DNA of 64,000 bases from Candidatus Thorarchaeota archaeon (GTDB lineage: Archaea; Asgardarchaeota; Thorarchaeia; Thorarchaeales; Thorarchaeaceae): the NCBI GenBank assembly GCA_029855935.1, contig JAGSHN010000019.1, positions 1 through 64,000 of the forward strand, read 5' to 3'. Each line of letters starts with the position of its first letter. Position 1 is the stretch's first letter. A model generated the notes under the pieces. The model was not told the origin of the DNA. It made no database searches and worked only from the letters and a program-made list of their open reading frames with translations. Of the stretch, positions 1 to 64,000 are shown piece after piece. Both the position numbers and the translations under genes were made by a program.

Positions 1-2
1 AC

Positions 3-263
3 GTGAATGTGACAGGTGACTTTCGCCTGACGTATTCCCCGCCCGTGTACTATGAAAGCGAATTCTATCTGGACATTGACCTTCACGAGGATCTGGACGG
101 GGAGGTGCCCACTCCCAAATCAACCTGGCTGAGTCATTCTGGACGGTGGAGATTGACGGTCTACCCCACCTATTGGTTGTATCACACTTCCGACCGTCGG
201 GACTACCCCGATTTTGAAATAGATCTTGGCTATTCGGAGATTCACGGCAGGTTGCGGGGCTGA
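3..263 (+). CDS. C-terminal part of an unrecognised protein, cut by the window edge
   Basis: The reading frame is open to the left edge of the window, so the GTG at position 3 is probably internal and the real start lies outside. The visible 86 residues are rich in Tyr, Trp, Asp and Glu, with alternating polar and aromatic residues typical of beta strands. There is no membrane segment and no known motif. The frame ends at TGA 261-263. Several neighbours to the right are secreted or membrane proteins, so an extracellular domain is possible. I do not recognise a family. Confidence 0.45.
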   Translation: MNVTGDFRLTYSPPVYYESEFYLDIDLHEDLDGEVPTPKSTWLSHSGRWRLTVYPTYWLYHTSDRRDYPDFEIDLGYSEIHGRLRG

Positions 264-454
264 GTGTGCGATGACTTGAGGCATCTTGAAGAGGAGTGTG
301 GGCACTGAGGAATCCGGCGGGTCGTGAAACGGCGGAATGCAGTCCCTTCGCAACTCAAGTCCTGTGCCGACCACCCCCTCAGACTGATCGGGGGATTGCG
401 AGGGTGAGCTATTGACGCAGTGTATCGATGGTCTGAGCGTTGCACAGGGTTGAG

Positions 455-604
455 ATGGCCTCTCTCCTCTACAGGGTGCTGTCCTCATTCTTTGGAGAGA
501 AGATTAATACCGTTGCTGAGGCTGATATTGAGAGTGCGGGGGCGCCTGTGTGGACCTCGGCGGTGCGAGCGGTGCTGGTGTATTGTGGATGCAGAGGTAT
601 GTGA
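455..604 (+). CDS. possible small protein (49 aa) preceding the membrane-anchored protein
   Basis: This ATG-started frame of 49 codons ends 14 bases before the ATG of the next gene. It is the only plausible coding content of the 355-base gap 264-618. It starts M-A-S-L-L-Y-R-V-L, with a hydrophobic N-terminal stretch, and ends with two Cys near the C-terminus. The ribosome binding site is weak. Close spacing to the next gene would fit a two-gene transcript. No family is recognised, and it may be a chance frame. Confidence 0.3.
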   Translation: MASLLYRVLSSFFGEKINTVAEADIESAGAPVWTSAVRAVLVYCGCRGM

Positions 605-618
605 GAGGATGAGGAGGC

Positions 619-1359
619 ATGCGTCGCAGGAACAAGGTGGTGGCGGTGTTGCTGGTGATCGTGGTGTGTGCCGGGTTGGCATACCCCTACGTGGACCAGA
701 GCCTGCGCACGCGATACGTCTACGAGGTGCCCTATTCTCAGGTACCCGAGAAGGGTGAGATCTCCCTTGACCTGATGGAGATGAGCGACGCCAACGTGAC
801 GATCGGCTTTGACAACGAGACCGACCTGGCTGTCAGAGTGGTGATTGACTATTACTCCCCTCCGTCGCGTGAGCCGACTGTGGTGGCTGCGGTGCCGGGT
901 AGTCCTGATGCACTTCTCATGGTCGAATTCGATGCTCGCGTACGTCACGTCAGTGTCGTCTTCGGCACGCGCCGGCCTGTCAATCTCAACATCGACGGCC
1001 ACCACCTGAATGTCAGTATTCTACTTGACCACGGGGCGTACCTGCGGAGCTCCCTGATGAGGCTGGACTTCAGTGGAGTGCTGAACATCACTGTGACAGA
1101 GGACATCCGCATGGGGGGCGGCCGATCTGTGATCGAGACTCTCGGCCTTGAGTATGTGGCCCTTGCGGACATCTCCATTGACCTACCGGCTGATGTCTAC
1201 GGTGTGCTCGGACTGTACGGTGACTACCGCATCGAGGAGAATGAGGGCTGGAGTCTATACACTGCGGGCGTGTACACCCTACTTCGCGGGGAGGGTGTTC
1301 TCGGGCTGGTGGTGCGCCTTCGCGCAGTGGGCTTTGTAAGCGCTTGGCTCTACGACTGA
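619..1359 (+). CDS. membrane-anchored or secreted beta-rich protein of unknown function
   Basis: The protein has 246 residues. A basic start (M-R-R-R-N-K) is followed by one hydrophobic segment at residues 6-23, a signal peptide or N-terminal anchor. The rest is beta-strand-like with many Val/Ile alternations and several N-x-S/T sites (N-V-T, N-E-T, N-V-S, N-I-T), as expected outside an archaeal cell. The ATG at 619 follows a purine-rich stretch (GAGGAGG, 611-617) with very short spacing. No cysteine cluster or catalytic motif is visible, and no family is recognised. A surface or envelope protein is the likely class. Confidence 0.7.
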   Translation: MRRRNKVVAVLLVIVVCAGLAYPYVDQSLRTRYVYEVPYSQVPEKGEISLDLMEMSDANVTIGFDNETDLAVRVVIDYYSPPSREPTVVAAVPGSPDALLMVEFDARVRHVSVVFGTRRPVNLNIDGHHLNVSILLDHGAYLRSSLMRLDFSGVLNITVTEDIRMGGGRSVIETLGLEYVALADISIDLPADVYGVLGLYGDYRIEENEGWSLYTAGVYTLLRGEGVLGLVVRLRAVGFVSAWLYD

Positions 1360-1439
1360 TCATCTGACTGGGCCCGAGCGAGATGACTGCCGCGCCGGCT
1401 GTTCCTGCATTCACTCCCAAAGACTTATCAACGCCGATG

Positions 1440-1479
1440 CAATATGTAGATTATCAACATATAATCAACCAACATATTG
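1440..1479. promoter_or_regulatory. nested inverted repeats upstream of the CopD-like gene (putative operator)
   Basis: An outer perfect 8-base arm pair, CAATATGT (1440-1447) and ACATATTG (1472-1479), encloses an inner perfect 6-base pair, GATTAT (1449-1454) and ATAATC (1461-1466). The element is AT-rich in a GC-rich setting and ends 13 bases before the ATG at 1493. The stretch ATATAATC (1459-1466) could be the TATA box. A regulator bound here would block initiation. The PadR gene 600 bases downstream is the obvious candidate binder (inference). Confidence 0.55.
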
Positions 1480-1492
1480 TGGTGAGTGAGAG

Positions 1493-1981
1493 ATGAACAC
1501 ACTGGTGTTTACAATCGTCGACTTTCTCCATAGTCTGTTCACGGCCATCTGGATTGGAGGGATGGTGGCACTGGCATTTGCGGTGCTCCCATCGATTCGG
1601 CAGTCGATGGAGATGGGCCCTGAGTCCAAGAGGCTCATAGCGGAGATCCGTGGCAGGCTCAGCAAGCTCGTATACGTGGCGTTCGTGGTGCTGATCGCGA
1701 CGGGTGTCCTGATGAGCAACAGTTCACCGTTGTTTGAGGGTTTCTTCTCGCTCTCGAACCCATACTCTGCAGTCCTGACAGTCAAGCACATTCTTGTCGC
1801 AGCGATGATCGTCGTGTCATTGCTCAGGAGCGTCATCATCCCGGGGCGCAACATGCCCGAGCCGAAACGGATGAGGCTGATGATGGTTCTGCTGATCACG
1901 AACATAGTGCTCGGGTCGGCCGTGCTGTTGACGAGCGCGTATCTGAGTGCTGCCGTCAGGGAGATACTCCCTGTCTCATAG
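1493..1981 (+). CDS. CopD-like four-helix membrane protein
   Basis: The 162-residue protein has four predicted membrane segments, near residues 5-31, 62-80, 99-117 and 133-153. The first helix carries D-F-L-H-S-L-F-T-A-I-W-I-G-G, the His/Trp-Gly-Gly pattern seen in the CopD/DUF2269-like membrane family, where conserved His may bind copper or haem. The start is ATG with GTGAGTGAGAG just upstream. It sits under a nested inverted repeat and ahead of a PadR regulator, so its expression is probably controlled. Its substrate cannot be read from the sequence, and copper handling is only a family-based suggestion. Confidence 0.6.
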   Translation: MNTLVFTIVDFLHSLFTAIWIGGMVALAFAVLPSIRQSMEMGPESKRLIAEIRGRLSKLVYVAFVVLIATGVLMSNSSPLFEGFFSLSNPYSAVLTVKHILVAAMIVVSLLRSVIIPGRNMPEPKRMRLMMVLLITNIVLGSAVLLTSAYLSAAVREILPVS

Positions 1982-2050
1982 AGCGCCCGACCGTGACACG
2001 ACCATCAGGCTTCTAAGGTCTGAGGACAGAGCAGTGCGCGACGCTGGCGG

Positions 2051-2449
2051 GTGATCCCGATGTCACACAAGAGGGACGACGAGTCGGACGAGGGGACCCC
2101 CCCGAAACAGCTGGCACCCGTTCCTGTCGTCCGCGCACTGCTTCTCACACTGATTCTGGAACACCCCGACTCCACGGGCTACGTCCTGATGAGGCGCATC
2201 AGAGAGTTCACGGGCGGCCGCGTCGAGCTCAAGACGGGAACGGTCTACTCGGAGCTCAGACGTCTTGAGGACCAGGGTCTCGTCACGACGACGCGGGAGA
2301 GCGGTGGCAGACAGCGTCGCACCTATCGAATAACTGAGCGCGGAAGGGAGGAGCTCGGGATCATTGTGGAGGAGATCCAGAGGAGAGTGAACTTTGTTCT
2401 CCGCCCGCTTGTTGAGCTCGCGACAGAACATCTGCAGCAGGATCTGTAG
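2051..2449 (+). CDS. PadR-family winged-helix transcriptional regulator
   Basis: The 132-residue protein has a PadR-type winged helix. It shows G-Y-V-L-M-R-R-I near 43-50, then the hallmark G-T-V-Y-S-E-L-R-R-L-E-D-Q-G-L-V at 63-78, then a wing with R-R-T-Y-R-I-T-E-R-G near 89-98, and a short helical dimerisation tail. PadR proteins are usually repressors of a nearby gene. The CopD-like membrane gene just upstream, with its operator-like repeats, is the natural target. The GTG at 2051 is the first start; ATG at 2060 (residue 4) is equally possible and changes nothing in the domain. Confidence 0.85.
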   Translation: MIPMSHKRDDESDEGTPPKQLAPVPVVRALLLTLILEHPDSTGYVLMRRIREFTGGRVELKTGTVYSELRRLEDQGLVTTTRESGGRQRRTYRITERGREELGIIVEEIQRRVNFVLRPLVELATEHLQQDL

Positions 2450-3263
2450 ACAAGTGATGCATGTCAGACAGACTCTGGCATTTGGGTTGGATGAGAACAC
2501 ATCTCTGCGATGGCTCTCAGGATGTCAGGGTGGCTCATAACACATGAAGAGAGAAACAAGGCTCTTGAGTACGCACTTGAGATGGCGAGGGATGTCATCA
2601 GCATGAAGGCAATACAACGTTCAACGCCAGTTCGTGGGGTTGCCTGCGTGTCACCCCCGAGCCTGCAGTGTCACACAACCAGAGTCCATACAATCTCACA
2701 AACGTCCAAGTGGTTTCCCCCTGTTTTGACAGCTCGTTCTACAGCAGGAAACCGTGGCGAGATTGGTTAACACAAGAACAATCAAGGATTGAATCTCAAG
2801 CTTCTCCACAGTCCTCCGTGAGCGGTACAAGTCGATGTCTACGCTTGTCAGTTCGGTGAGTAGGGATGTTTCTGGAGCGGCTGGATGCGGCTCACAGTGG
2901 GAGATGAGTTTCGGCAGGTTTGCTGGTGTAGGTGAGCCATTCAATTCTGTCGTGCGTTCTCTTGTTGGCCGGCACGGAAATGGGTTGGGACAGTCCGGTC
3001 AGGCAATGAGAGCAGCTATGTGGTAGCAAGTCTGTGATCTTGCCTGCGTCGTGCTAGGACTACGTGCTTCCATGTTTCCAGTTGGGAAACAGCAGACAAA
3101 TAACAAATAAAAGGCCGAATTGAATCGAGCTTCGCAGGGTTGACTGGAACGCGGGGAATTGTTCTGTAACCGGGGAGTGGGCATCTTGCTTTTGTCAAGG
3201 CTCGTTTCATACTCCCTATAGAACTACCTTGCGCGTAGTCGTCCATAAGGGTAGTAACAGGAC
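2450..3263. other. gene-poor stretch of about 0.8 kb
   Basis: I see no convincing gene here. A frame at 2510-2770 begins like a helical protein but turns into low-quality sequence after about 38 residues, so it could be a decayed gene. A small hairpin with 7-base arms (TGTTTCC and GGAAACA) lies at 3073-3091, followed by an A-rich stretch. The stretch marks the left boundary of the low-density island. Confidence 0.5.
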
Positions 3264-4442
3264 GTGATAGGTACAATGAACTGGCAACGATTCATACTAT
3301 TGTCTGTGATTGTGGGGCTACTCTTTGTTCCATCTGTGAAAGCGGTCGCCTCTGACACAGTGACAGATGTCTTGGATCGTAATGATGGACTTATCGACAA
3401 CCGTGTCACAAGCATTGCAATTGATGAGCAAGCCTCTCTGATGTACATCGGGACACAGGAGGGCCTCAGTGTCTACAATCTGGAATCCAATTCGTTTGTG
3501 GACAATGTCACATTCTCTGATACTCCATACCGCAACTATGTCTTCGACATGTGCGTAACACCTGGCGGGGTCTACTTGGTGACAAGTGCCCTTGAGTACC
3601 CCCTCAAGTCATATTTCTGGAGGGAAGGCGGCGGTGAGTTATCGAATGTTCTTCTCCATCGTTCTACATCTGCGCCAAGCTTGACTTCTGTAGGTGTTAC
3701 CGAGAATGACAGCATCTTCTGCGTGGGTACCAATGGAAACGGACTGCTTGTCTATGATACGCATTCTGCCACCGTAGCGCAGTACACAACCGCATCAGGC
3801 CTTACGTCAAACGTGGTGTGGTCAGTCCTGCGAGCAGAGGTGAATGCGGGGCATGAGTGGTTCTTCCTTGGGACCGAGAGCGGAGTTTCGATCTTCGATG
3901 CGACGTCCTCTGAGATAGTCACTGACGAGGTGCTTGGAACAATCTCTCATCTTGTTCGTGCGATGCTGTACGACGCAGGCAATCGGCGTCTGTATGTTGG
4001 CACACCGGAGGGCCTCTTCGCATACTCTCTCGATTCACACGGCACCAGTCTTGTTGATGGATTCCCACTCACTCAAGATGACGGACTGGCGAGCAGTAAC
4101 GTACTATCGTTGGCAATAGATGGGGACCAGCTCTATATAGGAACCTCTAAGGGTCTACACAAGTACGATCTCACGAAGATGGACCGCACAGGCTTGTACA
4201 GACTGGATTTCAGCAATGGAATACTTGACGACGCGGTTTCTGCGCTTGCGGTTCACAAGTCGGGGTCCGCTGGCACAATCTATGCTGGCACTATCGGGGG
4301 CGGTGTGGCTGTAGTCCGCATCTCCTATGGACTGACGTGGGGTGAGTGGCTGGTCCTCTATGCCCCAGTAATTACCGTCCTATCCAGCGCGGCCGGTATT
4401 GCTACTGCGTTTTTTGAATGCAGGAGGAGGAATCGGGACTGA
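3264..4442 (+). CDS. secreted, membrane-anchored beta-propeller protein (two-component-regulator-propeller type)
   Basis: The protein is 392 residues from a GTG at 3264. The ATG at 3276 (residue 5) gives a better signal peptide: a hydrophobic core, then P-S-V-K-A-V-A-S. Six repeats carry the propeller blade signature, for example G-T-Q-E-G-L-S-V-Y, G-T-E-S-G-V-S-I-F, G-T-P-E-G-L-F-A-Y and G-T-S-K-G-L-H-K-Y, as in the periplasmic sensor propellers of hybrid histidine kinases. A C-terminal helix at about 361-385, followed by C-R-R-R-N-R-D, anchors it with the propeller outside. No kinase domain is attached, so it is a free-standing propeller, possibly ligand-binding. Confidence 0.8.
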   Translation: MIGTMNWQRFILLSVIVGLLFVPSVKAVASDTVTDVLDRNDGLIDNRVTSIAIDEQASLMYIGTQEGLSVYNLESNSFVDNVTFSDTPYRNYVFDMCVTPGGVYLVTSALEYPLKSYFWREGGGELSNVLLHRSTSAPSLTSVGVTENDSIFCVGTNGNGLLVYDTHSATVAQYTTASGLTSNVVWSVLRAEVNAGHEWFFLGTESGVSIFDATSSEIVTDEVLGTISHLVRAMLYDAGNRRLYVGTPEGLFAYSLDSHGTSLVDGFPLTQDDGLASSNVLSLAIDGDQLYIGTSKGLHKYDLTKMDRTGLYRLDFSNGILDDAVSALAVHKSGSAGTIYAGTIGGGVAVVRISYGLTWGEWLVLYAPVITVLSSAAGIATAFFECRRRNRD

Positions 4443-4504
4443 TTCTGTAGATGGTTCTACCAGTTCGATGGCTCACGCTCGGATTTATTGTCTAGCCGCC
4501 ACTC

Positions 4505-4538
4505 CTGAGAGAGCAGGAACCAATCTCTGCTCTCTCAG
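4505..4538 (+). terminator. 12-bp perfect hairpin after the propeller gene
   Basis: CTGAGAGAGCAG (4505-4516) and its exact complement CTGCTCTCTCAG (4527-4538) flank a 10-base loop, 63 bases after the propeller stop codon. There is no following U-run, so classical intrinsic termination is not shown. A transcript-end or stability structure is likely. Confidence 0.45.
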
Positions 4539-4619
4539 AACCCGGGCCCCTAGGCCCCGCTCCGTCATTAGGTCGTTTTCATAGGGATTCCGATGGAGGA
4601 TTCGTTCTGCGAATCCCAG

Positions 4620-5118
4620 AGCCTGTCAATTCAAAGAAACAGAACCAGCTAAATGTGGCATCGCAATCCGTGCCGATGGGGCACGCGGTCGAGTTCCAAG
4701 TCTGTGTGGTCTTTGCGGTAGGTGGAATTCCGAGCAGGTAGGTGTGGCAATCGAGGGGTTCGCGAAACTAGACGAGAACGCCCCTCTAGGGATTGCAAAC
4801 TCGAGAGAGGACTATATCTCATTGGATCACCTTTGGCTACAGGTGTGCCTTTCCGAAGCGCGATGGGACATCAATTGGTCTGGGGGATCGTGTCAAAGAT
4901 TGGGTTCCCCACAAACTACTCCGCAAATTCGGACGCCATCTTGAGGGAACTCGGAGGGTTTCGCCTGAGTTACGAGGTATCAAATGCCGTACTATCTTTG
5001 CACGAGGGCCTAACTGCAGCATCGCGTCGGAAAGGGCAATCCGTTGCGGCGGTGGTCATAGCATTTGCAGCGTGTAGACAATCACAGATTGAGCAAACCG
5101 CTAATTGCTATGTCAGCT
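4620..5118 (+). pseudogene. possible decayed transcription initiation factor B (TFB) gene
   Basis: Two overlapping frames together resemble TFB. One frame, from about 4620, has Cys-Gly and C-G-L-C-G pieces near 4650-4712 and then D-E-N-A-P-L, like the G-A-P-L of the B-linker. The other frame, 4893-5100, reads L-R-E-L-G-G-F-R-L-S-Y-E-V, then K-G-Q-S-V-A-A-V-V-I, then A-A-C-R-Q followed by I-E-Q-T. This matches the first cyclin repeat of TFB, where G-R-S, A-A-A-x-Y-x-A-C-R and a Thr recur at the same spacing. The frame stops at 5118, so the second cyclin repeat is gone. Function is lost if the reading is right. The match was made by eye and is not certain. Confidence 0.4.
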
Positions 5119-5339
5119 AAGACGACGGGAATGGAGATCGGAAACATCTATTGAGAGAAACTCATTCACTGGCTGGACTCTCTAGAAGGATGGCTTGGTT
5201 TCGGGAATAAAGGCGAAGCCGGACGTACGACTCCTCTACGAGGTGCAAAATGGTTATAGGATACTGACTCAAACTAGGCCATACGAACCCAGAGGGGCTA
5301 TCGGGTGAAACATCGTTAGTAGAGAGTGGAGAAGGGCGT

Positions 5340-6164
5340 ATGAAACATCTGCGCGAGCGAACCGGGAGAATGGATCGAAGGAGTTGGTTCAAAATCATCT
5401 CCGTGATCTCCTTTGCTATTGCAATTCTGACTGACATTCTACCTTTCGAACTCCCGGTATCAACTGTTCCGGATGTGAACGAAATGGTCAAGTCCAGCTT
5501 GGGCCTCCTCTTCATGTCACTTGCAGCGTGCTTCATCTTGCTCTATCTCCTTGAAACACAAGAACTACCAGCGGAGAATCTTGAAGGAATTCAAGGCCGC
5601 TCTGCAGCCGAGAAGCCTTACACTATGACGGTGGACTTTCTAGTCGGACGTTTTGATGCGCTGGAGAAGATACAGCATGACACGCGCTCTGGCGCAAGCA
5701 TCTTGATGGGTGTTTTTAGTGCTATGATATTATGGCTGCTGAATTTCGGTGGTACGCTGACTTCTTTTCAGAATGCTGTCGTCAGGGCTAGTGGGGTTGC
5801 CGTGGCAATCATCTCATGGGCGATTATGCTTTCTTTCAGAATCGACAAGGTCGAATCTCCATGGGGAACATTGGGCGAGGATCTTCTTGCCACCGGTCAA
5901 TCGGAAGAGGTCTTCAAAGAACAACTTTCGAAGTTGGTGGGGGAGAAATATGCGGTAGTCCGAAGGATGAAGGAAACCATTGGCTTTGCGGTGGGAGCCT
6001 TTATCGAGATTGTAGGGCTGGCCTATCTCGCGGACATGTTTGGCGACTTGACAAGGCCTTCAGTATTGCCTGTTTTCATACTGCAGGTTCTTTCCTTTAT
6101 CTTTCTTATCTTTGCCCTGCTATTATTCATTCTTGTTGTCCTTAGGGAAACATCCCTTGGCTAG
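5340..6164 (+). CDS. six-helix membrane protein of unknown function
   Basis: The 274-residue protein has hydrophobic segments near 19-37, 52-70, 121-138, 145-165, 215-233 and 244-268. They form three pairs separated by charged cytoplasmic-looking loops, the loop at 166-214 rich in Lys/Glu. The 2+2+2 arrangement with soluble linkers resembles small effector-type membrane proteins in defence islands, but no diagnostic motif is present. It starts at ATG 5340, right after GAAGGGCGT. A strong hairpin follows the stop codon. It stands alone on its transcript, flanked by gene-poor DNA. Confidence 0.65.
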   Translation: MKHLRERTGRMDRRSWFKIISVISFAIAILTDILPFELPVSTVPDVNEMVKSSLGLLFMSLAACFILLYLLETQELPAENLEGIQGRSAAEKPYTMTVDFLVGRFDALEKIQHDTRSGASILMGVFSAMILWLLNFGGTLTSFQNAVVRASGVAVAIISWAIMLSFRIDKVESPWGTLGEDLLATGQSEEVFKEQLSKLVGEKYAVVRRMKETIGFAVGAFIEIVGLAYLADMFGDLTRPSVLPVFILQVLSFIFLIFALLLFILVVLRETSLG

Positions 6165-6169
6165 GCCCT

Positions 6170-6196
6170 CGACAGAAACGCATTCTGTTTCTGTCG
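6170..6196 (+). terminator. 10-bp perfect hairpin just after the six-helix membrane protein
   Basis: CGACAGAAAC (6170-6179) and GTTTCTGTCG (6187-6196) are exact complements around a 7-base loop. The hairpin starts 6 bases after the stop codon. The position suggests a transcript terminator or 3'-end structure for the membrane-protein gene. Confidence 0.5.
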
Positions 6197-6620
6197 TGTT
6201 TCACGGCCACTATCATTGCGTGGAATGAGGAGGACACGCCTGAGAAGATGCCAGCCGCTGAGTAGAACACCACCCAAGCCAGAAACTGCTAGTCTGGGGG
6301 GCCCGAAGACTGGCCACTTCATTTCTGTTCGCAATCTTCTGCTGACCTTTCCCTGAGAATCGGGTGCAACACCATATGGATGGTGCAATCCGCAGACAGA
6401 GTGTGCTTAGGAAAGTGGAGGACCTTTTTCAGAGTCATCCCTGGCTGACTGTCCGTGTCGTGAGTTGCGTCGCGAAAGTATTCCCAATTATAGGACAGGG
6501 AGCGTGAGCGTACCACGCAAGCATACGTCTGTTCCCCGGGGTCTTTACACACTGCTCTATGATTCGCTTGTTTTCCTCGTAACACTTTTCTTTAGTCTCT
6601 CTTGACGGTGTAACTGGGAT
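6197..6620. other. gene-free stretch of about 0.4 kb
   Basis: I see no supported gene, repeat or RNA here. Frames on both strands are short and lack protein-like composition. The promoter of the following HEPN-like gene must lie near its right end. Confidence 0.4.
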
Positions 6621-7436
6621 GTGTGCACCTTGAACGACATTTCTCGTGAGATTGACCGAAGGTTCTCCCGCTGCATAAGGCGTAGAACCAAGATTGACGT
6701 ATTGGACTCTCAAGTCATGTCGCGGCCATCTCCCGAGGAGATTGAAGAGCTGTTTAGACATCTTTTCCCTTGTTTTGTGGAGGTTGTGAAGCGTCTGGAA
6801 TCAAAGAAGTTCTCAGCTTGGATGAAGAATCAGATCGATGAGCTCAAATCACAGTTCGAAGAAGTTGGTCTTGACCTTCTCCGTTACTATATGATGACGA
6901 TTAGCCCAGAAGCTGTGTTCGGAGCACTTTCTGCCATTGGTGCAATGCAAGAGGGTGTAGAAAATCTCGTCAACGAGGAGCTCTTGGAAGATGCTAGACT
7001 CGTCAAGCGGCTACTCCTCTTGTCTTGGCTAGATCAAGCTCGACTTACTCTCGCCCAGAGAAGGATGACCTTGCTCTACGACGTGGTCACGCTTGCGAAC
7101 AGTGAAATCGGACGCGACTTGAACTGGGTTGTTTCACTGGTCGCACTGAGTATTGAAGAGGTACTAATCAAAAGCAAGGCCAAAGAGTTGGGAATTAGTG
7201 TTGAAAAACGTCGTTCTGTCCCGCGAATCTGCCAAGACCTCATCAATGAAATGGAACAACGAGGCCTGAGAGTGAACAGGGAGCTTCTCCTAGCACCGGG
7301 GCACAGGAGAATACGAAACCGGGTCTTGCATGAGGGCTGGCAGCCTACAAAGGAAGAAACTGAGCAAATTGTGTCACATGTTATCCGGTTGGCACAGTAC
7401 CTCGGCTCTTTTCGCACTATCATATTTGAGGTGTAG
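6621..7436 (+). CDS. helical protein with C-terminal HEPN-like domain
   Basis: The 271 residues are almost entirely helical. The C-terminal part has R-N-R-V-L-H-E-G (R232-H237, the R-x4-H signature of HEPN ribonuclease/nucleotidyl-transfer-associated domains), followed by a P-T-K-E-E-T-E-Q helix. This is the usual end of DUF4145- or RiboL-PSP-type HEPN proteins ('R-N-x-x-x-H-x-G-x-x-P-T/S-x-E-E'). HEPN domains often cut RNA in toxin-antitoxin and defence systems, but no antitoxin gene adjoins. GTG 6621 is the longest start; ATG at 6717 (residue 33) is a good alternative. Its place in the accessory island fits a defence or stress role (inference). Confidence 0.6.
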   Translation: MCTLNDISREIDRRFSRCIRRRTKIDVLDSQVMSRPSPEEIEELFRHLFPCFVEVVKRLESKKFSAWMKNQIDELKSQFEEVGLDLLRYYMMTISPEAVFGALSAIGAMQEGVENLVNEELLEDARLVKRLLLLSWLDQARLTLAQRRMTLLYDVVTLANSEIGRDLNWVVSLVALSIEEVLIKSKAKELGISVEKRRSVPRICQDLINEMEQRGLRVNRELLLAPGHRRIRNRVLHEGWQPTKEETEQIVSHVIRLAQYLGSFRTIIFEV

Positions 7437-7848
7437 TTGGTCTAGGAATGTCGGTACTTGATGTTCACAAACCCGCAAGCAAGAGCTAGAACACGGATGT
7501 GTTCCCGTTGCCTCTATCTTCGCAATCTCCCTTCGTCCATCAATGCCCGATAGTCTATTGTCTGCATTAATTGAGGTTCTTGCCAGTTAGTACCAGAACA
7601 TATGGCCGACAGCAGCTACACCGATGCCTGGCCTGCAGTTCTGAAAGACAACCACGGGGAAGACCTTGCCTCCCGGATGTTCTGCATCATCATTATATTG
7701 GAGCAACTCTGACACTATTCGATATGTCAGGTACTGATGGTCAATAGTGGCGACTGCTCTGGTGATAATCTCCGCAACGCTTCCCAACAGTCCCACCATC
7801 AGTCACCCCGCTAGCAAGCGATGAGGATGAACAGAGGTAGAGATCTCG
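7437..7848. other. gene-poor stretch of about 0.4 kb
   Basis: No clear gene is seen. A 70-codon minus-strand frame at 7587-7799 has a protein-like composition but no recognisable family and no neighbours to support it, so I leave it uncalled. No strong hairpin or repeat was noticed. Confidence 0.35.
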
Positions 7849-8967
7849 ATGGGTGAGTCGGAGGTCAAGATCTGGTACGAGACGAGCAGTGGCGAGAGGA
7901 GGTATGCGACTGCTGGCACTGTGGTCTGTGACCTGTCTGGTCTTGCCGAGCGTGGCGAGACCATCAGGATGATTGACCTGTCACCCCTCGCCTCCTGCAC
8001 GGGCCTCCGCGAGCTGAGGATTGTGGGGGACAGACTTCAGAGGGTCGATCTCTCGCCTCTTGCATCCTGTCCTCAGCTTGAAACACTGGTCGTGCAGTTC
8101 AACGAGCTGACGGAGATTGATCTGAGCCCTCTGTCCCACTGCGCGAATCTCAGGGAGCTTGGCCTGCGGAGGAATAGACTGAGGTCACTCGATTTGAGCC
8201 CGCTGACTGCGTGTATGCGTCTAGAGGTTCTGTCCCTTGCCGACAACGACTTCACAGAGCCCTACCTCGATTCCATGCCTCCGCTGCCGGCTCTGAGGAG
8301 TCTTCTTGTCGGTGCTGGCAGACTGCGAGAGATTGACCTGAGTCCTGTGCCTTCAAGATGTCCGTCACTCGAGTGGTTCGGCCTTGTCGGCAGGGAGCTC
8401 GAGTCTATCGACCTCTCTCCGTTAGCGGACTGTGAGCGTCTTCGGGCGGTCTGGCTTGACAATCTGTCTGTGAGGGCGGTGGATCTGTCCCCACTGGCCA
8501 GATGCTCTCATCTCAGGGAGTTCGGTGTTTCCGACTGTCGGTTTGAGTCCCTTGACCTGGCCCCACTTGCCTCCTGCTCGCATCTCAGAGAGGTGTGGCT
8601 TGAGGACCTTCCCATAGAGCGCATTGACCTTTCCCCACTGGAAGCGTCCCACGAGATTACAGAGATTTGCATCCGCTCCTGTCCGTTGTCGCATCTCGAC
8701 CTGTCACCTATCCAACATCATGATGGGCTCAGGGTGCTCGATCTTCGCGATCTGGCGGTGGATGAACTGGACATCACCCCCCTGTTCACCTGTTCCAGAC
8801 TGAGGACTCTTGAGGTCGACCCGGACGCGCACCTCACGGCCAAGCGCAAGGAGGTTCTTACGGAGGGTGAGTATGACGCACTGGACACACCGACCGTATT
8901 GGAGCGACTGAGGCAGAGAGTTCCGAGAGGACTGACAGAGATTCTTGACCGCATCGTGTGGCAATGA
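7849..8967 (+). CDS. leucine-rich-repeat protein with D-L-S-P-L core repeats
   Basis: The 372-residue protein is almost all LRR: about a dozen repeats of 22-24 residues of the form L-x-x-L-x-L-x-x-N/D-x-L-x-x-I/V-D-L-S-P-L-x-x-C. It has no signal peptide or membrane segment, so it is probably cytoplasmic. The series ends with a capping unit, L-D-I-T-P-L-F-T-C, then L-E-V-D-P, and a helical tail. The LRR proteins at 39081 and 39779 use the same cap. LRRs bind proteins; the partner is unknown. A degraded copy of the last 110 bases of this gene lies at 12561-12668. I associate this repeat type with Asgard archaea. Confidence 0.9.
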   Translation: MGESEVKIWYETSSGERRYATAGTVVCDLSGLAERGETIRMIDLSPLASCTGLRELRIVGDRLQRVDLSPLASCPQLETLVVQFNELTEIDLSPLSHCANLRELGLRRNRLRSLDLSPLTACMRLEVLSLADNDFTEPYLDSMPPLPALRSLLVGAGRLREIDLSPVPSRCPSLEWFGLVGRELESIDLSPLADCERLRAVWLDNLSVRAVDLSPLARCSHLREFGVSDCRFESLDLAPLASCSHLREVWLEDLPIERIDLSPLEASHEITEICIRSCPLSHLDLSPIQHHDGLRVLDLRDLAVDELDITPLFTCSRLRTLEVDPDAHLTAKRKEVLTEGEYDALDTPTVLERLRQRVPRGLTEILDRIVWQ

Positions 8968-9251
8968 CGGGGCTCTTGAGACAGTCCCCTCTGACGCATT
9001 GGGGCAGTCTGCAGACACCAGGTATCCGTAGTCCAGCAGGTCCGGCTCGGAACTCTGAATCTGTCACCTGTTCTGCACAGGACTCCTGTGCCTCTCCTGC
9101 TATGGTGGTCGTCCAGCCTTGGCGAACAGGGCGTTTCCGCGTACTGTTTAGCTCATATGCGGGGGCCAACCCAGTCAGGTGACGAGAGAACACGAGTTTC
9201 GCATCGTGCCCGTTACTCTGTTCGTCTCTTTGAGCGAGAGCGCACTATCCC

Positions 9252-9995
9252 CTATGGGTTGATAGCCTCAATCCTGCTCCAGAGTCTATCGAGGACAGCC
9301 TCGTCGGTGATCAGTTTCGCAGTTCGGAAATAACTCGCAATTACCTCCAACTCTGTTGCGTGTGGTTTCCACTTTATGCGCCGTCCATCGGCATCCCGAA
9401 TTCGACAGGCCTCTATGAGTTTCCGGTCGAATGGCACCGCAATGTCGTATCTCCTTGATTCACGGGATCCCTTGAAGACCCAGAATCCATTATAGCATCT
9501 CGGATTGCATTCGCCTCGCAAGACATGCGCATTGTTCCGGATCTTGCGGAGTACCGATGGTTGGGGGCGTGTCCTGATGTTGGGATACACGTTCTCAATC
9601 ACAAAATGGCCTATGAAATAGAATCCTGCCCTGGCAGTATATCCGTCCTCCCAGTCTACGAGCCGTGCGTAGAACAATATCCTGTCGCCCTTTGACAGAC
9701 GGGCTAGATTGGCAGCACGGGGATATTCCTCAGGATCATCGCCATAGGTGAATGTCTTAAACTCCGGATCGTTATGTGTGGCTCTGGAGAGGTATCCTTG
9801 TGGAATAAAGACCTCAGGTGGCGTTCCTGTGACAGTGACCAAGTCCTTGTACTTGATAGCCCTAGGGCAGTGCTGAGGATCTATGTGTTTCTCTGGAAAT
9901 GTCACGAACTCAAATGTCCCGTCGCGGAACCGCGGGCTTCTGAGAGGACGGTGTCTTGTATTCACACCGACATTCACTATACACGTCTTGCTCAC
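9252..9995 (-). CDS. predicted nucleic-acid-modification-related protein (EVE/PUA-like fold)
   Basis: The N-terminus reads C-I-V-N-V-G-V-N-T-R-H-R-P-L-R-S-P, followed by D-G-T-F-E-F. A central block has L-S-K-G-D-R-I-L-F-Y-A-R-L and A-G-F-Y-F-I-G-H-F-V-I, the beta pattern of EVE/ASCH/PUA-like modules that read modified bases. The overall form recalls the 'nucleotide modification associated' (Nmad) proteins of phage and defence loci, but the assignment is from memory and tentative. I prefer the GTG at 9995 over the ATG at 10016 because GGTGAGG lies just before it and the conserved block starts right after. It stands alone in the island. Confidence 0.5.
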   Translation of the reverse strand: MSKTCIVNVGVNTRHRPLRSPRFRDGTFEFVTFPEKHIDPQHCPRAIKYKDLVTVTGTPPEVFIPQGYLSRATHNDPEFKTFTYGDDPEEYPRAANLARLSKGDRILFYARLVDWEDGYTARAGFYFIGHFVIENVYPNIRTRPQPSVLRKIRNNAHVLRGECNPRCYNGFWVFKGSRESRRYDIAVPFDRKLIEACRIRDADGRRIKWKPHATELEVIASYFRTAKLITDEAVLDRLWSRIEAINP

Positions 9996-10168
9996 GTTGG
10001 CCCCCTCACCAAGCAACCTCTCTGCTCTCTCTCATTAATGTTTGTGCGCTATGCTCTTGAGAATACTCTGAAGACAGAGTCGAAGATATGGCCAATTCCA
10101 CTCGTTTCATGGATCTCGGTACATCAGCCCTTCCTCACTGAATGTTCTCTGAAATAGGAGGGAAACGG

Positions 10169-10264
10169 GTGGCGGTCATCTCGCTTAGTGAAGCTCGTGA
10201 CATGATGTTGGAAGCCCTAGACGCATCCTTCATATCGGTAAGCGAACATAGAACCGTGAACTAG
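10169..10264 (+). CDS. possible 31-aa leader peptide or small protein ahead of the AbiTii-like gene
   Basis: A GTG-started frame of 31 codons (start V-A-V-I-S-L-S-E-A-R-D) is preceded at the right distance by AGGAGG (10156-10161), one of the strongest ribosome binding sites in the region. It ends 23 bases before the AbiTii-like start. It could be a small protein, a leader peptide, or the remnant of a start region. No family can be recognised in so short a sequence. Confidence 0.3.
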   Translation: MAVISLSEARDMMLEALDASFISVSEHRTVN

Positions 10265-10287
10265 CGATAGTCTCAGGGGTCAGTAGA

Positions 10288-11379
10288 GTGGCCACAAAAG
10301 AGGAAAGGACTGTTGAGAATCTCAAGGAGATTCTATCTGGGCTTGAATCGGGAGCCTCCATTGACTCGCTTCTTCGAAAGTGTCTTGAGGTCGCGGCGTT
10401 ACTAGGTCTTCCTGAGGAAGAGCGTAGTTGGATTATATGCGAGATTGAAGGGTATTCTCCTGGCTCTATCACAGACAAGACATACGCAACAATCCCCTCA
10501 CACTACCGGATTCCCATCTATCGATACTACAAGGCTCTCGCACGAGGTCCTAGACCTGTGCAGCTGTACGAGCCAATGGATTCGGAACTGTACGAACAGA
10601 TTCGCAGAGCGAACCGGGCCATTGAACACATATTCCTCATCCACCATCCCGCCGCCTTCCTAGAGAGCACTGCCACCTCTCTTGAACTAGTCGATACCTT
10701 TGTGATAGATAGTCCACGTGGCTATGACAGGACTGTGGTCACGCTAGTGGCGGAGATGCCAGTTTCCGCTATGAGAATGATTGTGAAGTCCGTAAGGGGG
10801 AGAATTCACAGCTTCGCCATCTCTCACCTACTTCATCTTGAGTTCGGAGAGTTCTTGGTATCAATTCTCGACGAAACCAAACACTTCGTCGCATCCAAGC
10901 TGCAAACGATAGCGCCTGACCTGTTGAAAGAATTGAACGAGATGACAAGGCGATTGGAACATGGATCGGGACATGTCACCTATGCGAATATCGCTCGGGG
11001 TTGTGTAACTGTCATTCAAGTTCTGACGGACCGCTTGATCCTTGACGAAATGATTTCTGAGGGTCAGGAAAAGCCCGCCCACGACAAAACCCGGGATAAG
11101 GTGAGCATGATTCTGAAGTGGGCATGTTCAAGACTGGGCGGTCGGTTTGGTGAAGAACGCGAATTGTTGATTGAGCTTCAGGAGCACTTCTTCCTCTTCT
11201 CAAAGTCCTTGGAGCGACTTGTTCACAAGACGCGGCACAAGAGAAGCGAGTCCATAGAACGTAGGGATGCTGGCAGGCTTTTGGCCTACCTATATCTCTG
11301 GATGGCAGATTTATTGGAATTGCTGGATTTGGCAGGCTATCCTTGGAACATATTCGCTCATCTCCAATCTGAACAATAG
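10288..11379 (+). CDS. AbiTii-domain-like protein, possible abortive-infection factor
   Basis: The 363-residue protein begins with a helical block: L-L-R-K-C-L-E-V-A-A-L-L-G near 44-56, then S-W-I-I-C-E-I-E-G-Y and later P-S-H-Y-R. The combination of a 'Leu-rich helix, W-I-x-x-E-x-x-G-Y, x-Y-R' is what I recognise as the AbiTii domain of abortive-infection-associated proteins. The rest is helical and unassigned, with no membrane segment. The start is GTG 10288 with AGGGGT upstream. It is a single gene flanked by an EVE-like and an unknown membrane protein in the island. A defence role is family-based inference; the C-terminal 250 residues are new to me. Confidence 0.55.
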   Translation: MATKEERTVENLKEILSGLESGASIDSLLRKCLEVAALLGLPEEERSWIICEIEGYSPGSITDKTYATIPSHYRIPIYRYYKALARGPRPVQLYEPMDSELYEQIRRANRAIEHIFLIHHPAAFLESTATSLELVDTFVIDSPRGYDRTVVTLVAEMPVSAMRMIVKSVRGRIHSFAISHLLHLEFGEFLVSILDETKHFVASKLQTIAPDLLKELNEMTRRLEHGSGHVTYANIARGCVTVIQVLTDRLILDEMISEGQEKPAHDKTRDKVSMILKWACSRLGGRFGEERELLIELQEHFFLFSKSLERLVHKTRHKRSESIERRDAGRLLAYLYLWMADLLELLDLAGYPWNIFAHLQSEQ

Positions 11380-11464
11380 CGTTTTGCTATTCAGTGGATA
11401 TGCGTCAGTTACATCAGACCACACGCCTCTCTTCAGTTTGGCCGTGTCAATCACTCGTACTGAT

Positions 11465-12127
11465 TCAGTCGCTTTGGTCTTGCGGCTTGATGATAAGGGA
11501 CCGGAGTTTCCACCCAAAGACCGTAAGTAGTAATCCTCCGACAGCACCAACAGCCGCAGCGAACCCGGGATGGATCATATACAATGTCACGATGCAGGCA
11601 CCATAGACTAGCGCGATTGCTGTGAGAGCAACTATTCCTCTTAGATGTAGGTCACCTACCGATATTGGGACCTTCGTAGTCGGTTGATCTAGATTACTGC
11701 TACTGGAACTGAGCTGTTTGTCATCCTTTCTCCGAGCCTTTGTGACCTTCACAACAAGATTACGGGTAATCTCTCGTGCCCGAATGCAGCTAATCAGCAG
11801 ACAGTACCTACCATCCTCTTGGAATGTGTATGATCCGCGAAAGTAGGTCTGGTGTTTCTTGTGGAGCAATGCGTATCTTTCGTCAAAGCCATCCTCGTCG
11901 ACATTCTCCTCGGGTAGCAGAAGTACGTCAAAATCGTATTCATCAATCTCTCTGACAACTATTGTTATGGTGTCGCCGGCACGTCCAGCAATTGGGAAAT
12001 ACCAAAAGTCCCCTGGATCCACATCTACCTCTTCGTCGACTATGTTTCCGTATTGAAGCCCACGCGTACTCACCACCACAACGGCAGCACAACTGCATCT
12101 GAGCACAAAAACTCTTCCCTGGTGCAA
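11465..12127 (-). CDS. membrane protein with N-terminal beta-sandwich (GOLD/PPC-like) and two C-terminal helices
   Basis: Residues about 30-125 form a beta domain: D-F-W-Y-F-P-I-A-G-R-A-G-D-T-I-T, then an acidic turn E-E-N-V-D-E-D-G-F-D-E, then F-Q-E-D-G-R-Y-C-L-L-I-S. This order resembles GOLD or pre-peptidase C-terminal beta-sandwiches that face the outside or a lumen. A polar Ser/Lys-rich linker leads to two hydrophobic segments at about 164-185 and 188-208. The N-terminus has a weak hydrophobic stretch, so the start is unsure, and an upstream part could be missing. It lies next to HsdR debris in the island. Confidence 0.5.
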   Translation of the reverse strand: MHQGRVFVLRCSCAAVVVVSTRGLQYGNIVDEEVDVDPGDFWYFPIAGRAGDTITIVVREIDEYDFDVLLLPEENVDEDGFDERYALLHKKHQTYFRGSYTFQEDGRYCLLISCIRAREITRNLVVKVTKARRKDDKQLSSSSSNLDQPTTKVPISVGDLHLRGIVALTAIALVYGACIVTLYMIHPGFAAAVGAVGGLLLTVFGWKLRSLIIKPQDQSD

Positions 12128-12193
12128 CAGAACTCGACAATATTTCTACGGGCAACAATGGTGGGATGCCGAACTGGCCAAGAGATAGCGTCG

Positions 12194-12558
12194 CTATGTG
12201 TGGGATGCGCCGGCCTCTAGCTGGTCATACATGCTCAGTCCTTCCCCCAAATACGACTCGTATACATGTTGATAGACCATCTCGCATCTCATGTTATAGA
12301 GATCCGTAGAATAAGAGTCGGCAGATTGTCAAGGGCCTCCTCAATTGCTACTCTGACAGCGGCCCGCGTTCTTTGGCTCTTGCGCCAGTCAAGAACCAGC
12401 TTCTCCTCCTTGAGGATTCGGAGAAGGTTTCTTGCGATTCTCTTCACAATCTCCCGCTCTCCTCTCTTTAGTTTCGGCTCGGGCCTAGTCAATATATCGA
12501 ACAGCGCGAGCTCCTCTTCCGTCAGGCCCTCCCTTATGTGGCGTTGTTATTCATAGGA
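12194..12558 (-). pseudogene. hsdR: remnant of the C-terminus of a type I restriction endonuclease subunit (HsdR)
   Basis: Read on the minus strand across two frameshifts, the DNA gives the HsdR tail in order: N-N-A-T, then R-E-G-L-T-E-E-E-L-A-L-F-D-I-L-T, then R-P-E-P-K-L and V-L-D-W-R-K-S-Q-R-T-R-A-A-V-R. In the last frame comes D-L-Y-N-M-R-C-E-M-V-Y-Q-H-V-Y-E-S-Y, ending with TAG at 12194-12196. EcoEI-type HsdR proteins end this way. Everything before this tail, and the HsdM and HsdS partners, is absent. The remnant stops at about 12558, where a fragment of an LRR gene begins in the opposite orientation. Confidence 0.75.
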
Positions 12559-12560
12559 TT

Positions 12561-12668
12561 GACGCTCTGGACAAGCAGACCGCTTCAAGCAACTGAGGCA
12601 AAGTTCCGAGGGGACTGACAGAGTTCCTTGACAGTATCGTGTAGCAATGGCAGCACTCGAAACAGTTC
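12561..12668 (+). pseudogene. fragment of an LRR gene, copy of the 3' end of the gene at 7849-8967
   Basis: The DNA aligns by eye with 8875-8985, the end of the intact LRR gene and the bases after its stop. Shared blocks include GACGCNCTGGACA, CAACTGAGGCAAAG versus CGACTGAGGCAGAG, the near-identical GGACTGACAGAG, TATCGTGT versus CATCGTGT, and AGCAATGG versus GGCAATGA. Small deletions break the frame. It is what remains of a second LRR gene after a deletion that joined it to the HsdR remnant. Confidence 0.7.
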
Positions 12669-13033
12669 GTGGAACACGCTTGTGGCTATGGGGTTTGTCG
12701 CCATGGATATGATTGTCCGAGATAGAATACTTGCAAAGGGTACCACAACCGGAAAATCAATCAGCTCAATAGGCCTTGGAGCGGAAACATTATGACCGCC
12801 CCTACCTTTGAAGTAGCTCTATTGCATGCCTCTGACAAGAACCAGTTCCTCCTATCAGACGGCTCATAGATAAGTGTGCAGTTATGCTTGTACGTCTGGT
12901 GTAGTATGTGATCGAACATACCTGCGGCAGACACAGTACGGAGTGGGCGCTCCGAGAAGAGTTATGAATGTCCGAGTCAGATTGATTGATTCGTTCTCCT
13001 AGCGGTCACAGTCTGATATGAGAGGTTCTCACA
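12669..13033. other. gene-free stretch of about 0.36 kb
   Basis: No supported gene. A 30-codon frame from ATG 12704 ends at TGA and has no recognisable family. The following DUF2284 gene starts at 13034 after a GAGAGGTTCTCACA stretch. The DNA continues the debris field of the island. Confidence 0.35.
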
Positions 13034-14254
13034 ATGACTCCCACAGGCCAACAGCCCATAGAGTCTAGTCTTGCAATGAGAGGAGCAGCGGATGCACTCC
13101 GAGCAGTCTTGTTGGAAAATTGCGTTGAGGTCTACTCTGTTGATGTATCTGACATCGAGTTCGATCCGTATGTACAGATGAAATGTCAGAATTGTATCAA
13201 CTATGGCAGCTCATATCGTTGTCCTCCTTACACTCCGAGATACCATCAAGCACGCCACATAGTGGAGCGATTCTCGAATCACTATCTTGTGCTCATGCGT
13301 GAAGACAGGTTTCAATGGATTGAAACTCAGCGAGCGAGGCACCCTGACTACTCCTACAAGCGGCTTGTCAATCTCGCATCACGGAATTGGGATGTCACGT
13401 CATACTGGAAGCACCACAGGCTGATGCTAAGTATCAGAAGATTCCTCCAACAGGCGTCAGATGGGGGATTTGTCGTGCTTGGTCCTGGAGGTGGCTGCAG
13501 ACTCTGCCGAGTGTGCGCGGTACATCAAGGTGAACCGTGTCGGAGACCCACCGAAGCAATGGCTTCACCCGAGTCGTGGGGGATAGATGTCTACGGAACA
13601 CTCATTGAGAATGGAATCGAGATTGAAATACCTCCGCGAAGAGTATTTACTCGCGTTGGATTTGTTGCGTCTAACGTAGTTGTGCCAGAGGCTCGAATTG
13701 CAGACGGTTCTCGTTCGGATTGCACAGCCATCGGCAAGTATTCTAGGGATGCAAAGAGTGTAGATAGACTACTTGAAGAACTCAACAAGATTCCATTTGC
13801 AGAAGTGGTTGAAGTTCAATCGCTGAATGGATGTGAGATAGATCTTACCCGATGTAGCCAATGTGATCGCAATACCACGTGGCTCTGCGATCGGAGCTTT
13901 CTTCCCTCAAGTGAATTGGAGGATTTCCTTCATAAACGCATTTGTGTGGTCGTCCAATTGTCGGGACGGCAATCATTTGGGAAGAGGATATCCTACCTCG
14001 TTGATATCTGTCATAGGTGCGGATTCTACGATGCCTTGGCCTTTTGCAGTACAGTCTGCGATATATGTGACCAGTGCAGTGAACATGGATGTATGTTGAC
14101 AAGGAAAAGGACTATGAAATGGGGTAACAAACTTGCCTATCGCTGCCTTGGATATTTGGGATGGGTCTCAGGTCTGGAACAGGCCCCTCGGCGACAATCT
14201 CCCCTTGTCTTCTTGGTCATGAGTTCCTATGTAACACAGCCACAATCCCGATGA
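13034..14254 (+). CDS. double DUF2284 (predicted metal-binding) protein
   Basis: The 406-residue protein holds two DUF2284-like halves. The first has C51-x2-C54-N-Y-G...C63-P-P-Y, and C155-x2-C158-x2-C161...C169-R-R-P with S-W-G-I-D-V, a typical complete set. The second has C274-x2-C277...C285 and C326-x2-C329...C338, C342, C345, C348, C353, a diverged set lacking C-P-P and G-I-D-V. DUF2284 proteins are predicted to bind iron-sulfur or zinc and are linked to methanogen and anaerobe redox metabolism, but their reaction is unknown. Family members are usually single-domain, about 170-200 residues, so this fusion is unusual. The ATG follows AGAGGTT. Confidence 0.75.
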   Translation: MTPTGQQPIESSLAMRGAADALRAVLLENCVEVYSVDVSDIEFDPYVQMKCQNCINYGSSYRCPPYTPRYHQARHIVERFSNHYLVLMREDRFQWIETQRARHPDYSYKRLVNLASRNWDVTSYWKHHRLMLSIRRFLQQASDGGFVVLGPGGGCRLCRVCAVHQGEPCRRPTEAMASPESWGIDVYGTLIENGIEIEIPPRRVFTRVGFVASNVVVPEARIADGSRSDCTAIGKYSRDAKSVDRLLEELNKIPFAEVVEVQSLNGCEIDLTRCSQCDRNTTWLCDRSFLPSSELEDFLHKRICVVVQLSGRQSFGKRISYLVDICHRCGFYDALAFCSTVCDICDQCSEHGCMLTRKRTMKWGNKLAYRCLGYLGWVSGLEQAPRRQSPLVFLVMSSYVTQPQSR

Positions 14255-14287
14255 AACGCGGGTTTCCGTAAGGCGGTAGCACAACCT

Positions 14288-15826
14288 CTAGAACTGGCGA
14301 TCTAGCCAGTAGAACCAATCAAAGTCGCTACTTTTCTCTTCATCCTCACAGATTCCCTGTTCCCCAAAGTCATCTGCGAACTCTCTTCTGATGAATTCGT
14401 ACCAGCTATCATGGTTGGGAAACTGTATTGTTATGTCTCTTGGGCTTGGTGATGTGTGTTTCATCTGATATGTCCACTCGGGGTCCTGTGTTGAATCAGT
14501 AATCGTGAATATGAAGTTGAGTTTTCGATCACTAGTGGACACTGCACTCCTCAGGATTTTTGAGAACTTCGCGAATTTTCTTTTCACATATCTGTAGACC
14601 TCGCTGTGATTTGTTTCGTCATCGCCTTCCTTGAACTTGAGCTCAAATTCCACTCTCTCGGGGCTCAGGCACTTGATTTCGAGTTCTGCTTTCAAGACAT
14701 TGTCTTGGAGAGTCATATAGGGTCTCGCTCGATCCCACTCCTGCATCTCGTCGAAAAGCGTCAATAGAAACGGAAAAGTCATGATTGAAAGATGGTATAT
14801 GCTGTCACAGTTGTGTGACGCAATCGCGCGGAGTATGGTTCTCCTGATAAGGAATTGTCGCGCGTCCTCACGGGTAAAAAGTCTAGTGTCATCGAGAAGG
14901 AAGTCAGCCTCTAGGAAATAGACTAGATTCTTGATCAGAATGATGCAGCTCAGCACCCCGTGGTCATAATCATCCAATGCGCTCAGGAATTTCTGGTAGA
15001 ACTTGTATTGTGTGTGTACTCTGAATATCCTAGAGTCATTCCTATGACTGGGTAGCTGTTCATCGCCAGCTGAGTTGTTGTCGGTATCAGGGGGTCCTTC
15101 GCGGCTGTCATAGTCTATTGTAGAGCTAATCAGTTTCAACGTATTATAGCACATATGCTGAAACATTGGTGAGAGTCCGTACTCAAGCTCGCGAACTGAT
15201 ATTCTCCCAAGGCGGTCAAACAACTTGCGGGCTTCTTGATTCACCTGAAAGACATTCTCCATAGCCAGTCCCAAGTCGTGGCAGAGTGCAATGATACACC
15301 ACATAGCCTCCTTCTCTTCAGCCTCTATCTTGAGCTCGTCATTCACAGGTCCATCAGACAGGCGCAGTTCTCCACAGTCGACACCGTCTATTCCAACTTC
15401 TTTGAGTGCAACAATTCCCAACATAAACACGCGCATTACGTGTGCTATATGATCTCGTACCCGTGTGGTGATAGGAGAAAACGATCTCTCGAAACCACCA
15501 AGAGTATCAAAGAGATTGCTCAGCCTGTTCACTCCTATAGCGAACGAGTCGTGCCAACTCTTTTCTCTAGCATCCTTGTACTTGAGGAACACTATTGCAT
15601 CGCTAAGCAGGTGTTTCCATAGCCGTTTCAGACTGGCGGTCTGCTTTGTCAAGTCCTTGTCATGCAGGCCATCCACAAGTTCGTGGGTTATGTTCTTCTT
15701 CTTCTTCTCTCCCCATATTTCCGCCGAATATCTGAATCCGATGAATGCTATGTCACCAACAATGGCCTTGAATCTCTCTATCAAGTCCTCATCTGATGTG
15801 ATTGTTATGGAGAACTCGCGTGCCAA
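14288..15826 (-). CDS. large HD-domain (metal-dependent phosphohydrolase-like) protein
   Basis: In this 512-residue protein the HD metal ligands can be followed: H129 (D-H-I-A-H-V), H183-D184 (A-L-C-H-D-L-G), D288-H289 (D-Y-D-H-G-V-L-S) and H338 (A-I-A-S-H-N). They are followed by L-F-D-E-M-Q-E-W-D-R (about 357-366), a motif I know from large HD proteins. The C-terminal 150 residues are polar and beta-rich and match nothing I know. HD proteins hydrolyse phosphoester bonds of nucleotides or nucleic acids. The ATG is 19 bases after the stop of the radical SAM gene on the same strand, so the two are probably co-transcribed. A defence or nucleotide-sensing role is inference. Confidence 0.7.
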   Translation of the reverse strand: MAREFSITITSDEDLIERFKAIVGDIAFIGFRYSAEIWGEKKKKNITHELVDGLHDKDLTKQTASLKRLWKHLLSDAIVFLKYKDAREKSWHDSFAIGVNRLSNLFDTLGGFERSFSPITTRVRDHIAHVMRVFMLGIVALKEVGIDGVDCGELRLSDGPVNDELKIEAEEKEAMWCIIALCHDLGLAMENVFQVNQEARKLFDRLGRISVRELEYGLSPMFQHMCYNTLKLISSTIDYDSREGPPDTDNNSAGDEQLPSHRNDSRIFRVHTQYKFYQKFLSALDDYDHGVLSCIILIKNLVYFLEADFLLDDTRLFTREDARQFLIRRTILRAIASHNCDSIYHLSIMTFPFLLTLFDEMQEWDRARPYMTLQDNVLKAELEIKCLSPERVEFELKFKEGDDETNHSEVYRYVKRKFAKFSKILRSAVSTSDRKLNFIFTITDSTQDPEWTYQMKHTSPSPRDITIQFPNHDSWYEFIRREFADDFGEQGICEDEEKSSDFDWFYWLDRQF

Positions 15827-15845
15827 TTGAAACCCTCCGTCGTAT

Positions 15846-16883
15846 CTACTGTGGCAATTGAACTGTCTTTCGATTATTGCCGGTTTTGCCTGCTATTCCA
15901 CCTAAAACTCTCTGAGCAAAGCAACCCGTTTCATCGTTAGGGAGCATACTTGCAAGGCATTTTGGAAAAAACATCCTCATCCAGTCGGTTCTGAGTAGTT
16001 TCTGCAATGAAACATGTCTTACATTGACGGGGCTCATCTGTGCAGCATATTCTTTCAGGGCTTCGCAAGGCGCCACGAACCCATTCGGCTGAATGGTAAT
16101 GCGGGAACCCAAGCTGCATCTCTGTTGCGTCAGAGATGGAACCAAGCTGAACGGAGCACCCAGCCTGATAAACGCTCTATCTTCCGGCGGGAGTCTGCGA
16201 ACGATTTTGATAAACTCCCCGAATTCTCCCGGTGTCATCTCAAGTAGATCCCTATTGCGTTTTCCTCTGCCCTGAGGAACAAACATCAGTATACCAAGTC
16301 TGGAGAGGCCAATGTCTTTTGCCACACGAATTGTTTCACCAAGAGTATAGTAGTTCTTCTTGAGGGGCACGAAATGGCCAGTACACAGAATCCCTGCGGC
16401 ACGCGCACGACGCACGGACTCGACCAAATTGTGAAAGCTTCCTCGCGTTCCGGTGATGGAATCATGGATACTCGCACTAGGACCGTGAAGGCCAAACGCA
16501 AAGCGGCTGACAAACTCTCTCCATCGCCTGAAATCATCAATCGCGATCGGGACCATTTTGGTTCTTCGAGAGTTGTATATATTGCCGGACGTATACACGA
16601 CAACTTGCAGTCCTCTCGAATGGGCATATCTGGCTATAGTCTCGAAATCACTTCTTAGTATAGGCTCTCCCCCCGATATGCATACTCTGTCAGCACCGAC
16701 TGCCTCGCAATCGGCTATTATTGTCAGCCACTCTTCTGTGGTGAGTTCATAAGGGTCGCAATCTCCCCCATTTGACGAACACATCAAGCAACTGAGGGGG
16801 CACTCACGAGTTATCTCCAACGTGACCTCCAGTCCCATCGCCTCCGTTTGCCGGTTCTCCCGACATCGCTCTATCGGCCGCAA
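15846..16883 (-). CDS. radical SAM protein, first gene of a pair with the HD protein
   Basis: The 345-residue protein carries the radical SAM cluster C28-x3-C32-x2-C35 (R-E-C-P-L-S-C-L-M-C) and the S-G-G-E-P motif at 70-74. A C-terminal pair of Cys (Q-Q-R-C-S-L-G and V-A-P-C-E) suggests a SPASM-like auxiliary site. Such enzymes use SAM and [4Fe-4S] to modify peptides or small molecules. ATG at 16838 (residue 16, M-G-L-E-V-T-L-E-I-T) is probably the true start because family members begin this close to the cluster. It lies 19 bases upstream of the HD gene. The substrate is unknown. Confidence 0.8.
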   Translation of the reverse strand: MRPIERCRENRQTEAMGLEVTLEITRECPLSCLMCSSNGGDCDPYELTTEEWLTIIADCEAVGADRVCISGGEPILRSDFETIARYAHSRGLQVVVYTSGNIYNSRRTKMVPIAIDDFRRWREFVSRFAFGLHGPSASIHDSITGTRGSFHNLVESVRRARAAGILCTGHFVPLKKNYYTLGETIRVAKDIGLSRLGILMFVPQGRGKRNRDLLEMTPGEFGEFIKIVRRLPPEDRAFIRLGAPFSLVPSLTQQRCSLGSRITIQPNGFVAPCEALKEYAAQMSPVNVRHVSLQKLLRTDWMRMFFPKCLASMLPNDETGCFAQRVLGGIAGKTGNNRKTVQLPQ

Positions 16884-17833
16884 TACTCCCGTTGTCTGAA
16901 GCTGCCTCTCTTCATTCAGCTGGTGATTCTCTCACCCAACCCTCTGCTGTGCCACTCCACAGTTGGCCTGTTGGGTTGCTGATAATACGTGAGTTTGAAG
17001 CGTTGCCGGGCACTCCGTTTTCATTCTTGCTCCTTGTATTGTATGTAAGACTTCTCTGCTATATGATTTTTCATTGAATAGCACATGTCCTCTCATATCA
17101 CCCAGTGCTGTGCGGTTGAATTTAAGGTCAGAGTCTTGCCTTGTGATTTGGGTCATTCCATTTTGCCTCTGTACACCCACTTTTTACAAGTGGGGTGAAT
17201 CACAAACGAGCTTCGATCCTCGAAGTTCCTCTGACGTATCCCAACTGGCTCTCAGGTTCCACCATTGTGACCACAATGCCATTCATGCACAGAGACCTGC
17301 GTCAACTCTCTTGTAAGGCGAGAACAGGACTCAAAGACCTCAAGCGCAGAGCTGAGGGAGTCACCATTTGATTGCAACACCACGATGATCTCTCCTGCCT
17401 CTGACCCGGTAAGTGCAGGTCCCTGTTATTGACATAGCAGACTTGGCTGGGACTATCTCAGCTGCATACCCTCTCGAATGGGAGCATCAGCACCTGCGTT
17501 TGCGCTGATAGCAGGGATCTGCTATCGCCTTTTGCTTTACGTCTTTGTCCCTAGAGACAGTGACCGCTTTCCAGTTGATAAGTTCGGTACGGGAATCGGG
17601 ACCCTGGATTGACTGGCGCTTGTTGACGCGGAGTGTCATTTTAGGTCCTGCTATGGTTGGCGTGTCGGTGGTATTGACAGGCGTAGCACAGCACAGTCCG
17701 AAGGCAGAGTTTATTACGTACGGCTGAGCATCACTACGTGAGCATTCTTCTTCACAAGGAATGATGCTCCAGTGTACAATTTATACAGACTAACAGTCAT
17801 ATTCTCATTTTTTTCTTGAGTCTATTCGTGCCC
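16884..17833. other. 0.95-kb gene-free stretch with several perfect hairpins
   Basis: No protein gene is supported. Hairpins are dense: 17174-17197 (9-base arms with one bulge), 17211-17225 (CTTCGA/TCGAAG), 17507-17526 (GATAGCAG/CTGCTATC around a 4-base loop) and 17726-17769 (GAGCATCA/TGATGCTC). The upstream end must hold the promoter of the minus-strand radical SAM-HD pair. Structured non-coding RNA or remnants of a mobile element are both possible. Nothing diagnostic such as a tRNA T-loop was seen. Confidence 0.4.
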
Positions 17834-18004
17834 CTATCTCCGTGCACTGACATATCGCGGCAGAAGGATGATGAGAAACGCAACAAAGAGTCCGGCCGGG
17901 ACCGCGATGGTGGCATGAGAGGCCCAGAAAGAGCTCCACCACTCCCAACCCCCACTAATAACGTATGTTCCAAGGCACCCACACTGAGCCTGTCTATCAA
18001 TCAT
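17834..18004 (-). CDS. possible small single-helix membrane protein (56 aa)
   Basis: The frame has an ATG start, a Trp-rich segment (G-G-W-E-W-W-S-S-F-W) and a clean hydrophobic helix (A-G-L-F-V-A-F-L-I-I-L-L-P), and ends R-Y-V-S-A-R-R. This is a normal membrane-protein ending with positive residues inside. It could also be the surviving end of a longer membrane protein. No neighbour supports it and no family is recognised. Confidence 0.35.
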   Translation of the reverse strand: MIDRQAQCGCLGTYVISGGWEWWSSFWASHATIAVPAGLFVAFLIILLPRYVSARR

Positions 18005-18169
18005 TCAACGCGGGTTCTCTCACGTATCGTGCGTGTGCGAACCATAGCAGGCCTGACTGTGACTCCTCGAAATGATCCCGTCGACCGACGTGTCCACAGA
18101 CGCACCCCGACTCGGTCGACAGTATGATTATAGGCGCCAGTCACACACCGACGATGGAGCCGATTTGCT

Positions 18170-18541
18170 ATGGATCCTGAAGAGCGACTTGAGACTGTCC
18201 GGAGCGCACTGCGGGGACTCGTTCAGCCCGATACGCCGGACGGTTCATTTGTGATCTTCGAGCATCCCGACTCGGGCAAGTTCGTGCAGTTCGTTTCGGT
18301 TGGAGGCGCCCTCATCTGTGACATACCTGTGCAGGAGCTCTCCGATGCTGAGGCGGCACGCCTGCGCGTGGTCCCGGGCATGTCGTTGATCGAGGCCGAA
18401 GACGGCGAGCCCGTGTCCTACCAGGCGATGTTCTCTCCCTCTGAGATTGAGGCGGCGGCAGAGCTTGTCGAGTCGGTGTTTGTGAACGTGTTTCAGATAG
18501 TCGGGGGCCTCGCATTGCGGGTGACGGGCCCCTCACAGTGA
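18170..18541 (+). CDS. small hypothetical protein, 123 aa
   Basis: The protein starts with an acidic helix (M-D-P-E-E-R-L-E-T-V). A beta hairpin follows with F-V-I-F-E-H-P and K-F-V-Q-F-V-S-V-G, then D-I-P-V-Q-E-L-S-D-A-E-A and a hydrophobic C-terminal helix. The outline resembles YbjN/TY-Chap-type small alpha-beta chaperone-like folds, but this is only a shape match. It is co-oriented with nothing and runs convergently into the gene at 18584. It marks the right end of the low-density island. Confidence 0.65.
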   Translation: MDPEERLETVRSALRGLVQPDTPDGSFVIFEHPDSGKFVQFVSVGGALICDIPVQELSDAEAARLRVVPGMSLIEAEDGEPVSYQAMFSPSEIEAAAELVESVFVNVFQIVGGLALRVTGPSQ

Positions 18542-18583
18542 CCCTACTGGTACAGCCCGCTCCACGGTTGCCAGATAATCAGG

Positions 18584-19204
18584 TCACTCAATCTCGGCTG
18601 GCTGCTCCTCGGAACTCTCCTGCTGCTGTCGTGACTGCTTCCATGCCTCCTCCTCGCCGACTATCTCCTGCAGCTCTGGGCTCAGGCGGCCCGTATAGAA
18701 CACCTCAAGCAGGACGGCAATGATGGCCGCGAGAAGGAGGTACACGATGGGTAGCGCTGCAATGAACAACAGGCTGTGTTTCGCCCGTGTATACTGAAAC
18801 AGCATCCAGATGATGGGGCCCATGACACTCCAGAGGAGCTGGCATGGAAAGATCGCGAGGAGTCCGCCTACCTCCATGAAGACCCGTCTCATCCGGACAA
18901 CCTTTGAGTACTGTCTGATTGTGTACTCTGAGTATGGATGCCGTGTGATGAGCTCCGGGATGAACTCCTCTCTCAGGACCGACCATGAGTCGCCACCGAG
19001 ATGGAATATGCCCAGTGTCCCGACCATAAGCGGGACCGACAGCCCGTAGGTGAGGAACCACTCCGTGGCGTCCCACGTCTGGATGAGAACGAAACACGAG
19101 ATGACGACGGCAATTATGATGTGACCGAAGATGAGCAGCTTTCTCCCACGTTCCAGCGGGCGGTGTGCTGATTCTTCTCCTCTCTGCGTTTCCACATCTT
19201 CCAC
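18584..19204 (-). CDS. four-helix membrane protein of unknown function
   Basis: The 206-residue protein has four hydrophobic segments, near 23-41, 51-69, 112-135 and 142-167, after a charged N-terminus and before a long acidic, Gln-rich tail (E-A-W-K-Q-S-R-Q-Q-Q). A soluble 40-residue loop between helices 2 and 3 contains basic residues. No transporter or enzyme motif is seen. ATG at 19204 is preceded by GGAGAGG on the minus strand. It is convergent with the small gene at 18170. Confidence 0.6.
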   Translation of the reverse strand: MEDVETQRGEESAHRPLERGRKLLIFGHIIIAVVISCFVLIQTWDATEWFLTYGLSVPLMVGTLGIFHLGGDSWSVLREEFIPELITRHPYSEYTIRQYSKVVRMRRVFMEVGGLLAIFPCQLLWSVMGPIIWMLFQYTRAKHSLLFIAALPIVYLLLAAIIAVLLEVFYTGRLSPELQEIVGEEEAWKQSRQQQESSEEQPAEIE

Positions 19205-19470
19205 TGCGGACCTCTCCTGCAGCGTGTTGCATCGTTCTATGCATCGTGCTCTAATAAGATTCTAGGCGGCAAGTCCCGTTCCCTAGACTCCGGCAACAGT
19301 TCTTTGCCGAGACGCAAAGCGCTTAAATCCCAGTTTGTCCAAACATATGGATGCGTGAGCGTGCGAATATGCGGCTCACGTATCGGTTATACTCCCCCCC
19401 GACGCCTGGCAGGGGCTGCCACTGTGACCATTGAAACAGTGCTGGCTCACGCCGGGAGCGTTGGGGGGTG

Positions 19471-19484
19471 TTATATCTTTATCA
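19471..19484 (+). promoter_or_regulatory. TATA-like promoter of the NYN gene
   Basis: The sequence TTATATCTTTATCA stands out in GC-rich DNA about 30 bases before the ATG at 19505. It is followed by AAGGGGA close to the start codon. The distance fits an archaeal TATA box with a very short leader, and it supports 19505 over more upstream starts. Confidence 0.5.
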
Positions 19485-19504
19485 TAGCAGTAAGGGGACG
19501 GCAA

Positions 19505-20107
19505 ATGCCTCAGCGACCTCATGCCTGTCTTTTCGTCGATGGCGGCTACATGGCCAAGGTGAACGACAACTTCGATGGTCGGATTGAGCTGAGAAGGTTT
19601 CTCGACGATCTCGTCACGATGCAGGGCTATTGGAGGAAGCGTACGTATTGGTTTGATGCTCTTCCGTGGTGCGGGAGGGGCTCTACCGAGGAGGACCGCC
19701 GACGACGTGACAATAAGCACAGGTTTCTCGACTCCCTGGCATATTTCCCGCGCACTGAGATCTATCGTGGTAGGGTTGTGAGACGGGTTCCGACCCCGGA
19801 GGGGGATGGTTCCCCCGTCTATGTTCAGAAACAGGTCGATGTGCTATTGTCTCTCAAGATGGCAGAGATTGCCTTTAGGGGCGATGTGAAGTTCATCTCT
19901 CTCATCGCTGGCGACTCCGACTTTGTTCCCGCCGTACGGCTCGCAAAGAATGCAGGCGTTGTTGTCACACTCATATTCGCCTCTATGAAGGGGGTCCTGA
20001 CTCACAATGAGTTGAAGAGGGAGGCTGACGAGAGGATTGAATTGACTCCAGACCTCATTCGGCCCTACCTGATGAGGGAGAACGATGACGGCACGGTCGT
20101 GGAGTAG
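19505..20107 (+). CDS. NYN-domain (LabA/DUF88-type) predicted ribonuclease
   Basis: This 200-residue protein starts at the ATG immediately before the conserved first strand (H-A-C-L-F-V-D-G-G-Y). NYN/PIN-like acidic residues appear in order: V-D-G near 11-13, Y-W-F-D-A-L-P near 48-54, Q-V-D-V-L-L-S-L-K-M near 110-119, and A-G-D-S-D-F-V-P-A-V near 135-144. These bind metal in RNA-cleaving NYN domains. The N-terminal 67 residues of the longest possible frame look non-coding, and the TATA box at 19471 lies inside them. It is convergent with the geranylgeranyl reductase gene, with a 23-bp palindrome between them. Confidence 0.85.
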   Translation: MPQRPHACLFVDGGYMAKVNDNFDGRIELRRFLDDLVTMQGYWRKRTYWFDALPWCGRGSTEEDRRRRDNKHRFLDSLAYFPRTEIYRGRVVRRVPTPEGDGSPVYVQKQVDVLLSLKMAEIAFRGDVKFISLIAGDSDFVPAVRLAKNAGVVVTLIFASMKGVLTHNELKREADERIELTPDLIRPYLMRENDDGTVVE

Positions 20108-20148
20108 GACTGCAGTCAGGACCTTCAATCATCAATCATTGAACTGGG

Positions 20149-20171
20149 TACTGTGAACAATGTTCACAGTA
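20149..20171. repeat. 23-bp perfect palindrome between convergent genes (bidirectional terminator or operator)
   Basis: TACTGTGAACA (20149-20159), one central A, and TGTTCACAGTA (20161-20171) are exact complements. It covers the stop codon of the minus-strand reductase gene and lies 42 bases after the NYN stop. The position between convergent genes favours a transcript-end hairpin for both. An 11+1+11 form could also be a dimeric protein site. Confidence 0.55.
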
Positions 20172-21375
20172 GGGCAAGAGCGTCCCTCGGTCTCTTTCTG
20201 ATCATCCTGAGCATCAGACGCCTCTTGACGGTCGCCATCGGCAGCAGTCCGCCGATGGATGCAGCGACAAGGTAGGCCGCATACTCATCGTCGTGGAAGA
20301 ACCTGCACAATATCTCCATGTTCTTCCTGCTCTTGTAGAACATCTTGGCCATCGATGCCGAGACCCCGAGGTCCTTGAGAACGTGCCTCTTACAGAGTCG
20401 GACATACTCTCTCAGGCGTCGTGGGTCGTCCTCCTGCGCAGCCCCAACAAGTGCCTGTGACGCGTATATCCCTGACCTGATTGCGTGGACGATTCCCTCT
20501 CCCGTGAACGAGTCGACGAACCCCGCAGCGTCGCCGACGAGGAGCGTCCTGCCTCTGACGAGCGTCCTGCTGGGTCTGACCGGAAACCTCGCCGCCGACT
20601 CGGAGATGACCTCACCCTCTATGTCGTACTCAGCAGCGAACTTCTGGTACCATCCGTCATATGCCGTTCGGATGTTCTTCGCACGGTCTTGACGGCAGCA
20701 TACACCGAGACTGAGGTGGCTCCGCTTTGGGAAACACCACGTGTAGCCGTGTGGGACAGCCCCGAAGTAGAGCAGAAAGATGTAGGCATCATATCCTGTC
20801 GGGTCGGCACATATCTCGTGGACCTTCTTCTCCCCGACTTCGACCTCAATCTCAATGGCGACCATTGCGGCATCGGCCTCCCACCTGTCGTAGAAGCCGA
20901 GTCGTCTTGCCACCACACCGTTGATCCCATCTGCCCCGACGAGGAATCGTCCCGTGACCTCCTCACCTCCCTTGGTTCGTACCAGGACTCGTCTGGAGTC
21001 CTGCTCGACCTCGGTGACCCTGAACTCCTCCCTCACTTCTACTCCCGCCTCTTCGGCCCTTCTGAGCAGCAGGTGGTCAAACTCCTCTCTCATGATGGTG
21101 TGTCCCGGTCTGGACCTATCCTCAGGGATGCAGTCCACGCGGATGCCCGACGGACTGAAGATGGCCAGCCCTGAGATCTTCCTGTGGACTATCCCTGATA
21201 TGTCAAAGTCGAGCCTCTGACTCACCTCGTTCCTGATCGCTCCCGCACAGGGTTTCGCTCGTGGGAATCTCTCCCTGTCAAGGAGTATCACGCTCAGACC
21301 AGCCTGCGCGGCCCTTCTTGCGGCCGTGGAACCGCTGGGGCCGCCACCGACAATCACAACGTCAGCGTCTGGCAT
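20164..21375 (-). CDS. geranylgeranyl reductase family FAD enzyme
   Basis: From the ATG at 21375 (GAGGGGAG upstream) the protein is 403 residues. The N-terminus has the FAD dinucleotide motif V-I-V-G-G-G-P-S-G-S-T-A-A, then E-R-F-P-R-A-K-P-C-A-G-A, the P-C-G-G-like motif of geranylgeranyl reductases. Later it shows L-V-G-A-D-G-I-N and G-D-A-A-G-F-V-D-S-F-T-G-E-G-I, the second FAD-contact motif. These enzymes saturate isoprenoid chains, in archaea the side chains of membrane lipids, on the cytoplasmic face. Length and motif order are typical. It stands alone, bounded by a palindrome and a hairpin. Confidence 0.88.
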   Translation of the reverse strand: MPDADVVIVGGGPSGSTAARRAAQAGLSVILLDRERFPRAKPCAGAIRNEVSQRLDFDISGIVHRKISGLAIFSPSGIRVDCIPEDRSRPGHTIMREEFDHLLLRRAEEAGVEVREEFRVTEVEQDSRRVLVRTKGGEEVTGRFLVGADGINGVVARRLGFYDRWEADAAMVAIEIEVEVGEKKVHEICADPTGYDAYIFLLYFGAVPHGYTWCFPKRSHLSLGVCCRQDRAKNIRTAYDGWYQKFAAEYDIEGEVISESAARFPVRPSRTLVRGRTLLVGDAAGFVDSFTGEGIVHAIRSGIYASQALVGAAQEDDPRRLREYVRLCKRHVLKDLGVSASMAKMFYKSRKNMEILCRFFHDDEYAAYLVAASIGGLLPMATVKRRLMLRMIRKRPRDALALL

Positions 21376-21461
21376 CGTCAATCTCCCCTCGCAGAAGTGT
21401 GCAGGCCGCGATAAATAGCCCACGTCCGTAGAGGAGAGTTCTCAGACGGAGATATGCTGTA

Positions 21462-21490
21462 CTGTTTCGCCCTCTAGCCCTGAGAAACAG
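21462..21490 (-). terminator. hairpin after the PH/HTH operon
   Basis: CTGTTTC (21462-21468) and GAAACAG (21484-21490) are exact complements with a 15-base loop. It lies between the end of the PH-domain gene (21592) and the start of the reductase gene (21375), both on the minus strand. A G-rich stretch of the transcript (complement of 21541-21563) precedes it. Confidence 0.35.
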
Positions 21491-21591
21491 CGCAGGGGAC
21501 ACAGAAGAGAGATGAGAGAGTTTGGAGGTGAGAGGAGCCACCCCATCTCCTCCCTCCTCCGGTGGCGTGCTTATGTCTCTACCCGGTCATC

Positions 21592-22329
21592 TCATCTCCC
21601 TGCCATCTCGCGTAGCAGGTCCCGGATCTCGCGCAGCACTGTGAGTATCTCATCCTGAAGTGTTCCCTCAAGGCTGGGAACGGGTCTCTCAGGAGCCACC
21701 AGCTCGGTGGTAGTCGCGTACGGGGCCCTGAACTTGCGCAGCTCCTGCAGGATGAAGTCTCGCAGCTCCTCATAGAAGACGACACCCTCCAGCTTCTCCT
21801 CTGGTCCCCATTGGCTGGTACCGGAGTATCCTGCAGTCTCGATCTCCACATTGCCTATCCCGAGCAGCCGGTCGAACGGTCCCGCCCGACTTGAGATGTT
21901 TGTGATGGTCCTGAACGGTACGTGCTTCCGGGTCACATTGATTATGCCCTTCTTCACGTATATCTCTGGCATCGCCTCTCCCGACTTAGAGATGACACTG
22001 TACTCTATCGATTTGTAGTATAGCGGTATGAGGATTGTAGCTGGCACCATCCAGACTGCCATGATGACCCAGAACCACAGATTCACAAGACCGAACCAGT
22101 CATTGATGACTGCCTCAAAGTCGGCATACGTGATTGTCTCGTCGACGGTCGCGACGAGATATCCGATTCCCAACCACGAACCGATGATCAACACGTACAG
22201 TCCGACGGCGATGAGTACCATCATCAGATAGTACTTGTACATGAACCGCCGGTCCGGTCTGAACACTTTTCCACTGGTCACTGGCTCCATAGGCGGCCGT
22301 ATGACAATCCCTTCCTCTTGCCCACCCAT
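21592..22329 (-). CDS. membrane protein with bacterial-type PH domain (bPH2/YdbS-like)
   Basis: The 245-residue protein has two hydrophobic helices near 34-58 and 80-102. The following bPH2 domain shows Y-S-V-I-S-K-S-G, then K-G-I-I-N-V-T-R-K-H-V-P-F-R-T-I-T-N, then R-L-L-G-I-G-N-V-E-I-E-T-A-G-Y-S-G. This order (start of the PH sheet, I/P-x-x-x-I-x-x-I, G-x-x-x-V-x-I-x-T-A-G) is typical of YdbS/YdbT proteins. The C-terminal 60 residues form an amphipathic helix. Their biochemical role is unknown. It starts 3 bases after the stop of the HTH gene, so the two form an operon. Confidence 0.75.
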   Translation of the reverse strand: MGGQEEGIVIRPPMEPVTSGKVFRPDRRFMYKYYLMMVLIAVGLYVLIIGSWLGIGYLVATVDETITYADFEAVINDWFGLVNLWFWVIMAVWMVPATILIPLYYKSIEYSVISKSGEAMPEIYVKKGIINVTRKHVPFRTITNISSRAGPFDRLLGIGNVEIETAGYSGTSQWGPEEKLEGVVFYEELRDFILQELRKFRAPYATTTELVAPERPVPSLEGTLQDEILTVLREIRDLLREMAGR

Positions 22330-22332
22330 AAT

Positions 22333-22989
22333 CTATTCTGCCTCCTTTCTCTTGTATCGAGGTACCTGCTTTGCTGCCAGCTTGTGGAACACTGCGATGG
22401 ACTGTTCAGTCATCGGGAGATCGCGTTCATCGTCGCGGAGGGAGAGATTGTATTCCTCGATGATCGTGTCGAGAGTCTTCCTACATTCTGCCTCCTTCGG
22501 GCACTCTGAGCAGGGCCTCCCCGCGTAGGAGTCGTGCTTGTACCAGACGATGATGCCCAGTCTCTTGGTGAAGACGATGTACACCTGAGCATTTGCCTGA
22601 TAGTCAAACCCTATGAGCAGTCCTTTGTAGTCAAGGACACTCTCAATGTCGAGTCTGTGGCTCGTCGCATGGTCCCTGAGGGCCCTCTCAATCTTCTTTC
22701 TGGCACGATTCAGCACGCGTGAAACGTACGCAGGGCTCCACGCCCATTCGCGCTGCACCCTCTCAAGGGCCCGTTCTGCACGACGCCTCTCAGCGGTACT
22801 CTCCGCTCTCTCGATGTCCTTCTCCAGTGTCTTGACTCTCTTCAGAGCCTCTCTCGCCTCCGACTCGGAGATCACTCCCCTGTCGCGCAGCCACGCGGGG
22901 TCTCTGCTGGCCTCCGCTATCTGGCTTGTACTCATCCCTCTCTGGAACTCGTTCCAGACGATTGACTCGTGTGCTGAGAGTAGGCCCAT
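22333..22989 (-). CDS. HTH regulator-like protein with C-terminal Cys cluster
   Basis: The N-terminus has an HTH of the sigma-region-4/LuxR kind (L-S-A-H-E-S-I-V-W-N-E-F, then S-T-S-Q-I-A-E-A). A long charged coiled-coil helix (about 45-85) follows, then a second HTH-like part (S-P-A-Y-V-S-R-V-L-N-R-A-R-K-K-I). The C-terminal half includes Y-A-G-R-P-C-S-E-C-P-K-E-A-E-C, a three-Cys group that could bind metal. The domain order suggests DNA binding coupled to a metal or redox input. It is the first gene of a two-gene operon with the PH-domain membrane protein and is divergent from the permease gene. Confidence 0.65.
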   Translation of the reverse strand: MGLLSAHESIVWNEFQRGMSTSQIAEASRDPAWLRDRGVISESEAREALKRVKTLEKDIERAESTAERRRAERALERVQREWAWSPAYVSRVLNRARKKIERALRDHATSHRLDIESVLDYKGLLIGFDYQANAQVYIVFTKRLGIIVWYKHDSYAGRPCSECPKEAECRKTLDTIIEEYNLSLRDDERDLPMTEQSIAVFHKLAAKQVPRYKRKEAE

Positions 22990-23063
22990 AGTTGCATCAC
23001 CCTGTCAGCGCCGTCCACTCGCCGGACAGCAATCAGGTAATTCTCAACCTTCCTGTGGTAAAG

Positions 23064-23073
23064 ATTTATAGAT
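23064..23073 (-). promoter_or_regulatory. TATA-like element for the HTH/PH operon
   Basis: On the minus strand the bases read TCTATAAATC, about 75-85 bases before the ATG at 22989, the only AT-rich block in this divergent gap. The plus-strand permease starts at 23208 on the other side. Confidence 0.35.
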
Positions 23074-23207
23074 AAGTCTTTCGGCCCCGATGGGCCTCTG
23101 GCGGGGCAATGAGCACGGAGTCACGTATCTCGGTAGATTAATGAATAGGGAGTTGATTACGGTCTCTCTGCCATTCCTGGTGATGCGACGACCCCGGAGG
23201 ACTTACC

Positions 23208-24515
23208 GTGAATGATCTTGGACTGGCTGTTCTGATGGTCTTCATTGCGACCTATGCGATAATCTCGACAGAGAAGGTCAACCGTACTGCAATGTCACTT
23301 CTCGGAATGGCCGTAGTGGGTGCGGTTCTCTGGGCCGGCTATCAGGCTGGCATACCGGGTGGCATATCCTTTGCCGGGATGGCCGAACACATCGATTGGT
23401 CCACAATCCTCTTCGTCACTGCAATGATGATAATCGTGGGCGTGGCGGGCGCCTCCGGGATGTTCCAGTACATCGCGCTGCGCCTGTCGCGACCCAGCGG
23501 TGGCGACCATAGGCGTCTCTTCCAGACATTCATAGGATTCACCTTCGGCATCTCGCTGTTCTTCGACACCACCTCAACAATGCTGATAATGGCGCCGCTC
23601 ACGATTGAGGTCTGCAAGGCCTTGGAGATAGACTTCAAGCCATTCCTCGTCTGCGAGTCGTTGACAAGCAACTTTGCGTCAATTCCATCGATAGTGGGTG
23701 CGGTCCCGAATCTCGTCATCGCCGGCGAGACGAATATGGATGCCGGGTTTCTGTTCATAGTGTTCATGCCACTTGCCATTGTGCTGCTTGTGGTCACGCT
23801 CCCAATCATGACCTGGTGGTATCGTTCATCCTTTGGGAGGACGGAGGCATATCGTGTACAGGCTGTGTTTGACATCGATCCGAGCCACATGATACGGTCG
23901 GAGCGTGACTTCTACGCAGCGGTACTGGGAATTGGCGCTCTGGTCGTGGGCTTTGCTCTTGGTCCGTCCCTCCACGTGGAGCCCCCCATGGTGGCTCTCA
24001 TTGTGGCGTCTGGTCTCCTGCTGCTCTCACACGACCGTGCGAATCGCTTTCTCCGTGAGGTCGGCTGGGACACCGTCTTCTTTCTGGTAGGCCTCTTCGG
24101 ACTGGTTGTGGCGCTCGAGGTCACAGGGCTGATCGAGGAGCTCGGCGTGGCGATAGGCGGGATAATCGGCGAGAATGCCATCTTTGCGACCGTGTTCCTA
24201 GTCTGGGTGCCGGCGATGCTCTCCGCTTTCCTCGATAATCTCCCTGTGTCGGCGGTTCTGGCACCGATTGCAAGCAGGTTCTCCTACATCAGTCCCGTGC
24301 TCCCCCTTGCGCTCGTCTTTGCTGTCAACATTGGTGGCTATCTCTTCACCCCACTCGGTTCCCCCGCGAACATGGTCGCAATGGGCTTTGCTGAGAAGGA
24401 ACACGACCGAATCCCGTTCAGCGAGTTCGCAAAGATTGGGACAGTCCTTGGTCTCATTCATCTGGCGATAGGCAGTCTCTGGCTCATCGGAGTGATGTTC
24501 CTGATGGGTTTCTGA
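23208..24515 (+). CDS. SLC13/ArsB/NhaD-superfamily permease, copy 1
   Basis: This 435-residue polytopic protein (about 10-12 helices) has conserved elements of the ArsB/NhaD/P-protein group. A first helix contains V-F-I-A-T-Y-A-I-I-S-T-E-K. Other elements are H-I-D-W-S-T-I-L-F-V-T-A-M-M, F-D-T-T-S-T-M-L-I-M-A-P-L-T, S-N-F-A-S-I-P-S-I-V-G-A-V-P-N and F-L-D-N-L-P-V-S-A-V-L, the two half-site signatures with small and Asn/Asp residues. These carriers move anions or exchange ions with Na+/H+; the substrate cannot be read. The GTG start has GAGGACTTACC just before it. A paralogue follows 77 bases downstream on the same strand. Confidence 0.85.
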   Translation: MNDLGLAVLMVFIATYAIISTEKVNRTAMSLLGMAVVGAVLWAGYQAGIPGGISFAGMAEHIDWSTILFVTAMMIIVGVAGASGMFQYIALRLSRPSGGDHRRLFQTFIGFTFGISLFFDTTSTMLIMAPLTIEVCKALEIDFKPFLVCESLTSNFASIPSIVGAVPNLVIAGETNMDAGFLFIVFMPLAIVLLVVTLPIMTWWYRSSFGRTEAYRVQAVFDIDPSHMIRSERDFYAAVLGIGALVVGFALGPSLHVEPPMVALIVASGLLLLSHDRANRFLREVGWDTVFFLVGLFGLVVALEVTGLIEELGVAIGGIIGENAIFATVFLVWVPAMLSAFLDNLPVSAVLAPIASRFSYISPVLPLALVFAVNIGGYLFTPLGSPANMVAMGFAEKEHDRIPFSEFAKIGTVLGLIHLAIGSLWLIGVMFLMGF

Positions 24516-24591
24516 GATGTCGCCTGACGAGGGAAGAGAGATGGATGGCCTAGACATCGTGGTCCGTGCGCTGGCGTTCTGAACTGGAGGC

Positions 24592-25905
24592 GTGGAGCGG
24601 TTGCAGCCAATCGGTGGCCCTGTTCTGCTGGTCTTCATTGGCACCTACCTCCTCATCTCAAGCGAACGGGTCAACCGCACAGCGATGGCTATGACTGGGA
24701 TGGGCATCGTTGGCACCGTAATGTGGATCGCGCACGCGCTCGACTCGTCACAGGGCGCGACCTTCAGGATGCTTGTTGAGCATATCGAGTGGCACACAAT
24801 CCTCTTCATCACTGCGATGATGGTCATCGTGGCAGTTGCCAGTGCATCGGGGATGTTTCAGTTCATCGCCATCACTATCGCGCGGCCGACCAGAGGTGAC
24901 ACGCGCCGGCTGTTTGTCGTATTCATGGTCTTTGTCTTCGCCATCTCGTTGTTCTTTGACACTGTGTCGACCATCCTCATAATCGGTCCTCTGACGATAG
25001 AGGTGTGCAAGGCGCTTGACATAGACTTCAGGCCCTTTCTCATCGCAGAGGCTGTGGTCTGCAATTTTGCGTCCATCCCCTCGATTGTCGGTGCGGTCCC
25101 GAATCTCGTCATTGCTGACAGGACCGGCATCACAGCCTCATTCCTTTTCCTCGTACTGATGCCCCTCTCCGCGATCCTGATGCTCATCTCGCTTCCCATC
25201 TTCCTGCACAGGTTCAGGGACATACTGCAGCCAGCACCTGAGGAGCTGGTCCATCAGATGATGTTAATCGACCCCGAGCTGATGATTCGTTCCCGCACGG
25301 ACTTCTACATGTCCGTTGTGGGGATGGCAGCACTCGTCCTCGGCTTCACGGTGGGAACGACTGCAGGTGTCGAACCAGCTCTCATTGCCATCGTGGTGGC
25401 CTTCGTGATGCTCCTGCTGACCCGTGAACGGGTCGAGAAGATCCTCGCGCGGATTGGTTGGGGGACCGTCTTTTTCCTCATTGGTATCTTTGGTCTTGTT
25501 GCTGCTCTGGAGATCACTGGCATCATTGATGACATCGGTCGCGCCGTCGGCCAGATTGTGGGTGGCAACATCTCCTCGGCCGTGGTGTTCCTCATCTGGG
25601 TGCCAGCAGCACTCTCTGCGGTCATCGACAACATCCCCGTGTCAGTCGTTCTCGCTCCGATAGTCATACAGTTCTCCGGGCTCTCCCCTGTCCTGCCCGC
25701 CGTGTTGATATTTGCAGTCAATGTCGGAGGATATCTCCTCCCCATTGGTGCGCCCGCGAACTTGCTCGTTCTCGCCCTTGCAGAACAGGAGGGCAGGCCG
25801 ATCTCACTGGGCAGTTTCGCACGTGTGGCCACAGTTCTGGCCCTGTTGCACCTTGCGGTCGGCACGGTGTGGCTGGTCCTGCTGTCCCTCTTCTTTGCAT
25901 GGTGA
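24592..25905 (+). CDS. SLC13/ArsB/NhaD-superfamily permease, copy 2
   Basis: The 437-residue paralogue of the preceding gene repeats every landmark: S-S-E-R-V-N-R-T-A-M-A-M, H-I-E-W-H-T-I-L-F-I-T-A-M-M, L-F-F-D-T-V-S-T-I-L-I-I-G-P-L, S-I-P-S-I-V-G-A-V-P-N-L-V-I-A, and V-I-D-N-I-P-V-S-V-V-L. It therefore arose by tandem duplication, and sequence differences are spread throughout. The GTG start follows TGGAGGC. Two unequal copies could form a heterodimer or have split substrates (inference). Confidence 0.85.
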   Translation: MERLQPIGGPVLLVFIGTYLLISSERVNRTAMAMTGMGIVGTVMWIAHALDSSQGATFRMLVEHIEWHTILFITAMMVIVAVASASGMFQFIAITIARPTRGDTRRLFVVFMVFVFAISLFFDTVSTILIIGPLTIEVCKALDIDFRPFLIAEAVVCNFASIPSIVGAVPNLVIADRTGITASFLFLVLMPLSAILMLISLPIFLHRFRDILQPAPEELVHQMMLIDPELMIRSRTDFYMSVVGMAALVLGFTVGTTAGVEPALIAIVVAFVMLLLTRERVEKILARIGWGTVFFLIGIFGLVAALEITGIIDDIGRAVGQIVGGNISSAVVFLIWVPAALSAVIDNIPVSVVLAPIVIQFSGLSPVLPAVLIFAVNVGGYLLPIGAPANLLVLALAEQEGRPISLGSFARVATVLALLHLAVGTVWLVLLSLFFAW

Positions 25906-25976
25906 CCGTCACCAGAGTCTTTATCCATCACTGATCGTGACGGACGATACAGCCAGAGAACAGAGGTCTGAGATTC

Positions 25977-26489
25977 TTGCCGCGTCGAGCACGGTGTCCC
26001 TATTGTGACAGGTTGTTCCGTGTGGACAAGCTCGATGAACATGTCGTCCGCTGCAGGCAGCGCCACCTCGAGAGGAATCAGCCCCAGCAGCAACAGCAGT
26101 GGCAACGTCCTGTCGGTGGCGAGATAGTCGTGGATGGGACCAATATTGCACACTATCTCACAGCGACCGGCACGCCACGTGTGCACAACCTCGTCATCGC
26201 ACAAAGGAGCCTCATCTCGGCTGGCTACACGCCCATCACGGTGGTGTCTGCCGCGCTCATCCACAGGATTGACCATCCTGACATACTGGAGGAGATGATC
26301 GCCAGCGGCGAGGTCGTAGAGTCGGGACGAGGTCAGAACGATGATCTTGTGATGATCAGACTGGCGCAGAGAAAAGGCATCGAGATAGTCACAAACGACA
26401 GGTTCCTCGACTGGCTCGACAGGTATCCCTGGCTGGCAGGCCGGCTGCGACGCTATCGGATGACTCCTCACGCTCTGATATTGCTCTGA
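25977..26489 (+). CDS. zinc-finger plus NYN/Zc3h12a-like nuclease domain protein
   Basis: The 170-residue protein starts at a TTG. An N-terminal C2HC finger (C7, C10, H22, C26) comes first, then a Gln-rich linker (about 35-43). The PIN/NYN nuclease core follows: I-V-V-D-G-T-N-I-A-H with D53, Q-N-D-D-L-V-M-I near 119-126, and V-T-N-D-R-F-L-D-W near 138-146. This acidic set matches Zc3h12a/NYN-like RNases. A zinc finger fused to a nuclease suggests RNA binding and cutting. It follows the permeases by 71 bases. The start could also be at a later codon, since TTG is weak. Confidence 0.75.
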   Translation: MPRRARCPYCDRLFRVDKLDEHVVRCRQRHLERNQPQQQQQWQRPVGGEIVVDGTNIAHYLTATGTPRVHNLVIAQRSLISAGYTPITVVSAALIHRIDHPDILEEMIASGEVVESGRGQNDDLVMIRLAQRKGIEIVTNDRFLDWLDRYPWLAGRLRRYRMTPHALILL

Positions 26490-26589
26490 GTCACGGCCAG
26501 TTCGAAAGCGTTAAAATCGGAGTAGTGGCGGTTGAACTGTCGAGCGGCACTTCTGCTGGCTGGCCTGATTGGTTGGTTGGTGACGCCCA

Positions 26590-28392
26590 ATGAAGATCGA
26601 TGAACTTCGCTCCAAGTACCTAGAGTTCTTCCGACAGAGAGGCCACGCGGTGATACCTTCTGCATCCCTGCTTCCTGAGAACGACCCCACAGTGCTGTTC
26701 ACGACAGCTGGGATGCATCCTCTCGTACCGTTCCTGCTTGGAGAGCCGCACCCGAAGGGAAAACGTCTCACCAACTGTCAGAAGTGTATCCGGACGACTG
26801 ATATCGACAGCGTGGGCGATACGGTCCATCTGACGTTCTTTGAGATGTTGGGCAACTGGAGTCTTGGCGACTACTGGAAGCGCGAGGCAATAACGTGGAG
26901 CTATGAGTTCCTGACATCGAGGGACTGGCTTGGCTTCGACCCGGAGCGTCTGTACGTCACGGTCTTTGCTGGCGATGACGACGCACCACGTGACACAGAG
27001 TCCGCAGAGATATGGAAGAGTCTCGGCATCCCCGAGGAGCGAATCTACTACCTGCCGAAGGAGGACAACTGGTGGGGTCCTGCGGGAACGACTGGTCCCT
27101 GTGGACCGTGCACTGAGATGTTCATCGAGATCGATGAGATTCCCAAGTGTGGTCCGGACTGCCGTCCTGGTTGTAGCTGTGGCCACTTCGTCGAGGTCTG
27201 GAATGATGTCTTCATGGAGTACAACAAGCGTGCCGACGGGACCTACGAGCCGCTAAAGCAACGCAATGTCGACACGGGGATGGGCGTCGAGCGTACGGCT
27301 GCGATGCTTCAGCGGGTGCCGACGGTCTATGACACGGAGGCCTTCCGTCCCCTCATTGACAAGATAAAGGAGCTGTCCCCAAGAGAGCAGTTCTCGGAGG
27401 ACGATGAGGTCCTATGCAGGATAATCGCTGACCACACGAAGGCGGCCGTGATGATAATGGCTGACGACGCTCGGATATCCCCCTCGAATGTCGAACAGGG
27501 CTACGTAGTCCGGAGGCTCCTCAGAAAGGCCATTCTCAGTGCCGAGAGGCTGGGTATCGAGAGCGGTTTCCTGACGGTGCTCGCCGACATCGTCATCCAG
27601 ATGTATCGTCACGTCTATGACGAGACCGAGCGCAACAGGGACTTTGTCATGCAGAATCTTGTTGACGAGGAGCGGAAGTTCAGGAAGACGCTCGGAAAGG
27701 CCCTCAGACGTCTGGAGCGAATCATTGAGACGAATGGCACAGTGACGGGCAAGGACGCTTTCCTTCTCTTCACAAGCTTTGGTCTCCCCCTAGAGATAAC
27801 GCGAGAGATTGCCGAGGAGAAGGGCATCAGCATAGATATGGACGAGTTCCGACGCGAGTTCGAGCATCACAGGGAGATCTCCCGCACTGCCACACAGGGC
27901 AAGTTCAAGGGTGGTCTTGCGGACCACAGTGAGGAGATAACAAAGCTGCACACGGCAACGCATCTGCTCCAAGCGGCTCTGCGGAAGGTGCTGGGCGAGT
28001 CCGTGCGTCAGATGGGCAGCAATATCACGAGAGAGCGTCTCAGGTTCGACTTCACATTCCCACGAAAGCTGACGCCTGAGGAGATAAAGCAGGTGGAGGA
28101 CCTCGTGAACGATGTGATAAGACGCGACCTGCCTGTCAAACGTGAGGTGATGCCCTATGATGAGGCCATCGCAAGCGGTGCCTTGGCATTCTTCCGTGAC
28201 GTCTACGGCGATGAGGTCTCCGTCTACTCTGTTGGTGACTTCAGCAGGGAGGTCTGCGGTGGTCCTCACGTGGAGCACACTGGTGTGCTAGGTCGATTCA
28301 AGATCACCAAGCAGAAGAAGATAGGTGCCGGTCTGATGCGTATCAAGGCGGTCCTCATAGACGAGGAGGGCGGTGACACGGGGCAGCAATAG
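26590..28392 (+). CDS. alaS: short, bacterial-type alanyl-tRNA synthetase lacking the C-Ala domain
   Basis: The enzyme charges tRNA-Ala. The N-terminus (M-K-I-D-E-L-R-S-K-Y-L-E-F-F) and motifs F-T-T-A-G-M, C-Q-K-C-I-R-T and F-F-E-M-L-G-N-W-S-L-G-D-Y are of bacterial type. So is the Cys group C-G-P-D-C-R-P-G-C-S-C-G. The editing domain is present: H454-x3-H458 (H-T-A-T-H) and C556-G-G-P-H560. At 600 residues it ends right after editing; usual bacterial and archaeal AlaRS have about 870-910 residues with a dimerising C-Ala domain. The shape matches short AlaRS known from candidate-phyla bacteria. Transfer from bacteria is likely. A TATA-like TTAAAATC lies about 75 bases upstream. Confidence 0.92.
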   Translation: MKIDELRSKYLEFFRQRGHAVIPSASLLPENDPTVLFTTAGMHPLVPFLLGEPHPKGKRLTNCQKCIRTTDIDSVGDTVHLTFFEMLGNWSLGDYWKREAITWSYEFLTSRDWLGFDPERLYVTVFAGDDDAPRDTESAEIWKSLGIPEERIYYLPKEDNWWGPAGTTGPCGPCTEMFIEIDEIPKCGPDCRPGCSCGHFVEVWNDVFMEYNKRADGTYEPLKQRNVDTGMGVERTAAMLQRVPTVYDTEAFRPLIDKIKELSPREQFSEDDEVLCRIIADHTKAAVMIMADDARISPSNVEQGYVVRRLLRKAILSAERLGIESGFLTVLADIVIQMYRHVYDETERNRDFVMQNLVDEERKFRKTLGKALRRLERIIETNGTVTGKDAFLLFTSFGLPLEITREIAEEKGISIDMDEFRREFEHHREISRTATQGKFKGGLADHSEEITKLHTATHLLQAALRKVLGESVRQMGSNITRERLRFDFTFPRKLTPEEIKQVEDLVNDVIRRDLPVKREVMPYDEAIASGALAFFRDVYGDEVSVYSVGDFSREVCGGPHVEHTGVLGRFKITKQKKIGAGLMRIKAVLIDEEGGDTGQQ

Positions 28393-28513
28393 GGCCGCGC
28401 CAAGACACATACCCACGTTACCGCAGCAATATCTTTTTGTCCTATGCGTTCGTATGAACATAATGCCCCGCAATAGGATAGACTAGCCACTATCCGTCAG
28501 GGATGGTGCTGAG

Positions 28514-28882
28514 ATGAAGAAGGAGCGCACGCTGGAGGCAGTCAGAGAGTCATGCCGCCGGCTCATTGAGCAGCTTGAGCGAGGTGCCGACTGTGATGAG
28601 CTTCTTGTTGCTCAGAGAGAGTTCGAGCAGGCAGTAGATGACGCGATGGATGCGTATCGTAGAGGCGAGATACGAGTCGACGCTGTGGCCCTGCCCGAGC
28701 TGATGTACGAGTTTGTCAAGACCGAGCTGCCAATGTTGTGCAGAGGCGACTCGGCGATGAGGACAAGGGCCCTGCAACGTGCCCGACTGTTCCTAAACAC
28801 AATGGACCTTGTGGTGGCACCCGTCGAGGTGGACGGGGAGGACGGATCCGAGAGGGTAACTGGGGAGGCGGTCTCTCACTGA
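28514..28882 (+). CDS. small acidic helical hypothetical protein
   Basis: The 122-residue protein is mostly helical and rich in Glu, Arg and Ala (E-S-C-R-R-L-I-E-Q-L-E-R-G-A-D-C). It has no membrane segment and no metal site beyond three scattered Cys, and the C-terminus is acidic. ATG follows GGGATGGTGCTGAG. A TATA-like CAATATCTTTTTG lies about 85 bases upstream. It ends 10 bases from the convergent metallophosphoesterase gene. I recognise no family. Confidence 0.6.
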   Translation: MKKERTLEAVRESCRRLIEQLERGADCDELLVAQREFEQAVDDAMDAYRRGEIRVDAVALPELMYEFVKTELPMLCRGDSAMRTRALQRARLFLNTMDLVVAPVEVDGEDGSERVTGEAVSH

Positions 28883-28892
28883 CTCTCCTCCA

Positions 28893-29801
28893 TCATCGTC
28901 GCGCCATCGCGTACGGCATCCCCTCGCAGATATCGCCGCTGACGAAGTCGACAACCTTCACCTCGCCGTCATCGATCTCTACCTGTGCCACTGCGTCTCG
29001 CGCCAGTGACTCGAAGTCGCCATCAGCAGGTCGTCCGTATCCCAGTGGGACGGTCATTGCAGTGATGCCATCTATGCGGATGAGATTTCGGATGTGGCTG
29101 TGGCCAGAGATGCTCAGTACCACTCTGCCGTCCCTGCGCAGGATCTCGCCTGTGCTGGTGGCGCCCATGAAGGCACTGAAGAAGTCCCATGGGAGTCGGT
29201 TCTTGTAGACGGTGAGTTCTCTGAAGGGGAGGTGGTGCGAGACATAGACCACCCATCTGACCCTCTCTGGTAGCGTCTTGAGGTCGTACTCAAGCTTGCC
29301 ATTGAAGAGCTCGGTGGCCTCCCTATCGGTGAAACTCCAGTCCACATTGAATACGTCGAACCAGACAGCACCCCTGTACTCCTTGCGCCTGTACTGCTCC
29401 TCTGATATGCCCAGCTCAGGTCTTGCAAACGAGTAGTCCGACCATCCGATGCTGCCCACGAAGGCGCCCTCGCCATCGATGTACGGCTCGTCTGGCAGGT
29501 AGTGAAACCCTGTGTTCTTGCAGGCGTCGCCAATCAACCGTGCGTACTTCTCAAGCGAGCCAATCTGTTTCTCGCTCTCGAACCAGATGTCGTGATTGCC
29601 GGGGACAAAGAGTCGCACCGCATCGTCGACTGCAAGGGTTGCCAGCGCCTCCTCAAGAATACTCAGGTCATGACTCAGATCGCCCGCGATCACGAACACA
29701 TCGGGTGCAATGTCCTCCACGCGGTCCTTGATGGCCATCAGGAGCGGCTCGTCCGCTCCTCCTGGGACCACATGGATGTCCGACACGGCGGCAATCTTCA
29801 T
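28893..29801 (-). CDS. calcineurin-like metallophosphoesterase
   Basis: The 302-residue enzyme has the full two-metal site: S-D-I-H (D8, H10), G-D-L-S-H-D, V-P-G-N-H-D-I-W, V-S-H-H-L-P-F and S-G-H-S-H-I. It has no signal peptide, so it acts in the cytoplasm. The substrate (phosphomonoester, phosphodiester or cyclic nucleotide) cannot be told from the sequence. ATG at 29801 starts right at the first strand (M-K-I-A-A-V-S-D). It is divergent from the FAD-linked oxidase gene, with a 213-base gap that includes an AT-rich stretch near 29850-29865. Confidence 0.9.
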   Translation of the reverse strand: MKIAAVSDIHVVPGGADEPLLMAIKDRVEDIAPDVFVIAGDLSHDLSILEEALATLAVDDAVRLFVPGNHDIWFESEKQIGSLEKYARLIGDACKNTGFHYLPDEPYIDGEGAFVGSIGWSDYSFARPELGISEEQYRRKEYRGAVWFDVFNVDWSFTDREATELFNGKLEYDLKTLPERVRWVVYVSHHLPFRELTVYKNRLPWDFFSAFMGATSTGEILRRDGRVVLSISGHSHIRNLIRIDGITAMTVPLGYGRPADGDFESLARDAVAQVEIDDGEVKVVDFVSGDICEGMPYAMARR

Positions 29802-30014
29802 TGTGAGTCACACCGTATGAGGCCAGCGTTCTTTCACTCACGTTGTCGATTATTAAGATAGCGAAGACGCCACCGCTCTGAGGTCTCTCACCAGTCATCC
29901 TGCAGGTGTGGGCATCCGCGCCACAACGACCTTGCTCGGACCAGAGGGTGCCACCCGAACCTTGATATTCCGTGTTGTATGATTGTCCCGTCACATATCT
30001 CGGGTGATGTGACT

Positions 30015-31670
30015 ATGACCAATCGGATTGAGGCGCAGGCTCTCCCTGATGTTGACCTGTCGGCTGTCAAGACCGTCAGTGACCCTGAGCAGATTGCGGA
30101 CACTTACGCACTCTACCTTGACGACGAGTCGCACTCCTTTGACGGTCGTGCCGAGCGAATACTGTTTCCGACCACTGAGGAAGAGGTCGCGACGATACTC
30201 CGTGAGGCGAATGCCTCAGGCACTCCGGTGACGGTCCAGGGTAACCGCACTGGCCTGACAGGAGCGGCCGTACCGCTTGGCGGCATTGTGATCAATCTTG
30301 AGAAGATGAACAGGCTCCTCTATATGGACTACAATGAGGAGCGTGGAATCTACACTATCGCTGCAGAGCCGGGTCTTCCTCTTGAGGACCTCGTCGATGC
30401 AGTCACCATGAAGCGTCTGGATGCACTGAGGGGCAAGGGTTCGCCTGAACAGCAGGCTGTTCTTGAGAGGTTCCTCAACGAGTCCGCAATGTACACGTTT
30501 CCAGTGGATCCCACAGAGAAGAGTGCCTTCATAGGCGGCATCACAGCGTGCAATGCCTCTGGCGCGAGGACATTCAGGTACGGGGCAGTGCGTGACTGGG
30601 TGTTCCGCATCCGTGTGGTCCTGATGAATGGCGATGTACTTGACATACGTCGTGGCGAGGTCATTGCGCAGGATGGCAAGTTCGAGATAGTGCTCAGTGA
30701 TGGCGGCACAGTGACCATACCCGTTCCTTCATACACGATGCCGAACACGAAGAATGCTGCAGGCCTGTTCGCCCGACCCGATATGGACCTGATTGACCTG
30801 TTTGTTGGCTCAGAGGGCATCCTCGGAGTGATAACACTTGTTGAGCTTGGTCTGGTACCCCTCCCCGAGAACATAATGACCGTGATGGCGTTCTTCCCCT
30901 CCGAGGAGGATGCCGTGGACTTTGTCTACGAGGCACGCGCCCCCGACTCTCCCGTACAGATGGAGTTCCTCGAGTACTTTGGTCCCAACGCACTGAAGAT
31001 AATCCGTGAGAAGGCCAGCGATGCTGGGATAAGGGTCCCAGCCCTGACCGACGAGACACAGGCAATAGTCTTCTTCGAGTTCGCATACACGGAGGAGGAC
31101 ATGGAGGAGAAGATAGTGGCCCTTGAGGAGATGCTCAACAGGCACAACTCCTCTTCCGAGTCCAGCTGGGCAGGCCTCGACCGGACGGAGCTGGAGAAGA
31201 TGAAGACCGTCCGCCACTTCATCCCCGAGACGATAAACGCGACCATTGTGCAGAGAAAGCAGCAGTACCATGAGGTCCACAAGATTGGCACCGACATGGC
31301 CGTTCCCGACGAGGCCCTTCGAGACTATCTAGAGTTCTATCGTCAGGTTCTTGACGAGCAGGGGATGGAGTATGTCATCTTTGGTCATATCGGGAACAAT
31401 CACCTGCACGTCAATATGATACCGCGAAACAACGAGGAGGTCCAGCAGGGCATGGACAACTACATGCTCTTCGCCAAGCGCGCTGTGGAACTCGGCGGGA
31501 CAGTCGCTGCTGAACATGGTATCGGGAAGCTCAAGCGCGAGTTCCTCAAGGTGATGTACGGCGACAAGGGCATTGCCGAGATTCAGGCGGTGAAACGTGC
31601 GCTTGACCCGAAGTGGCTGCTCAATCCCGGCAACATGGTCGAGGTGCCTGCTGACGTCTCAGTGGGCTGA
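30015..31670 (+). CDS. FAD-linked oxidase (GlcD/D-lactate dehydrogenase family)
   Basis: The 551-residue protein has the PCMH FAD-binding fold: P-T-T-E-E-E-V, V-Q-G-N-R-T-G-L-T-G-A-A-V-P, A-F-I-G-G-I-T-A-C-N-A-S-G-A-R and G-S-E-G-I-L-G-V-I-T. The C-terminal substrate domain follows, with F-G-H-I-G-N-N-H-L-H-V, A-E-H-G-I-G-K-L-K and the family ending L-L-N-P-G-N-M-V. Such enzymes oxidise 2-hydroxy acids (lactate, glycolate) and pass electrons to quinone, ETF or FeS partners. No FeS partner gene adjoins. I chose ATG 30015 over the ATG at 29979 because little before it looks coding. The protein is somewhat longer than GlcD, with an insert near residues 125-155. Confidence 0.88.
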   Translation: MTNRIEAQALPDVDLSAVKTVSDPEQIADTYALYLDDESHSFDGRAERILFPTTEEEVATILREANASGTPVTVQGNRTGLTGAAVPLGGIVINLEKMNRLLYMDYNEERGIYTIAAEPGLPLEDLVDAVTMKRLDALRGKGSPEQQAVLERFLNESAMYTFPVDPTEKSAFIGGITACNASGARTFRYGAVRDWVFRIRVVLMNGDVLDIRRGEVIAQDGKFEIVLSDGGTVTIPVPSYTMPNTKNAAGLFARPDMDLIDLFVGSEGILGVITLVELGLVPLPENIMTVMAFFPSEEDAVDFVYEARAPDSPVQMEFLEYFGPNALKIIREKASDAGIRVPALTDETQAIVFFEFAYTEEDMEEKIVALEEMLNRHNSSSESSWAGLDRTELEKMKTVRHFIPETINATIVQRKQQYHEVHKIGTDMAVPDEALRDYLEFYRQVLDEQGMEYVIFGHIGNNHLHVNMIPRNNEEVQQGMDNYMLFAKRAVELGGTVAAEHGIGKLKREFLKVMYGDKGIAEIQAVKRALDPKWLLNPGNMVEVPADVSVG

Positions 31671-32066
31671 CCTCGTCTCACGAACCACTCCGATACAGAT
31701 CTCCTCCACGGTTCTCATCTTGAGGCACAGCTCCTCATCCTCCTGACAGACTCGATCCCTGTCCTTGATACCCATCCCTCTCCAGAACTCCTCGGCGACC
31801 TGCCGGAACTCTCGATGGTCAGACGAGCCTGTCCTCTCATTCTGAACACGAGGCCGCGTCTGTCTGTGCGCCTCCAGAGACTGCGTGAGCATTCTCACAA
31901 GATCATCAACCGATGCCTTTCGCACTCTTACACGACCCCAGTAGTCACACATCGCTCCTCTGCAGGGGCCTCTGACCATGACGCACCAGTTCACTGTCTC
32001 ATCACTCTCTCCCGTCACTGATTGTCGTTGCTGCCGAGCGCGGAGAGCGTGGTCCTCGCTGGCCAC
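31659..32066 (-). CDS. small Cys-containing hypothetical protein
   Basis: The 135-residue protein has W-C-V-M-V-R-G-P-C-R-G-A-M-C-D-Y-W near residues 27-43, three Cys in a spacing that could hold a metal, then a charged helical part. Its end overlaps the convergent oxidase gene by 12 bases. The composition around the Cys block looks like genuine protein. No family is recognised. Confidence 0.5.
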   Translation of the reverse strand: MASEDHALRARQQRQSVTGESDETVNWCVMVRGPCRGAMCDYWGRVRVRKASVDDLVRMLTQSLEAHRQTRPRVQNERTGSSDHREFRQVAEEFWRGMGIKDRDRVCQEDEELCLKMRTVEEICIGVVRETRSAH

Positions 32067-32157
32067 ATCTCTGCTCGAGTGACCACCTTGTGACCACTCA
32101 CGCGCCCCTGCTCTGCAATGACTTCTCTTAAGATCTCAGGTGAGGATACGTCTCATC

Positions 32158-32928
32158 TCACATCTCACTATCGCTGGGTGGTGTCCATCCCTCTATCTTG
32201 GGGATATTGTGGACCAGCATGGCCTCCCGAGCAAGAGTAGCGAGCTTTTTCGCCTCGTCGACAGTCATATGCACTCGCGGTCCCGCCCTCGGCGCGGTCT
32301 CTCGTGTCGCCTCGATCACCGCGAGGTCAGCATCGCGGACCATCTTCTCCACACTCTCGCACATCCTCGTGTCGCCGGTGTAGGCTATCACGGTCGTGCC
32401 CACTCTGACGCGGTATCCAAGCGCTGGCATCGGGTTGTCCTGCCCGGTGGTGTTCTCCAGTCCCCAGTGCTCCACTTCGATGGCCTCAATCTTGAAGAAG
32501 TCGGTGTCGAAGCCAGTGCCACTGCCCACCTCGTGGATGAATATCCTGTAGGGGATTGTCTCCGAGTATGCCCGACGGAAGGCGGTCACGACGGCAGGGA
32601 CCTCTACACACCCCGCGGGGACAAGGATGTTCAGAGGCTCCGTTCGGTGCATCATTCTCAGGAAGCCGAGCAGCGCATAGATCCCGCCCATATGGTCAAA
32701 GTGTCCGTGAGTGATGGCTATCACGTCAATGTCCTCTACAAAGTCGAGACTGCCTGCTGACAGCAGGTCCCTGAGAACACCGTCGCCAGCGTCGAGCAGC
32801 ATTATCTTTCCTGTGAACTTGGATATCACGATCACCGACGAGCTGACGCCCGCCTGACTGTATCTGACCTCAACTCTCGCCTCGGGATTCTCCCACGTTC
32901 GATGCGATTCCACAGACTGAGATGTCAT
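32158..32928 (-). CDS. MBL-fold metallo-hydrolase (RNase Z/AHL-lactonase-like)
   Basis: The 256-residue protein contains the metallo-beta-lactamase site H74-G-H76-F-D78-H79 (I-T-H-G-H-F-D-H-M-G-G), a following His region, and A-Y-T-G-D-T-R-M-C, with a late His in A-M-L-V-H-N. A helical insert between about 80 and 150 recalls RNase Z-like or cyclic phosphodiesterase members. It is cytoplasmic. It uses two zinc ions to hydrolyse an ester or phosphodiester; the substrate is not evident. It is a single gene on the minus strand. Confidence 0.85.
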   Translation of the reverse strand: MTSQSVESHRTWENPEARVEVRYSQAGVSSSVIVISKFTGKIMLLDAGDGVLRDLLSAGSLDFVEDIDVIAITHGHFDHMGGIYALLGFLRMMHRTEPLNILVPAGCVEVPAVVTAFRRAYSETIPYRIFIHEVGSGTGFDTDFFKIEAIEVEHWGLENTTGQDNPMPALGYRVRVGTTVIAYTGDTRMCESVEKMVRDADLAVIEATRETAPRAGPRVHMTVDEAKKLATLAREAMLVHNIPKIEGWTPPSDSEM

Positions 32929-33140
32929 CTCTTCTCGCTTCTGCCAGCGTTTCCGCGGCTTATAATCGTGAGGATATGCTGTATCACTGCCGACACATCA
33001 TCGGGACTTGCCCCGAACCATCCCTCTCTCATTCTCCACCTGTCCCTGTCTGCGGTGGGGAGCAAGGGCTGAGTGAGGTGGCAGCACGGACATTGATGCT
33101 ACGCGCTGCCTCTCTTCTCGTCGGACTGGCTGATCTTGGA

Positions 33141-34319
33141 CTACCCCTTGTCCTCCTTGTATCCCATCTCGGGGACTCTGGCCAGCCAGTTCATACAGCC
33201 AGCGACAACAACGGAGATCACCAGGCCTGCGGTCGTCGTGAGGAATATGTCGATGAGCGAGGGTGTCGCATAACCGAGGATCTGCAGCCACGAGAAGTAC
33301 GTCCCAGCCAGCGCCATTCCCGAGGTCGCGACCTTGTTCAGTGGGACCTTGACACTGCGTGTCTGGAACACCCTCAGCTCTGTGAGAGCGGCTGCGAGCG
33401 CACCGCCCTTGTCCCTTGGAAGCCTCACCTTCTTGGAGAATCTCTTGACGGTCATCTTCGACTTGGGCCTCATCACACGTAGGGCCTGTGGGACCTTCTC
33501 GGCGAGTTGCTCAGCAAACAGTGCTCTGGCGTCCGTCTCGGTGATACCGCACTTCTTGCACGAGTCGCCCTCCTTGGGCCACTTCTTGCCACACTTTGGA
33601 CAGCGCCGGTGGTCCCACAGCTGCCCCGCAATCTCCTTGACGCGTCTCTTCAGCTCCTCAGGATCGACCTTCTCGTCCTTCTTGGGACGGCGTCTGAGGA
33701 CCACTTGGGCGGGGAAGACCTTTACTCCCAAGGGAGTCTCGCCACCGCGCATTCTGCGTGCTGACAGAATTCCGCGCTGGAACTCGTCGAGTGCGAACAG
33801 GAGGCCAAAGACGGACAGCACCGTAAACAGGAGCGTGAGGGCTCCGGAGACAGTCAGTAGTGATGCCAGACCTGTCTGGCCTATATGAATCACAAAGTCA
33901 TCAGAGATGGTGACATTGGTGTCGGGGGTGGTGACTAGAGAGTACGTGAATGAGATGTATCCGTCGACAGTTCCGGAGAACAGACTGATGCCCCCGGCAC
34001 CGAGCGCCTGCGCCAGCGAGATGCTCGTGTTGAGCAGATGGGCTGTCGTATTAGAGGGCACAGGCATATTGAAGTCGAACGGCTGGTCAATGAAGGCAAT
34101 CGACAGGTAGCGCATCACCAGTTGGCCCGACTTCAGAATGATGTCCTCTCCCGTGTTGATGGTGAGATTGAGTGTCAGGGTTGCGTTGGGCGTCACCTGA
34201 ATGGGTGTCGTGATGTTGGAGTCTGCCACAGATATACCGTTTATCTCGAAGAGAAACGCCAGTTCGTCGTTTCCGCTCCAGTGGGCCGGCTGGGCTCCAG
34301 CAGGGATGACAAACAGCAC
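33141..34319 (-). CDS. secreted-type membrane protein with zinc ribbon in its cytoplasmic part
   Basis: The first standard start is GTG 34319. The frame stays open upstream, and from CTG 34376 it adds L-R-R-K-R-Y-S-L-L-S-F-T-L-L-S-L-S-V-A-V, a perfect signal peptide start, with GAGGAGAGG six bases ahead. An unusual start there is likely. The outer part is beta-rich with many N-x-T/S sites. A helix at about 151-175 follows, then a cytoplasmic zinc ribbon, C-P-K-C...C-K-K-C at about 241-258. Two more hydrophobic segments sit near the C-terminus (about 335-380). The layout, outside sensor plus inside zinc ribbon, suggests signalling. No family is recognised. Confidence 0.7.
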   Translation of the reverse strand: MLFVIPAGAQPAHWSGNDELAFLFEINGISVADSNITTPIQVTPNATLTLNLTINTGEDIILKSGQLVMRYLSIAFIDQPFDFNMPVPSNTTAHLLNTSISLAQALGAGGISLFSGTVDGYISFTYSLVTTPDTNVTISDDFVIHIGQTGLASLLTVSGALTLLFTVLSVFGLLFALDEFQRGILSARRMRGGETPLGVKVFPAQVVLRRRPKKDEKVDPEELKRRVKEIAGQLWDHRRCPKCGKKWPKEGDSCKKCGITETDARALFAEQLAEKVPQALRVMRPKSKMTVKRFSKKVRLPRDKGGALAAALTELRVFQTRSVKVPLNKVATSGMALAGTYFSWLQILGYATPSLIDIFLTTTAGLVISVVVAGCMNWLARVPEMGYKEDKG

Positions 34320-34460
34320 TGCGACCGACAGACTCAGAAGAGTGAATGACAGAAGGCTATACCTCTTTCTTCTCAGCGTGATCCTCTCCTCAGAGGTACT
34401 CGCTGCGGTATAATCTCTCTGCCCATAAATGATTGGGCGACGTACCGAGAGGTTGTCAGA

Positions 34461-34625
34461 CTACCTGACTTCCATCGGCACGCCACAGTGTACCGGGATA
34501 TCCTGATGGCCGCACTCAGCGCCCATCCAACATACGAGCTGTTCGCCCTCCACATGCATCTCCTTTCCACAATGCATTGGGACGGGCTCCTCGTGACCGC
34601 ATTTGACGCACACAAGCTTTGCCAT
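34461..34625 (-). CDS. small zinc-ribbon-like protein, 54 aa
   Basis: The ATG at 34625 starts M-A-K-L-V-C-V-K-C-G-H-E-E, followed by M-H-C-G-K-E-M and then a second block C-W-M-G-A-E-C-G-H and V-H-C-G-V-P-M. The tandem C-x2-C...H-C-G patterns look like two zinc or iron knuckles similar to desulfoferrodoxin-like ribbons. It is the last gene of the minus-strand run that includes the acyl-CoA dehydrogenase, which ends at 34703. A role as a rubredoxin-like carrier or protein-interaction module is possible. Confidence 0.7.
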   Translation of the reverse strand: MAKLVCVKCGHEEPVPMHCGKEMHVEGEQLVCWMGAECGHQDIPVHCGVPMEVR

Positions 34626-34702
34626 ATGTTTCACCGTGTAACTTTGCGCCCCGCACCTATTGACCCTTTTGCATGAGGCATCGCTCTCTTCACTGCCGAC
34701 GC

Positions 34703-36025
34703 TCACAGGTCCTTGGGACGGTACTTGTTCGGATCCTCCGCAAACACCTTCTCAGCCGTCTTGTGGGCACCCGGTGTGTCGAGCTCGATGTCACGCTTGG
34801 TGCTGCGGTCTGCGGACAATATCTCATGGCACACCTCGCTCTGGATGATCAGACGCTGTACCTCATTGCTGCCGGTCCAGATGATGCCCAGTCGGGCGTC
34901 ACGGAACAGCCTCTCGATGGGGTAGACATCGGTGTATCCTATCCCGCCCAGTATCTGCATTGCCTCGTTCACCGCTCGGAAGCCAGCCTCTGTACAGAAG
35001 ACCTTCGCCTGAGAGACCTCCTTGCGGCACCATCGACCTGTGTCGGCAACTCTTGCAGCACGGTAGACCAGCGCCCTCCCCGCATCAAGGAGCGTGGCAC
35101 AGTCTGCAATCTTGAAGCTGATTCCCTCGAATCTCCTGATGGCCTTGCCGAAGGCCTCTCTCTTGTCGGCATACCTGACAGCAATCTCGAGTGCGGCCTG
35201 TCCCATCCCGAGTGGTCCTGCTGCTGATGTCAGACGTTCAGGCACCATCATCGCATTGAAGACATCTGCGCCGCCGTTCAGCTTGCCGACAAGGTTTTCC
35301 TCCGGTACTCTGACATCCTTCAGGACGATACGCGCTGCTCCCATCCCACGACAGCCAAGGAGTTCATACTCCTCCTCGACACGCACGCCGGCATCACGGT
35401 CAACCAGGAAGGCACTCAAAGACTTGTGCGGTGGGGCCTCAAAGTCCGTCTTCGCATATATCAGAAAGTAGTCGGCACCGACGCCGCCAGCGACGAATCT
35501 CTTCTCCCCGTTGATGACATACTCATCTCCGCGTCTCACTGCGGTTGTGATTGTACCGAAGAAGTCCGAGCCGCTGCGTGGCTCGGTCAGGCCCTCTGCA
35601 CAGATCTTGTCCCCCCGGAGGGTTGGAAGAAGGTACTCCTCCTTCTGCCTGCGTGTACCGAACTTGTTGATGGCCTCTCCGACAATGCTGGGTAATGAGT
35701 AGGCGCAGCTCAGTGCAATGCCCAGCACGCCGACCTCCTCAACAGCCAACATCTCGGCGACCCAGCCCAGTCCGCGACCGCCGAACTCCTCTGGAAACCT
35801 CAGTCCGAGGAGGTTGGCCTCTCCTGCAGCCCTGACGAACTCGTAGGGATACTCCTTCTCGCGGCTGTCCATCTTCAGGATGAGCGACCGGTCCACCTTG
35901 TCACGGACGAAGGCGCGCACCTCGTCCCTGATGGCCTTCTCTTCTGGAGTGAGCAACTCGTCGAACAATCTTTCCACCTCGGGTCTGTTGATTCTACTCC
36001 AGAACCGTTTGGTCGCGGCAGGCAA
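34703..36025 (-). CDS. acyl-CoA dehydrogenase
   Basis: The 440-residue FAD enzyme oxidises an acyl-CoA to the enoyl-CoA. The family landmarks are in order: E-E-F-G-G-R-G-L-G, C-A-E-G-L-T-E-P-R-S-G-S-D, R-G-D-E-Y-V-I-N-G-E-K-R-F, R-R-F-E-G-I-S-F-K-I-A-D, and Q-I-L-G-G-I-G-Y-T-D-V-Y-P-I-E-R. Near the C-terminus T-G-S-N-E-V-Q-R-L includes the usual position of the catalytic Glu. Upstream lie a ferredoxin and a two-domain regulator on the same strand. No ETF or enoyl-CoA hydratase adjoins, so the ferredoxin may be part of its electron path (inference). Confidence 0.93.
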   Translation of the reverse strand: MPAATKRFWSRINRPEVERLFDELLTPEEKAIRDEVRAFVRDKVDRSLILKMDSREKEYPYEFVRAAGEANLLGLRFPEEFGGRGLGWVAEMLAVEEVGVLGIALSCAYSLPSIVGEAINKFGTRRQKEEYLLPTLRGDKICAEGLTEPRSGSDFFGTITTAVRRGDEYVINGEKRFVAGGVGADYFLIYAKTDFEAPPHKSLSAFLVDRDAGVRVEEEYELLGCRGMGAARIVLKDVRVPEENLVGKLNGGADVFNAMMVPERLTSAAGPLGMGQAALEIAVRYADKREAFGKAIRRFEGISFKIADCATLLDAGRALVYRAARVADTGRWCRKEVSQAKVFCTEAGFRAVNEAMQILGGIGYTDVYPIERLFRDARLGIIWTGSNEVQRLIIQSEVCHEILSADRSTKRDIELDTPGAHKTAEKVFAEDPNKYRPKDL

Positions 36026-36107
36026 TAAGAGGTGTCACTGGTGCTTGGCGGAAGGTGATCTCTTCCTCGTTCCGTGACGGTAATACTCCCCTATGACATC
36101 GCCGCCA

Positions 36108-36491
36108 TCAGTCATTGCTGTGAAGCAGCGCCTCAAGGGTCTCGGGCGATCCACCACTCCTCTCCACGTGAAGGGCCTCCACCGGGCAGACCATCTCACA
36201 GGCATAGCAGAGAATGCACTCCTCCTCCCTCTCAGGATCCACCACGGGGAGTCCATCATCGGTCCTGTCGACTTTGAAGACACTCACGGGACACACAGGG
36301 ATACATCTCATACACCCCGTACACGAGGTCCAGTGAACACCGACTCGTGTGCCGTGGATGACTTCCCCAACGTGGTCCCTGCTGGACCATACGCTGTGAC
36401 CAGCATGTGTTCCGACCGGTCTCCAAGTGCTCCTGAAGGAGCGGTCTATGGGCATTGCACGAGCGCCTCCGTCACCCCGTATCCACTGCAC
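36108..36491 (-). CDS. 2x[4Fe-4S] ferredoxin next to the acyl-CoA dehydrogenase
   Basis: The 127-residue frame has two clusters: C-T-G-C-M-R-C-I-P-V-C-P and C-I-L-C-Y-A-C-E-M-V-C-P, each C-x2-C-x2-C-x3-C-P. The first 40 residues are poorly conserved, so the start could be ATG 36491 or ATG 36455 (residue 13). It lies 82 bases ahead of the dehydrogenase gene and 15 bases after the regulator gene, all on the minus strand. It probably shuttles electrons for the dehydrogenase or another oxidoreductase. It is low-molecular-weight and soluble. Confidence 0.8.
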   Translation of the reverse strand: MQWIRGDGGARAMPIDRSFRSTWRPVGTHAGHSVWSSRDHVGEVIHGTRVGVHWTSCTGCMRCIPVCPVSVFKVDRTDDGLPVVDPEREEECILCYACEMVCPVEALHVERSGGSPETLEALLHSND

Positions 36492-36506
36492 CAGGCCCGC
36501 AACTGG

Positions 36507-37637
36507 CTACTGCAATGCCTGTGTCAGAACATCTTCCACCATGAATTCTCTGTCGGTACGCCACCTGTGGTTCTCCTCGTCCAAGGTCTGTGACCATATG
36601 TAGAATATGTAGCTGTGTGTGTAGTCCATCAGGAACACGGACATCTCAGTCAGCAGCGAGTAGAGGCTCGACAGCAGTGGCGATAGATGTGATGGCTGGA
36701 GTCGGACGAACCAAAAGAGCTCATCTCCACTGACACGCATTGTGGACTCGAAGGGTATGGGACGGGCCTGCAGTCTTGACCAGAGGTCGAGCAGTTCGTC
36801 TGGATCGCCTCTCCCGACGACTATGATGTTGCTGTAGATGTCGAACGCCTCTGGGTCAAAGGCGACCCTATATCCCTCGATGCACTCCTCTCTGAGCATC
36901 CTGAGTCGTCGACTGAAGGTGGTCGGCGTGATGTCTACTCCGCGCCGTCGCAGAGCGTCTATGATCTCCACATTCTTCCGTCTGGCGTTCTTCATCAGCT
37001 CATAGAGTATCTCAAGATCCCTCTGAGTCAGCCACTCTAGTGCAACGCCCGAATCGCCCGTGGGGCTCTCCTGAGGCGGGGCCATCACGTCGGTCTGGAA
37101 CCAGTTCGCCCAGTCAAAATCCCATCTCATCGACTCTGGGTCCCAGCCATCTATTTTCAGCGACGTGTAGATTGTGGGTTCGTTGGCCACCACGAACTGC
37201 GCCCTCTCGACGACTCCAGCCTGCTGCAGTAGTCTCACAAGCCCTCTGACCTGTGATGAGGTGCCGAGGGGCACTCTGAACTGCAGGAACACGCCATTGA
37301 ATGCGCCATAGCATCTGCATCTGTACGCGGTGTACGGATGCACCCTGGCAACTCTCTCAAGGACTGTCGTTGCCTCCGGCCCAGTCGCCTCCAGCAGAAC
37401 GTCGGTGGCCTCAAGACCGAGGTTGTGATTGTTCAGTAACGGGTTGACCGTGAAGTATCTCTTCCCTCCCTCCTCACCACTGAGAAGACGTAGCCTCCTC
37501 AGTGCTGTCGGCTTGGAGACACCAATCCTGGTTGCAAGTTCCTCGATTGTCGCCAGGGGCCTCTCCTGGAGGGCAATCAGTAGCGAGAGATACTGCGCCG
37601 TCAGGCCAGCCACCAGACTCACGGCTCCCCCCTTCAC
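36507..37637 (-). CDS. two-domain winged-helix regulator, paralogue A
   Basis: The 376-residue protein has two AsnC/Lrp-like halves. HTH 1 lies near residues 18-50 (A-T-I-E-E-L-A-T-R-I-G-V-S-K-P-T-A-L-R-R-L) with a sensor-like sheet after it. HTH 2 lies near 205-245 (L-T-Q-R-D-L-E-I-L-Y-E-L-M, then T-P-T-T-F-S-R-R-L-R) with a second sheet. The last 45 residues, S-Y-I-F-Y-I-W-S-Q-T, then N-H-R-W-R-T-D-R-E-F-M-V-E-D, recur in the regulator at 44341. It begins 20 bases after the stop of a secreted DxDxDG protein, co-transcribed with it. Target genes are unknown; the ferredoxin and acyl-CoA dehydrogenase genes follow. Confidence 0.7.
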   Translation of the reverse strand: MKGGAVSLVAGLTAQYLSLLIALQERPLATIEELATRIGVSKPTALRRLRLLSGEEGGKRYFTVNPLLNNHNLGLEATDVLLEATGPEATTVLERVARVHPYTAYRCRCYGAFNGVFLQFRVPLGTSSQVRGLVRLLQQAGVVERAQFVVANEPTIYTSLKIDGWDPESMRWDFDWANWFQTDVMAPPQESPTGDSGVALEWLTQRDLEILYELMKNARRKNVEIIDALRRRGVDITPTTFSRRLRMLREECIEGYRVAFDPEAFDIYSNIIVVGRGDPDELLDLWSRLQARPIPFESTMRVSGDELFWFVRLQPSHLSPLLSSLYSLLTEMSVFLMDYTHSYIFYIWSQTLDEENHRWRTDREFMVEDVLTQALQ

Positions 37638-37657
37638 TTGGTCGACTCAGAGAGGGC

Positions 37658-38164
37658 CTATGGTGTGGCGGTGAACGAGAGCACCTCTGCAAGCGGAGGC
37701 CCTGGATTACCCTCTGTCGGCGGGTCGAATGCGAGTGAGTCGGCTGACCAGTATGTCGTCTGCCCGCACTCTATCTCGGTGTAGACGAGAAACCTGTACC
37801 AGCCGGGTTCGGTGATGACATTATACCATCCGACGTTGAGATGTACGTGCCTGTAGGTCCCCACAATTGTCACAATGAAGAGATAGGCATCACCAGACGG
37901 TAGGACAAGATAACAGTAGACATCCGTGAGCGTGAAACACGCCGGGCAATAGACCTCGATGAACAGGCCTGTCACGGCGTCGTCCCTCACACCATCTGCA
38001 TCGAGGTCAACATACTCTCCTCTCTCTGCAATCACGTTGAACCACGTGGCCCTGCAGGAGCGTCTTCCCGCAGCACTGGCTGGGGTAACGAACGACACAG
38101 ATGCCACGACAATCATGACGAGGAGCAACAGCCTTGTTGTGCGACTAATCATATGAGCAGTCAC
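37658..38164 (-). CDS. secreted protein with DxDxDG calcium-loop-like motif, member A
   Basis: The 168-residue protein has a signal peptide (hydrophobic residues 12-25, then P-A-S-A-A-G). The mature part has Y-V-D-L-D-A-D-G-V-R-D-D near 51-62, an EF-hand/thrombospondin-like D-x-D-x-D-G loop. Further beta strands include L-P-S-G-D-A-Y, T-E-P-G-W-Y-R-F-L-V-Y, and the end F-D-P-P-T-E-G-N-P-G-P-P. A protein with the same order of landmarks lies at 45592-46101. Each is followed on the same strand by a related two-domain regulator. The role may be ligand or calcium binding at the cell surface (inference). Confidence 0.7.
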   Translation of the reverse strand: MTAHMISRTTRLLLLVMIVVASVSFVTPASAAGRRSCRATWFNVIAERGEYVDLDADGVRDDAVTGLFIEVYCPACFTLTDVYCYLVLPSGDAYLFIVTIVGTYRHVHLNVGWYNVITEPGWYRFLVYTEIECGQTTYWSADSLAFDPPTEGNPGPPLAEVLSFTATP

Positions 38165-38267
38165 TCCGTACCACCGAATGGACGGCGACTTTTATCTCTA
38201 TTGACCCTCTCTGGCCCGCCAGCCATTGGCTCATACGTTGACTGGGCCGCTGTGTATAGTTCCCTGG

Positions 38268-39014
38268 TCAGCTCTCCATTCTCCGCGCCACGACAACAAT
38301 TGACCGATGCTGTCTCTCGTCCAGCTCCCTCCCGTCATAGCCACCGTTCCAGCTGGTGGGGGCGAGGCCCGCCTCTCTCAGTGCGGCGTTCAGTATCTCT
38401 CTGTTGAGATGCAACACACTCTGAGTGCGGACTGTGGTGGCCCACTCATCGTCCTGTCCGATGATCCCCGTCATCACAAGAGTGGACCTGCTCTCTGCTG
38501 GCCAGTGTTCGAAGAATCTGGCAAACACGACTGTACGACCGTCGGACATCTGGCCGTGGGTGAGCGGGAAGAACCTGAATCCGCTCTCCAGCACCTCCCG
38601 AGAGTTCAGAACTTGGATCACGACCCTGCCGTTCGCTGCAAGGACGCTGGCCATTCCCCGCAGTGTATCAATCACCTCGGCGCGACTAGAGAGTAGTGAC
38701 AACGAATTGCCCAGGCATATCACGAGGTCTGCCCTGACGTCCATCTCTCCGACATTCCGCATGTCCATCACATTGAACTCTAGGTCGACATTGTGTTCAG
38801 AGGCAAGTTGACGGGCCTGCTCAATCATCTGTGAACTGATGTCGATGCCCACGCCACGATGGCCGTGTTCTGCAAGAGCAACAAGGTGTCTCCCGCTTCC
38901 GCAGGCGATATCGAGGACGAGGCCGTCCTCCGGCGGGAGATGCTGTAACAGAAACGGTATCTCGCGTCCGAGTCGTGCCTCCCAGTCAATAGCCCGGTCG
39001 TAGGCCAGTGCCAC
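38268..39014 (-). CDS. class I SAM-dependent methyltransferase
   Basis: The 248-residue protein has Rossmann motif I, V-L-D-I-A-C-G-S-G-R-H (about 33-43), then V-G-I-D-I-S (motif II with acidic residue), N-V-M-D-M-R-N, and D-L-V-I-C-L-G-N-S-L-S-L-L. The L-G-N-S-L-x-x-L pattern is typical of glycine/sarcosine- and small-molecule-type methyltransferases. The substrate is unknown. It sits between the two LRR genes and the secreted protein gene on the minus strand, separated by 66 and 103 bases. Confidence 0.87.
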   Translation of the reverse strand: MALAYDRAIDWEARLGREIPFLLQHLPPEDGLVLDIACGSGRHLVALAEHGHRGVGIDISSQMIEQARQLASEHNVDLEFNVMDMRNVGEMDVRADLVICLGNSLSLLSSRAEVIDTLRGMASVLAANGRVVIQVLNSREVLESGFRFFPLTHGQMSDGRTVVFARFFEHWPAESRSTLVMTGIIGQDDEWATTVRTQSVLHLNREILNAALREAGLAPTSWNGGYDGRELDERQHRSIVVVARRMES

Positions 39015-39080
39015 CTCATCAAACTCTGTCAGTGTGGTCCTCCTCCAATTCCGAACTGGTCAGGGCGAGCGTCTGGCCGC

Positions 39081-39662
39081 CTATACCTTGCCCTGTTTCC
39101 AGTCGCCATGGGTCCAGAGTATCCTGTGATACTCTCTCATCAGCACATCTGGCCAGCTCCCTACAGACCTCAGAAAGATGTTGGCCGTCAGCGATACGTG
39201 GTCATCGCGTGCAAAGACCTCTAACTCGGGGCACTCGAACAGCGGTGATATGTCAATTCTCCGCAACTCGTTATGGTCGAGACGTATCTCACGTAGATGT
39301 GGACAGTCAGCCAGTGGTGTCAGGTCTATGCTCCGCAGCCTGTTGTGGCTCAGGTCAATCTCCCTGAGGGCCTTGCATCGTGACAGCGGTGTGAGATCGA
39401 GTTCCGTGATGCGGTTGTACTGCAGCCACAGGCTCTCCAGCTGAGGGCAATATACGAGGGGCCACAGGTCGATGCGTGCAATATCTCTCAGTTGGAGGTT
39501 GACCCTAGTGTCGTCCCGCCCGATGAGAATCTGAGTCTCAAGACCGCTCGTGGTGACGTACCTCACACTCACACTACGGTCGTCCTGCTCGACCCCGGCA
39601 ACCAGCCGCCCCTCTGGGTCGCTGTCATTCCTCTCGTGTTCTTGTTGATTGATGCGCATCAA
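39081..39662 (-). CDS. short LRR protein with D-L-T-P-L core
   Basis: The 193-residue protein starts at M1 39662 or M2 39659. The TATA box at 39681-39688 lies 25 bases from M2, so a leaderless start at M2 fits best. A beta-rich N-terminal 60 residues come first. Four to five LRR units with I-D-L-W-P-L, L-D-L-T-P-L-S-R-C, S-I-D-L-T-P-L-A-D-C and R-I-D-I-S-P-L-F-E-C follow, the last being the terminal cap also seen in the LRR at 7849. It is cytoplasmic. A similar protein is upstream on the same strand (39779). The binding partner is unknown. Confidence 0.85.
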   Translation of the reverse strand: MMRINQQEHERNDSDPEGRLVAGVEQDDRSVSVRYVTTSGLETQILIGRDDTRVNLQLRDIARIDLWPLVYCPQLESLWLQYNRITELDLTPLSRCKALREIDLSHNRLRSIDLTPLADCPHLREIRLDHNELRRIDISPLFECPELEVFARDDHVSLTANIFLRSVGSWPDVLMREYHRILWTHGDWKQGKV

Positions 39663-39680
39663 CTCATAGTCTGGACAAAC

Positions 39681-39688
39681 AGTATATC
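39681..39688 (-). promoter_or_regulatory. TATA-like box of the short LRR gene
   Basis: On the minus strand the sequence is GATATACT, 20-29 bases upstream of the two tandem ATG codons (39662, 39659). This fits a leaderless transcript. Confidence 0.45.
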
Positions 39689-39778
39689 AATCCTGTCAAT
39701 CCCACTCTCAGGCTGTGTGAGCGCAACTGGGGCTCTGATGATCGTGCGGTGCCTGAGCATATCCTCTCTTCGCGTCCC

Positions 39779-40438
39779 TCACATCAGACTCATTCTCTCT
39801 CTCAGGTACTCGAGACCCCTCTCCAGAGTGAACAGGCGTCTGAAGTCTCCTCTCTCCTCAGCCTCTCTGATCTCCTCGATGAAGGCCTTCTCGACCTTCT
39901 CACAGAGTCTGAATCTCAACGTCTCATCGACGATATGTGCGTTGTCGGGGCTTGGATACAGGTCTGCAAGCTCAGCATAGATTCTATTCTTGATGTTCTC
40001 GACAACACGCTGTGGGTCCATCTCCTCCGGAGTGCGTGTCCAGTGGACAGCACGCCTGCGTCGCAGTCCGTCGAGTGGACGTGGTCTGGGTCCGCTGGTT
40101 CCAATCTCGTAGTCGGCACGGATGACGACTGCAGGATCGACCTCTATTGTGGAGAGGTGTGGACAGGAGAACAGCGGGGTGACGTCAAGCTCTGTCAGAG
40201 GGTTATTGATGAGATTGAGACTTGACAGTCTCTTGCATCGGATTAGTGGCCACAGGTCAATCTGAGTCAGGCTGTTGTTGGACAGGTCTAGTGACCTCAG
40301 TTCCGTGCACCTAGCTAGGGGTGCAAGATCGATACTGGTGATGTGACGGTATGAGAGGTCGATGGCTGTGATCTCAGGCTCCAGACGGAGGATGTCCTCG
40401 CCGCGCCTCGTCCTGTACCTGAGCAGAATTGTTTCCAC
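39779..40438 (-). CDS. LRR protein with helical C-terminal extension
   Basis: The 219-residue protein starts at GTG 40438, after GAGGAGG 12-18 bases upstream. The LRR part is short: I-T-A-I-D-L-S-Y, S-I-D-L-A-P-L-A-R-C, Q-I-D-L-W-P-L-I-R-C and L-D-V-T-P-L-F-S-C with I-E-V-D-P, the same cap as the LRR at 7849. A helical, Arg/Glu-rich tail of about 100 residues (from 120) is unlike the other LRR proteins. AT-rich DNA (40473-40484) upstream is the likely promoter. Two LRR genes side by side suggest local duplication. Confidence 0.85.
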   Translation of the reverse strand: METILLRYRTRRGEDILRLEPEITAIDLSYRHITSIDLAPLARCTELRSLDLSNNSLTQIDLWPLIRCKRLSSLNLINNPLTELDVTPLFSCPHLSTIEVDPAVVIRADYEIGTSGPRPRPLDGLRRRRAVHWTRTPEEMDPQRVVENIKNRIYAELADLYPSPDNAHIVDETLRFRLCEKVEKAFIEEIREAEERGDFRRLFTLERGLEYLRERMSLM

Positions 40439-40472
40439 GGTCCTCGGCCTCCTCTTGGTAGATGAATCAATT

Positions 40473-40484
40473 GATAATTATATC
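40473..40484 (-). promoter_or_regulatory. AT-rich promoter of the LRR gene
   Basis: The minus strand reads GATATAATTATC about 35-46 bases before the GTG at 40438, the strongest TATA-like sequence in the 169-base gap. A TAATATTA-type AT-rich surround extends to 40515. Confidence 0.4.
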
Positions 40485-40607
40485 GTCTAATGTTAAGACA
40501 CACTCTATAATAATCTATTGCAATGTGCTGGACGACGCGGACAACGAGACGCACCACACAGTGACGTAGCCGATATTGAACAAGTGCTCAGCACGAGGGT
40601 CTCGGTC

Positions 40608-41612
40608 TCAGTCGGTGCCATCTTGCCTACTCTGGGCGGACCTGGCATAATAGGGCGACATGCTGAGCATTCTTCTTCTGATGTACCAACGTACGAGCGG
40701 AATGAACCACCGACGCCACCCAAGCGATCTCCGCAGGTCCTCCAGATAGTCATCGTAGGTCCTTGTCTGATATTGTAGCAGTGCCTGTGACTCTGTGGTG
40801 TCCATAAAGTCAGTATGATAGTAGTCCTCGTCTCTATCAGGCACTATGAATGCCTCTTCCGGTAGCATGCCAATTCCCATCGCCTCAAGAGCACGCTTGA
40901 TGAACTCCCTGTACGTCATCCGGCACCGTTCACCTCCTGCTATGAGGAGGACCCTGCCGACTACGTCTGCTGTAACTGCATTGGTGATGGCGAGACCCAC
41001 ATCACGGGGGTGCACGAACTCGACTCGCTGACTCAGTGGCACGTGAAACATCTCACTGCGCCTCGACCGGGCGAGCCAGTCATAGTCCACTGCTGGGGCC
41101 GCGCTCAGCCTCAGGACGACCCACTGTAGACCACTCTCCCTGACTAGCCGTTCAGCCTCAATCTTTGTTTCAGAGTAGACATCGACGGCCACCTGTGGAT
41201 CAGTCGCCGTCTTCGGTGGTCCTCTCCCAGTGGAGTGGCCATAGGTTGCGACTGAACTTGTGTATATGAGCCTAGGGGGTTGTTCGAGATCTCGTGCCGC
41301 CTCAACGACATTTCTGGTGCCTCCAACGTTGACAGCCCTAGTCAGTTCTGGTTGCTCCTCCGACGCTGGGGGCAGGACTGCAGCAAGATGCACTATACAG
41401 TCGACATCTCTGACTGCATCTCTCACGTCCTCAGGCGATCTGATGTCGCCCCATATCACATCCACTCTGTCCAGATGCCTTAGGCGGCGGGCACGGCGCT
41501 CATTGGTCTCTGTCCGGAGATCGAAGGCCATCACGGTGTTTCCCTGCTCAAGCAGCTGCGGGACAGTGTTCTGTCCGATGTTTCCCAGTGCACCAGTCAC
41601 CAGTACGCGCAT
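40608..41612 (-). CDS. NAD-dependent epimerase/dehydratase (extended SDR)
   Basis: The 334-residue Rossmann enzyme has the G-x-x-G-x-x-G motif T-G-A-L-G-N-I-G (6-13) right at the N-terminus. Next come V-H-L-A-A-V-L-P-P, Y-T-S-S-V-A-T-Y-G, and the catalytic Y-x3-K in D-V-Y-S-E-T-K-I-E-A-E-R. It most likely acts on a nucleotide sugar or a steroid/flavonoid-like small molecule; the substrate is not evident. It is divergent from the MarR gene, sharing a 133-base promoter region with two palindromes, so MarR control is likely. ATG at 41612 is right at the first strand. Confidence 0.88.
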   Translation of the reverse strand: MRVLVTGALGNIGQNTVPQLLEQGNTVMAFDLRTETNERRARRLRHLDRVDVIWGDIRSPEDVRDAVRDVDCIVHLAAVLPPASEEQPELTRAVNVGGTRNVVEAARDLEQPPRLIYTSSVATYGHSTGRGPPKTATDPQVAVDVYSETKIEAERLVRESGLQWVVLRLSAAPAVDYDWLARSRRSEMFHVPLSQRVEFVHPRDVGLAITNAVTADVVGRVLLIAGGERCRMTYREFIKRALEAMGIGMLPEEAFIVPDRDEDYYHTDFMDTTESQALLQYQTRTYDDYLEDLRRSLGWRRWFIPLVRWYIRRRMLSMSPYYARSAQSRQDGTD

Positions 41613-41631
41613 ACCTACACCGAGCCCAGTC

Positions 41632-41658
41632 TACTAATTAGTATTTCGGCGACGAAAT
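41632..41658. promoter_or_regulatory. two adjoining palindromes in the MarR/epimerase divergent promoter (putative MarR operator)
   Basis: TACTAATTAGTA (41632-41643) is a perfect 12-base palindrome. It touches ATTTCG-GCGA-CGAAAT (41643-41658), a perfect 6+6 inverted repeat. ACGAAAT recurs at 41676-41682. Dimeric MarR proteins bind such sites, and the spot lies between both genes, 20-46 bases from the epimerase start. Confidence 0.55.
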
Positions 41659-41745
41659 ATTGGATATCGAACAAAACGAAATGCTATTATCCGGGCCTGT
41701 GCCACTTGTTGTTCGCACCCCTTGCGATGGACGAGGTAGCGTCTG

Positions 41746-42180
41746 ATGGCGGATGATCGTGAGCGTCTCCTCTACGAGTTTGTGGGACTTCTCAGAGAGC
41801 TCAGCAGGATGAGATCGTTCTTTGTGATTGAGGGTCTCACCCTTGAGGAGTTCATGGTCCTAGATGAGGTCTCCGAGTCGGGGCCCTGTGTGATGCGTGA
41901 CATTGCCACGGCACTGTCTCTTCCCCCAAGCACCGCCACGGGGATAGTGGATCGCCTCGTGGAGAAGGACTATGTCCGGAGACGTCACTCCGACCGTGAC
42001 CGCCGAAGGGTGATCGTCGAACTGACGCCAGCAGGACTCTCCGCATACAACAAGTTTCGGGACAGAGCTCTGGCTCAGGTGGAGGACTCTGTGAGACATC
42101 TGAGCAATGGCGACCTGCAGGCACTAATGAAGATAATACGCAAGATACTGGACCGTGCTGGAGAGCGGATGCAGTCCTGA
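41746..42180 (+). CDS. MarR-family transcriptional regulator
   Basis: The 144-residue protein has the MarR winged helix: E-F-M-V-L-D-E-V-S-E-S-G, V-M-R-D-I-A-T-A-L-S-L-P, S-T-A-T-G-I-V-D-R-L-V-E-K-D-Y-V-R-R, then wing R-H-S-D-R-D-R-R-R-V, followed by a helical dimer part. It probably senses a small ligand and represses itself and the divergent epimerase gene through the palindromes at 41632-41658. Length and order are typical of the family. Confidence 0.9.
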   Translation: MADDRERLLYEFVGLLRELSRMRSFFVIEGLTLEEFMVLDEVSESGPCVMRDIATALSLPPSTATGIVDRLVEKDYVRRRHSDRDRRRVIVELTPAGLSAYNKFRDRALAQVEDSVRHLSNGDLQALMKIIRKILDRAGERMQS

Positions 42181-42327
42181 TGGGAGCCTTGGCCAAGGTT
42201 GAGGACGGACATTTTCTCCGACGAGATGTGTTCGTCTATCTGCCAGGACAGTCCGTACCAGAGAAAGAAAATGAGGATGGAGGCGATGAGTCTGAGACTC
42301 ACCGCTCCATATACTGGGAGTCCTGTT

Positions 42328-44145
42328 CTACGGTACAGTCAGGGTCTCGGATGTCTCCACGTTGTCCGCGGAGTTATAGGTGTATCCCGTCTTGACGAGA
42401 TTGGTCACAGTGGATGTGTACGTGCCGGTCCCGCCACGCTGATACACGAACGTCACAGTTCCATCCGTCCCCGTGTCTGCGTTACCAGTGGCATGCGAGC
42501 CATCAGGTAGTGTCATATCCAAGTAGACGGTCACGCCCGAGAGTGGCGAGCCAGTTCCGTCGTGGACTGTCACCTTGGTGTAGACATCGTACCAGACGAA
42601 GATCCAGAAGCCGCCCTTCTGATACCACATGTCGATGCTGGCGACATGCATTGTGTTGGCAGATCCTTCCTCTGTGGTCGCAGAGGCTGGATCAGACTTC
42701 TCACCCTCGTTGCCTGAGGTGTCGACCGCTGAGACCTCGTAGGTGTAGGTTGTGCCTGGGGACAGACCTGAGTCGGTGTAGGTCGTGTCCGTAGTCTCGG
42801 CAATCTTGGTGCCGTCACGGTAGACGTTGTAGTGGTCGAGGTCCGACTCGGTGTTGGCATCCCACGTCAGCTTGATCTGGGTTGACGACAGGGTCGTTGC
42901 GGTCAGGCCGGTCACCTTGGCTGGTGGGGTCGTGTCAGGGGGTGTGCTGCCACCGCCCGCAGCGTCCACTGCAGCTGGGGCGTTGACCTCACCATATCCG
43001 TACCGTTCGTCCCAGCCGGAAGGTCCGAGGTCGGTGGATGTCGTGTGGAGTATGTCCCTCACCTGGGCGGGCGTCAGGTCATGATTGGCACTCAGTATCA
43101 GTGCAACGACGCCAGCGACCATCGGACAGGCCATTGAGGTACCGCTCATCGTGTCATAGTTCTTGCTGTAACCGTACCACCAGCTGGTGAGTGTCACCGA
43201 GTAGGTGGGCATCGTGCTATATATGTCGACACCGGGAGCGACAACCTCCTGCTCAGGGCCGTAGTTGCTGAAGCTTGCGAGCTGATGGTCCTTGTCAATT
43301 GCTCCCACTGCGATGGCGTTATCGTATGCTGCAGGATAGGATATCTGGTTCTTGCCGTCATTGCCTGATGCTGCAACGACAACTATGCCGGCATTGTATG
43401 CGCGGTTGACCGCATCATTGAATGCCGAGTCGTAGCTACCACCGCCAAGGCTCATAGAGATGACGTCCATCCCGTTGTCTATCGCCCAGTCTATGCCGGC
43501 GATGATGTCACTTGTGTAGCCTGAGCCGTAGGCATCGAGTACACGGACAGCATAGATCGAGGCGTGGGGTGCAACTCCTATGACTCCCTCACCATTGTCC
43601 TCTGCCGCGACAATTCCCGCGCAGTGCGTGCCATGGCCATTTTCGTCCTTCGGGTCGTTGTCATCATCGACAAAGTCGTGACCGCCCGCGTAGACATCGT
43701 CAAGGTCGGGGTGCGTGTAGTCAATTCCGGTGTCCAGTATGGCGACCTTCACGCCACTACCATCCGGATTCCCTTGGACCACGTCGACAGCATCCTCGGC
43801 TCCGCCCCAGACCTGTTCGGCGTCCACATCGTCGACACCCCAGTCCAGGGTGTCTTGGAACAGACTGACTCTGTGGTCAATCTGGATTGACGACACGAAC
43901 CACGCATGTTCGAGTGTATGGTACAGCGCCATGGGGATTCGTGCGGCCATACCGTTCAGCACACTGTATTCTTGATACACATCTATTCCCGCTATGTTGA
44001 CCTCTACTCCCGGTTTGAACAGAATGACCGCGTTGACATAGCGATCAGTCTGTGGCGACCGATTAATCGCGACGAGCGCGTTGGAGAAAATGAGTACTGA
44101 GATCACCACAGCGGAGAACAGAACCGCTCTCTCTCTTCTCCTCAT
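42328..44145 (-). CDS. secreted subtilisin-like serine protease with Fn3 domain
   Basis: The 605-residue exoprotein has a signal peptide (residues 7-27), an inhibitor-like propeptide to about 95, and then the S8 catalytic domain. The triad is D138 (L-D-T-G-I-D), H171 (N-G-H-G-T-H-C-A-G) and S337 (S-G-T-S-M-A-C-P), with oxyanion N262. A Pro/Thr linker (about 400-411) and a fibronectin III domain (about 412-495) follow. The last 110 residues are beta-rich, Ig-like. It would act outside the cell. Downstream on the minus strand is the end of the block, upstream the regulator at 44341. A TATA-like ATATTTAAAG lies about 90 bases upstream. Confidence 0.93.
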   Translation of the reverse strand: MRRRERAVLFSAVVISVLIFSNALVAINRSPQTDRYVNAVILFKPGVEVNIAGIDVYQEYSVLNGMAARIPMALYHTLEHAWFVSSIQIDHRVSLFQDTLDWGVDDVDAEQVWGGAEDAVDVVQGNPDGSGVKVAILDTGIDYTHPDLDDVYAGGHDFVDDDNDPKDENGHGTHCAGIVAAEDNGEGVIGVAPHASIYAVRVLDAYGSGYTSDIIAGIDWAIDNGMDVISMSLGGGSYDSAFNDAVNRAYNAGIVVVAASGNDGKNQISYPAAYDNAIAVGAIDKDHQLASFSNYGPEQEVVAPGVDIYSTMPTYSVTLTSWWYGYSKNYDTMSGTSMACPMVAGVVALILSANHDLTPAQVRDILHTTSTDLGPSGWDERYGYGEVNAPAAVDAAGGGSTPPDTTPPAKVTGLTATTLSSTQIKLTWDANTESDLDHYNVYRDGTKIAETTDTTYTDSGLSPGTTYTYEVSAVDTSGNEGEKSDPASATTEEGSANTMHVASIDMWYQKGGFWIFVWYDVYTKVTVHDGTGSPLSGVTVYLDMTLPDGSHATGNADTGTDGTVTFVYQRGGTGTYTSTVTNLVKTGYTYNSADNVETSETLTVP

Positions 44146-44230
44146 CTACATCACCAGTGTCCTGTGCTGCGATCAGGACATTTCCAATCTCTCATCCAAT
44201 AGATGAGATGATGCAGTAATGACTAATCTG

Positions 44231-44240
44231 ATATTTAAAG
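44231..44240 (-). promoter_or_regulatory. TATA-like element upstream of the subtilase gene
   Basis: On the minus strand the bases read CTTTAAATAT, some 86-95 bases before the ATG at 44145. It is the clearest AT-rich box in the 195-base gap and would give a leader of about 60 bases. Confidence 0.35.
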
Positions 44241-44340
44241 ACACTGGCAAAAACTGCACGCGTCTCGAACGTCGCACAGACGCACCCAGTTGTGTTCTTA
44301 GTGAGTGGGTCAGCTCGCTGGTGGAGTCGCCCGTTCAATA

Positions 44341-45531
44341 TCAGCGCTCCATATCGCGGAGCGGGGTCTCGACCACATACGACCGGTCGTTTCTCCAGCC
44401 ACTCTCTGGGTCATAGTTCTCGTGATAGAAGAAGTACGTGTAAGAAGAGTCGAGCTGAAGCTGATAGACGTGGACATCTCTACAGTGCTCCCAGAAGAAC
44501 TCGGAGATCTCAGGAGCGAATGATGGCGGTGTCATCGAGTAGAGCAGGAAGTCGTTGCCGTTGGTCACGCCCTTCATCTCGAAGGGTATGGCGCCGCTGT
44601 CGATGAACCAGTGGAAGGTCCGGGCATTGAGTTCTCCCTCTGTGTCGAACGTGCCGATGATCAGTTGCGGATACGTGAGGTCAAAGATTGTCCGGTCGTA
44701 GTAGAGGATGTCCTTAGGAGCAAAGAGCCTTCTGATTCGTTCGACGCGTCGTGAGATGGTCGTGGCATCTCTGTCATAGACCTCGGCCAGTCGAGTGAAG
44801 TTCGGATGGGCGTTGATTGTCAGTTCGCGCAACAGCTGTAGGTCGAGCAGGTCTATGGACTCAGGTGGGGTCGGCCTGTCCTCGGGTGGGCTCTTGTCAG
44901 GACAGCGCTCAAGGAACTCACTCCAGATGGACTCGACACGACTCAGACGAATCCCTATGGCTGACTTCCTCCCGTACTCGATCTCCCATCTATTGGTCTT
45001 GATGTCCCAGCGCTGGAGGTCGGCACCACGACCTGCAACGAATCTCGACTCGATGACTCTATAGTCCTCGCACGCGCCTCTCTCAACAAGAGCGTTGTAC
45101 AGGTCACGTATCATGATGTCTGTCTGAGGCGGGATGTCAAACTGGGCGTACAACACAGCCTCGTCTCCAAAGGCGACGACACGATAATGGGTGTGTGGAT
45201 GGACATCGCAGAGTCGTTTGAGCCTGTTCAGCTGGTCCCTTGTCTGTATCCCTAGGAAGATAATATGGTGCCTAAGCAGGCCGAGGCTACTGGGGACGTA
45301 GGCGGCCTCGACCTCCGTCTGGAGACGCTCTCCCAGTAGCGGATCGGTTATCACCCTGCTGGGACGTAGAACTCCTCTCTCACGCAGTTTCATCAGGCGG
45401 AGTCGGACTGTCTCTGGTGCGACACCCATCTTCCTTGCTATCTGTGTGTTGCTCAGTGAAGGTTCCTGTTCGAGGGCCAGCAGAATCTTGAGGTCCCTAC
45501 TATCAATGTGTGTCGACGTGGAGGCCACCAT
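44341..45531 (-). CDS. two-domain winged-helix regulator, paralogue B
   Basis: The 396-residue protein has HTH 1 at about 11-47 (L-K-I-L-L-A-L-E-Q-E-P-S-L-S, then K-M-G-V-A-P-E-T-V-R-L-R-L), a sensor-like half, then HTH 2 near 225-265 (L-L-D-L-Q-L-L-R-E-L, then D-A-T-T-I-S-R-R-V-E-R-I-R-R) and a second sensor-like half. It ends with Y-T-Y-F-F-Y-H-E and W-R-N-D-R-S-Y-V-V-E-T, matching the regulator at 36507. It lies 60 bases after the secreted protein of the same pair type, and the subtilase gene follows it. AsnC/Lrp proteins usually sense amino acids or other small ligands (family knowledge); the ligand here is unknown. Confidence 0.7.
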   Translation of the reverse strand: MVASTSTHIDSRDLKILLALEQEPSLSNTQIARKMGVAPETVRLRLMKLRERGVLRPSRVITDPLLGERLQTEVEAAYVPSSLGLLRHHIIFLGIQTRDQLNRLKRLCDVHPHTHYRVVAFGDEAVLYAQFDIPPQTDIMIRDLYNALVERGACEDYRVIESRFVAGRGADLQRWDIKTNRWEIEYGRKSAIGIRLSRVESIWSEFLERCPDKSPPEDRPTPPESIDLLDLQLLRELTINAHPNFTRLAEVYDRDATTISRRVERIRRLFAPKDILYYDRTIFDLTYPQLIIGTFDTEGELNARTFHWFIDSGAIPFEMKGVTNGNDFLLYSMTPPSFAPEISEFFWEHCRDVHVYQLQLDSSYTYFFYHENYDPESGWRNDRSYVVETPLRDMER

Positions 45532-45591
45532 TGCTCTGTCTTCCTGTCAGATGTTTCATCGGGCTTTGGAGGGGACGTTGTATTGTGCTCC

Positions 45592-46101
45592 TCAACGGAC
45601 CCCGAATGTCGGCTTTCCGCCCTCACTTCCGCCTGGCGGGTCGAACACGTAGTGTTTGTAGTCATATGGGGTCCCAGGTGTGTAGAGTATGGCGTGGACA
45701 TAGACGGTGTAGTCGCCGGACTCTGTGGCGTGATTGAAGAACAGATTCTCTATCGTCACTGTGTCATAGAATGCGAGCACGTAGACTATGTACGAGTAAT
45801 TGGTCCCCGAGGGTAGCTGTAGGGTGATCAGGTAAGCGAACCGGCAGTACGGGAAGAGGCCCTCGATGTCGAACCGTGTGATCACGAGGACATCATCGGA
45901 GAACGAGTCGTGGTCGAGGTCAGTGTAGGTCGCATATGTTATCGTCACAGTGATAGTCGGCTCGGTGCTGTCAGAGGAGTCGTCGGTGGAGGCCGCATAC
46001 GCGGGCTGGACTCCAAGCAGCGCGAAGACCGTGAGCACTAGCAGGCCCGCCACGAGCGCTCTTGATTTCATCCCTCTCGGCGGGGTAAGCATCTCTCTCA
46101 T
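45592..46101 (-). CDS. secreted protein with DxDxD calcium-loop-like motif, member B
   Basis: The 169-residue protein has a signal peptide (about 12-36, V-Q-P-A-Y-A-A-S). Then come T-Y-T-D-L-D-H-D-S-F-S-D-D near 57-69, F-D-I-E-G-L-F-P-Y, L-P-S-G-T-N-Y, a strand block with E-S-G-D-Y-T-V-Y-V, and the ending F-D-P-P-G-G-S-E-G-G-K-P. The landmarks match the protein at 37658 in order and spacing: DxDx(D)-DD, LPSG, E-x-G-x-Y, FDPP. It has a Ser/Asp-rich stretch after the signal peptide. It is paired with the regulator at 44341. Confidence 0.7.
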   Translation of the reverse strand: MREMLTPPRGMKSRALVAGLLVLTVFALLGVQPAYAASTDDSSDSTEPTITVTITYATYTDLDHDSFSDDVLVITRFDIEGLFPYCRFAYLITLQLPSGTNYSYIVYVLAFYDTVTIENLFFNHATESGDYTVYVHAILYTPGTPYDYKHYVFDPPGGSEGGKPTFGVR

Positions 46102-46253
46102 CTCTTGCCTCCTCTCAAGTAGGCTGCACGCTGGTATGGCAAGATGGCTATATATTGGTTTTGGGAGAAACTGCGTTGCAGCTGGCAGTGCCGTACTACT
46201 GAGGGACCGTCAGCCGTGCTTGTCGAGGAGCGGAGGGGCGGACAGTAGCCGCC

Positions 46254-47510
46254 TCATGTCCCCTCGGCATATGCTCTGGCGTAGGCCTCCTGTTCCTCCG
46301 TCCACTCATCTATCTCTATGCCCATCGTGTGGAGCTTCATCAGGGCGGTCTGTTGGTCCAGCTCGTGCGGGAAGTCGTAGACCCCAGGTTCCAGCTCCTT
46401 GCCGTGTCGGGAGAGCCAGAGCATCGCATTGAGCTGCCCTGCAAAGCTGAGGTCCATTACCTCACTGGGATGTCCGCTTGCTGCAACAAGATTCACTAAT
46501 CGGCCCTCTGCCAGCAGATAGATGGTCCTGCCGTCCTTGAGCGTGAACTCCTCAAGAGCGTGACGCACCCTCTTTCGCGAGACACTCATTGCCACCAGAT
46601 CGGGCTCGTTGATCTCCACATTGTAGTGGCCAGCATTACCGAGCACGGCGCCGTCCTTCATCAGCTTGATGTGCTCGCCTGTGATGACATCCTTCATCCC
46701 GGTCGCCGTGATGAACAGGTCGCCCTCGCGTGCAGCGTCCCTCATTGGCATCACACGGTAGCCATCCATTCGTGCCTGCAGAGCTCTGACCGGGTCGACC
46801 TCCGTCACGATGACATCAGCGCCCAGCCCTCTTGCACGCATCGCGAGGCCTCTGCCGCAGTAGCCATAGCCCGCAATCACGACGGTCTTTCCTGCAATCA
46901 GTATCTCTGAGGCCCGGAGGACCCCATCAAACGTGCTCTGTCCCGTCCCGTAGACGTTGTCGAACATGTGCTTTGTGTCAGCGTCGTTGACGGCCATTAT
47001 CGGATACTTCAGTACGCCGTCCTCGGCCATCGCTCTGACCCTGATCACACCGGTCGTGGTCTCCTCGGAGCCGCCGTACAGATTCGGTATGAGATTCTGA
47101 TGCTTGTTGTGCAGTGTGAAGATCAGGTCGGCGCCATCGTCAAGCGTCAGGTGCGGCTCTATCTTCAGAGTCTGGTCGATGCACCAGTAGTACTCCTCGG
47201 TGGTGAGGCCGTTCCACGCAAAGACCGAGACATCGTTTGCAGCAAGGGCGGCGGCGACCCTGTCATTCGTCGACAGGGGATTGCATCCACACCAAGCCAC
47301 CTGCGCGCCCAGCTCTCGGAGGGTCTCCACCAGCACTGCTGTCTCCTTTGTCACGTGAAGACAGCCCGAGATTCTGAAGTCCCTCAGCGGCTTCTCCTTC
47401 GAGTACTTCTTCCGCAGATGCATCAGCACTGGCATATGCTTCTCAGCGTAGTCAATCAGCCTCCGGCCCTCTTCGGCCAGTGAGATGTCCTTCACCTTGT
47501 AGTCCGTCAT
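46254..47510 (-). CDS. ahcY: adenosylhomocysteinase
   Basis: The 418-residue NAD-dependent enzyme splits S-adenosylhomocysteine into adenosine and homocysteine, removing the inhibitor left by methyltransferases. It shows H-V-T-K-E-T-A-V-L, W-C-G-C-N-P-L-S-T, D-D-G-A-D-L, V-N-D-A-D-T-K-H-M-F-D-N, the NAD motif G-Y-G-Y-C-G-R-G, N-A-G-H-Y-N-V-E-I and S-F-A-G-Q-L-N-A-M. Length and landmarks are standard. ATG at 47510 is divergent from the regulator at 47595, with an 84-base shared promoter region. Several methyl-transferring or SAM-using enzymes (radical SAM, methyltransferase) are in this window. Confidence 0.96.
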   Translation of the reverse strand: MTDYKVKDISLAEEGRRLIDYAEKHMPVLMHLRKKYSKEKPLRDFRISGCLHVTKETAVLVETLRELGAQVAWCGCNPLSTNDRVAAALAANDVSVFAWNGLTTEEYYWCIDQTLKIEPHLTLDDGADLIFTLHNKHQNLIPNLYGGSEETTTGVIRVRAMAEDGVLKYPIMAVNDADTKHMFDNVYGTGQSTFDGVLRASEILIAGKTVVIAGYGYCGRGLAMRARGLGADVIVTEVDPVRALQARMDGYRVMPMRDAAREGDLFITATGMKDVITGEHIKLMKDGAVLGNAGHYNVEINEPDLVAMSVSRKRVRHALEEFTLKDGRTIYLLAEGRLVNLVAASGHPSEVMDLSFAGQLNAMLWLSRHGKELEPGVYDFPHELDQQTALMKLHTMGIEIDEWTEEQEAYARAYAEGT

Positions 47511-47594
47511 AGTCTCATCCTGCCGTGACTCGCGGGCACAGTCATATTAGTGTTACATCACTGTCGGGAATCAATTGCACGGTGTTGTCCCGCA

Positions 47595-48539
47595 ATGAAG
47601 CAGAAGATTACTAGCGATGAACAGAGGTTACTGTGGCTTCTCGTCCGGAACGCGAGGACGCCTCTGACCGTGGTCGCCGAACAGGTCGGTCGCGGTCGTA
47701 ACTGGGTCGCACGGACGGTACGTCGTCTTGCAAGGACCGGTGTGATCCGGGCCTATACCACAGTCGTGAATCCGCTGGCGGGCCACATAGAACGCAGCAC
47801 GATACTCCTTGTGAAGACGAATCCACGTGAGACTCATCTGAGTGGTGCATTGCTCAGAGTCCCAGACATCGAGTCCCTTGACGGGATCTCGGGGGAACAC
47901 TCCCTGCTTGGGCTCTTCAGGTTCTCCAGCGCAACATCGTTTCGCGACTTCCTCGACCTTGTTGACAGTACGATAGCACGCAGCTCGTGGAAGACCTACT
48001 CACTCGTGCAGGTCCTCGCGACATACAAGACCAGGGGTTTTGAGGTGATGGCCCCTCCGCGAGTCAACTCGCCTCTCTCGGCCACTGACCTTGAGATACT
48101 GCGCATAGTCCGTCGTCAGACTCCCTCCCCTGAGAGACCGTTCCCGCTCTCGCAACGCGACATCGGTTCACGGCTGAGGCGACCACTGAGCCAACCGGCT
48201 GTGTCCAAGGCACTCGGGCGTCTTGAGTCAAGTGGTGTCATCCTCGGGTACTCTGTGGACATACCATTCCAGTATCTGGGCCTGCCAATCAAGTTCTTCG
48301 TGCAGATCAAGGCCTCCCCCGGGACAATTGCTGACACTGCACGCACCATTGCCGCAATCGAGGAGGTGTGGGACCTGCACAGGACGAGTGAGTCGTACAG
48401 TCTGTTTGCCACTGTCAGGACATCAAGTATCGACGACTACAATCGCTTCCTGCGCAGGCTCTATGGCGACGAGAATGTTCTCGACACTCACTCATACATC
48501 TCGCTTGAGGAGTGGCCGCTGCCTGCTCATAGTGGTTGA
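47595..48539 (+). CDS. two-domain AsnC/Lrp-like winged-helix regulator, paralogue C
   Basis: The 314-residue protein starts at ATG 47595; a GTG at 47550 gives 15 more residues with no domain content. HTH 1 spans about 7-42 (L-L-V-R-N-A-R-T-P-L, then R-G-R-N-W-V-A-R-T-V-R-R-L). HTH 2 spans about 164-205 (L-E-I-L-R-I-V-R-R-Q, then Q-P-A-V-S-K-A-L-G-R-L-E). Each is followed by a ligand-binding-like sheet. It is shorter and more Lrp-like than the regulators at 36507 and 44341, and no secreted partner gene adjoins. It is divergent from ahcY, so it may control methyl-cycle genes (inference). Confidence 0.72.
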   Translation: MKQKITSDEQRLLWLLVRNARTPLTVVAEQVGRGRNWVARTVRRLARTGVIRAYTTVVNPLAGHIERSTILLVKTNPRETHLSGALLRVPDIESLDGISGEHSLLGLFRFSSATSFRDFLDLVDSTIARSSWKTYSLVQVLATYKTRGFEVMAPPRVNSPLSATDLEILRIVRRQTPSPERPFPLSQRDIGSRLRRPLSQPAVSKALGRLESSGVILGYSVDIPFQYLGLPIKFFVQIKASPGTIADTARTIAAIEEVWDLHRTSESYSLFATVRTSSIDDYNRFLRRLYGDENVLDTHSYISLEEWPLPAHSG

Positions 48540-48616
48540 CGCCACTTGGCTGTGAGCGCTGACGGAGGATCAACTTGGTCTTCCGTGCTCACACAGCGTG
48601 CCCCCAAGTTGGCCCA

Positions 48617-48988
48617 TCAGTAGATGACCATGTCCTCACGACTCAGATAGGCCATCTCGAACTCGCCGGTCAGACGGAGGACATTTCGAGGGCAGGACTC
48701 GACGCACTGGTTGCACAGTGTGCATCGGTCGAAGTGACAGATTGGACGGTAGCCGGTCTTTGTCTTCACGTCCTCAGGCCGACACTCTATCATCTCAATT
48801 GCGCCGGAGGGGCATACTCTCTCGCAGATCTTGCAGCCGGTGCACTTGGCGGGCTCGGCGTACTCCCAGCGTCCTCTCAGCCCCTTGGGGATATTCAGTC
48901 CCCTCTTTGTCGCCGGATATACCACGGTGGCAGGCTTGGACACAGCACCCCTCAGCAGCTCTCTCTCCATCTTTCCGAGTCTTGGCAT
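48617..48988 (-). CDS. ferredoxin-like subunit (NuoI/HycF/EchF homologue) of the hydrogenase complex
   Basis: The 123-residue protein has two [4Fe-4S] motifs, C-T-G-C-K-I-C-E-R-V-C-P and C-T-L-C-N-Q-C-V-E-S-C-P, spaced about 40 residues apart as in NuoI. It is the sixth and last gene of the minus-strand complex and starts 4 bases after the NuoH-like gene. It would pass electrons from ferredoxin to the small subunit. The downstream gene is convergent (47595), so the cluster ends here, without NuoJ/K/L/M/N-like subunits. Confidence 0.87.
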   Translation of the reverse strand: MPRLGKMERELLRGAVSKPATVVYPATKRGLNIPKGLRGRWEYAEPAKCTGCKICERVCPSGAIEMIECRPEDVKTKTGYRPICHFDRCTLCNQCVESCPRNVLRLTGEFEMAYLSREDMVIY

Positions 48989-48992
48989 CTTC

Positions 48993-50084
48993 TCACACCA
49001 CCCCCAGCATCGGGAACACGTAGACCAGCGCGACCTGTACTATGAAGAGTGACAGGATGGCAAGCGGGACCATAACCCTCCAGGCGTAGCGCACAATCTG
49101 ATCGATACGCCATCGTGCGAATGCAGCCCGCATGTTCGACAGAATCACCACGACGACAGCGGACTTCAGCATGAAGACCAGCGGATAGTACACCCATCCG
49201 ACCCAGGTCGTCGCAGCCAGTGTTGCAAAGTCCACTGAGAACAGCCGGAGTGGGATGAACTCAAGCAGGTACGGTCCTCCGAGAAACAGCGTCGTCGCCA
49301 GTCCTGCGCTGTACACGAGAAGGATGTCCTCAGCGAGGTGAATCAGCGCGAGCTTCTTGCCACTGTACTCGACCTGCCAGCCATGAACAATCTCAGTCTC
49401 GGCGTGGCTCACGTCGAAGGGTATGCGCTCGAGCTCGGCCTCGCTTGTGATCAGGAATATGATGAAGGGTAGCATAAGCAGCCAGACGGTCGCAGGGCTT
49501 GACCGAACGAGGGTGTTCATTATGGTGCTGACGGACAGGCTACCCGCCAGAGTGGCAGGGATGATCAGGGCGATGATGAGCGGAATCTCAAAGCTGACCA
49601 ACAGCATACCCGTGCGTGCCGCCCCAGTCTGACCGAACGGGTTTGAGGAGAAGTATCCCGCGAGGATGATGAGTATTGCCACGAGGGTGCTGAGGAACAG
49701 TATCAGTATGAGGTCACCCTCAAAGCTCAGGATACCCTGAACGCCCGGCATGCTTGGGTTCACGTCCACCACTGGTAGGAACATGCAGAGGGTGAGGCTG
49801 AGAACCAGCATCACCACTGGGACTGCAGCGAATCCGCGTCCGTCGGCCTTCTCTGGCGTGAGGTCCTCCTTGCCCAGCAGCTTGAAGAAGTCCATCAGAG
49901 GCTGGAGGATTCCCCTCCATCCGGTGTGAAGCGGGCCTATTCGGTTCTGCATTCTCGCGTAGACCTTTCTGTCTACCCACTCCCAGAGGAGTGCCAGAGT
50001 TGTGATGAACAGGATTCCAGGAAAGACTAGGACCCAGAGTATCTGTAGGAGTATGTCCAGAGGCGTCGAGGCGAAGATCTGCAT
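48993..50084 (-). CDS. membrane anchor subunit (NuoH/HycD/EchB homologue) of the hydrogenase complex
   Basis: The 363-residue protein has eight or nine helices. NuoH landmarks are R-K-V-Y-A-R-M-Q-N-R-I-G-P (about 35-47), L-M-D-F-F-K-L-L-G-K-E-D (about 63-74), E-L-E-R-I-P-F-D-V-S-H-A-E-T-E-I-V-H-G-W (215-234 region) and Y-S-G-K-K-L-A-L-I. The Glu-rich loop is the link between the redox module and the membrane in all complex I and group 4 enzymes. It begins 4 bases after the large-subunit gene. Confidence 0.92.
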   Translation of the reverse strand: MQIFASTPLDILLQILWVLVFPGILFITTLALLWEWVDRKVYARMQNRIGPLHTGWRGILQPLMDFFKLLGKEDLTPEKADGRGFAAVPVVMLVLSLTLCMFLPVVDVNPSMPGVQGILSFEGDLILILFLSTLVAILIILAGYFSSNPFGQTGAARTGMLLVSFEIPLIIALIIPATLAGSLSVSTIMNTLVRSSPATVWLLMLPFIIFLITSEAELERIPFDVSHAETEIVHGWQVEYSGKKLALIHLAEDILLVYSAGLATTLFLGGPYLLEFIPLRLFSVDFATLAATTWVGWVYYPLVFMLKSAVVVVILSNMRAAFARWRIDQIVRYAWRVMVPLAILSLFIVQVALVYVFPMLGVV

Positions 50085-50088
50085 CTCC

Positions 50089-51318
50089 TCACTCCTCCCT
50101 CCTCGGGTGCATCTTGTACCATTTGTTCGCCCGGACGCGCATCACATCCAGTGGGACCAGCTCCATCGTATCGTCCTCGGCATCGACTATGACGACCCTG
50201 TCGGTGCAGCTGTAGCACGGGTCGATGGCTGCAAGGATTATCGGGGCGTCCGCGAGATAGTTTCCTCTCAGTGTGTGCGCCATCGATACCCAGTTGGCGT
50301 GAGTCGGCGCCCGCACCTTGATTCTCTCGGGCTTGTCGGTGCCGTTGGTCACCAGATAGTGAATGAGCTCTCCCCGCGGTGCCTCGTGACGTGCGAGGAC
50401 CTCGTTTGGCTGAATCCGCGGACGGACGCGCTCACGGATAGGGCCGTCTGGCATGTTCTGGAGCAACCAGCGGCACATATCGATTGCCTGCAGTGTCTCG
50501 ACGACTCTGACGACCGAACGGCCCGCGACATCGCATCTGTCACTGAGGACCATCTCGAAGTCGCCAGTGTCCATCATAGGTATGTAGGCCTGTGTCGGGT
50601 CATTGAATCTGACGTCAACCGGGACATTGCTCCCCCGTGCCGTGGGACCAACGGCGCCTGTTCTCTTTGCAACATCAGTCTCCAGAATTCCCACACCCGC
50701 GACGCGATCCCAGAAGGTCTTCTCATAGATGACGACATCGCGATAGTACTTCATTCGTTCCTCTAGCCTGTCGAGACCCCTCAACAGCCTCGGTACGAGT
50801 TCGTCTGGGACGTTTCTCCGTACACCGCCAACGGTGTTCATATCATGGTGAACCCTGTTACCTGAGATGCTCTCGAGCATGTCCATCACGACCTCGCGGT
50901 CGCGCCACGTGTACATGAACGCCGTGTCAAAGCCCACCTCGTGGAACGCCACGCCGAGCCAGAGGATGTGAGAGTGAATCCTATCGAGCTCCCAGATCAG
51001 TGTCCTGATGTACTTGGCCCGCTCCGGGATCTCGACCTCGGCGGCGAACTCCACGGCCTGGGCGTAGTTCCCGTTGTGAGTGGCGGAACAGATGCCACAG
51101 ATGCGGGCCAACAGGTACAGGTTCTGGATGTGAGTGTTGGACTCTGCGAGCTTCTCCACGCCTCTGTGATTATAGCCGATGTTTACCTCAGCATCGACTA
51201 TGTACTCACCCTCTATTGTCAGCTTGAACATCCCGGGCTCCTTCAGTGCCGGATGCTGTGGGCCTATCGGGATGGACACACGCGGTGGGATGACGACTCT
51301 CTTCTCTGTGCTGGTCAC
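50089..51318 (-). CDS. group 4 [NiFe]-hydrogenase large subunit (NuoD/HycE-C homologue) with intact nickel site
   Basis: The 409-residue protein is a NuoD homologue that keeps all four metal cysteines: L1 A-R-I-C-G-I-C-S-A-T-H (C74, C77, H81) and L2 D-P-C-Y-S-C-T-D-R (C368, C371). True complex I NuoD has lost them. The 35-residue tail after R374 matches the part removed by the maturation protease in HycE-type subunits (D-P-C-x-x-C-T-D-R is cut after Arg). The enzyme should therefore make or use H2 at a Ni-Fe site. A gap of 1 base separates it from the 30-kDa subunit gene. No hyp or protease genes are in the window. Confidence 0.92.
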   Translation of the reverse strand: MTSTEKRVVIPPRVSIPIGPQHPALKEPGMFKLTIEGEYIVDAEVNIGYNHRGVEKLAESNTHIQNLYLLARICGICSATHNGNYAQAVEFAAEVEIPERAKYIRTLIWELDRIHSHILWLGVAFHEVGFDTAFMYTWRDREVVMDMLESISGNRVHHDMNTVGGVRRNVPDELVPRLLRGLDRLEERMKYYRDVVIYEKTFWDRVAGVGILETDVAKRTGAVGPTARGSNVPVDVRFNDPTQAYIPMMDTGDFEMVLSDRCDVAGRSVVRVVETLQAIDMCRWLLQNMPDGPIRERVRPRIQPNEVLARHEAPRGELIHYLVTNGTDKPERIKVRAPTHANWVSMAHTLRGNYLADAPIILAAIDPCYSCTDRVVIVDAEDDTMELVPLDVMRVRANKWYKMHPRREE

Positions 51319-51319
51319 T

Positions 51320-51889
51320 CTACATCTCCTCCCTTGGCTTGGGTCCTGTTGTCTTCGAACGCTCCATCAGTCCACGCGGGTCGGACCAGTCCTTGCGCAG
51401 AGGATACTCGCCTCTTGGCCAGTTCTCAGGCAGTTCGCAGCGTCTCGGGTTCGGGTGGCCGACGGGGACTATTCCGAAGAGCTCCCGGATCTCGTTCTCC
51501 ACGAACTCCGCGCCCGGTACGAGGTCGGTGATCGACGGATACTCTGGCCTGTCACGTGGGACGTTGACCCTGATTGTGATGGCGACTCTCTGGCTGTTCA
51601 GGAAGAAGTGATAGTTTGCCTGCAGCTCCTCTCCCAGGTCCCTGCCTGAGAGTGTGCCGAACTGCCACATATCGTGTTCCCGCTGCATGTACTGGATGAA
51701 CTCTCTGAGCCTGTCCGGATGAACCCTCACGAAGACCCTCCTCGGCTGGACATGTACATAGCACTCGTCGACCACAAGGGCGTCGCCCATATCGGCAATG
51801 ATCCTGTCCAGTATCTCATACTCCGTCTTGTGGGTGTCGTCGCGTGGTGCTGGGCGCCTCTCGGTCGTCTCTGCCTCTACACTGCTCAT
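51320..51889 (-). CDS. 30-kDa subunit (NuoC/EchD/HycE-N homologue) of the hydrogenase complex
   Basis: In this 189-residue protein the NuoC fold ends with the typical P-S-I-T-D-L-V-P-G-A-E-F-V-E-N-E-I, then F-G-I-V-P-V-G-H-P, and N-W-P-R-G-E-Y-P-L-R-K-D-W. It overlaps the small-subunit gene by 4 bases (ATGA), showing translational coupling. It contacts the large subunit in the peripheral arm. The N-terminal 25 residues are charged and variable. Confidence 0.9.
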   Translation of the reverse strand: MSSVEAETTERRPAPRDDTHKTEYEILDRIIADMGDALVVDECYVHVQPRRVFVRVHPDRLREFIQYMQREHDMWQFGTLSGRDLGEELQANYHFFLNSQRVAITIRVNVPRDRPEYPSITDLVPGAEFVENEIRELFGIVPVGHPNPRRCELPENWPRGEYPLRKDWSDPRGLMERSKTTGPKPREEM

Positions 51890-52416
51890 ATCTCAGCCAC
51901 CTCCGTCTCGATAGTGCCGCACTCTGGTGATGGTGGTGCGGGCTCCTCAAACTCGGGGGCCAGCTGTGCAGGCTCCACTCCCATCATGTCGGCCAGCACC
52001 CTCAGGAGCTGGTACGCACCGTAGGTGATTGCTGCTGGCTTAGGCGGACAGCCTGGGATGTAGGCCGTCACAGGGATTGCTTGGTCAACGCCACCGAGGA
52101 CATTGTATGCCCCTCTGAACACTCCCCCACTACAGGCACACGACCCGACCGCGACCACATACTTCGGTTCGGCCATCTGCTCGTAGATTCTCTGTAGTCG
52201 TGGCTTGATCTGCTCTGTGACGGGTCCGGTGCACAGCATTATGTCAGCGTGACGCGGGCTTCCGACGAGCTTGACACCAAACCGCTCAAGGTCGAGTCGC
52301 GGCATCAGGGCGGCAATTATCTCGATGTCACAGCCGTTGCAGCTCCCACTATTGAAGTGGAACACCCACGGCGACTTCACCTTCGCCTTGTTGAAGAGTC
52401 TCTTCAGGAATCCCAT
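51886..52416 (-). CDS. hydrogenase small subunit (NuoB/HycG/EchC homologue)
   Basis: The 176-residue protein carries the proximal [4Fe-4S] site: S-G-S-C-N-G-C-D-I-E (C26, C29), G-S-C-A-C-S-G-G (C93, with C95 nearby) and P-G-C-P-P (C123). The C-x2-C form is the hydrogenase version; complex I NuoB has two adjacent Cys there. It follows the NuoA-like gene by 21 bases and overlaps the 30-kDa subunit gene by 4. It hands electrons between the ferredoxin subunit and the Ni-Fe site. Confidence 0.92.
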   Translation of the reverse strand: MGFLKRLFNKAKVKSPWVFHFNSGSCNGCDIEIIAALMPRLDLERFGVKLVGSPRHADIMLCTGPVTEQIKPRLQRIYEQMAEPKYVVAVGSCACSGGVFRGAYNVLGGVDQAIPVTAYIPGCPPKPAAITYGAYQLLRVLADMMGVEPAQLAPEFEEPAPPSPECGTIETEVAEI

Positions 52417-52437
52417 GTGTGATGCCCTCCTTGTTGT

Positions 52438-52776
52438 TCACTCATTCTCCGGTGTATGAGACACGTAGGCTGCAGCCACAAGCGTGATGATCAGGTACAC
52501 AATGACAACCAGTCCGGGGTTCGACCATGAGAGAAAGAGAACGAAGCCGATGATATCGAACAGCATAAAGTACAGGGCGTAGTTGAAGAAGTGCAGATGG
52601 AACTGCACCTTTCCACCCAAGAACGCGGGCTCTCCACAGGCGTAGGCCTCAACGGCAGCGCCTGTCCTCCGGGAGGGTGGTGCATATGCCCTCCCCATCA
52701 GGAGGAGCATCCCCGCAAAGATGAGGCTCAGTGCAACGACCAGTATGAGTCCCAGTACCAGCTCCATGCCTACCAC
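52438..52776 (-). CDS. nuoA: NuoA-like membrane subunit, first gene of the hydrogenase cluster
   Basis: The 112-residue protein has three helices (about 5-28, 61-82, 85-106). Between the first two it has A-V-E-A-Y-A-C-G-E-P-A-F-L-G-G and V-Q-F-H-L-H-F-F-N-Y-A-L-Y-F-M-L-F-D, the Y-x-C-G and F-x-x-x-x-L-x-F-x-x-F-D signatures of NuoA/NdhC/FpoA. Canonical group 4 hydrogenases such as Ech, Hyc and Mbh lack NuoA. Its presence at the head of a hydrogenase operon is unusual. ATG at 52776 lies about 38 bases after a TATA-like box. Confidence 0.9.
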   Translation of the reverse strand: MVGMELVLGLILVVALSLIFAGMLLLMGRAYAPPSRRTGAAVEAYACGEPAFLGGKVQFHLHFFNYALYFMLFDIIGFVLFLSWSNPGLVVIVYLIITLVAAAYVSHTPENE

Positions 52777-52813
52777 TGTCCTGCGTGATACGGGCCGCGC
52801 GCATCAGGTCGTA

Positions 52814-52822
52814 CTAATATGC
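52814..52822 (-). promoter_or_regulatory. TATA-like promoter of the hydrogenase operon
   Basis: The minus strand reads GCATATTAG, about 38-46 bases before the ATG of the NuoA-like gene. The rest of the 186-base gap is GC-rich. Confidence 0.4.
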
Positions 52823-52962
52823 TTGGTGGTCGAGGCGGCAGACCTGAGCCCAGTGTCAAGTCCTGCCGTACGGTCACAGCGTCTTCCGAACGGGCTCGAC
52901 GCAGACAATGATATCTCTCTCCACGTAGAACACAGTACCCCTTGCTGGCGATGTCCCTCCCC

Positions 52963-53502
52963 CTATGGAGGCTGTTCTGCATCTCCACTCTCTAGATGCC
53001 TGCGGTAGATCTTGGCCAGCTCAATGTAGGACTTGGCCCCGACGGCAAAGGCGTTCTTTAGGGTCTCGGAGACCTCCTTGACGACCTTTCCAGGGATGCC
53101 CAACACCAGCGAGTTTGGCGGTATCACCGTGTTCTCGGTCACCACTGCTCCCGCACCGACGACACTATCATCACCGACCTTGGCCCCTGTGAGAACAATG
53201 GCGCCAATGCCCACAACACATCTGTCGCCAATCTCACACGCGTGGATGACCGCATTGTGCCCAGCGGTGACATAGTCGCCGATGTAGGCGCCATTGCCGA
53301 AGGTGGTGTGCACGGTCACATTGTCCTGTATCGAGGTGCCCTTTCCCACCCGGATCTCGTTCATATCACCGCGCAGGACGGCAAACTCCCAGATGGAGGT
53401 GTCTTCGTCGACCTCGACATCGCCAATCAGTGACGCTCTGGGCGACACGTACGCCCGTGGATGGACTCTTGGAAACTTGTCCTCGAAGCGGTACAGTCCC
53501 AA
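52963..53502 (-). CDS. gamma-carbonic-anhydrase-like hexapeptide-repeat protein
   Basis: The 179-residue protein has a left-handed beta-helix of I-G-D/V-G-x hexapeptides (I-G-D-V-E-V, I-R-V-G-K-G, I-G-D-Y-V-T, V-G-I-G-A-I). The three metal His of gamma carbonic anhydrases are in place: H65 (V-T-V-H-T-T), H82 (A-G-H-N) and H87 (V-I-H-A). A C-terminal helix follows. Related proteins bind zinc, iron or CoA esters. It lies upstream of the hydrogenase cluster on the same strand with a 186-base gap. CO2 hydration is plausible, but many members are inactive. Confidence 0.85.
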   Translation of the reverse strand: MGLYRFEDKFPRVHPRAYVSPRASLIGDVEVDEDTSIWEFAVLRGDMNEIRVGKGTSIQDNVTVHTTFGNGAYIGDYVTAGHNAVIHACEIGDRCVVGIGAIVLTGAKVGDDSVVGAGAVVTENTVIPPNSLVLGIPGKVVKEVSETLKNAFAVGAKSYIELAKIYRRHLESGDAEQPP

Positions 53503-53604
53503 CTCTCAGCACCAATCAGTTCACAGCCCAACGGTTCCTTAAGCTTATGTATTGCACCACTTCCATGTGAGGGTCGGAGTGATCTCACATTGCCGTGGAC
53601 CCCG

Positions 53605-54207
53605 ATGCACTATCCACTGGCCTACGTGCTCAGACGTGTTGACAAGCGTCTATCGCTCCCTGCGCTCACTGTCGGAGCTGTGCTGCCTGACGTCGAGGTG
53701 CCCATTCTGATTCTCTTCTTTCCGACCCTCCCCGACCATCTTGTACTGCATAGTCTGCTGGGCGCCCTGACAATCGGTGTGGCAATGGGAGTCCTCGTCA
53801 CCCGTCTGTTCTATGCGCCACTGATGGGGCGGCTCTTCGCCCTAGACAGACAGCGTCTAGACCGCGAGTGTAGGCTGTCGCCAATGCTCGTCGTTTCGAC
53901 GGTATTGGGCCTGCTCAGTCATCTCGGAATTGACTATCTGATGCATCCGTTCAACCCGCTCCTCTGGCCGCTGGTCGATCCCTATTCGTTGCCGGGCCCC
54001 CTTGTTGTCCTCCTCGCAGCAGACGGTGATCTCTCAATCGGCTTCTTCAATGCTGCGCTTGTGACCAACAGCCTGATGGTAATTGCGTGGCTGACCATAT
54101 TGTTCGTGGAACGTGGTCCCAGGCTGTGGACTCATCTCTGGGTGGCACCACAGTCGGGCTATAGCAAGCCGCTCTCCGTGGTCACAGATGCTGAAGCCAC
54201 AGTGTGA
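53605..54207 (+). CDS. membrane protein of DUF4184/DUF457 (metal-dependent hydrolase-like) type
   Basis: The 200-residue protein starts at ATG 53605 (M-H-Y-P-L-A-Y). Hydrophobic helices alternate with His-containing turns: P-D-V-E-V-P, L-V-L-H-S-L-L-G and L-S-H-L-G-I-D-Y-L-M-H-P. The His/Asp pattern in membrane turns is characteristic of DUF4184/YdjM-like proteins, some annotated as metal-dependent hydrolases. Longer starts (to 53461) add residues unlike protein. It is divergent from the carbonic-anhydrase-like gene, with promoter sequence around CCTTAAGCTTATG (53538-53550). Activity is unproven for the family. Confidence 0.6.
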   Translation: MHYPLAYVLRRVDKRLSLPALTVGAVLPDVEVPILILFFPTLPDHLVLHSLLGALTIGVAMGVLVTRLFYAPLMGRLFALDRQRLDRECRLSPMLVVSTVLGLLSHLGIDYLMHPFNPLLWPLVDPYSLPGPLVVLLAADGDLSIGFFNAALVTNSLMVIAWLTILFVERGPRLWTHLWVAPQSGYSKPLSVVTDAEATV

Positions 54208-54239
54208 GCGAGTTCTCGGGTTGCATGCGAGGGAGTCGT

Positions 54240-54800
54240 CTACGAGGCCTGTGTCAAGGCTCTCTCTCCAGCCTTCATTCCCAGCTCCAGAGCCTTGAGA
54301 TTAGTCTCGGCGAAACGCGGCCATCGTTGAACTATCCGGTCCTTGAGTCCCTCAATTGAGACGGCCTTGGTGATGACAGAGAAGGCACCGAGCATCACCA
54401 CGTTGGTCGCCTGCTTTGTGCCGACCTCCTTGTCTGCAATCCTTGTTGCGGGTATCTTGTACACCCTGACCCCCCTCGGTAGGTCCCCCTCAATCTCCAC
54501 GAGGTCCTCATCCACTATCAGGACGCCGTTCTCCTTCAGACCATCCTTGTACGACAGGTAGGCTGCCCTGCTCATCGCGATGAACACGTCGGGCTCCTGT
54601 ACCTTTGGATAGTCGATCTCCTCCTCATCGTCCATCACAACCTCGCCCTTGCTCGCACCGCCTCTGGCCTCTGGACCGTAGGACTGTGTCTGCACAACGA
54701 ACTTTCCGTCGTAGAGAGCTGCGGTCTCTCCCAGTATTACTGCCATCGTCACTATGCCCTGTCCGCCAAAGCCAGCTATCCTGATCTCATATCGGGTCAT
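54240..54800 (-). CDS. korC: 2-oxoacid:ferredoxin oxidoreductase gamma subunit
   Basis: The 186-residue protein begins R-I-A-G-F-G-G-Q-G-I-V-T-M-A, then T-Q-S-Y-G-P-E-A-R-G-G-A-S-K-G-E, the standard gamma-subunit signature. It is the last gene of korDABC and overlaps korB by 4 bases (ATGA). The subunit helps bind CoA in the complex. Length is normal for separate gamma subunits. Confidence 0.93.
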   Translation of the reverse strand: MTRYEIRIAGFGGQGIVTMAVILGETAALYDGKFVVQTQSYGPEARGGASKGEVVMDDEEEIDYPKVQEPDVFIAMSRAAYLSYKDGLKENGVLIVDEDLVEIEGDLPRGVRVYKIPATRIADKEVGTKQATNVVMLGAFSVITKAVSIEGLKDRIVQRWPRFAETNLKALELGMKAGERALTQAS

Positions 54801-55648
54801 CGGGCCTCACTCCTTGCCTTCTCTTGGGCCTTCTTCAGGACCTCCGTGTACTCGGGCTTGTCGATATCTACAAACTCCCCACAGACAATCCTTGAGTCGT
54901 ATTCGAGCTCGGCCTCGTGTGGCGGAAGTCCGTTCTGGATGTCTGCGACCTTGAGGAGGTGTCTATGCATCTCCACGCCATCACCCAGTCTGTTGCTCCT
55001 TCCGTACGATGTGGGACAGGCACCTACTATCTCAACAAATGAGAAGCCCCTCTTCGCAATGGCCTTCTCAATCGACTTGGTCGCTCTTCTCACTTGGACT
55101 GCCGTCCAGCGTGCCACAAAGGTGGCCCCCGATGAGGCCGCGAGTTTGACGAGGTTGAATGGCCATTCGATGTTTCCAATCGGCCGTGGACTGGTCTGTG
55201 TGTATCTCTCGTGTTCGGTGGTCGGACCGAACTGACCACCAGTCATCCCATAGTTGAAGTTGTTGAGGCACACGACCGTGATGTCGATGTTGCGTCTGCA
55301 GGCATGAATCAGATGATTACCACCGATTGCAGCAATGTCGCCGTCACCTGAGACCACTATCACCTCAAGCTCTGGATTGGCTATCTTGACGCCCTCCGCA
55401 AATGCGATTGGGCGGCCGTGCGTTGTGTGGAACGTCCCGGTCTTGAAGTATCCCGAGACGCGTCCCGTGCAACCTATGCCTGAGACTATCACGACCTTGT
55501 TGAAGTCTATTCCGAGATTCTCTATGGCCCGGGCGACCATACCGGTCACTATTCCGATCGAGCAGCCGGGACAGTAGATCCATGGCAGCCTGTCGGTACG
55601 CATGTACTTGGCCAGCGGATGTACGAGAGTGTCAGACTCTGTAGTCAC
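54797..55648 (-). CDS. korB: 2-oxoacid:ferredoxin oxidoreductase beta subunit (TPP-binding)
   Basis: The 283-residue protein has the Cys pair C-P-G-C (26-29), I-G-C-T-G-R near 58-63, and the thiamine pyrophosphate motif G-D-G-D (101-104) with N-N (129-130). It also has Y-G-M-T-G-G-Q-F-G-P-T-T, the pattern of 2-oxoglutarate-type enzymes. It decarboxylates the 2-oxoacid and sends electrons to the FeS subunits. It overlaps korA by 4 bases. Substrate assignment to 2-oxoglutarate is based on family resemblance. Confidence 0.93.
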   Translation of the reverse strand: MTTESDTLVHPLAKYMRTDRLPWIYCPGCSIGIVTGMVARAIENLGIDFNKVVIVSGIGCTGRVSGYFKTGTFHTTHGRPIAFAEGVKIANPELEVIVVSGDGDIAAIGGNHLIHACRRNIDITVVCLNNFNYGMTGGQFGPTTEHERYTQTSPRPIGNIEWPFNLVKLAASSGATFVARWTAVQVRRATKSIEKAIAKRGFSFVEIVGACPTSYGRSNRLGDGVEMHRHLLKVADIQNGLPPHEAELEYDSRIVCGEFVDIDKPEYTEVLKKAQEKARSEAR

Positions 55649-56781
55649 TGTGTAACGACCTCCCTTATCTTCTGCAGTATCTCCTGTGGCAGCTGTGGGG
55701 TCCCCACGGGCTTCCTCATCATATGCACGGGGGTAGTCCCTGCGCTTGCTCGTACCATATGATAGAGCTGGCCCATGTTCTGCTCAGCCACAACTATATG
55801 ACGCACCTCGCTTGCAAGGTCCATTATGGCCCGCTCTGGGAACGGCCATATGGTCTTGAGCCTGAGCAGTCCTGCCTTGAGCCCCTGCCTACGCGCCTCA
55901 CGAATGGCCCTCTTTGCGCTGCGTGATGGAGTACCGTATGCTATGATTGCGACATCAGCGTCGTCGAGTTGGAATCTCTCCATCTCCACGATCTTGTCGA
56001 CATTCCTGAGTATCTTCTCGTTGAGCCTAGTGATCAGCTCCATCTGAACGTCGTCCTTGTCCGACGGATAGCCTCTCCAGTCGTGAGTGAGACCTGTGGC
56101 GTAGAACTGATACCCCGACCCGAAGGTCGCCATTGGTGGGACGAGGTCTTCGTCTGGCTTGAAGGGAAGGTACTCCTCCGGTGGCACTGTGGGCCGTTTG
56201 CGATCTACAATCTCAAGGTCCTTCTCATCCGGGATGACGAGTTTCTCTCGCATATGACCAACGGTCTCGTCCGCGAGGACAAAGACTGGCACCCGGTATT
56301 GTTCAGCAAGATTGAACGCCCTGACTGTCTGGTCGAACATCTCCTGCACAGATGCGGGCGTGAGAGCAATGATCTGGTAGTCTCCGTGGCTCCCCCACTT
56401 GGCCTGCATCACATCGCCCTGCTGCCCTCTCGTCGGCTGTCCAGTGCTCGGACCGCCTCTCATTATATTGACGAGGACGAGTGGTGTCTCGGTCATCACA
56501 GCAAGCCCGATGGCCTCCATCATCAGGCTGACACCCGGTCCTGAAGTGGCAGTCATCGCCTTTGTTCCTGCCCAAGACGCACCAATCACACTGGTTATCG
56601 ACGCAATCTCATCTTCATACTGGACATAGGCGCCACCGACCTGTGGCATCCGGATTGCCATCCACTCCGCAATCTCCGTTGCTGGCGTGATGGGATATCC
56701 TCCGAAGTACCTACAGCCAGCACTCAGCGCGCCCTCCGCACAGGCGACATCGCCCATTGTGAACATCACCCGCTCTGGCAA
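55645..56781 (-). CDS. korA: 2-oxoacid:ferredoxin oxidoreductase alpha subunit
   Basis: The 378-residue protein carries A-C-A-E-G-A-L-S-A-G-C, F-G-G-Y-P-I-T-P-A-T-E-I, E-D-E-I-A-S-I-T-S-V-I-G-A-S-W, T-S-G-P-G-V-S-L-M and G-Q-P-T-R-G-Q-Q-G-D, all landmarks of KorA-type alpha subunits. The C-terminal half contains the pyruvate-ferredoxin-oxidoreductase domain II. It follows korD without a gap, overlapping korB next. The complex oxidises a 2-oxoacid with CoA, giving acyl-CoA, CO2 and reduced ferredoxin. Confidence 0.94.
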   Translation of the reverse strand: MPERVMFTMGDVACAEGALSAGCRYFGGYPITPATEIAEWMAIRMPQVGGAYVQYEDEIASITSVIGASWAGTKAMTATSGPGVSLMMEAIGLAVMTETPLVLVNIMRGGPSTGQPTRGQQGDVMQAKWGSHGDYQIIALTPASVQEMFDQTVRAFNLAEQYRVPVFVLADETVGHMREKLVIPDEKDLEIVDRKRPTVPPEEYLPFKPDEDLVPPMATFGSGYQFYATGLTHDWRGYPSDKDDVQMELITRLNEKILRNVDKIVEMERFQLDDADVAIIAYGTPSRSAKRAIREARRQGLKAGLLRLKTIWPFPERAIMDLASEVRHIVVAEQNMGQLYHMVRASAGTTPVHMMRKPVGTPQLPQEILQKIREVVTQ

Positions 56782-57141
56782 CTACTCGTCCTCCTCCTTC
56801 TCTCTCTTTGCACGCTCCTGCTCGAACTCCGGGATCAGTGTCCCCTCCTGAAGCGTTCCCTTCTCGTATGCCTCTCGTGCCTTCTCTCTCTCTGTCAAGA
56901 AGATCGCCATATCCGGGCATATTCTCTCACAGAACTCGCAGTTCACACACGCATCAATGTCGCACGCCGTGACGGGATGGTACCCCTTCCGGTTGTACTT
57001 GCTCATATCGAGACACAGCACATTCTTCGGGCAGAACTCAACGCAGAGGCCGCACTGCTTGCACTGCTCTTGGAGAATGACCAGAACCTTCTCTCTCTTT
57101 CTGGCCGGTCTTGGTACTATTGGTCTGCGGACGGTTGACAT
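56782..57141 (-). CDS. korD: 2-oxoacid:ferredoxin oxidoreductase delta subunit, 2x[4Fe-4S]
   Basis: The 119-residue protein has two clusters: C-K-Q-C-G-L-C-V-E-F-C-P and C-V-N-C-E-F-C-E-R-I-C-P. A basic N-terminus and a charged C-terminal helix (K-R-E-K-E-E-D-E) flank them. It is the first gene of the korDABC operon; korA follows directly. It passes electrons from the TPP centre to external ferredoxin. An AT-rich TATA-like element (CTTATAG on the minus strand, 57236-57242) lies about 95-101 bases upstream. Confidence 0.92.
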   Translation of the reverse strand: MSTVRRPIVPRPARKREKVLVILQEQCKQCGLCVEFCPKNVLCLDMSKYNRKGYHPVTACDIDACVNCEFCERICPDMAIFLTEREKAREAYEKGTLQEGTLIPEFEQERAKREKEEDE

Positions 57142-57235
57142 CGCTGACTACTCCTTGCCCAACGCGTCATCGGCGGTGATGCGGAGCGTTGACCGATGGT
57201 CTTCTCCATCGGCGACCCTCGCAGAATCCCACCGC

Positions 57236-57242
57236 TATAAGA
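57236..57242 (-). promoter_or_regulatory. TATA-like element of korDABC in the divergent gap
   Basis: On the minus strand the bases read CTTATAG. The 207-base gap to the plus-strand wHTH gene also holds TTAAGTT (57290-57296) and GTATTGTATC (57299-57308), which may serve the plus strand. Confidence 0.3.
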
Positions 57243-57348
57243 GCATTACCTTGTTGGCCTGTCCTCTTCCTGTTGGAAACAGCCACAGTTAAGTTCACGT
57301 ATTGTATCACCTGCACGCACAGACAGAGAACGAGGTGGACTGTGCGTC

Positions 57349-57822
57349 TTGCCCGACGAAGAGATTGACGAGAAAGAGCTCGCAAAGGCGCTTAAGGGCA
57401 AGACGCTACAGGTATACTGGTATATGCTACGTCATCCCGAGCCGCTGACCGCCAGAGAGATTCAGCGTGGCACACGCCTGTCTAGTCCCTCCTTGTCAAT
57501 GCATCATCTAGAACGTCTGCGTGCGCTCGGACTTGTGGACAAGAACGTCCACGGGGAGTATACGGTCAGGCGTGATGTGCGTGTTGGAGTGCTGAAGCTC
57601 TTTGTTGGTCGTGGTCGTCTGATGGTCCCCCGCTTTCTCTTCTATGCCACCTTCTTCTCATCGATAACCGCCGCACTGCTCACTGTCATCATACTCACGT
57701 GGAGCATCGCCGAGTGGGTCGCTGCCACCTTTGTGGCGCTGGAGATCCTGACGTGCCTCATACTGTGGACCGAGGCATTTCGCATATGGAGAGAACAACC
57801 TTTTCCGGAGGGTGAGGATTGA
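57349..57822 (+). CDS. winged-helix regulator with two membrane helices
   Basis: The 157-residue protein starts at TTG 57349. A winged helix (K-T-L-Q-V-Y-W-Y-M-L-R-H-P, T-A-R-E-I-Q-R-G-T, S-S-P-S-L-S-M-H-H-L-E-R-L-R-A-L-G-L) spans about 15-75. Two hydrophobic helices at about 99-120 and 126-145 put it in the membrane with the DNA-binding part inside. Its stop overlaps the TTG start of the next gene, which encodes an extracellular protein. A one-component membrane regulator that reads its partner is a reasonable guess. Confidence 0.75.
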   Translation: MPDEEIDEKELAKALKGKTLQVYWYMLRHPEPLTAREIQRGTRLSSPSLSMHHLERLRALGLVDKNVHGEYTVRRDVRVGVLKLFVGRGRLMVPRFLFYATFFSSITAALLTVIILTWSIAEWVAATFVALEILTCLILWTEAFRIWREQPFPEGED

Positions 57823-58844
57823 GTACTACGGTTAGAACTATCTGTCTTCTGACACACCGTTATGGTGTGAACATAAGACAGGGCATATTCCGTCTGAGGC
57901 GCAGCAGACGCATTGCACCGCTTATGGTGCTGATGCTGTCCATCGCACTGGCCAGTGCACTTGCCGTCCCGCTGGCCACAGAGACCACGACGGTGTCTTC
58001 TACAGCTCCGGTGAGAGAGGTGATGGGGGCTGCTGGCACCCCGAATGTCACACTCACCTATAACTCTCTGTGGAATCAGACAGAGTCGCCAGTCCACTCT
58101 GGTGATCGCATCGAGGGTGACCATATTGTCCTATTTGCTCGCTGGAGCCCTGCTTCTTCTGTCAACTCCTCAACGATTGAGGTCAATGCGACAGTCGTTC
58201 CAACGGTGATATGCGCGACGAACGACTCTGCGGTCGTGTCCGTAGACACGCGGGCGCTGGGAAACAACTTCACCTGCACGATCAATATGACCGCTCATTT
58301 GGCGAATGGGTCCGTCGTATACCAGCTTGTGGAGGACGTCTTCCTTGGGAACTTCTTCACCCCGCACGTGACAGTGGTCACTCCCAACGGTGGTGAGGTA
58401 TGGACCGGTGTCAACAACATCACGTGGGTCGCGTGGGACAACAACACCGAGGAGACACTGACCTTCGAGGTGCTGCTCTCATCTGATGGCGGCAAGACCT
58501 TCGAGTTGATAGCAAGCAAGATAACGGTCACTTGGTACGAATGGAACTGCACTCCCTTCTATCATCTCGACACCTATATGGTCAAGGTGCGAGTGACCGA
58601 CGGGATCTACTGGTCAGAGGACACATCTGATGGCCTCTTTTCGGCAGGTGAGGTGCCTGTTCCGACAACAACCACCACTACCACCACTACCACCACGACA
58701 ACCAGTACAACGCCCACGACGAGTACTACCACAACAACCACTGCGCCAATTACTGAGCCTGCCATCATGTTCCTCGCTGCCGTGATGATCGTCGCCTCAG
58801 TCTTTGCTGTGGCCGCATACTACTCCGCCCGCCAGTGGATGTGA
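57819..58844 (+). CDS. membrane-anchored surface protein with Ig-like domain and Thr-rich stalk
   Basis: The 341-residue protein starts at a TTG that overlaps the previous stop (TTGA), so the two are translationally coupled. A signal peptide or anchor lies near 36-50. An outer region follows with many N-x-T/S sites and an Ig-like domain containing N-G-G-E-V-W-T-G-V-N-N-I-T-W-V (about 190-205). A Thr-rich stalk (about 282-307) comes next, then a C-terminal helix (about 315-336) with R-Q-W-M inside. The stalk may be O-glycosylated. It is likely a surface-layer-associated protein. Confidence 0.78.
   Translation: MSTTVRTICLLTHRYGVNIRQGIFRLRRSRRIAPLMVLMLSIALASALAVPLATETTTVSSTAPVREVMGAAGTPNVTLTYNSLWNQTESPVHSGDRIEGDHIVLFARWSPASSVNSSTIEVNATVVPTVICATNDSAVVSVDTRALGNNFTCTINMTAHLANGSVVYQLVEDVFLGNFFTPHVTVVTPNGGEVWTGVNNITWVAWDNNTEETLTFEVLLSSDGGKTFELIASKITVTWYEWNCTPFYHLDTYMVKVRVTDGIYWSEDTSDGLFSAGEVPVPTTTTTTTTTTTTTSTTPTTSTTTTTTAPITEPAIMFLAAVMIVASVFAVAAYYSARQWM
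58664..58745 (+). repeat. ACC/ACA/ACT microsatellite encoding the Thr-rich stalk
   Basis: About 26 nearly uninterrupted Thr codons (ACC, ACA, ACT, ACG) with a few Ser and Pro codons form a simple-sequence tract inside the surface protein gene. Such tracts change length by replication slippage, so stalk length may vary among strains. Confidence 0.7.
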
Positions 58845-58925
58845 CACTCTGACAGGCTGACAGATGGTCATCCACGTGGACGAAGATGCTACACAAGGCA
58901 ACACTAGGTCATAGGCGATGGCATC

Positions 58926-59828
58926 TCATTGGCCAAGGATGCGGCTGAGGAGGTCCTCGGTACTGATGACATGCTTGTGTAGACCCAGCTGTTCTGGCTC
59001 AAGGCCGAGCGCCAGCCCCAGAAGCTGTGTATAGTAGAGCACCGGCAGGTTGTACCTGTTCTCGCCGAGTTCCTTGTTGAGCTGCAGTTGTGAGAACTCG
59101 AACTGTAGATGACAGAAGGAACACACGTTGATGACAGCGTCTACTCCCGCAGCCATCATATTGTCGAGCTTCTCTCTGGCGATGTCAACGCTCACGGGCG
59201 CATTGCTCCCACGGACGCCGCCGCCCGCACCACAGCACATGAACTTGTCCCGGTACTGCACACTCTCTGCACCGGTCGCCTCCACGAGTTCATCAAGGAA
59301 CCTGTGCCTCTGAGTTCTTCTCCAAGGCCTGTTCTTGCTCGGTTTGAGCAGATGACACCCATAGTGGACCGCCACTCTGAGGCCCCTCAGTGGTCGCTTG
59401 ACGAGTTCCCGTATTCTGTCCAGCCCGACGTCGAAGTAGATTACCTCGATGAGATGTCGGGCATCCACGTTCCCGGTGAACTTGATACCAAGCCCCTTGA
59501 AGACCCTCTGAACCTCTGCGAGCCGTTCAGGATGCTCGTGCAGCTCTGCAAGGGTTTCCTTGAATGTGCCATAGCACCCGTTGCAGCCAGTGATGATGTC
59601 GTGTCCGGCCTGCTCGGCAAGGGCGAGATTCCGGGAGGCCAGAGCAAGCCAGGTCGGCTCGTCAAACGACCTGATTACACCGGGTGCAGGGCAGCAACTG
59701 GCCCCTTGGAGATCCTCGAGCTCAATGCCAATGCGTGGCAGGACCTCCCTGATACTCTTCTCCACGTTTGGAAAACGATTCGGCATCACGCAGCCGAGAA
59801 AGAATGAATACGTTCTGCTCTCAGTCAT
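58926..59828 (-). CDS. hdrB: heterodisulfide reductase subunit B-like protein (CCG domains), copy 1
   Basis: The 300-residue protein has two CCG motifs that bind special [4Fe-4S] clusters. The first is C-V-M-P then C-C-P-A-P-G and G-C-N-G-C. The second is G-C-H, then M-C-C-G-A-G-G-G, then V-C-S-F-C. HdrB reduces a disulfide or related electron acceptor. It overlaps hdrC by 4 bases and completes an hdrCB pair on the minus strand. The copy at 62288 has the same layout. The acceptor need not be CoM-S-S-CoB, since no methanogenesis genes are here. Confidence 0.9.
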   Translation of the reverse strand: MTESRTYSFFLGCVMPNRFPNVEKSIREVLPRIGIELEDLQGASCCPAPGVIRSFDEPTWLALASRNLALAEQAGHDIITGCNGCYGTFKETLAELHEHPERLAEVQRVFKGLGIKFTGNVDARHLIEVIYFDVGLDRIRELVKRPLRGLRVAVHYGCHLLKPSKNRPWRRTQRHRFLDELVEATGAESVQYRDKFMCCGAGGGVRGSNAPVSVDIAREKLDNMMAAGVDAVINVCSFCHLQFEFSQLQLNKELGENRYNLPVLYYTQLLGLALGLEPEQLGLHKHVISTEDLLSRILGQ

Positions 59829-60376
59829 TGACCGGACTCCTCCGTGCTCTCAATGAGGTCGATAAAGCCGGTCCTCCGCATTATCTCCTGGACCTGTTCC
59901 AGAGCCTCCCCGCTGGAGTGTGTCGTCGGCGGAATCTCCTGAAGCCCGAGCTCCCTGCGCATCTCCCGGTTCGCGTCGTCAAGTGGTACTGCGTGTCCGG
60001 TCTTGATCAGCTTCCGCGACGCCTTTCTGTGCTGAGGCAGCATAAAGCCCTCCTCCACGGCCATGTTCCTCATTATGATGATTGCATCAGTCACCTTGAT
60101 CTGTCGCGGACAGCGTTCGAGGCATGTGAGGCACGTTGCGCACAGCCACAGATCGGGGGACGTGAGCACCTCCTCTTTCAGTCCGAGAAGTGCCTTCCTG
60201 ATTATCTCCCGCGTTCTGAAGGCCGTTCTTCTGCCGCTGGGACAGACACTGGAACACGTGCCGCACTGAATACAGGTACGTATCCTATCAGCCCCAGCCT
60301 CAACAAGGGTGTCCACAAACTTCGGGTCAATGTCCTCATCATCAATGATATCGCGGACAATAGTGGAGTCGGTCAT
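59825..60376 (-). CDS. hdrC: heterodisulfide reductase subunit C-like iron-sulfur protein, copy 1
   Basis: The 183-residue protein carries two [4Fe-4S] motifs: C-I-Q-C-G-T-C-S-S-V-C-P and C-A-T-C-L-T-C-L-E-R-C-P. Helical parts before and after match HdrC. ATG at 60376 starts M-T-D-S-T-I-V-R-D. It is translationally coupled to hdrB (4-base overlap). It connects HdrA electrons to HdrB. A radical SAM gene lies upstream on the same strand, 85 bases away. Confidence 0.9.
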   Translation of the reverse strand: MTDSTIVRDIIDDEDIDPKFVDTLVEAGADRIRTCIQCGTCSSVCPSGRRTAFRTREIIRKALLGLKEEVLTSPDLWLCATCLTCLERCPRQIKVTDAIIIMRNMAVEEGFMLPQHRKASRKLIKTGHAVPLDDANREMRRELGLQEIPPTTHSSGEALEQVQEIMRRTGFIDLIESTEESGQ

Positions 60377-60461
60377 CAGGAACCCTCAACGCTTGTACTG
60401 GCGTGGAAGCGCGGCTATCAAGACGATATAAGCCTTCAGTACGGAAGTGCTGTTCTGATGC

Positions 60462-61544
60462 TCACTCGATATCGTACTCTGCGTCCGACAGTAGACCCAC
60501 ATTTCCCACTCGGACGTTTGTCAGACCCGCCTCTCTTGCCACCTCGGCGGCTCTTCTTGCGTGCCTTCTGCTGGTCCTTGGAAGATCTGTCATATGGTGG
60601 TGTGGGGTGAAGCCCAGCAGGGCTGTAGGAATGGTTGGATCGCAGGATGCAATGAACTGGCACAGCTGGCGGACCTCGTGAAGACCGACGTAGCCCGGCA
60701 CAAGCAGAATACTGGCCACTAGAAACTCGCCATCCCTGTTCCTTCCTCTTCCGGCGAGCGTTCTGAAGTTCTTGAGGACCAAGTCATTTCTGACGCCTGT
60801 GAGGGCGGTGTATATCTGCGGGGAGAATGCCTTGAGGTCGAACTTGATGGTCCCTCCAGTAGACTCCACCATATCTGCGATTCTGTCGAGCCACTTGAAG
60901 GAGATGTTTCCATTGGTCTCGTAGCAGACCCGGACGAGTCGCTCCTCGTTTAGGAGGCGGGCGGTCTCCAGTGAGTGGGCTGCGTTGCACGCAGGGTCGC
61001 CCCCAAAGAAGCAGACGCAGGCTGTGGCGGTGTCTGACACAGCGGCCAGTCCAGCAGCGGTCATCCGAGGTCGCCCTGTGACCATCATCTCCTTGTACGA
61101 CTCGTTCTGACAGAAGAGGCAGTCGGAGTTGCACGAGCCGTAGAAGACTGCCAGATTCTTGAGACGTCTTCCATCGCGCGACAGCCCGCTCTTAGTAGTG
61201 ACAGGGCACACCCAGTCGGCGACGCAATTTGTCGGGAGCGGGTCAAAGTACCATGAGACAATGGCCTCATCTGGATATCTCTCGACAACTCTTCCATCAC
61301 GTACCGTGAAGGAACCGCAGAAGCCAATCTCTCCCTCACTCAGCCTACAATGGTTACCGCACTCAGGACAGACATACTGCCCATCTGTCGGAGGCCTCGG
61401 AATCAGCCCCGCACGGGCCCGAAGGCTGGCGTGTGTGTCCACTGCTGTATTGACGAGGGTGCTGTCCTCTCTGTAGCACGCCCCACATCGTCCGAGGACG
61501 GATGCCGCCAGCGCCTCACGGTCCGGGTGCGCTGCACAGAACAT
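60462..61544 (-). CDS. radical SAM protein (PflA/AmmeMemoRadiSam-like) between two hdrCB pairs
   Basis: The 360-residue enzyme has the cluster C-x3-C-x2-C in G-S-C-N-S-D-C-L-F-C-Q-N. An earlier Cys-rich head holds C-P-E-C-G-N-H-C-R-L-S-E-G-E-I-G-F-C, the form seen in PflA-like (COG1180/2108-type) activating enzymes. It has C-F-F-G-G-D-P in place of G-G-E-P. Such proteins activate glycyl radical enzymes or act in unknown modifications. It sits between two hdrCB pairs in a divergent arrangement, so a role with Hdr partners is possible. The start is ATG 61544. Confidence 0.82.
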   Translation of the reverse strand: MFCAAHPDREALAASVLGRCGACYREDSTLVNTAVDTHASLRARAGLIPRPPTDGQYVCPECGNHCRLSEGEIGFCGSFTVRDGRVVERYPDEAIVSWYFDPLPTNCVADWVCPVTTKSGLSRDGRRLKNLAVFYGSCNSDCLFCQNESYKEMMVTGRPRMTAAGLAAVSDTATACVCFFGGDPACNAAHSLETARLLNEERLVRVCYETNGNISFKWLDRIADMVESTGGTIKFDLKAFSPQIYTALTGVRNDLVLKNFRTLAGRGRNRDGEFLVASILLVPGYVGLHEVRQLCQFIASCDPTIPTALLGFTPHHHMTDLPRTSRRHARRAAEVAREAGLTNVRVGNVGLLSDAEYDIE

Positions 61545-61652
61545 AGTGGGCTCTGTATGCCCGGAAGCAATCTAATGTTTTGCCCTGTTCTAGGCCACTT
61601 CTTGGTGCCCCCTCCAGACGCTCAGACCGACAACGTGTCTTGCCCTTTGGTA

Positions 61653-62291
61653 ATGGATTTAAGGCCGGAAGCAGAGTTGACCAGAGCAGTCGGTGGAACA
61701 ACATTGACGAGCCCTGAAACAGAGTCGGCAGTCATCATCGATGAGCCTGACACCTCGTTTGTCGAGATGATAAAGCGCACAGGTGGTCCGAACGTCCAGA
61801 ACTGTTTTCAGTGCGGCACATGTAGCGGGAGCTGCCCCGCTGGGGCCCGGACGAACTATCTGGTCCGTCTGATCATAAGGAAAGCGCTGCTGGGCCTCAA
61901 AGAGGAGGTCATCTCGGCGCCAGAGCTGTGGTACTGTACCACGTGTTACACGTGTCAGGACCGCTGTCCTCAGGAGGTCAATCCGACGGACGTGATCAAG
62001 GCCATCCGCAACATTGCCGTGGCCGAGGGTTATATGCTGGACAATCACAGAAAGACCGCCGCAAAGGTCGTCGATGCTGGTCATGCTGTCCCCCTCGACA
62101 AGGACACCTGGAGAAAGCTTCGCGAGTCGGTCGGGCTTGAGCCAGTCCCGCCGAACGCCAGCGGCAATCCTTGGGCCATAGAGGAGATACGCAAGATCAC
62201 GAGAAAGAGTGGCTTCGACTCACTCATCGGCTATGAGGAGATGCGTCGGGCTGCGGAGGAGAAGGCTCGCCAGAAGGCCAAGAAGGGGTGA
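61653..62291 (+). CDS. hdrC: heterodisulfide reductase subunit C-like iron-sulfur protein, copy 2
   Basis: The frame is open from 61350, but coding sequence begins later. The ATG at 61653 gives 212 residues. The TTG at 61704 (L-T-S-P-E-T-E-S-A-V-I-I-D) aligns with the N-terminus of the copy at 59825 and lies about 45 bases after a TTTAAGG box, so it may be the real start. The clusters are C-F-Q-C-G-T-C-S-G-S-C-P and C-T-T-C-Y-T-C-Q-D-R-C-P. It overlaps hdrB by 4 bases. The copy is about 50% alike to copy 1 by eye, a duplication. Confidence 0.88.
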   Translation: MDLRPEAELTRAVGGTTLTSPETESAVIIDEPDTSFVEMIKRTGGPNVQNCFQCGTCSGSCPAGARTNYLVRLIIRKALLGLKEEVISAPELWYCTTCYTCQDRCPQEVNPTDVIKAIRNIAVAEGYMLDNHRKTAAKVVDAGHAVPLDKDTWRKLRESVGLEPVPPNASGNPWAIEEIRKITRKSGFDSLIGYEEMRRAAEEKARQKAKKG

Positions 62292-63214
62292 TTTCACGGA
62301 TGGCACGGCCCAAATTCTATCACTTCTTGGGATGCATCATCCCGCACAGATATCCCAGCATCGAGAGAGCTGCGAGGCTCGTCTTTGAGGACCTCGGTGT
62401 CGAGCTTCTCGATATGGTGGGCGCGACGTGCTGTCCCGCCCCGGGTGTGTTCGGCTCTTTCGACCGCGTGACGTGGGCCAGCATTGCAGCGCGCAATCTC
62501 ACCATTGCTGAGGCTGGTGGTCATCCGATCACTACTGGCTGCAACGGCTGTTTCGCGAGCCTTTGGGACGCGAACCATGAACTGCACGTGGACGAGGAGC
62601 TTCGGAAGAGGGTCAACGAGAACCTTGCCGAGATTGGACGCGAGTTCAAAGGCACTATTGAGGTCACCCACTATGTCGATGTGCTTGTGAACACCGTGGG
62701 TCTGGATGAGGTGCGCCGACACGTGGTCCGTCCCCTTGAGGGTGTCAGGATGGCACTTCATCCCGGTTGTCACTGGATGCGTCCGCGCGCACTGAAGAAG
62801 AAGGACAATTCTGAGCGACCACGCATATTTCGCGAGCTCTGCGAGACCTCGGGCGCTGAGTACGTTCCCTACAAGGACGAACTGATATGCTGTGGCGCAG
62901 GTGGTGCCGTAAGGACCGCGGATCTCAAGGTGTCACTTGACTTTACAAAGCAGAAGTTCGAGAGCATAGAGGAGGCGGGTGGCGCCGACATAATCGTCAC
63001 GCCTTGCCCGTTCTGCGAACTTCAACTCGACCTAGGCCAAGTCGAGATTCAGAAGAACTTCGGAGTGGAGTTCACATACGATGTTCTTCACGTGATGGAG
63101 CTTCTTGCTCTCGCGTTCGGTCATGAGCCCGGTGAGTTTGGACTGAAGACGCACCTGCAGTATCTGCAGCGGAAGTCGGAGCCACGCTGGGAGCGTCTGG
63201 GTGTCAAGGCGTAA
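62288..63214 (+). CDS. hdrB: heterodisulfide reductase subunit B-like protein (CCG domains), copy 2
   Basis: The 308-residue protein starts at GTG 62288, overlapping the hdrC stop (GTGA); ATG 62300 is an alternative. CCG site 1 is G-C-I-I-P...C-C-P-A-P-G...G-C-N-G-C. CCG site 2 is G-C-H, I-C-C-G-A-G-G-A-V, P-C-P-F-C. HdrA begins 390 bases downstream on the same strand, so this pair with HdrA may form a complete HdrABC. The gap to HdrA holds stem-loops. The C-terminus extends further than in copy 1. Confidence 0.9.
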   Translation: MISRMARPKFYHFLGCIIPHRYPSIERAARLVFEDLGVELLDMVGATCCPAPGVFGSFDRVTWASIAARNLTIAEAGGHPITTGCNGCFASLWDANHELHVDEELRKRVNENLAEIGREFKGTIEVTHYVDVLVNTVGLDEVRRHVVRPLEGVRMALHPGCHWMRPRALKKKDNSERPRIFRELCETSGAEYVPYKDELICCGAGGAVRTADLKVSLDFTKQKFESIEEAGGADIIVTPCPFCELQLDLGQVEIQKNFGVEFTYDVLHVMELLALAFGHEPGEFGLKTHLQYLQRKSEPRWERLGVKA

Positions 63215-63226
63215 TAAATGCGTAGA

Positions 63227-63372
63227 GAGGCAGAGTCTCGACCCTGGGGCCTACCTCTCTGCCTCACCTCAGGTAATCACTCGGTGTCAGTCGCTATCAG
63301 GCGATGACTGAGTCTGCACCTCCACTCGTGCAAGATCTGTCTCCTCCTCGTAGGTCCGGCCATTGGACCTAC
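63227..63372 (+). other. cluster of three hairpins between hdrB and hdrA
   Basis: The 389-base gap contains three stem-loops in a row. GAGGCAGAG/CTCTGCCTC spans 63227-63265. TCAGTC with GACTGA and inner GC pairs spans 63287-63311. GTAGGTCC/GGACCTAC spans 63350-63372 with a 7-base loop and flanking CTC/GAG. It is likely a structured RNA, a transcript end of hdrCB, or a regulatory leader of hdrA. No tRNA or known riboswitch signature was recognised. An AT-rich box (TTTTATCG, 63550-63557) precedes hdrA. Confidence 0.45.
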
Positions 63373-63603
63373 ACCGAGAGAGATACGCACGCGTATACCT
63401 TCTCGTCGCTCTCATCTGTCTGCGTCCCAACAGGTATTCTTGACCTCATCATATAGAAATCCTTCGGACTCGAAAGGCCTGTCTAGTCTTTGTCACACTG
63501 CTCTGATGATGTGTCACAGGACCTCAGACGCACGGCGCGACAACTAACCTTTTATCGTGCAAATTCGACCACTGAGGCTATCACGGACGGAGTGACCTCA
63601 GAT

Positions 63604-64000
63604 ATGGCGGCGACTGCAACCAAGCCGGTCGTTGTGATCGGCGCAGGGATTGCTGGCATCAGAGCAGCGCTCGACCTTGCGGACACAGGCATCAAGGTCT
63701 ATCTTGTGGAGCGAAATCCGTCGATTGGCGGCCACATGTCACAGCTTGACAAGACCTTTCCGACCCTTGACTGCAGCATGTGTATAATGGGTCCGTGGAT
63801 GGTCGACTGTTCACGGCACCCCAATATCGAGATACTCTCCTATTCCGAGGTCGTCGAGGTATCTGGTCAGCGTGGTGACTTCAAGGTCCGCGTGCTGAGG
63901 CACAATCGTCGTGTGGACCCTGACAGGTGCACTGGCTGCGGCGACTGTCAGCGAGTCTGTCCAATCGAGGTGCCAAACGAGTACGACCTTGGCCTAAAGA
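63604..64000 (+). CDS. hdrA: heterodisulfide reductase subunit A, N-terminal part, cut by the window edge
   Basis: The frame runs off the right end. The visible 132 residues hold the FAD motif V-V-V-I-G-A-G-I-A-G-I-R-A-A, V-E-R-N-P-S-I-G-G-H-M-S-Q-L-D, F-P-T-L-D-C-S-M-C-I-M and C-T-G-C-G-D-C-Q-R-V-C-P, the standard HdrA N-terminus with FeS cluster and FAD site. HdrA is the flavin core that can split electron pairs between ferredoxin and a disulfide. ATG 63604 is preceded by GTGACCTCAGAT and an AT-rich box. Confidence 0.93.
   Translation, partial: MAATATKPVVVIGAGIAGIRAALDLADTGIKVYLVERNPSIGGHMSQLDKTFPTLDCSMCIMGPWMVDCSRHPNIEILSYSEVVEVSGQRGDFKVRVLRHNRRVDPDRCTGCGDCQRVCPIEVPNEYDLGLK

Follow-up and report, generated by a model that had tools for sequence, protein, structure and literature searches.

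In the SpeB-Spi and staphopain-staphostatin operons, a secreted peptidase is linked to the gene of a small beta-protein, an inhibitor that remains in the cytosol. Chagasin is an inhibitor with an Ig-like fold that is associated with cysteine peptidases. A subtilase-associated precedent for an Ig-fold peptidase inhibitor is IPI/BsuPI of Bacillus subtilis (PMC3901451), and Asgard MAGs are reported to be rich in extracellular peptidase genes (PMC9123169). Here, we describe gene pairs of a Thorarchaeota genome in which a secreted protein with a D-x-D-x-D-G motif (S) is followed by a regulator with two winged-helix (wHTH) domains (R). Two such pairs, modules A and B, lie in the window, that is, the whole 64,000-nt stretch of DNA analyzed:

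S_A, 37658..38164, minus strand: 168-aa exported beta-sandwich protein (ORF list, family alignments, AF2 model)
R_A, 36507..37637, minus strand: 376-aa predicted tandem Lrp/AsnC-type regulator, wHTH-RAM-like twice over (Pfam, AF2 model, Foldseek)
S_B, 45592..46101, minus strand: 169-aa paralogue of S_A in module B (ORF list, search, alignment)
R_B, 44341..45531, minus strand: 396-aa paralogue of R_A in module B (ORF list, searches, alignment)

The original prediction placed S_A and R_A 20 nt apart on one strand and saw the pair repeated at 44341-46101 with shared landmarks. Both claims hold: all four ORFs are present, S and R share a strand in each module (20 nt apart in A, 60 nt in B), and both S and both R align throughout. 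R_A and R_B are 25% identical over an end-to-end alignment, and R_A is 32-34% identical to the other two copies when the genome's R paralogues are aligned. The four S proteins of the genome likewise align end to end, with 24 invariant columns that include D-x-D-x-D, LPSG, and FDPP, so the two pairs are homologous. The true start of S_A is probably the ATG at 38152, 12 nt inside the annotated GTG.

With S_A as the query, the entire window genome (2.97 Mb, 97% complete) yielded exactly four S genes (E<1e-8), each with R directly downstream:

C8:37661 and C8:45607 (window), C21:49901, and C21:80335: the four S loci of the window genome

Since every S found genome-wide is paired, the pairing is not due to chance. 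Across 47 genomes of the class, R lies 11-112 nt downstream of S on the same strand in 58 of 59 cases, and the sole S without R begins just 125 nt into its contig. At the level of the phylum, S is present in 69 of 228 genomes and a strong R in 83, with up to 8 R copies per genome. HMM searches of fetched Asgard loci found S adjoining 109 of 131 distinct R, in 106 cases directly upstream on the same strand. The two families thus co-occur well beyond this genome, and the secreted DxDxDG protein with its two-wHTH regulator is a real, repeated, and conserved cassette. In GTDB r220, a scan of low sensitivity with one genome per species gave 16 S relatives (11 from Heimdall- or Thorarchaeota, 1 from a Hermod bin, and 4 labeled just "archaeon"); given this insensitivity, a restriction of S to Asgard archaea is provisional. 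No S relatives were found in viral contigs, and literature searches returned no description of the module.

Several R relatives occur outside such pairs. The window genome encodes a more distant two-wHTH relative without an adjoining S (L022:5280-6380, E 3e-10) and two more tandem two-wHTH proteins side by side, also without S (L023:3320-5910). One Heimdall genus (L131, L132, L133, L134, L136, L137, and L139) has a single R without S; upstream of it, on the same strand, lies the gene of an unrelated protein of about 290 aa that carries a signal sequence and matches no Pfam family. Judging from these loci, the pairing of R with exported proteins may extend beyond S. R is in pieces at L106 and L114, as is a subtilase at L167:6411-7288, through gene decay or assembly error.

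In R_A and R_B, PF13412 (HTH_24) scores 38.3 and 47.6 bits (cutoff 21.9; E 1e-9 in R_A), and PF13404 (HTH_AsnC), which matches 10 of 14 R members tested, scores 27.6 and 46.7 bits (cutoff 27). The AlphaFold2 model of R_A (pLDDT 89) reads wHTH-RAM-like-wHTH-RAM-like, with two beta-alpha-beta-beta-alpha-beta units as the RAM-like parts. Foldseek aligns this model with Lrp structures; the best match is NirDL (4ch7, E 3e-11, full length), followed by Lrp/AsnC chains, and a PDB sequence search with R also placed Lrp chains on top. R is predicted to be a single-chain tandem Lrp/AsnC protein and constitutes a new tandem-Lrp subfamily. The canonical RAM model PF01037 matched neither R_A, R_B, nor other R members in Pfam, which makes amino-acid sensing by R a guess. 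Another two-domain Lrp-like regulator, with a recognized RAM domain (PF01037, 3e-15), is encoded at 47550-48539 on the plus strand of the window; it and the adenosylhomocysteinase gene next to module B are divergent, an arrangement kept in three sister species.

The AlphaFold2 model of S_A (pLDDT 86) comprises a signal helix and eight strands, and 90% of S proteins have an N-terminal signal sequence with no membrane span thereafter. S_A has the motifs DxDxDG, LPSG, E-x-G-x-Y, and FDPP; among 101 S, the conserved loops are 1-2 (DxDxDG), 3-4 (LPSG), 5-6 (E-x-G-x-Y), and 7-8 (DPPGG), at 2.6-3.2 bits versus 0.7-0.9 bits in the remaining loops. Alternate loops of an antiparallel sandwich share one pole, and this topology, read without coordinates, points to a single binding face on S. 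The strict D-x-D-x-D-G pattern occurs in 70 of the 101 sequences; D53, D55, and D57 are conserved at 87-90% (weighted), and D62 is invariant. Structure prediction, put forward originally as a check on the pair, gave R its tandem Lrp fold and left S without a confident fold match: Foldseek returned nothing below 1e-3, with TM-scores of about 0.4 to generic Ig/CARDB/RbmA sandwiches, and no fold family was assigned. Pfam gave nothing for S_A, weak single-member matches among other S being set aside, and detected no BsuPI/IPI or chagasin-type inhibitor family in 15 S members at E<=0.5; a PDB sequence search with S found nothing reliable and no inhibitor.

The evolutionary histories of the two partners are coupled. 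Distance matrices from trees with 101 members of either family correlate with r = 0.516, and this value fell to 0.093 (sd 0.028, maximum 0.216) in 2000 shuffles of S among the modules of one genome. Paralogous pairs therefore duplicated as units in which each member kept its partner, and S diversified jointly with its cognate R. Linkage alone could give such co-diversification, and so r is not proof of S-R contact. The recognition helices show no special divergence beyond the remainder of R.

Secreted peptidases recur beside the modules. The ferredoxin and acyl-CoA dehydrogenase genes that the original prediction took as the context of module A proved not to be conserved: four orthologues of module A in sister species (L147, L163, L165, and L169) have neither alongside. 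Secreted peptidases recur instead. An early count of "subtilase" beside 40 of 90 modules was discarded, because the underlying cluster had merged subtilases, caspases, phospholipase-like proteins, and small Big_1 proteins via their Ig domains; the families were therefore separated and tested against genome-wide counts. Of 39 modules in 11 genomes, which hold 109 S8 and 16 C14 genes in all, 15 have a subtilase (S8) no more than 3 kb away (1.0 expected, P 1e-13) and 8 have a caspase-like C14 gene in that range (0.16 expected, P 1e-12); these P values assume independence and are optimistic, since the genomes are related MAGs. The peptidase link is present in separate clades and in both Thor and non-Thor genomes. 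Zinc-phospholipase/S1-nuclease-like proteins with Big_1 domains, identified by weak Pfam scores, are also recurring neighbors.

The hydrolase may be divergent from the module or co-directional with it, upstream or downstream; its type is constant within each R/S clade and its orientation variable. The clade of window module B has a long subtilase, that of C21:80335 a short subtilase plus a phospholipase-like gene, and that of C21:49901 a caspase-like gene. The clade of module A has a small divergent Big_1-like gene, which is missing from the window itself. About 40% of the modules with full flanks, including module A, have no peptidase within 3 kb, and 17 of 50 have neither a hydrolase nor a Big_1-like neighbor. 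The survey of neighbors found no conserved membrane gene near modules. Two small leucine-rich-repeat-like proteins are encoded at 39081-40438 of the window, where synteny with a methyltransferase near module A is kept in sister species. Close to some A-clade modules, the gene of a membrane protein in which the motif IRPP..SGKVFRP recurs lies next to that of a small HTH-like protein (L147:7187-8582, L165:6561-8007, and L184:7410-9477); the membrane protein gene was not seen at the corresponding place in the window. The hydrolase of module B, conserved beside its clade and a predicted member of the R_B regulon, is as follows:

42328..44145, minus strand: secreted subtilase downstream of module B, Peptidase_S8 (Pfam 3e-77), then fn3 and a Big/MG4-like region

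In the genus of module B, this subtilase has a promoter of its own, about 1.9 kb from the S promoter, and a promoter element is common to the S-R and peptidase genes:

46149..46174, minus strand: candidate R_B operator and TATA box before S_B-R_B, GCAGTTTCTCCCAAAACCAATATATA
44232..44257, minus strand: candidate R_B operator and TATA box before the subtilase, GCAGTTTTTGCCAGTGTCTTTAAATA
L220:1294-2715, minus strand: gene of a secreted CUB-PPC-Peptidase_C13 (legumain-like) protein, with a module B candidate operator in its promoter

In three of the four species compared, both B promoters carry GCAG-N-TTY-NN-MCA-N6-WTAWATA, positioned identically with respect to the TATA box; the remaining one (L161) has a subtilase copy that is shorter by one base. 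Operator patterns were set after the promoters had been inspected, the 26-nt pattern being drawn from the S_B and subtilase promoters. With up to two mismatches, just two sites occur in the 64-kb window (0.03 expected). With up to one mismatch, the 26-nt pattern matches the whole window genome at two sites, before S_B and before the subtilase, and the genomes of two sister species, G002 and G003, at the equivalent two sites plus one more each; the reversed control pattern gave 0 matches in any of four genomes. The third site in G002 and G003 precedes the gene of the secreted CUB-PPC-Peptidase_C13 protein, an independent success, as neither this gene nor its product had been used in drawing the pattern.

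A different element is found in the T1 clade, where S and hydrolase promoters share GGGTnAA. When a PWM built from hydrolase promoters was applied to seven S promoters, six outscored every one of 184 control promoters. Of these six, the L168 promoter is not independent, because it shares an intergenic region with a divergent subtilase promoter. In the window genome, the strict T1 pattern has just two matches, which face each other within the T1 intergenic region. G002 gave one unrelated match to this pattern and one match to the reversed control, and the genome-wide use of the pattern was set aside. Module A yielded no operator, the A-clade upstream alignment being too little conserved.

We consider it moderately probable that each module works as a control cassette complete in itself, in which a local R governs the S-R operon and secreted hydrolases, with S acting outside the cell. 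This reading builds on the pairing, cognate co-diversification, peptidase neighborhood, and common promoter element described above, all computed and mostly from MAGs; binding of this element by R, the direction of control, the ligand of R, and the action of S are what we infer. R would bind an operator at the TATA box, which for module B would be the 26-nt element. In the B clade, conserved blocks lie just upstream and just downstream of the TATA box, and a factor bound at the downstream blocks would cover it, which favors repression by blocking of TBP as the likelier mode. The S-R operon itself would be a target, as would a secreted hydrolase gene or a few of them, as a rule the neighboring subtilase, caspase-like, or zinc-phospholipase-like gene. 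The RAM-like domains suggest a small-molecule cue bound there, probably an intracellular metabolite and plausibly amino acids released by protease digestion. Exported S would act upon the hydrolase or together with it through its conserved one-pole loops, its likeliest role being that of an Ig-type inhibitor, stabilizer, or anchor; this role is our guess from linkage, predicted co-regulation, and one-pole conservation.

A rather unlikely reading has S as merely one exported product under R control, with a surface, adhesion, or Ca-binding role, the peptidases being co-regulated but not acted on by S. It would accommodate the modules with neither hydrolase nor Big_1-like neighbor and the generic character of the weak fold matches, and the Heimdall R beside an unrelated exported protein suggests that R may just govern exported proteins. 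It agrees less well with the tracking of hydrolase type by S clade and with the concentration of S conservation in one alternate loop set, as for a specific partner. We regard as less probable still an export-coupled feedback comparable to FlgM/sigma-28, in which each R is bound in the cytosol by the precursor of its cognate S until that precursor is exported, so that R reads secretion capacity. Co-diversification beyond species phylogeny, the nearly uniform S-then-R order of the adjacent pairs, and the failure to find a membrane partner are all in keeping with this scheme, but mere linkage also predicts co-diversification, and the DxDxDG site, like the conserved loops, appears suited to an extracellular setting.

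The original prediction of a sensor-regulator signaling cassette is supported in part: the conserved cassette is real, whereas the extracellular sensor, which lacks a membrane link, is unsupported. That one exported and one cytosolic gene are nearly always together, and that S bears an acidic DxDxDG loop, would suit an S that senses outside and signals to R via an unseen membrane component. Yet S for the most part has no membrane span after its signal peptide, no conserved membrane gene lies nearby, and R is a one-component Lrp-type protein; a signal from S to R would therefore need a further, third part, and we hold this reading to be very improbable. Scarcely credible is R as a siroheme decarboxylase (NirDL/Ahb)-type enzyme of equal tandem Lrp fold. 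The argument for it is the top Foldseek match of R_A; against it, the NirDL-type HTH model PF22451 reached just E 0.08 in R_B and was absent in R_A, no other model of that family matched in Pfam, R is multiplied within genomes, and clade-specific promoter elements precede the S-R and hydrolase genes.

Eukaryotes have their closest known archaeal relatives in the Asgard group, about whose gene regulation little, to our knowledge, is known. S, which has no Pfam match, and the new R subfamily form a strictly paired module that is multiplied within genomes and whose candidate operators name target genes, among them secreted proteases and secreted caspase and legumain relatives. The resulting predictions, that R binds a named 26-nt site and S a named protease, are of bench size and bear on how Asgard archaea may control external protein digestion; the operator approach also offers a way to the target genes of other R paralogues. 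A broader extension, which we rate as unlikely, envisages Asgard-wide, lineage-specific export-coupled switches, where S is both product and cognate partner of R and each paralogous pair, through its own diverged operator, commands secreted hydrolases of a single class (subtilase, caspase-like, legumain-like, or phospholipase-like). If true, the closest relatives of eukaryotes would possess a combinatorial system for extracellular digestion that controls secreted relatives of caspase and legumain through dedicated switches.

Among known systems, R most resembles the Lrp/AsnC (feast/famine) regulators in its AsnC-type wHTH, its Lrp fold, and its top PDB sequence matches. It differs in having two wHTH-RAM-like units per chain on which PF01037 is silent, in its HPYTHYR...QFDIP motif, and in its strict pairing with an exported protein. 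NirDL (4ch7) shares the tandem Lrp-fold architecture over the full length, but R has no sequence-family match to it and many paralogues, and its promoter elements suggest a transcription factor. Membrane-linked sensor-regulator systems are dissimilar, as no transmembrane sensor or partner was found for S-R. The family-wide D-x-D-x-D-G-like loop of S recalls Ca-binding EF-hand/TSP3-like loops, and Ca binding by S is putative. With IPI/BsuPI and chagasin, S has in common an exported or surface Ig-like fold tied to subtilases (IPI) or cysteine peptidases (chagasin); unlike them, it displays other motifs and no sequence or Pfam similarity, and its inhibition of a peptidase is hypothetical. As in the SpeB-Spi and staphopain-staphostatin operons, the gene of a small beta-protein is linked to a secreted peptidase, but S, in contrast to those inhibitors, has a signal peptide and a regulator of its own.

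Follow-up and report, generated by a model that had tools for sequence, protein, structure and literature searches.

NuoA is usually treated as a subunit of complex I and Fpo only. P. furiosus Mbh (6cfw), a ferredoxin-driven enzyme with a Ni-Fe site, is not known to have a NuoA, and the same applies to Ech, which includes a NuoL-like subunit, EchA. E. coli FHL-1 and FHL-2 (Hyc and Hyf) are formate-linked and likewise lack NuoA. A 2026 profile study using the COG database found no protein that could be recognised as a relative of NuoA (PMC13399641). Freyarchaeia and Atabeyarchaeia have a complex I-like group 4 hydrogenase akin to those of Odin-, Heimdall-, and Hermodarchaeia, according to James et al. 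(2024), who modelled its structure, noted the lateral helix HL, which Mbh lacks, and called group 4g polyphyletic (PMC11291895). According to a 2021 paper that cited earlier work, Heimdall- and Odinarchaeota were the only other Asgards in which group 4 had been identified (PMC8163825). The main text of PMC11291895 names neither NuoA nor a split of the genes in Thorarchaea, and among open-licence papers we found no account of a [NiFe]-hydrogenase with NuoA, nor of the Thorarchaeal split.

The window, i.e., the whole stretch of 64,000 nucleotides that was analysed, belongs to contig C8 of a Thorarchaeal genome (G000; 2.97 Mb, 97% complete). An earlier note on this DNA had proposed a six-gene [NiFe]-hydrogenase at 48617-52776, and this was borne out by six contiguous minus-strand ORFs in the order A-B-C-D-H-I, overlapping or closely spaced (Table 1), each scoring above the cut-off for its expected family in a Pfam profile search. 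The C-x2-C claimed for the small subunit was present as G-S-C-N-G-C. The NuoH-type membrane subunit and the 30-kDa and NuoB-type partners of D in the operon placed the enzyme among group 4 [NiFe]-hydrogenases.

Table 1. Genes of the hydrogenase operon and its oxidoreductase neighbour, in window coordinates
Feature	Position	Strand	Remarks
NuoA-like subunit A	52438..52776	-	112 aa, GTG start, 3 predicted TM helices, YACGE loop; PF00507 33.3 bits
Small subunit B (NuoB/MbhJ-like)	51886..52416	-	C-x2-C; PF01058 114 bits
30-kDa subunit C (NuoC-like)	51320..51889	-	PF00329 88.9 bits
[NiFe] large subunit D (NuoD/MbhL-like)	50089..51318	-	PF00346 199 bits + PF00374 55
NuoH-like membrane anchor H	48993..50084	-	PF00146 257.7 bits
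NuoI-like 2x[4Fe-4S] subunit I	48617..48988	-	Fer4 families; TIGR01971 NuoI 77 bits
Presumed 2-oxoacid:ferredoxin oxidoreductase (KOR; gamma, beta, alpha, delta)	54240..57141	-	Neighbour, no subunit

The closest relatives were Thorarchaeota MAGs. As far as contigs reached, the gene order was kept in 15 named loci of Thorarchaeota and other Asgard MAGs, and therefore this is no chance arrangement. The neighbouring genes, which we take to encode KOR, lay close to the operon in nearly all named Thorarchaeota loci where the contig extended that far, suggesting reduced ferredoxin as the electron donor, with KOR as its likely source. Directly upstream of the NuoA gene, on the same strand, is a gamma-carbonic-anhydrase-like hexapeptide gene (52963-53502). 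Gamma-carbonic anhydrases are complex I subunits in plants; this gene was dropped as a part of the operon because its immediate linkage to NuoA was seen only in the closest relatives.

The large subunit retained all that had been claimed for it: Ni-ligand cysteines at C74, C77, C368, and C371, forming both CxxC motifs of group 4 [NiFe]-hydrogenases, and the motif DPCYSCTDR followed by a 35-residue C-terminal tail. E. coli HycE has the same motif with a 32-residue tail, and is cleaved after its Arg. In contrast, the D of complex I is without the tail and the four Ni cysteines (E. coli and Thermus have none of them), and its GPQHPSTHG-type motif (HP-x-THG) stands where the Thorarchaeal D carries GPQHPALKE. 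Of the maturation proteins, the genome encoded HypD, the Hyp protein searched for, and one C-terminal endopeptidase of the HycI family, whose substrates may instead be other hydrogenases encoded there. The genome contained two D-type subunits in all, the second being the Ni-less one of a complex on contig C31, with C-x2-E and a second motif without Cys. Other Ni-less Asgard D subunits had C-x2-S / C-x2-E (family f21) or C-x2-D / C-x2-D (f2 and f13), and those of L128, L129, L130, and L132 kept one Cys of each CxxC pair; such partial retention is suggestive of a stepwise loss of the Ni site.

Scores against solved structures, along with the presence of a NuoA, supported the hydrogenase/complex I mosaic that had been proposed. 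D matched Mbh best (299, compared with 272 for FHL and 213 for Thermus Nqo4), as did B (MbhJ 174.6 bits, HycG 138, complex I about 121), making Mbh the nearest solved relative of both. H matched NDH-1 (about 129 bits) and Thermus (120) above MbhM (87) and HycD (79), and the L subunit encoded on contig C28, described below, matched NdhF (386 bits) and E. coli NuoL (270) above MrpA (213) and MbhH (121). The catalytic core is hydrogenase-like, with B and D nearest Mbh, and the membrane arm (A, H, L) is complex I-like.

The NuoA-like subunit was weak in sequence terms, at 33.3 bits against a PF00507 cut-off of 23.3, but it carried the Y-A-C-G and F-D signatures noted earlier, and YACGE was retained in nearly every Asgard homologue. 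An AF2 model was of low confidence (pLDDT 61), with three long helices at the expected places. Judged by profile and motifs, A is a real NuoA homologue. An HMM search found NuoA-like genes near such D genes in families f1, f2, f3, f4, f6, f11, f12, f13, f15, f16, f17, f21, f23, and f28, a list that includes Ni-less complexes (f2) and weak scores. About a dozen Asgard families have hydrogenases with a NuoA. As to whether such operons are widespread and already characterised, they are widespread in Asgards, and the type has been modelled but, by the modelling paper's own statement, not confirmed by biochemistry (PMC11291895).

The operon contained none of L, M, N, J, or K, and none lay beside it in the named Thorarchaeota loci. 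The earlier observation that antiporter subunits were missing was therefore true of the locus but not of the genome, as a search for nuoJKLMN-like genes found a J1-J2-K-L-M-N module at G000:C28:167283-173321. Residues 10-660 of its NuoL aligned to residues 6-607 of E. coli NuoL, almost as far as the C-terminus, including a segment that, by alignment only, matched the lateral helix HL and terminal TM helix, so that C28 appears to encode three antiporter subunits with HL on L, a feature of complex I and Fpo. All tested key Lys/Glu/His positions were kept in L, and all but one His (Q) in N, for which the HyfB match scored above NuoN. M kept E144, K234, K265, H348, and E407, with Q at K173 and H322, and K kept E36, with the second NuoK Glu, E72, replaced by I. 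No N-module or FpoF was seen at either the C8 or the C28 locus. Since the genome also encodes the missing ion-pumping half, at a second locus, the enzyme resembles a complex I relative of full size that has kept the [NiFe] active site. We consider it probable that A-B-C-D-H-I and J1-J2-K-L-M-N together make up a complete, 12-polypeptide, ferredoxin-linked, ion-pumping group 4 [NiFe]-hydrogenase of complex I architecture, whose genes are split in Thorarchaea. The genes, their motifs and pumping residues, their co-inheritance, and their adjacency in relatives are observed, whereas physical assembly, stoichiometry, the direction of H2 turnover, and the ion are inferred.

Because the module lay on a different contig and its L, M, and N are homologous to Mrp subunits, it could serve another partner or act alone, either as an independent Na+/H+ antiporter or as a spare arm for the complex on C31. 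We consider this very unlikely. The genome held seven antiporter-type genes in two clusters (one of the genes being listed in two pieces), and C31 encoded a self-contained Ni-less complex, A-J-K-C-D-H-I-M-L-M-N, whose own arm (J, K, L, M, M, N) led us to reject C28 as its partner; the C31 complex was also present in many genomes without the C28 module. No D, B, H, or I lay beside the C28 module, leaving it without a partner except the C8 operon. Against an independent antiporter, L was NuoL-like by its NdhF and MrpA scores, and no MrpE, F, or G was recognised beside the module. An equally improbable reading is that the operon encodes an antiporter-free, six-subunit hydrogenase with the reduced ion-pumping module that the earlier note had suggested, relying on A and H alone. 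The operon's own gene content would fit this, and E. coli FHL-1 and Ech operate with a single antiporter-like subunit. However, the reading was contradicted by a full J1-J2-K-L-M-N module with pumping residues and HL that was perfectly co-inherited with the operon, contiguous with it in relatives, and had no other partner.

Co-inheritance was assessed in 46 genomes of the same family, searched with the C28 NuoL. Orthologues of it (67-84% identity) occurred in 18 of the 46, the source genome included, and a C8-type D at or above a threshold of at least 75% identity occurred in exactly the same 18, one D being a contig-end fragment. The other 28 had neither at the set level, and two of these (G020 and G055) carried a 70-71% D with a divergent arm alongside. 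Fisher's test gave p 3.5e-13, a figure inflated by shared ancestry; the exact probability within the four varying genera was 7.6e-6. Co-inheritance falls short of proof that the C8 and C28 products physically associate.

Gene arrangement in other Asgard genomes provided a further line of evidence. In genus g4 of the same family (L083, L084), A-B-H, J1-J2-K-N-L-M, KOR beta and gamma, and C-D lay within ~12 kb. The two halves were divergent neighbours in L086 and were also adjacent in L078 and L082; families f11 and f16 had J-K or J-K-L beside B-C-D. In family f23 (L085 7835-18322), the genes formed a single run, A-B-C-D-H-I-J1-J2-K-L-M-N. The two Thorarchaeal loci are thus most readily understood as one complex whose genes came apart, an ancestral single cluster having probably been divided in this lineage.

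Several unusual proteins were seen in the course of the analysis. Single ORFs of ~667 aa matching D, NuoB, and NuoI domains, a fused core, occurred at L129 8550-10550 and L130 10268-12274, and C-D fusions were found in some Asgard hydrogenases (L087 8403-10145, L134 9876-11627, L140 9968-11773). The source genome also contained a cluster resembling a group 3b (sulfhydrogenase-type) [NiFe]-hydrogenase (L043 710-4886; G000:C2). About 3.2 kb upstream of the Ni-less C31 operon and adjoining a CCG-type Fe-S protein, a gene at G000:C31:20843-22783 (L042 3844-5784, minus) encoded a 646-aa protein that joins a GlcD/lactate-dehydrogenase-like FAD domain at its N-terminus to a NuoB domain at its C-terminus. 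Thorarchaeal genomes other than this one (L127, L131, L133) have the protein at 78-81% identity. No literature report matching this protein was found; with the C31 operon, it possibly forms a 2-hydroxyacid-driven complex I.

The best explanation of the operon is that it encodes the catalytic and connecting half of a larger complex. Ferredoxin reduced by KOR and other oxidoreductases would deliver electrons at subunit I, the presumed entry point, from which they would travel by way of B to the Ni-Fe site in D, where protons would be reduced to H2. The A/H/J/K junction would pass the energy on to L (with HL), M, and N, three antiporter-like subunits predicted to export H+ and/or Na+. The ferredoxin-driven H2 evolution that the earlier note had suggested is thus plausible from the conserved KOR neighbours.

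Compared with known systems, this enzyme would resemble complex I, NDH-1, and Fpo in its membrane arm (A, H, J, K, L with HL, M, N) and in its B, C, D, and I core, differing from complex I in the Ni cysteines and tail of D. Mbh, so close in B and D, matched much less well in its M and H subunits (87 and 121 bits) than did complex I and NDH-1 H and L. Ech shares six genes and the hydrogenase B/C/D/H/I equivalents, but has EchA among its six, whereas the Thorarchaeal operon has NuoA as its sixth gene and its antiporters elsewhere. FHL-1 and FHL-2 are alike in the HycE motif and tail, but their NuoH-like subunit fell on the opposite side of the NuoH tree. The Asgard type of PMC11291895 shares the group 4 core and the complex I-like arm with HL; its genes lie together with those of Hdr, a group 3 hydrogenase, and ATP synthase in a single syntenic block, whereas the Thorarchaeal genes occupy two loci, the first beside KOR.

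All trees were unrooted, Fpo, TACK 4g, and Thermococcal 4g sequences were left out, and a complex was taken as NuoA-less from its fetched locus only. In the D tree, the Ni-less sequences (complex I, C31-type, f21, and f2/f13) formed one side (100/99). When the NuoA-less hydrogenases were all constrained to group together, the likelihood was slightly better than that of the free search (p-AU 0.59); the data thus permit a single division by NuoA, short of proving it. The NuoH tree, built without MbhM, made this division unconstrained, separating NuoA-bearing complexes (Asgard hydrogenases and complex I) from NuoA-less hydrogenases (99/99.7), with complex I and the C31/f21-type sequences as a clade (100/99) among the NuoA-bearing ones. 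This is consistent with NuoA having preceded the loss of Ni.

A recent capture of NuoA from true complex I, which would make it uninformative on history, is unlikely, if slightly less so than the alternatives weighed above. The genome does carry a separate complex I-like operon that includes a NuoA (C31), part of what the earlier note said would refute its reading, and single-subunit trees may mislead. Yet the NuoA tree set hydrogenase NuoAs, including that of the window, apart from complex I and C31 NuoAs at 100/99.6, with long-branch warnings, and the NuoH tree divided by NuoA presence. The evolutionary intermediate that the note had envisaged is unproven, but both trees put NuoA-bearing hydrogenases beside complex I. 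We tentatively suggest, as a possibility rather than the likelier course, that NuoA-bearing Asgard hydrogenases preserve an H2-making stage with complete complex I architecture (NuoA, complex I-type NuoH, HL-bearing NuoL, M, and N), and that a later loss of the Ni site, inside this group or next to it, gave rise to respiratory complex I.

With the split-locus enzyme, Thorarchaea gain a predicted ion-pumping hydrogenase. A [NiFe]-hydrogenase of complex I architecture also bears on the origin of complex I, and the NuoA-bearing Asgard hydrogenases offer direct sequence material for the old question of the order in which the parts of complex I were gained. They suggest that loss of the Ni-Fe site came after the membrane arm had been completed.
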